Source: Planctomycetota bacterium
GTDB lineage: Bacteria; Planctomycetota; Brocadiia; SM23-32
Length of the DNA stretch: 7,001 nucleotides
Reading direction: 5' to 3'
Assembly (NCBI GenBank): GCA_018334735.1
Contig: JAGXLK010000114.1
Span: 1 to 7,001, forward strand
Under the pieces are notes generated by a model. That model was given only the letters and a program-made list of their open reading frames with translations, made no database searches and was not told where the DNA came from. Below, one piece after another: positions 1 to 7,001 of this stretch (its first letter is position 1; the number at the start of each line of letters is the position of its first letter). Made by a program: the position numbers and the translations under genes.

Positions 1-207
1 GAGAGACCTCGTTATCAATAAGGCACATACTGCATGCTCAAAGAACGGATATTCATATTTTACCAGAACCGTCCTCAGCACTGCAACACTAACTGTGCCC
101 GCAAAAACAATTTTGTCGGCAGAGGCGCGGGCAATCAAAAGCCCGTTTTCAAGGGCGCAACACGTCAAGATTCGGCACGAGCCCATGGATTGTGCAGCTG
201 GGATCAA
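1..207 (-). CDS. Possible partial ORF of unknown function running off the left edge
   Basis: The minus frame whose upstream stop is at 301-303 stays open to position 1 (100 codons). A TTG at 207 follows a purine-rich GAGGAAGG (complement of 219-226) at 11 nt, and an ATG lies at 186. From the TTG this gives 69 codons, including LTCCALENGLLIARAS and ADKIVFAGTVSVAVLRTVLV. It would begin about 55 nt after the glycosidase stop, as an operon partner. I do not recognise the product. The overlapping plus frame is also open here, so openness alone proves little; this may be non-coding. Confidence 0.25.
   Translation of the reverse strand, partial: MIPAAQSMGSCRILTCCALENGLLIARASADKIVFAGTVSVAVLRTVLVKYEYPFFEHAVCALLITRSL
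128..156. terminator. Weak candidate bidirectional terminator downstream of the glycosidase
   Basis: CGGGC (128-132) and GCCCG (141-145) form a 5-bp stem followed by TTTT on the plus strand. The same GCCC arm can pair with GGGC (153-156) to give a hairpin followed by TTTT on the minus strand. The minus hairpin lies about 107 nt after the glycosidase stop. The stems are short with 8-nt loops, so termination efficiency is doubtful. It conflicts with the possible partial ORF at 1-207. Confidence 0.25.
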
Positions 208-262
208 TTGTGCTTTTGCCTTCCTCGCATGTCCAGTGCTGAAGGCGCCCGGGAGATTCGGG

Positions 263-2320
263 TTAACCTGCGGACGCAGCTCCCACCAGCCTCGCGCAAC
301 TCAGGTATTCAATCTCAGTAACGCTGAATTCGCACACCCCGCTGTTGTAGTCGAACGGTATCTCTTCGCCTTCAGGTTCGAGCACGACTTTTTCGACATT
401 CTCGCAGCGGACCCGGCAGGTGATATCCGTGGCTGGATCGGGTTCTTCGACAGCAGCGATGGCCGATTGGCCGCCCTGGTGGCCGAGAGCATAGTGAATG
501 AGGTTCAGAAGAAGATCGTTTTCTTTTTGCATGAGATTGGTTTCGACCAATGCGGTTCCATCGATATCAACGGGAGTCTCGGGATCGACATATCGGATGA
601 GCGCTTCCATAAACTGGCGCAGCCAGTGGTGGTTTGTCTGCCAGTAAATGTCGAATATTGATGCGGCGACATATACTGCTTTCCCGCCTCCGTCTTCATT
701 AACGCTCGCGAAGGGGAACGGACTGCGTTGCCGGGAAGCTGGCGAATAACGCGAGCGGAATTCTTTTATCCCCCCCTGTCGTTCGGCCATCGGGTAGAAA
801 AGAGCTGCCAGTTCGCGTGCGGTGGTGAGCCGTGTTTTGAACGCCTGACCGCGGACCTGAAGGGGGATATCGGCCGTTTTGCCTTTTACTTCTGCGGCGG
901 GAGAAAAATGGCAGGTGCTGAAACTGAGGGGCTCGATGTACTGGAGGCCGAAGGTTTTTTCGAGTTCGAAAGTTTTGCCATTAATGAGCGCCTTTCCGAT
1001 TGCGATCACCGTGCCGCCCTGTTTGATAAAGTCGTTCAGTTTTTCGATCGTTTCGCGGCGATATCCTGTCGGCTCGGGCAAAATAATGGTCTGGAATCGA
1101 GACAGATCATCTGCCAGGAGGCTGTAGACGATATCGCACTGGATGTGGCTTTCAATGAGCATTTTGTGGGCACCGCGCCAGGGGCCATAATGGTGCCAGT
1201 CTCCACGACAATTGTCGCAGGCGGCTGCGTGCATCGGAAGTTCCGGATCAGGGGTTGGGAGCAGCACGGCGGTATGGGGCAGGGATTCAGTGTCTTTGAA
1301 CAGGTCTTCTCGTTTTTCGACAAAACCGAACGCTTTGTCGAACATTTCGTAGACCGGTGGCTGCAGCGTGCCATCGACATTAACCTGATCTCCTGAGACG
1401 GCGGGCGCGCCATTGCCGATCATCGCGGCGAATTCAGTCGTCATCTGCGCTGCTGGTTTCAGCGTGAGGTCGCCCCAGCCCTGGTAAAATCGTACGGACA
1501 TAACCTGGACATCAACGGTATCGTTGCGGGCGGTGCGTGCGGCAAAACTGTGTCCGAGGTAATCGCCCGGGCGAGGTTGGGATTCCCAGCATCCGATTTC
1601 ACAGAGATTTTTGATATTGAGGGACATCGCAGAACTGCCAACACGGTTCATGGCGACAACAAGTTCCGGATTGTGTTTGTCGATGATAGCGCGGACCTCT
1701 TTGAGATAATCTTCGACGGTGCGCATCGTGAGACGGTTGAGCAAATCGGTCGGCATGTTCGGGCTGATTTCTTTCCCCAGTTCTTGCTTCCATTTGCGCT
1801 GGCAATGGGAACAGAAGCACGGTTTTTCCCCACCCAGCGGGAGCGGTATATCGAGCCAGAAACCGTCGACAGGGTATTGGGCGATTTCCGCCAGTTGCGG
1901 CATAACCAGTTCGTCTTTATACGGGCTATTCATGCACATGCAGGCCCAGAAAGTGCCGTCTCCATATGTGTTGCCTTCGCCGTCCTTGAATCGCCAATCG
2001 GGATTAGCGTCCCAGGCTCTTTTGTCCACACAGAGGGAGTAGTATGCGAGTGTTTTAATGTTTCTTCGGCGGCATTCAGCGGCCGCGCTTTTAAGAAAAT
2101 CCTGTTCGAGCCCGGCGTGTTTATGTCCCACTTTCGTGTCATAGAAAGAATTTCCGAAATGGCATTTCGAAAACAGGGCCACCATATTTACGCGGCCGCG
2201 CTCCAGGTAGTCGACGAATTTTTCTGGGTCGTAGTTGACGATGGCGCCTTCAGGGAATTCAGGCATATGGAAGTCCATATGGACCTGACGCATGTGATCA
2301 CGAAACCAGGGGCAATGCAT
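263..2320 (-). CDS. GHL6-type putative glycoside hydrolase with beta-galactosidase-trimerization-like domain
   Basis: Complete 685-residue protein, ATG at 2320, TAA at 263-265. The start is fixed by a strong Shine-Dalgarno (AAAGGAG, complement of 2329-2335) 8 nt upstream. There is no signal peptide, so it is probably cytoplasmic. The N-terminal half (about 1-325) reads as a TIM-barrel hydrolase of the GHL6 class: the stretch around 45-70 (NMVALFSKCHFGNSFY, then VGHKH), YYSLCVD at 93-99, NPDW at 106-109, DGFWLDIP at 152-159, and CEIGCWE at 240-246. Asp157 and Glu246 are candidate acidic active-site residues by position only. A CxCxxC cluster (168, 170, 173) follows the DGFWLDIP strand and may bind metal, as in some GH42-like enzymes. 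Residues about 380-445 (GPWRGAHK, then IILPEP and FIKQGGTVIAIG) look like the class-I-glutaminase-fold trimerization domain of GH42 enzymes. A C-terminal beta domain (about 590-685) ends the protein. The likely role is hydrolysis of an oligosaccharide or glycoside; the substrate cannot be told from sequence. Family assignment is confident, enzymatic activity is inferred. Confidence 0.85.
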   Translation of the reverse strand: MHCPWFRDHMRQVHMDFHMPEFPEGAIVNYDPEKFVDYLERGRVNMVALFSKCHFGNSFYDTKVGHKHAGLEQDFLKSAAAECRRRNIKTLAYYSLCVDKRAWDANPDWRFKDGEGNTYGDGTFWACMCMNSPYKDELVMPQLAEIAQYPVDGFWLDIPLPLGGEKPCFCSHCQRKWKQELGKEISPNMPTDLLNRLTMRTVEDYLKEVRAIIDKHNPELVVAMNRVGSSAMSLNIKNLCEIGCWESQPRPGDYLGHSFAARTARNDTVDVQVMSVRFYQGWGDLTLKPAAQMTTEFAAMIGNGAPAVSGDQVNVDGTLQPPVYEMFDKAFGFVEKREDLFKDTESLPHTAVLLPTPDPELPMHAAACDNCRGDWHHYGPWRGAHKMLIESHIQCDIVYSLLADDLSRFQTIILPEPTGYRRETIEKLNDFIKQGGTVIAIGKALINGKTFELEKTFGLQYIEPLSFSTCHFSPAAEVKGKTADIPLQVRGQAFKTRLTTARELAALFYPMAERQGGIKEFRSRYSPASRQRSPFPFASVNEDGGGKAVYVAASIFDIYWQTNHHWLRQFMEALIRYVDPETPVDIDGTALVETNLMQKENDLLLNLIHYALGHQGGQSAIAAVEEPDPATDITCRVRCENVEKVVLEPEGEEIPFDYNSGVCEFSVTEIEYLSCARLVGAASAG

Positions 2321-2328
2321 GGATCAAT

Positions 2329-2341
2329 CTCCTTTCCGGAG
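2329..2341 (-). promoter_or_regulatory. Shine-Dalgarno of the glycosidase gene, able to form a small hairpin
   Basis: The minus strand reads CTCC, GGAAA, GGAG just before the start codon. The strong ribosome site (AAAGGAG, 8 nt from the ATG) decides the start at 2320. Its GGAG can pair with the CTCC upstream across a 5-nt loop, which could partly mask the site, though four base pairs is weak. Confidence 0.6.
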
Positions 2342-2381
2342 GGATGAGGCGAGTTTGAAAGCGGATAGCCCGGATATTTCA

Positions 2382-2478
2382 AGCGTCGCCAGTGCCGGAG
2401 ATGCGCGGAAGGCAAACGCAGGAGTGTTCTTACACTTCAAAAACAGCCTGACAGAGCAGAGACGGTGCTGGCGACGCT
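2382..2478. repeat. Nested inverted repeats in the glycosidase leader region
   Basis: AGCGTCGCCAG (2382-2392) is exactly repeated in inverted form at 2468-2478. Read as plus-strand RNA the stem extends to 16 pairs (2382-2397 with 2463-2478), including two G-U pairs. Inside the 65-nt loop lies a second hairpin, 2421-2438, with seven pairs including one G-U and a TCTT loop. On the minus strand, where the glycosidase leader would be transcribed, each G-U becomes an A-C mismatch. It could be a leader element or a separate plus-strand structured RNA; no convincing promoter for the latter is visible. Confidence 0.55.
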
Positions 2479-2483
2479 CCCGG

Positions 2484-2519
2484 AGGGTGAATCCTTTCTT
2501 TTGAGCCGAAGTACACCCT
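2484..2519. repeat. Short inverted repeat in the glycosidase leader region
   Basis: AGGGTG (2484-2489) and CACCCT (2514-2519) are inverted copies separated by 24 nt. It lies immediately upstream, in the minus sense, of the larger repeat at 2382-2478 and would fall within the predicted glycosidase leader. With six pairs and a long loop it is weak alone. Confidence 0.35.
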
Positions 2520-2676
2520 GTGCCAATGAGAAATGTCGAAAAACTGCATCTAAGTCGCTCTCATCCGTGTCGTTATAACAATTATGCCGTTGGATTCATG
2601 AAATATCCCGGATAGTCTCCACGGCCTGGCGCAAAGAACACAAAAAGTGCAGAAAAATCCAGCGTCCAGAGTCTGA

Positions 2677-2705
2677 ATAGTAATGTTGTCTGTTCGAAGC
2701 GTCAA
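2677..2705 (-). promoter_or_regulatory. Candidate divergent promoter for the glycosidase gene
   Basis: On the minus strand, TTGACG (complement of 2700-2705) and TACTAT (complement of 2677-2682) are separated by 17 nt. This is 5/6 and 4/6 to the sigma-70 consensus with the optimal spacer. The predicted start near 2670 gives a leader of about 350 nt to the ATG at 2320. A second AT-rich stretch nearer the gene (GTTATAAC palindrome, 2571-2578) could serve as another -10 but lacks a good -35. Confidence 0.5.
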
Positions 2706-2726
2706 GGGGTCAGAAAGGTTTTCCTT

Positions 2727-2754
2727 TTGACAAGGAACAGGATGTGCCTATAAT
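2727..2754 (+). promoter_or_regulatory. Consensus sigma-70-type promoter for the fusion permease gene
   Basis: TTGACA at 2727-2732 and TATAAT at 2749-2754 with a 16-nt spacer: both hexamers match the housekeeping consensus exactly. Transcription would start near 2761, giving a leader of about 140 nt before the ATG at 2902. This predicts strong constitutive initiation unless a regulator acts on it. An inverted repeat (AAAGG, TTTT, CCTTT; 2714-2727) touches the -35 box and could be an operator or chance. Confidence 0.75.
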
Positions 2755-2768
2755 TACGGTCCCTGCAA

Positions 2769-2789
2769 CCTGATGCCCGACGGGTCAGG
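2769..2789 (+). promoter_or_regulatory. Stable hairpin in the 5' leader of the permease gene
   Basis: CCTGA (2769-2773) pairs with TCAGG (2785-2789), and CCC (2776-2778) pairs with GGG (2782-2784), leaving a 2-nt bulge and a GAC loop. It starts about 8 nt after the predicted transcription start, so it would sit at the very 5' end of the mRNA. It may stabilise the transcript or be part of a larger leader structure. It matches no riboswitch class I can recognise, and there is no U-tract after it, so it is not a terminator. Confidence 0.5.
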
Positions 2790-2901
2790 CAAATGCGGTA
2801 CGTGGTTGTTTGATTTGGAACTGTGTGAGTATGGCGTAGCGGTTTTTATCCGGCCGCGCTGGAACCGATAAATATACCGGTTGATTTGAGAAAAAGAGGC
2901 G

Positions 2902-5900
2902 ATGAAGCGCAAATTTGCCCCCGTTTTTGTTGCGATTCTGTCCACTGCGTTGGCGCTATTGGTGCCGTGCGTATCGGCCCTGGGCGCTGGCGACATGGAG
3001 CAGCAGGTTCTGCGCGATTTGCGGGACATTAATCCGACCCGCCATTTAGAACGGTTATCATCGCTACCAAGTCGTTTTACGGGGTATGCGGGATGCAGCG
3101 AGGCGGAGAAATACGTTCATGACAGGTATGAATCGCTCGGGCTTGCTAATATTCGTCGGGAGCCCTTTCAGATAATCATTCCTGTCGATGAGGGAGCGGG
3201 GAAGATCAGGGTGCAGAGCCTTGAGGGCGAAGAGGTCGAAGCGCCTGTCTATTGTTTTCGCCCAAATTCGGTTCGATCTCCCAAAACGCCTGAGAGCGGT
3301 ATTAGGGGGCAACTAATCTGGGGGGGGCAGGGATATTTGCGCAATTTTAACCAGAAGGACGTGATGGGCAGCATTGTCCTGATGGAGTTCAACACGGCCA
3401 GCCGCTGGCTCAATGCGGCCAAGCTTGGTGCGAAGGCGATTGTCTTTGTTGAACCTCGTCATGCTTTTCGGAATGACGCTGAACAGAAATACAGCTCGAT
3501 TCCTATACCGATTCCTCGTTACTACATTCAGCGTGAACATCTGCCAAAGATTGCCGGGGCTCTGCTAAAGCAAGAAAACAGTGAGCTTGGGTCGGCGGAG
3601 GCGTTGAAGGAATTGGCACGGCTTGGAGAGCCGGGCGCCGAAAATGGTTTGAAGGCAAGGGCAAGAGTTTTTGCGGACATGGTGTGGGAAGAGAAGACCG
3701 TTTACATGGTTTCGGGCGAGATCCCCGGAACCGATCCCGAATTGGCTCGGCAGACACTTGTGTGTCACTCTTACTACGATAGTACTTCCGTCGTGCCCGC
3801 TTTGAGTCCGGGTGCGGAGAGCGCGTGCGGAATTGCATCTCAAATTGAAATCGCACGTTTCCTCACGAAACATCCCCCGCGCCGGACGGTGAAGTTTCTC
3901 GCTACTCCGGGTCATTTCCAGGCTCTTGCAGGAGTCCGTCAGTACGCTTTTGAGGAAGTGTATTCGCATCGAAAAGGAATAGCAAAAACTGAAGAAGAGG
4001 CACGTGCAGGAGAGCCGCATTTCTTTATTGGACTCGATATTTCCAGCCGGCATAATTCCATGGCGGGTTTCTATAAGGGGCATTTTTACGATCAGAACGG
4101 GGAAGACAATGAAATTAAACTTCAACGCCTCTATTCTGATTACAGTGATCTTCTCCTGGATTGGGCGGGCAAGATTGCCGGGCCGGGGCGGCTTGCGCCG
4201 AACCTTGTTTTTCAGAGTGGGATTGTCCCGCAACATGGCCGACACTGGCGTGCTCTTCTGCCGGGACTTGTTGCGTTTGACGCTGAGGTCTTGTCTTTGT
4301 GCGGGCGCCCTTCTATCACATTGGCTACCACCGGAGATCCCCGGAACGCTGTTAATACTCCGGCCGACACGTTCGAGAATATTTCACCGTTTCTCAATAA
4401 TGTAAAAGATCAGGCTCAGGCAAGTGCTTTTATTATTAAGAAAACCGCCGATATCGCTTCCATCCCGCTTAATGACACATTGAAACTCGGTAGGGTCGGG
4501 AGCATCTTTGGGCGTGCTATTGAGCAAACTTTGACGGCCTATGTGCCCACCGTGAATGTGCCGGATGCCGTTATCGGGGTCCCTCTCAGTGACAATCGCA
4601 GTATGTTAGGGGTCAGTGGCCAAACGTACGCACGCAGTGATGTCCAGGGGCTGTTTGAGGTCTTTGGCGCAAAAACGACGGCGAATATCCCGGTTGAAGG
4701 ATTTAAAGTTTCGCCCAGCGAAGGTTCGATCCAAGCGATTGCCAAGCGTGGTTTAGTTAAACCTTCCGCGCGAGTACGAGACGAATGGGAGCTGCGGAAG
4801 ACGGACCTGCGACTGAACTTTTACGAATGCGCGAGCACGACCATTTTCGATCTTGTAGAACCCTTAAGATTCCAGATGATAGGTGGTGCTTCTGCTCTGC
4901 GGGCCGAAGCTGATAGTGAAGTCCGGAGCGAAAAACTCGTCGTCTACACGGGGAAACCCGCCCAAAGCAGTTCATATACGCAGCCGATTGCGGTGGTATT
5001 TACGAATCTGGATAGGAAGAAGAAATTCAAGTTTTTGCTTTCGGGCAAGGGTGTCCTTTTGAACGTGCCTGTTCCGCTTGATAAGAAGCAGTCTGTTGCC
5101 AGAGGGCGGGGGCTGAGCAGCGTGCTGGGATCTGGGCTCGGAGAAGGTGAGGGGGGAACGGGTGAGAGCAGGTATACCAGCAAGGAAAACGAGGAGATTA
5201 CTCCGGAAGATTTGTTTGAAGGGCAGGGGTTCAAAGCGGACCAACCCGAAAATTACATCCACTATTCAGCGCTACAAAGTGCTCTGGATATGCATCTGCT
5301 GGATTACTTTCGCCTCTATAATCTTGAGCAGACGGCGATCAGCAAAAAGAATCTCAAAGATCTCCACGCGGAGAGTCAGAAGCATCTGAATGAAGCACTC
5401 AAGGCGAAAGAAAAAGGTCTTTACGATAAGGCTTACCGACATACTCGACTGGCACAGTCGCTGGAGTTGCGCGTTTATCCCGATGTTAAAGATACTGCGC
5501 ACGACGTTGTGAGGGGGGTCGTCTTTTATTTCGCGCTTCTCCTGCCGTTTGTCATTTTTATTGAGCGATTACTGATCAATTACGTCGATATCCGCAAGAA
5601 ACTCGTGGCAATCGCAGGCTTGTTTGCCATATCGTATCTCGTCCTGCGTCTGGTGCATCCGGCGTTTCGGCTTTCCAAAACGCCGATTATTATCCTTGAT
5701 GGGTTCTTTATGTTGGTGGCTTCGATCTGGACGATTACATATTTGATCATGAAGTTTCAGACGGTTATGGAGCATATTCGGCAGCACATTGATACTATTC
5801 ACCGCGCAGATGTGGCTCGGGCAAGCGCGGCTATGGCGGCTTTTATCCTCGGCATTTCGAATATGCGCAAGCGCAAGATAAGAACGATGCTGACCGCGCT

Positions 5901-7001
5901 GACTCTCATTCTTCTTACATTTACAATCCTGTCCTTTACCAGTTTTGAAACGATGCCGGATCGTCTGCTCCAACATGATACCGGGGAGGAAGCTCCTTAC
6001 ACGGGATTGCTACTGCGTCAGCTTTCGTGGACACCTTTTTCAGAGTTTGGCGCCTACGATGCGATGAACCATTTCCTGACGGAAGGGTATATCGTTTCCC
6101 CGCGGTCCTGGTTCACAAGCCGGAAAAAAACAGAGGAATTGAAACTTGAGATAACGCGGGTTGAAAAAGATTCCGGTGGAGGAGCGCAAAAGCGTGCAGA
6201 AGTCGCGGTTGCTTCAGCTATGGTGGGTATGGCTCCGCAGGAAAGGCTTTTTTCCGGAGTTGATAAGTATGTAAGGTATGGCCGCTGGTTCCCCGGGTTT
6301 GAAGAACGGACAGAAGATATCGATTGGCCGTTCGTTTGCTTATTACCTTCCGGGATACGCGAAAATCTCCGTATTGAACCTGGTGAGATAGAAAAAGGAA
6401 CGGTGAAGGTGAGTGTTCTGGGACGCCAGCTTCGTGTTATAGGCATTGTTGGAACCAGGGAAAAAGTGGATGGAAAGACTTTCTTCCAGCAGGAAGATCT
6501 GGACGAAGAACCGCTCACCCCTGTGGATTTTGTCGAAAGTAGTTTTCGCCAGATGGGAGGCGGCGGCAAGGGCGGGGTCGGACCGTCATTTTCCGCGACA
6601 GGGGAGATGGAAGCCCAGGAGTTTATCTCCCGCAGTCAGAAACAAGATGAAGAAAGTATGTATGTGCATATGGATCCCGATCGCGTGCTTTTTGTCCCCC
6701 ATGAGCTTTGCCTGAAGCTCGGCGGTACCATCCGCAGCATCGCAATGGGACCTGTGGCGGATGAAGAAAAAATCATCATCCGTGATTTTTCCCCGGCAAT
6801 AAAACAGTTTGCGAGCCGGACAAATATGCCTCTTTATGTCGGGATTGATGGGCGGATTCAACGGTTAGCAACCCGCCCGAGCTTGAGTATGGGAGGCTTG
6901 CAGGGATTGATTGTACCGATTATGATTGCCGCTTTGATCGTGTTCAACACGATGCTCGGTGCAGTTTACGAACGTGTGACGGAGATTAAGGTTTACGCGG
7001 C
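2902..7001 (+). CDS. M28-peptidase-like ectodomain fused to MacB/FtsX-type ABC permease (3' end beyond window)
   Basis: Open frame without a stop from ATG 2902 to the right edge: 1366 codons plus 2 nt. Residues 1-30 (MKRKFAPVFVAIL, then ALALLVP) form a signal peptide; cleavage is likely near VSA or LGA at about 25-30. An in-frame TGA at 2887 leaves no other upstream start. GAGG at 2896-2899 is only 2 nt from the ATG, an unusually short spacing. Domains by eye: M28-like, about 35-510, with a PA-like insert near 134-250 (GAKAIVFVEP at 176-185); carboxypeptidase-regulatory-like beta segment, about 540-612; second beta domain, about 614-730; Gly-rich linker, 735-757; TPR-like helical hairpin, about 815-860; membrane segments at about 873-892, 901-918 and 928-950; cytoplasmic basic segment MRKRKIRT at 989-996; helix 997-1013; large periplasmic domain, about 1015-1330; helix about 1334-1353, then VYERVTEIK, the usual FtsX/MacB signature. 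Probably an inner-membrane type VII ABC permease subunit needing a LolD/MacB-like ATPase encoded elsewhere. At least two more helices should follow past 7001. Confidence 0.85.
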   Translation, partial: MKRKFAPVFVAILSTALALLVPCVSALGAGDMEQQVLRDLRDINPTRHLERLSSLPSRFTGYAGCSEAEKYVHDRYESLGLANIRREPFQIIIPVDEGAGKIRVQSLEGEEVEAPVYCFRPNSVRSPKTPESGIRGQLIWGGQGYLRNFNQKDVMGSIVLMEFNTASRWLNAAKLGAKAIVFVEPRHAFRNDAEQKYSSIPIPIPRYYIQREHLPKIAGALLKQENSELGSAEALKELARLGEPGAENGLKARARVFADMVWEEKTVYMVSGEIPGTDPELARQTLVCHSYYDSTSVVPALSPGAESACGIASQIEIARFLTKHPPRRTVKFLATPGHFQALAGVRQYAFEEVYSHRKGIAKTEEEARAGEPHFFIGLDISSRHNSMAGFYKGHFYDQNGEDNEIKLQRLYSDYSDLLLDWAGKIAGPGRLAPNLVFQSGIVPQHGRHWRALLPGLVAFDAEVLSLCGRPSITLATTGDPRNAVNTPADTFENISPFLNNVKDQAQASAFIIKKTADIASIPLNDTLKLGRVGSIFGRAIEQTLTAYVPTVNVPDAVIGVPLSDNRSMLGVSGQTYARSDVQGLFEVFGAKTTANIPVEGFKVSPSEGSIQAIAKRGLVKPSARVRDEWELRKTDLRLNFYECASTTIFDLVEPLRFQMIGGASALRAEADSEVRSEKLVVYTGKPAQSSSYTQPIAVVFTNLDRKKKFKFLLSGKGVLLNVPVPLDKKQSVARGRGLSSVLGSGLGEGEGGTGESRYTSKENEEITPEDLFEGQGFKADQPENYIHYSALQSALDMHLLDYFRLYNLEQTAISKKNLKDLHAESQKHLNEALKAKEKGLYDKAYRHTRLAQSLELRVYPDVKDTAHDVVRGVVFYFALLLPFVIFIERLLINYVDIRKKLVAIAGLFAISYLVLRLVHPAFRLSKTPIIILDGFFMLVASIWTITYLIMKFQTVMEHIRQHIDTIHRADVARASAAMAAFILGISNMRKRKIRTMLTALTLILLTFTILSFTSFETMPDRLLQHDTGEEAPYTGLLLRQLSWTPFSEFGAYDAMNHFLTEGYIVSPRSWFTSRKKTEELKLEITRVEKDSGGGAQKRAEVAVASAMVGMAPQERLFSGVDKYVRYGRWFPGFEERTEDIDWPFVCLLPSGIRENLRIEPGEIEKGTVKVSVLGRQLRVIGIVGTREKVDGKTFFQQEDLDEEPLTPVDFVESSFRQMGGGGKGGVGPSFSATGEMEAQEFISRSQKQDEESMYVHMDPDRVLFVPHELCLKLGGTIRSIAMGPVADEEKIIIRDFSPAIKQFASRTNMPLYVGIDGRIQRLATRPSLSMGGLQGLIVPIMIAALIVFNTMLGAVYERVTEIKVYA
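3004..4431 (+). other. Degenerate M28 (aminopeptidase-like) domain within the fusion protein
   Basis: Residues about 35-510. The fold signature of M28 is visible: HLERLSSLPSRFTGYAG (about 48-64), a YDS after a beta strand (292-294), PGAESACGIASQIEIARFL at 303-321 (canonical PGAxDNASGvaalLElAR), VKFLATPGH at 330-338 (canonical strand ending in Glu-Glu), IGLDISS at 376-382, and NTPADTFENI at 485-494 (canonical HtpaDtlenI). The residues that bind zinc or act in catalysis in active members are mostly replaced: Tyr292 for the first His, Glu306/Ser307 with one residue deleted for the bridging Asp, Gly337-His338 for Glu-Glu, and Asn485 for the last His; only Asp379 looks retained. His289 and His338 could form a changed site. 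The alignment is by eye, so exact correspondences are uncertain; overall degeneracy is fairly clear. Likely role: ligand or protein binding rather than proteolysis. Confidence 0.65.
5515..5751 (+). other. Extra three-helix membrane block ahead of the permease module
   Basis: Residues about 872-950 hold three hydrophobic segments: VVFYFALLLPFVIFIERLLI at about 874-893, VAIAGLFAISYLVLRLV at 902-918, and IIILDGFFMLVASIWTITYL at about 929-948. The loop between the first two carries RKK and should be cytoplasmic, and the loop after the third starts KFQ and leads to an amphipathic cytoplasmic stretch (about 951-990). Standard MacB-like permeases have four helices and no such block, so the complete protein probably has about seven transmembrane helices plus the signal peptide. 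The block anchors the large N-terminal ectodomain to the permease. Confidence 0.7.
5869..7001 (+). other. MacB/FtsX-type permease module (partial)
   Basis: Residues 990-1366. A basic cytoplasmic run (RKRKIRT) leads into a hydrophobic helix (about 997-1013), then a roughly 315-residue extracytoplasmic domain. This domain has beta segments such as IDWPFVCLLPSGI (1141-1153) and VLGRQLRVIGIVG (1172-1184), and a Gly-rich insert (1219-1227). The second helix (about 1334-1353) is followed by VYERVTEIK, which matches the cytoplasmic edge of helix 2 in MacB, LolC/E and FtsX permeases. In that family two more helices complete the domain. The positive-inside rule supports this topology: RKK and RKRK loops are cytoplasmic, and the large domain is outside. 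Whether it transports a substrate or transmits mechanical force, as MacB and FtsX do, cannot be decided here. Confidence 0.75.

What the first reader, a model, noticed from the sequence alone, without database searches (positions are those of the whole stretch)
2902..7001. Giant exported M28-like / beta-domain / MacB-FtsX permease fusion
Seen directly: one uninterrupted frame joins a signal peptide, an M28-like ectodomain, beta domains, a helical hairpin, three membrane helices and an FtsX/MacB-type module, at least 1366 residues. Known members of the MacB/LolCDE/FtsX superfamily have four helices and a modest periplasmic domain and work with a separate ATPase. A peptidase-fold ectodomain covalently attached to the permease suggests a surface system in which ligand or protein binding is coupled to ATP-driven conformational change, for example cell-wall, lipoprotein or peptide handling. 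The function is inference.
Basis: partly seen in the sequence, partly recalled or inferred. Interest (0 to 1): 0.75.

Follow-up and report, generated by a model that had tools for sequence, protein, structure and literature searches.

The report
Dead-peptidase ABC permease with peptide-transporter partner
The window holds most of a giant membrane protein in which a peptidase-shaped outer domain with a disabled active site is built onto an ATP-driven pump of the MacB/Lol kind; relatives in many little-studied bacteria keep it with a small second permease, an ATPase and a peptide-transporter-like protein, a gene set for which our searches found no published description.

The parts
2902..6999 (+). 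Giant pseudo-M28/FtsX permease gene, 3'-truncated by the window (1366 of about 1550 residues expected)
2902..2988 (+). Signal peptide-like N-terminus (residues 1-29; hydrophobic core 8-26)
   Evidence: cleavage site not predicted
2989..4461 (+). M28 aminopeptidase-fold ectodomain (residues about 30-520) with PA insert
3340..3540 (+). PA domain inside the M28 ectodomain (residues 147-213)
   Evidence: PF02225 E 4e-4, 20.9 bits, below the 23.9 cut-off
3772..4368 (+). Pseudo-active site: Y291 (for His97 of Aeromonas aminopeptidase), D293 (Asp99), E306 (Asp117), H338 (catalytic Glu151), F339 (Glu152), D379 (Asp179), N485 (His256), D489
   Evidence: register from hhalign; tally over relatives; ligand roles and numbering recalled
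4489..5106 (+). Beta-rich domains (residues about 530-735)
   Evidence: secondary structure of the model; fold not identified (rows mostly span model residues 1-539)
5266..5412 (+). Helical hairpin (residues about 789-837)
5506..5742 (+). Three extra membrane helices (residues about 869-947); the odd number puts the FtsX N-terminus in the cytosol if the ectodomain is outside
   Evidence: hydropathy, helices in the model of relative L001
5890..5946 (+). FtsX transmembrane helix 1 (residues 997-1015), after the conserved LGISNMRKRK..RT elbow
5947..6906 (+). MacB-type periplasmic domain (residues about 1016-1335)
6910..6987 (+). FtsX transmembrane helix 2 and the ER..EI segment at the start of the coupling region (residues 1337-1362)
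   Evidence: invariant E1357 R1358 E1361 I1362 in 24 sequences; same ER..EI motif in the small permease; coupling role recalled

Best explanation
SHOWN: the frame encodes the large permease subunit of a Type VII (MacB/LolCDE/FtsX-like) ABC system with a degenerate M28/PA-fold domain built onto its periplasmic side. INFERRED FROM GENOMES: it pairs with a second, usually minimal FtsX permease (about 215 aa) and two copies of a LolD-type ATPase to form an asymmetric permease dimer, and works with an OPT-family-like polytopic transporter usually encoded next to it. One small-permease/ATPase module often serves several giant/OPT-like pairs. INFERRED MECHANISM: ATP binding and hydrolysis at the ATPase closes the FtsX helices (mechanotransmission, as in MacB and LolCDE). 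That motion moves the helical stalk, the MacB-type domain and the pseudo-peptidase head, so that a ligand held in the dead M28 pocket is captured or released and handed to the OPT-like partner. A peptide or peptide-like ligand is likeliest because three independent parts point to peptides: an aminopeptidase fold, an OPT-like transporter and a PqqD-like protein (PqqD binds peptides; recalled).
For: Domain and fold evidence. Dead but conserved pocket: E151->H in 190 of 190, E152 never Glu in 190, H256 never His in 191, H97->Y/F in 186 of 189; of 189 rows with all six sites, 169 keep one canonical residue, 18 keep two and 2 keep none. OPT-like gene downstream on the same strand within 7 kb in 43 of 55 loci with at least 2.5 kb downstream. 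Order giant - OPT-like - c4 - PqqD - small FtsX - ATPase within one locus, e.g. L047, L121 and L127. Where the partners are not adjacent, the module lies elsewhere: small FtsX with the ATPase beside it in 14 of 15 genomes, these ATPases 72-80% identical to their best match among the adjacent-cluster ATPases. Co-occurrence in 199 genomes of one phylum (Planctomycetota by the title of its centre locus): giant 28, OPT-like 27 (all among the 28), strong small FtsX 25 (all among the 28); the other 171 have none over these thresholds. In 151 genomes of a second phylum (Armatimonadota by the same token): giant 122, OPT-like 121 (119 shared), small FtsX 119 (117 shared). Shared energiser: 11 genomes there have two or more listed rows each covering at least model positions 60-1490 of the giant, and all 11 have exactly one small FtsX at E<=1e-30; G014, G015 and G016 have seven giants and one strong small FtsX each. 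OPT homology of the partner: hhalign 96.3%, E 1.7e-9 over 546 columns, unrelated control 0.1%.
Against: No physical interaction, transport or ligand has been shown. The window's genome is not held, so its own partners are unseen. Within 7 kb the ATPase lies downstream in only 15 of 44 loci and the small FtsX in 14 of 44. Giant without a strong small FtsX: G012, G060, G204 of 28 and G277, G305, G306, G315, G320 of 122; also G002. Of the 25 strong small-FtsX genomes, 24 reach 139 bits or more but G178 has only a partial match at 110 bits, and giant-free G099 has 103 bits, so the cut is not wide at its lower edge. Only the top candidates per genome were scored (2-3 for the giant, 6-8 for OPT-like, 15-20 for small FtsX), so absences are less certain than presences. 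The sharing is not universal: G148 and G163 have three, and G159, G094, G128, G132 and G131 two, strong small-FtsX places; G289 and G359 two. Co-occurrence counts are not corrected for ancestry. OPT membership is remote: 10 of 44 members match PF03169 at 0.01, and 4 of 5 members with a precomputed OPT label did not match again. Divergent giants (L123, L124, L128) have other residues in the pocket motifs.
Confidence: 0.55

Rival explanations
1. A LolCDE/MacB/YbbAP-like extractor: the giant pulls a lipid, lipoprotein or hydrophobic compound out of the inner membrane, and the M28-fold head is only a docking platform; the OPT-like neighbour acts separately.
Against: The OPT-like gene is the most tightly linked partner: 27 of 28 and 119 of 122 giant-bearing genomes, downstream in 43 of 55 loci. 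LolCE model scores are far below the curated cut-off.
Confidence: 0.22
2. The M28 domain is still an enzyme with a remodelled metal site (E306, H338, D379 and often D485) and cleaves peptides or another bond.
For: The replacement set is strongly conserved rather than random (H338 190 of 190, D379 186 of 190, E/D306 179 of 189, D/N485 177 of 191). A PDB entry title calls Glu151->His of the Aeromonas enzyme a functional mutant (2anp, title; paper not read).
Against: The positions of His97 and Glu152 (zinc ligands) are Tyr/Phe in 186 of 189 and 185 of 190 rows, and His256 is never His. No coordinates were available to test whether the new residues meet. Position 485 is Asn, Gly, Ser, Ala or Lys in 55 of 191.
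Confidence: 0.12
3. A signalling or cell-wall device of the FtsEX or BceAB kind: ligand binding outside is reported inside, or ATP hydrolysis activates another envelope protein, with no transport.
For: The family contains such non-transporting members, as described in the FtsEX papers listed (abstract starts only). A large sensory-looking ectodomain, and a cytosolic PqqD-like protein and unassigned c4 protein encoded in the same order.
Against: The most recurrent neighbour is a transporter homologue. Other recurrent neighbour clusters were mostly not annotated, so a signalling partner is not excluded.
Confidence: 0.1
4. Assembly chimera or chance fusion of two genes.
For: None found.
Against: Full-length homologues with the same order in many phyla.
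Confidence: 0.01

Closest known systems
MacB / LolC-LolE / FtsX (Type VII ABC permeases)
   Same: Four-helix FtsX membrane domain, periplasmic domain between helices 1 and 2, separate LolD-type ATPase in relatives
   Different: Three extra N-terminal membrane helices, a covalent ectodomain of about 840 residues with an M28 fold, a C-terminal cytosolic domain, and an asymmetric, usually minimal partner permease
YbbAP-TesA (E. coli)
   Same: Type VII ABC system combined with a hydrolase-fold periplasmic part (PMC12646458, abstract and section 10)
   Different: TesA is a separate, active hydrolase and YbbP is a duplicated 10-helix permease; here the hydrolase fold is fused and degenerate, and the permease pair is split unequally
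M28 aminopeptidases (BSAP/YwaD, Aeromonas AAP)
   Same: Fold, PA insert (BSAP), motif positions
   Different: Metal-binding and catalytic residues replaced
Nicalin, nicastrin, transferrin receptor (M28-fold ectodomains without peptidase activity; activity statement recalled)
   Same: M28 fold in a membrane-anchored ectodomain; nicalin and transferrin receptor are found by the profile
   Different: Not part of ABC transporters
OPT (oligopeptide/YSL) transporters, for the neighbouring partner
   Same: End-to-end profile similarity; some source names read 'OPT family oligopeptide transporter' or 'peptide transporter'
   Different: Remote subfamily; 10 of 44 members match the Pfam OPT model at 0.01, and only one score over the cut-off was seen (P0166)
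Energy-coupling-factor transporters
   Same: In shape only: one energising module for several ligand-binding subunits (PMC7755397, abstract start seen)
   Different: Different membrane proteins (recalled); sharing here is only inferred from gene counts

Membership tests
Type VII ABC permease (MacB/LolC/FtsX) | FtsX-fold membrane domain (PF02687) | tested here: met
   [not shown]
Type VII ABC permease (MacB/LolC/FtsX) | Periplasmic domain between helices 1 and 2 | tested here: met
   [not shown]
Type VII ABC permease (MacB/LolC/FtsX) | Partner LolD/MacB-type ATPase with intact Walker A, signature and Walker B motifs | tested here: met
   In relatives: best NCBIfam model LolD, 235 bits (below its 307.75 cut-off), motifs read in sequences, beside the small FtsX in 14 of 15 genomes. 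Not visible in the window.
Type VII ABC permease (MacB/LolC/FtsX) | Permease dimer with two ATPases | not testable with these tools
   No complex prediction available; inferred from the small FtsX partner
LolCDE proper | Score over the curated LolCE cut-off | tested here: not met
   Best of three giants scanned 31.8 bits, small FtsX of L047 47.6, cut-off 362.45
Peptidase family M28 | M28 fold | tested here: met
   [not shown]
Peptidase family M28 | Conserved co-catalytic metal ligands (His, Asp, Glu, Asp, His) and general-base Glu | tested here: not met
   169 of 189 rows keep one of six residues, 18 keep two, 2 keep none
Peptidase family M28 | Peptidase activity | not testable with these tools
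   Needs an assay
OPT transporter (neighbour in relatives) | Pfam OPT match over cut-off | tested here: inconclusive
   P0166 27.8 bits over 25.8, four others of five without a match; 5 of 18 at 0.1 and 10 of 44 at 0.01; 0 of 5 genomes over the cut-off; hhalign to nine OPT proteins 96.3% and 91.6%
ECF-like shared energiser | One energising module physically serving several subunits | not testable with these tools
   Gene counts only

The most novel reading that the evidence does not exclude
A new class of envelope machine, found in about four fifths of sampled genomes of one phylum and scattered over many others: an ATP-driven Type VII ABC motor whose giant subunit uses a dead aminopeptidase as a peptide receptor to load a secondary (OPT-family) transporter, with one small permease/ATPase module shared among several receptor-transporter pairs, as in ECF transporters.
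Probability: 0.28. Interest if true: 0.85.

Novelty: new variant of a known kind. Interest (0 to 1): 0.62.

Why it matters
Type VII ABC systems are known for moving lipoproteins, expelling drugs, triggering cell-wall enzymes and, lately, feeding a lipid hydrolase (abstract of PMC12646458). A version welded to a pseudo-peptidase and tied, genome by genome, to an OPT-like transporter would be a new job for this motor, and the gene counts suggest a shared motor, which we know of only in other ABC groups (recalled). The giant is present in 122 of 151 sampled genomes of one phylum, and giant, OPT-like protein and small FtsX together in 115, so the system may be part of the basic nutrition or envelope biology of groups that are hard to culture. 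The conserved replacement pocket gives a direct, testable handle on the ligand.

Tried and rejected
Viral contigs hold no match to the six peptide patterns drawn from the window protein. NCBIfam names nothing in the window protein. Chimera was rejected. Active M28 peptidase of the usual kind was rejected on residues. Homology between the OPT-like partner and the permease itself was tested as a control and not seen. The OPT-like profile has no sequence match in the PDB at E<=1. The fold of the beta domains (residues about 530-735) was not tested by itself, and the c4 protein was not assigned: no Pfam family for the L047 member, an LNS2 match below cut-off for the L006 member. Paper searches for this fusion or gene set found nothing on it: no paper; one unrelated listing; 33 papers by loose terms, 8 listed, none on this gene set by title or abstract start. 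Correction: the first active-site tally counted residue 292 as the His97 position; the right residue is 291, and one search replaces it. The notebook notes carry the old number. Gene calls are mechanical and miss genes in GC-rich loci, so the neighbour counts are probably low. Six loci had no target by the first motif; the later scripts used a wider motif or the longest frame for them.

Full report
WHAT IS THERE. The window's + strand frame 2902-6999 is open for 1366 codons and leaves the window without a stop. The window's genome is not held, so everything beyond 7001 comes from relatives. The closest are proteins of 1551 aa at 61% identity; named relatives nearby are Planctomycetota and Brocadiia. 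In all 473 proteins match at E<=1e-3 among the 7996 candidates scored; 120 are listed, of which 107 are 1450-1850 aa. A scan of species genomes found 386 loci encoding relatives, of which 80 were kept; by record titles these span Planctomycetota, Armatimonadota, Omnitrophota, Latescibacterota, Elusimicrobia, Desantisbacteria, TA06, Gemmatimonadetes and others. In 24 aligned sequences, the window's among them, invariant columns run from the start of the ectodomain to the FtsX module.

PARTNERS. Downstream on the same strand, in 43 of 55 loci with room, lies a polytopic protein of about 660 aa. It has a remote but end-to-end relation to OPT transporters: hhalign to nine OPT proteins 96.3%, E 1.7e-9, 546 columns, against 0.1% for an unrelated control; a second alignment of the family gives 91.6%. 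Pfam OPT is over the cut-off for P0166 but not found at 0.01 in four others tried. Next come, in some loci, an unassigned protein of about 300 aa (c4), a PqqD-like protein (PF05402 E 4e-10 for L047), a small FtsX permease of about 215 aa without a periplasmic domain (PF02687 E 2e-15 for L047) and a LolD/MacB-type ATPase. Within 7 kb the ATPase was found in 15, the small FtsX in 14, c4 in 12 and PqqD in 7 of 44 loci. In 19 giant-bearing genomes searched, the small-FtsX profile gives a strong match (at least 180 bits) in 17 and only generic ones in G002 and G012. At the distant places of 15 genomes the ATPase is beside the small FtsX in 14, PqqD in 8 and c4 in 4. In relatives G001 and G003 the partner permease has an insertion at the place of the periplasmic domain (open frames of 474 and 510 aa), and longer partners occur in the second phylum too (for example G286, 547 aa), so the minimal form may be a reduction.

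CO-OCCURRENCE. In 199 genomes drawn evenly from the phylum of G003 (L003, Planctomycetota), the giant is found in 28 (E<=1e-50), the OPT-like protein in 27, all among the 28 (E<=1e-20; missing in G097), and a strong small FtsX in 25, all among the 28 (missing in G012, G060, G204). Of these 25, 24 reach 139 bits or more and G178 has a partial match of 110 bits; the next genome, giant-free G099, has 103. All three parts are in 24 of 199. The other 171 genomes have none over these thresholds. In 151 genomes of the phylum of G009 (L017, Fimbriimonadales) the giant is in 122, the OPT-like in 121 and the small FtsX in 119 (E<=1e-30); all three in 115. Giant and OPT-like share 119 (giant only G272, G306, G361; OPT-like only G280, G309). 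Giant and small FtsX share 117 (giant only G277, G305, G306, G315, G320; small FtsX only G280, G309, where the OPT-like gene starts within 700 bases of a contig's beginning, so the giant may be lost to the gap). Only the best candidates per genome were scored (2-3 for the giant, 6-8 for OPT-like, 15-20 for small FtsX). Fisher p-values are 1e-22 to 2e-32 but ignore ancestry; conserved gene order across phyla is the stronger argument.

SHARED MOTOR. In 19 genomes, giants number 1 in twelve, 2 in G011, G012 and G017, 3 in G007 and 7 in G014, G015 and G016 (G015 with one further fragment). OPT-like genes, counting pieces of one frame or of a gene cut by contig ends as one, number the same except 5 each in G014-G016. 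Strong small FtsX is one per genome in 17 and none in G002 and G012. In the 151-genome sample, 11 genomes have two or more listed rows each covering at least model positions 60-1490 of the giant (G007, G017, G239, G275, G285, G303, G310, G316, G339, G344, G349, list cut), and each has exactly one small FtsX. Against a universal rule, G289 and G359 there have two, and in the other phylum G094, G128, G131, G132 and G159 have two and G148 and G163 three.

MECHANISM. Shown: fold, dead site, permease class, gene linkage. Inferred: asymmetric permease dimer of giant and small FtsX with two ATPases; ATP-driven movement passed to the ectodomain; a peptide-like ligand; hand-over to the OPT-like transporter. 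The peptide guess rests on three parts of different origin (aminopeptidase fold, OPT-like, PqqD-like) and is the weakest step. YbbAP-TesA (PMC12646458, abstract and section 10 read) shows that a Type VII motor can work with a hydrolase fold on the periplasmic side; sharing of one module by several subunits has a precedent of shape in ECF transporters (PMC7755397, abstract start only).

VERDICT. It belongs to the Type VII ABC kind as a new variant; it is not an M28 peptidase of the usual kind. What would lift it to a new kind is proof that the motor works an OPT-like transporter.

Noticed in passing
window 263-2320 (-): Divergently transcribed 685-aa protein with a GHL6 glycosyl-hydrolase domain (PF14871, 80.8 bits, E 1.4e-22) and an alpha-L-fucosidase-like match; whether it recurs beside relatives of the giant was not tested.
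   Followed up: partly
P0064, P0065 (1955 aa): Two Planctomycetota giants list WD40-type domains among their precomputed Pfam domains (PF00400 and others; name recalled); in P0064 the repeats sit between the beta domains and the helical hairpin.
   Followed up: no
L126 7564-13848 (-), L127 1-5940 (+): Giants in which hydrophobic, membrane-like segments appear inside the M28 domain, after the pseudo-catalytic motif.
   Followed up: no
OPT-like frames in G011, G012, G014, G015, G016, G074: Some OPT-like partners are enlarged (807-1078 aa), with an insertion before the last 110 or so model positions.
   Followed up: no
L108 7707-9306 (-), L110 7544-9149 (-): Next to the small FtsX and its ATPase lie two further, only 31-35% identical ABC ATPases.
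   Followed up: no
upstream of the giant in L016, L019, L021, L025, L034, L073 and others: A small protein of about 178 aa precedes the giant in 23 loci (cluster 2); the one scanned, from L016, is a TPR protein. A recurrent polytopic protein of about 650 aa (cluster 5) lies upstream in 12 loci.
   Followed up: partly
[not shown]
   Followed up: no
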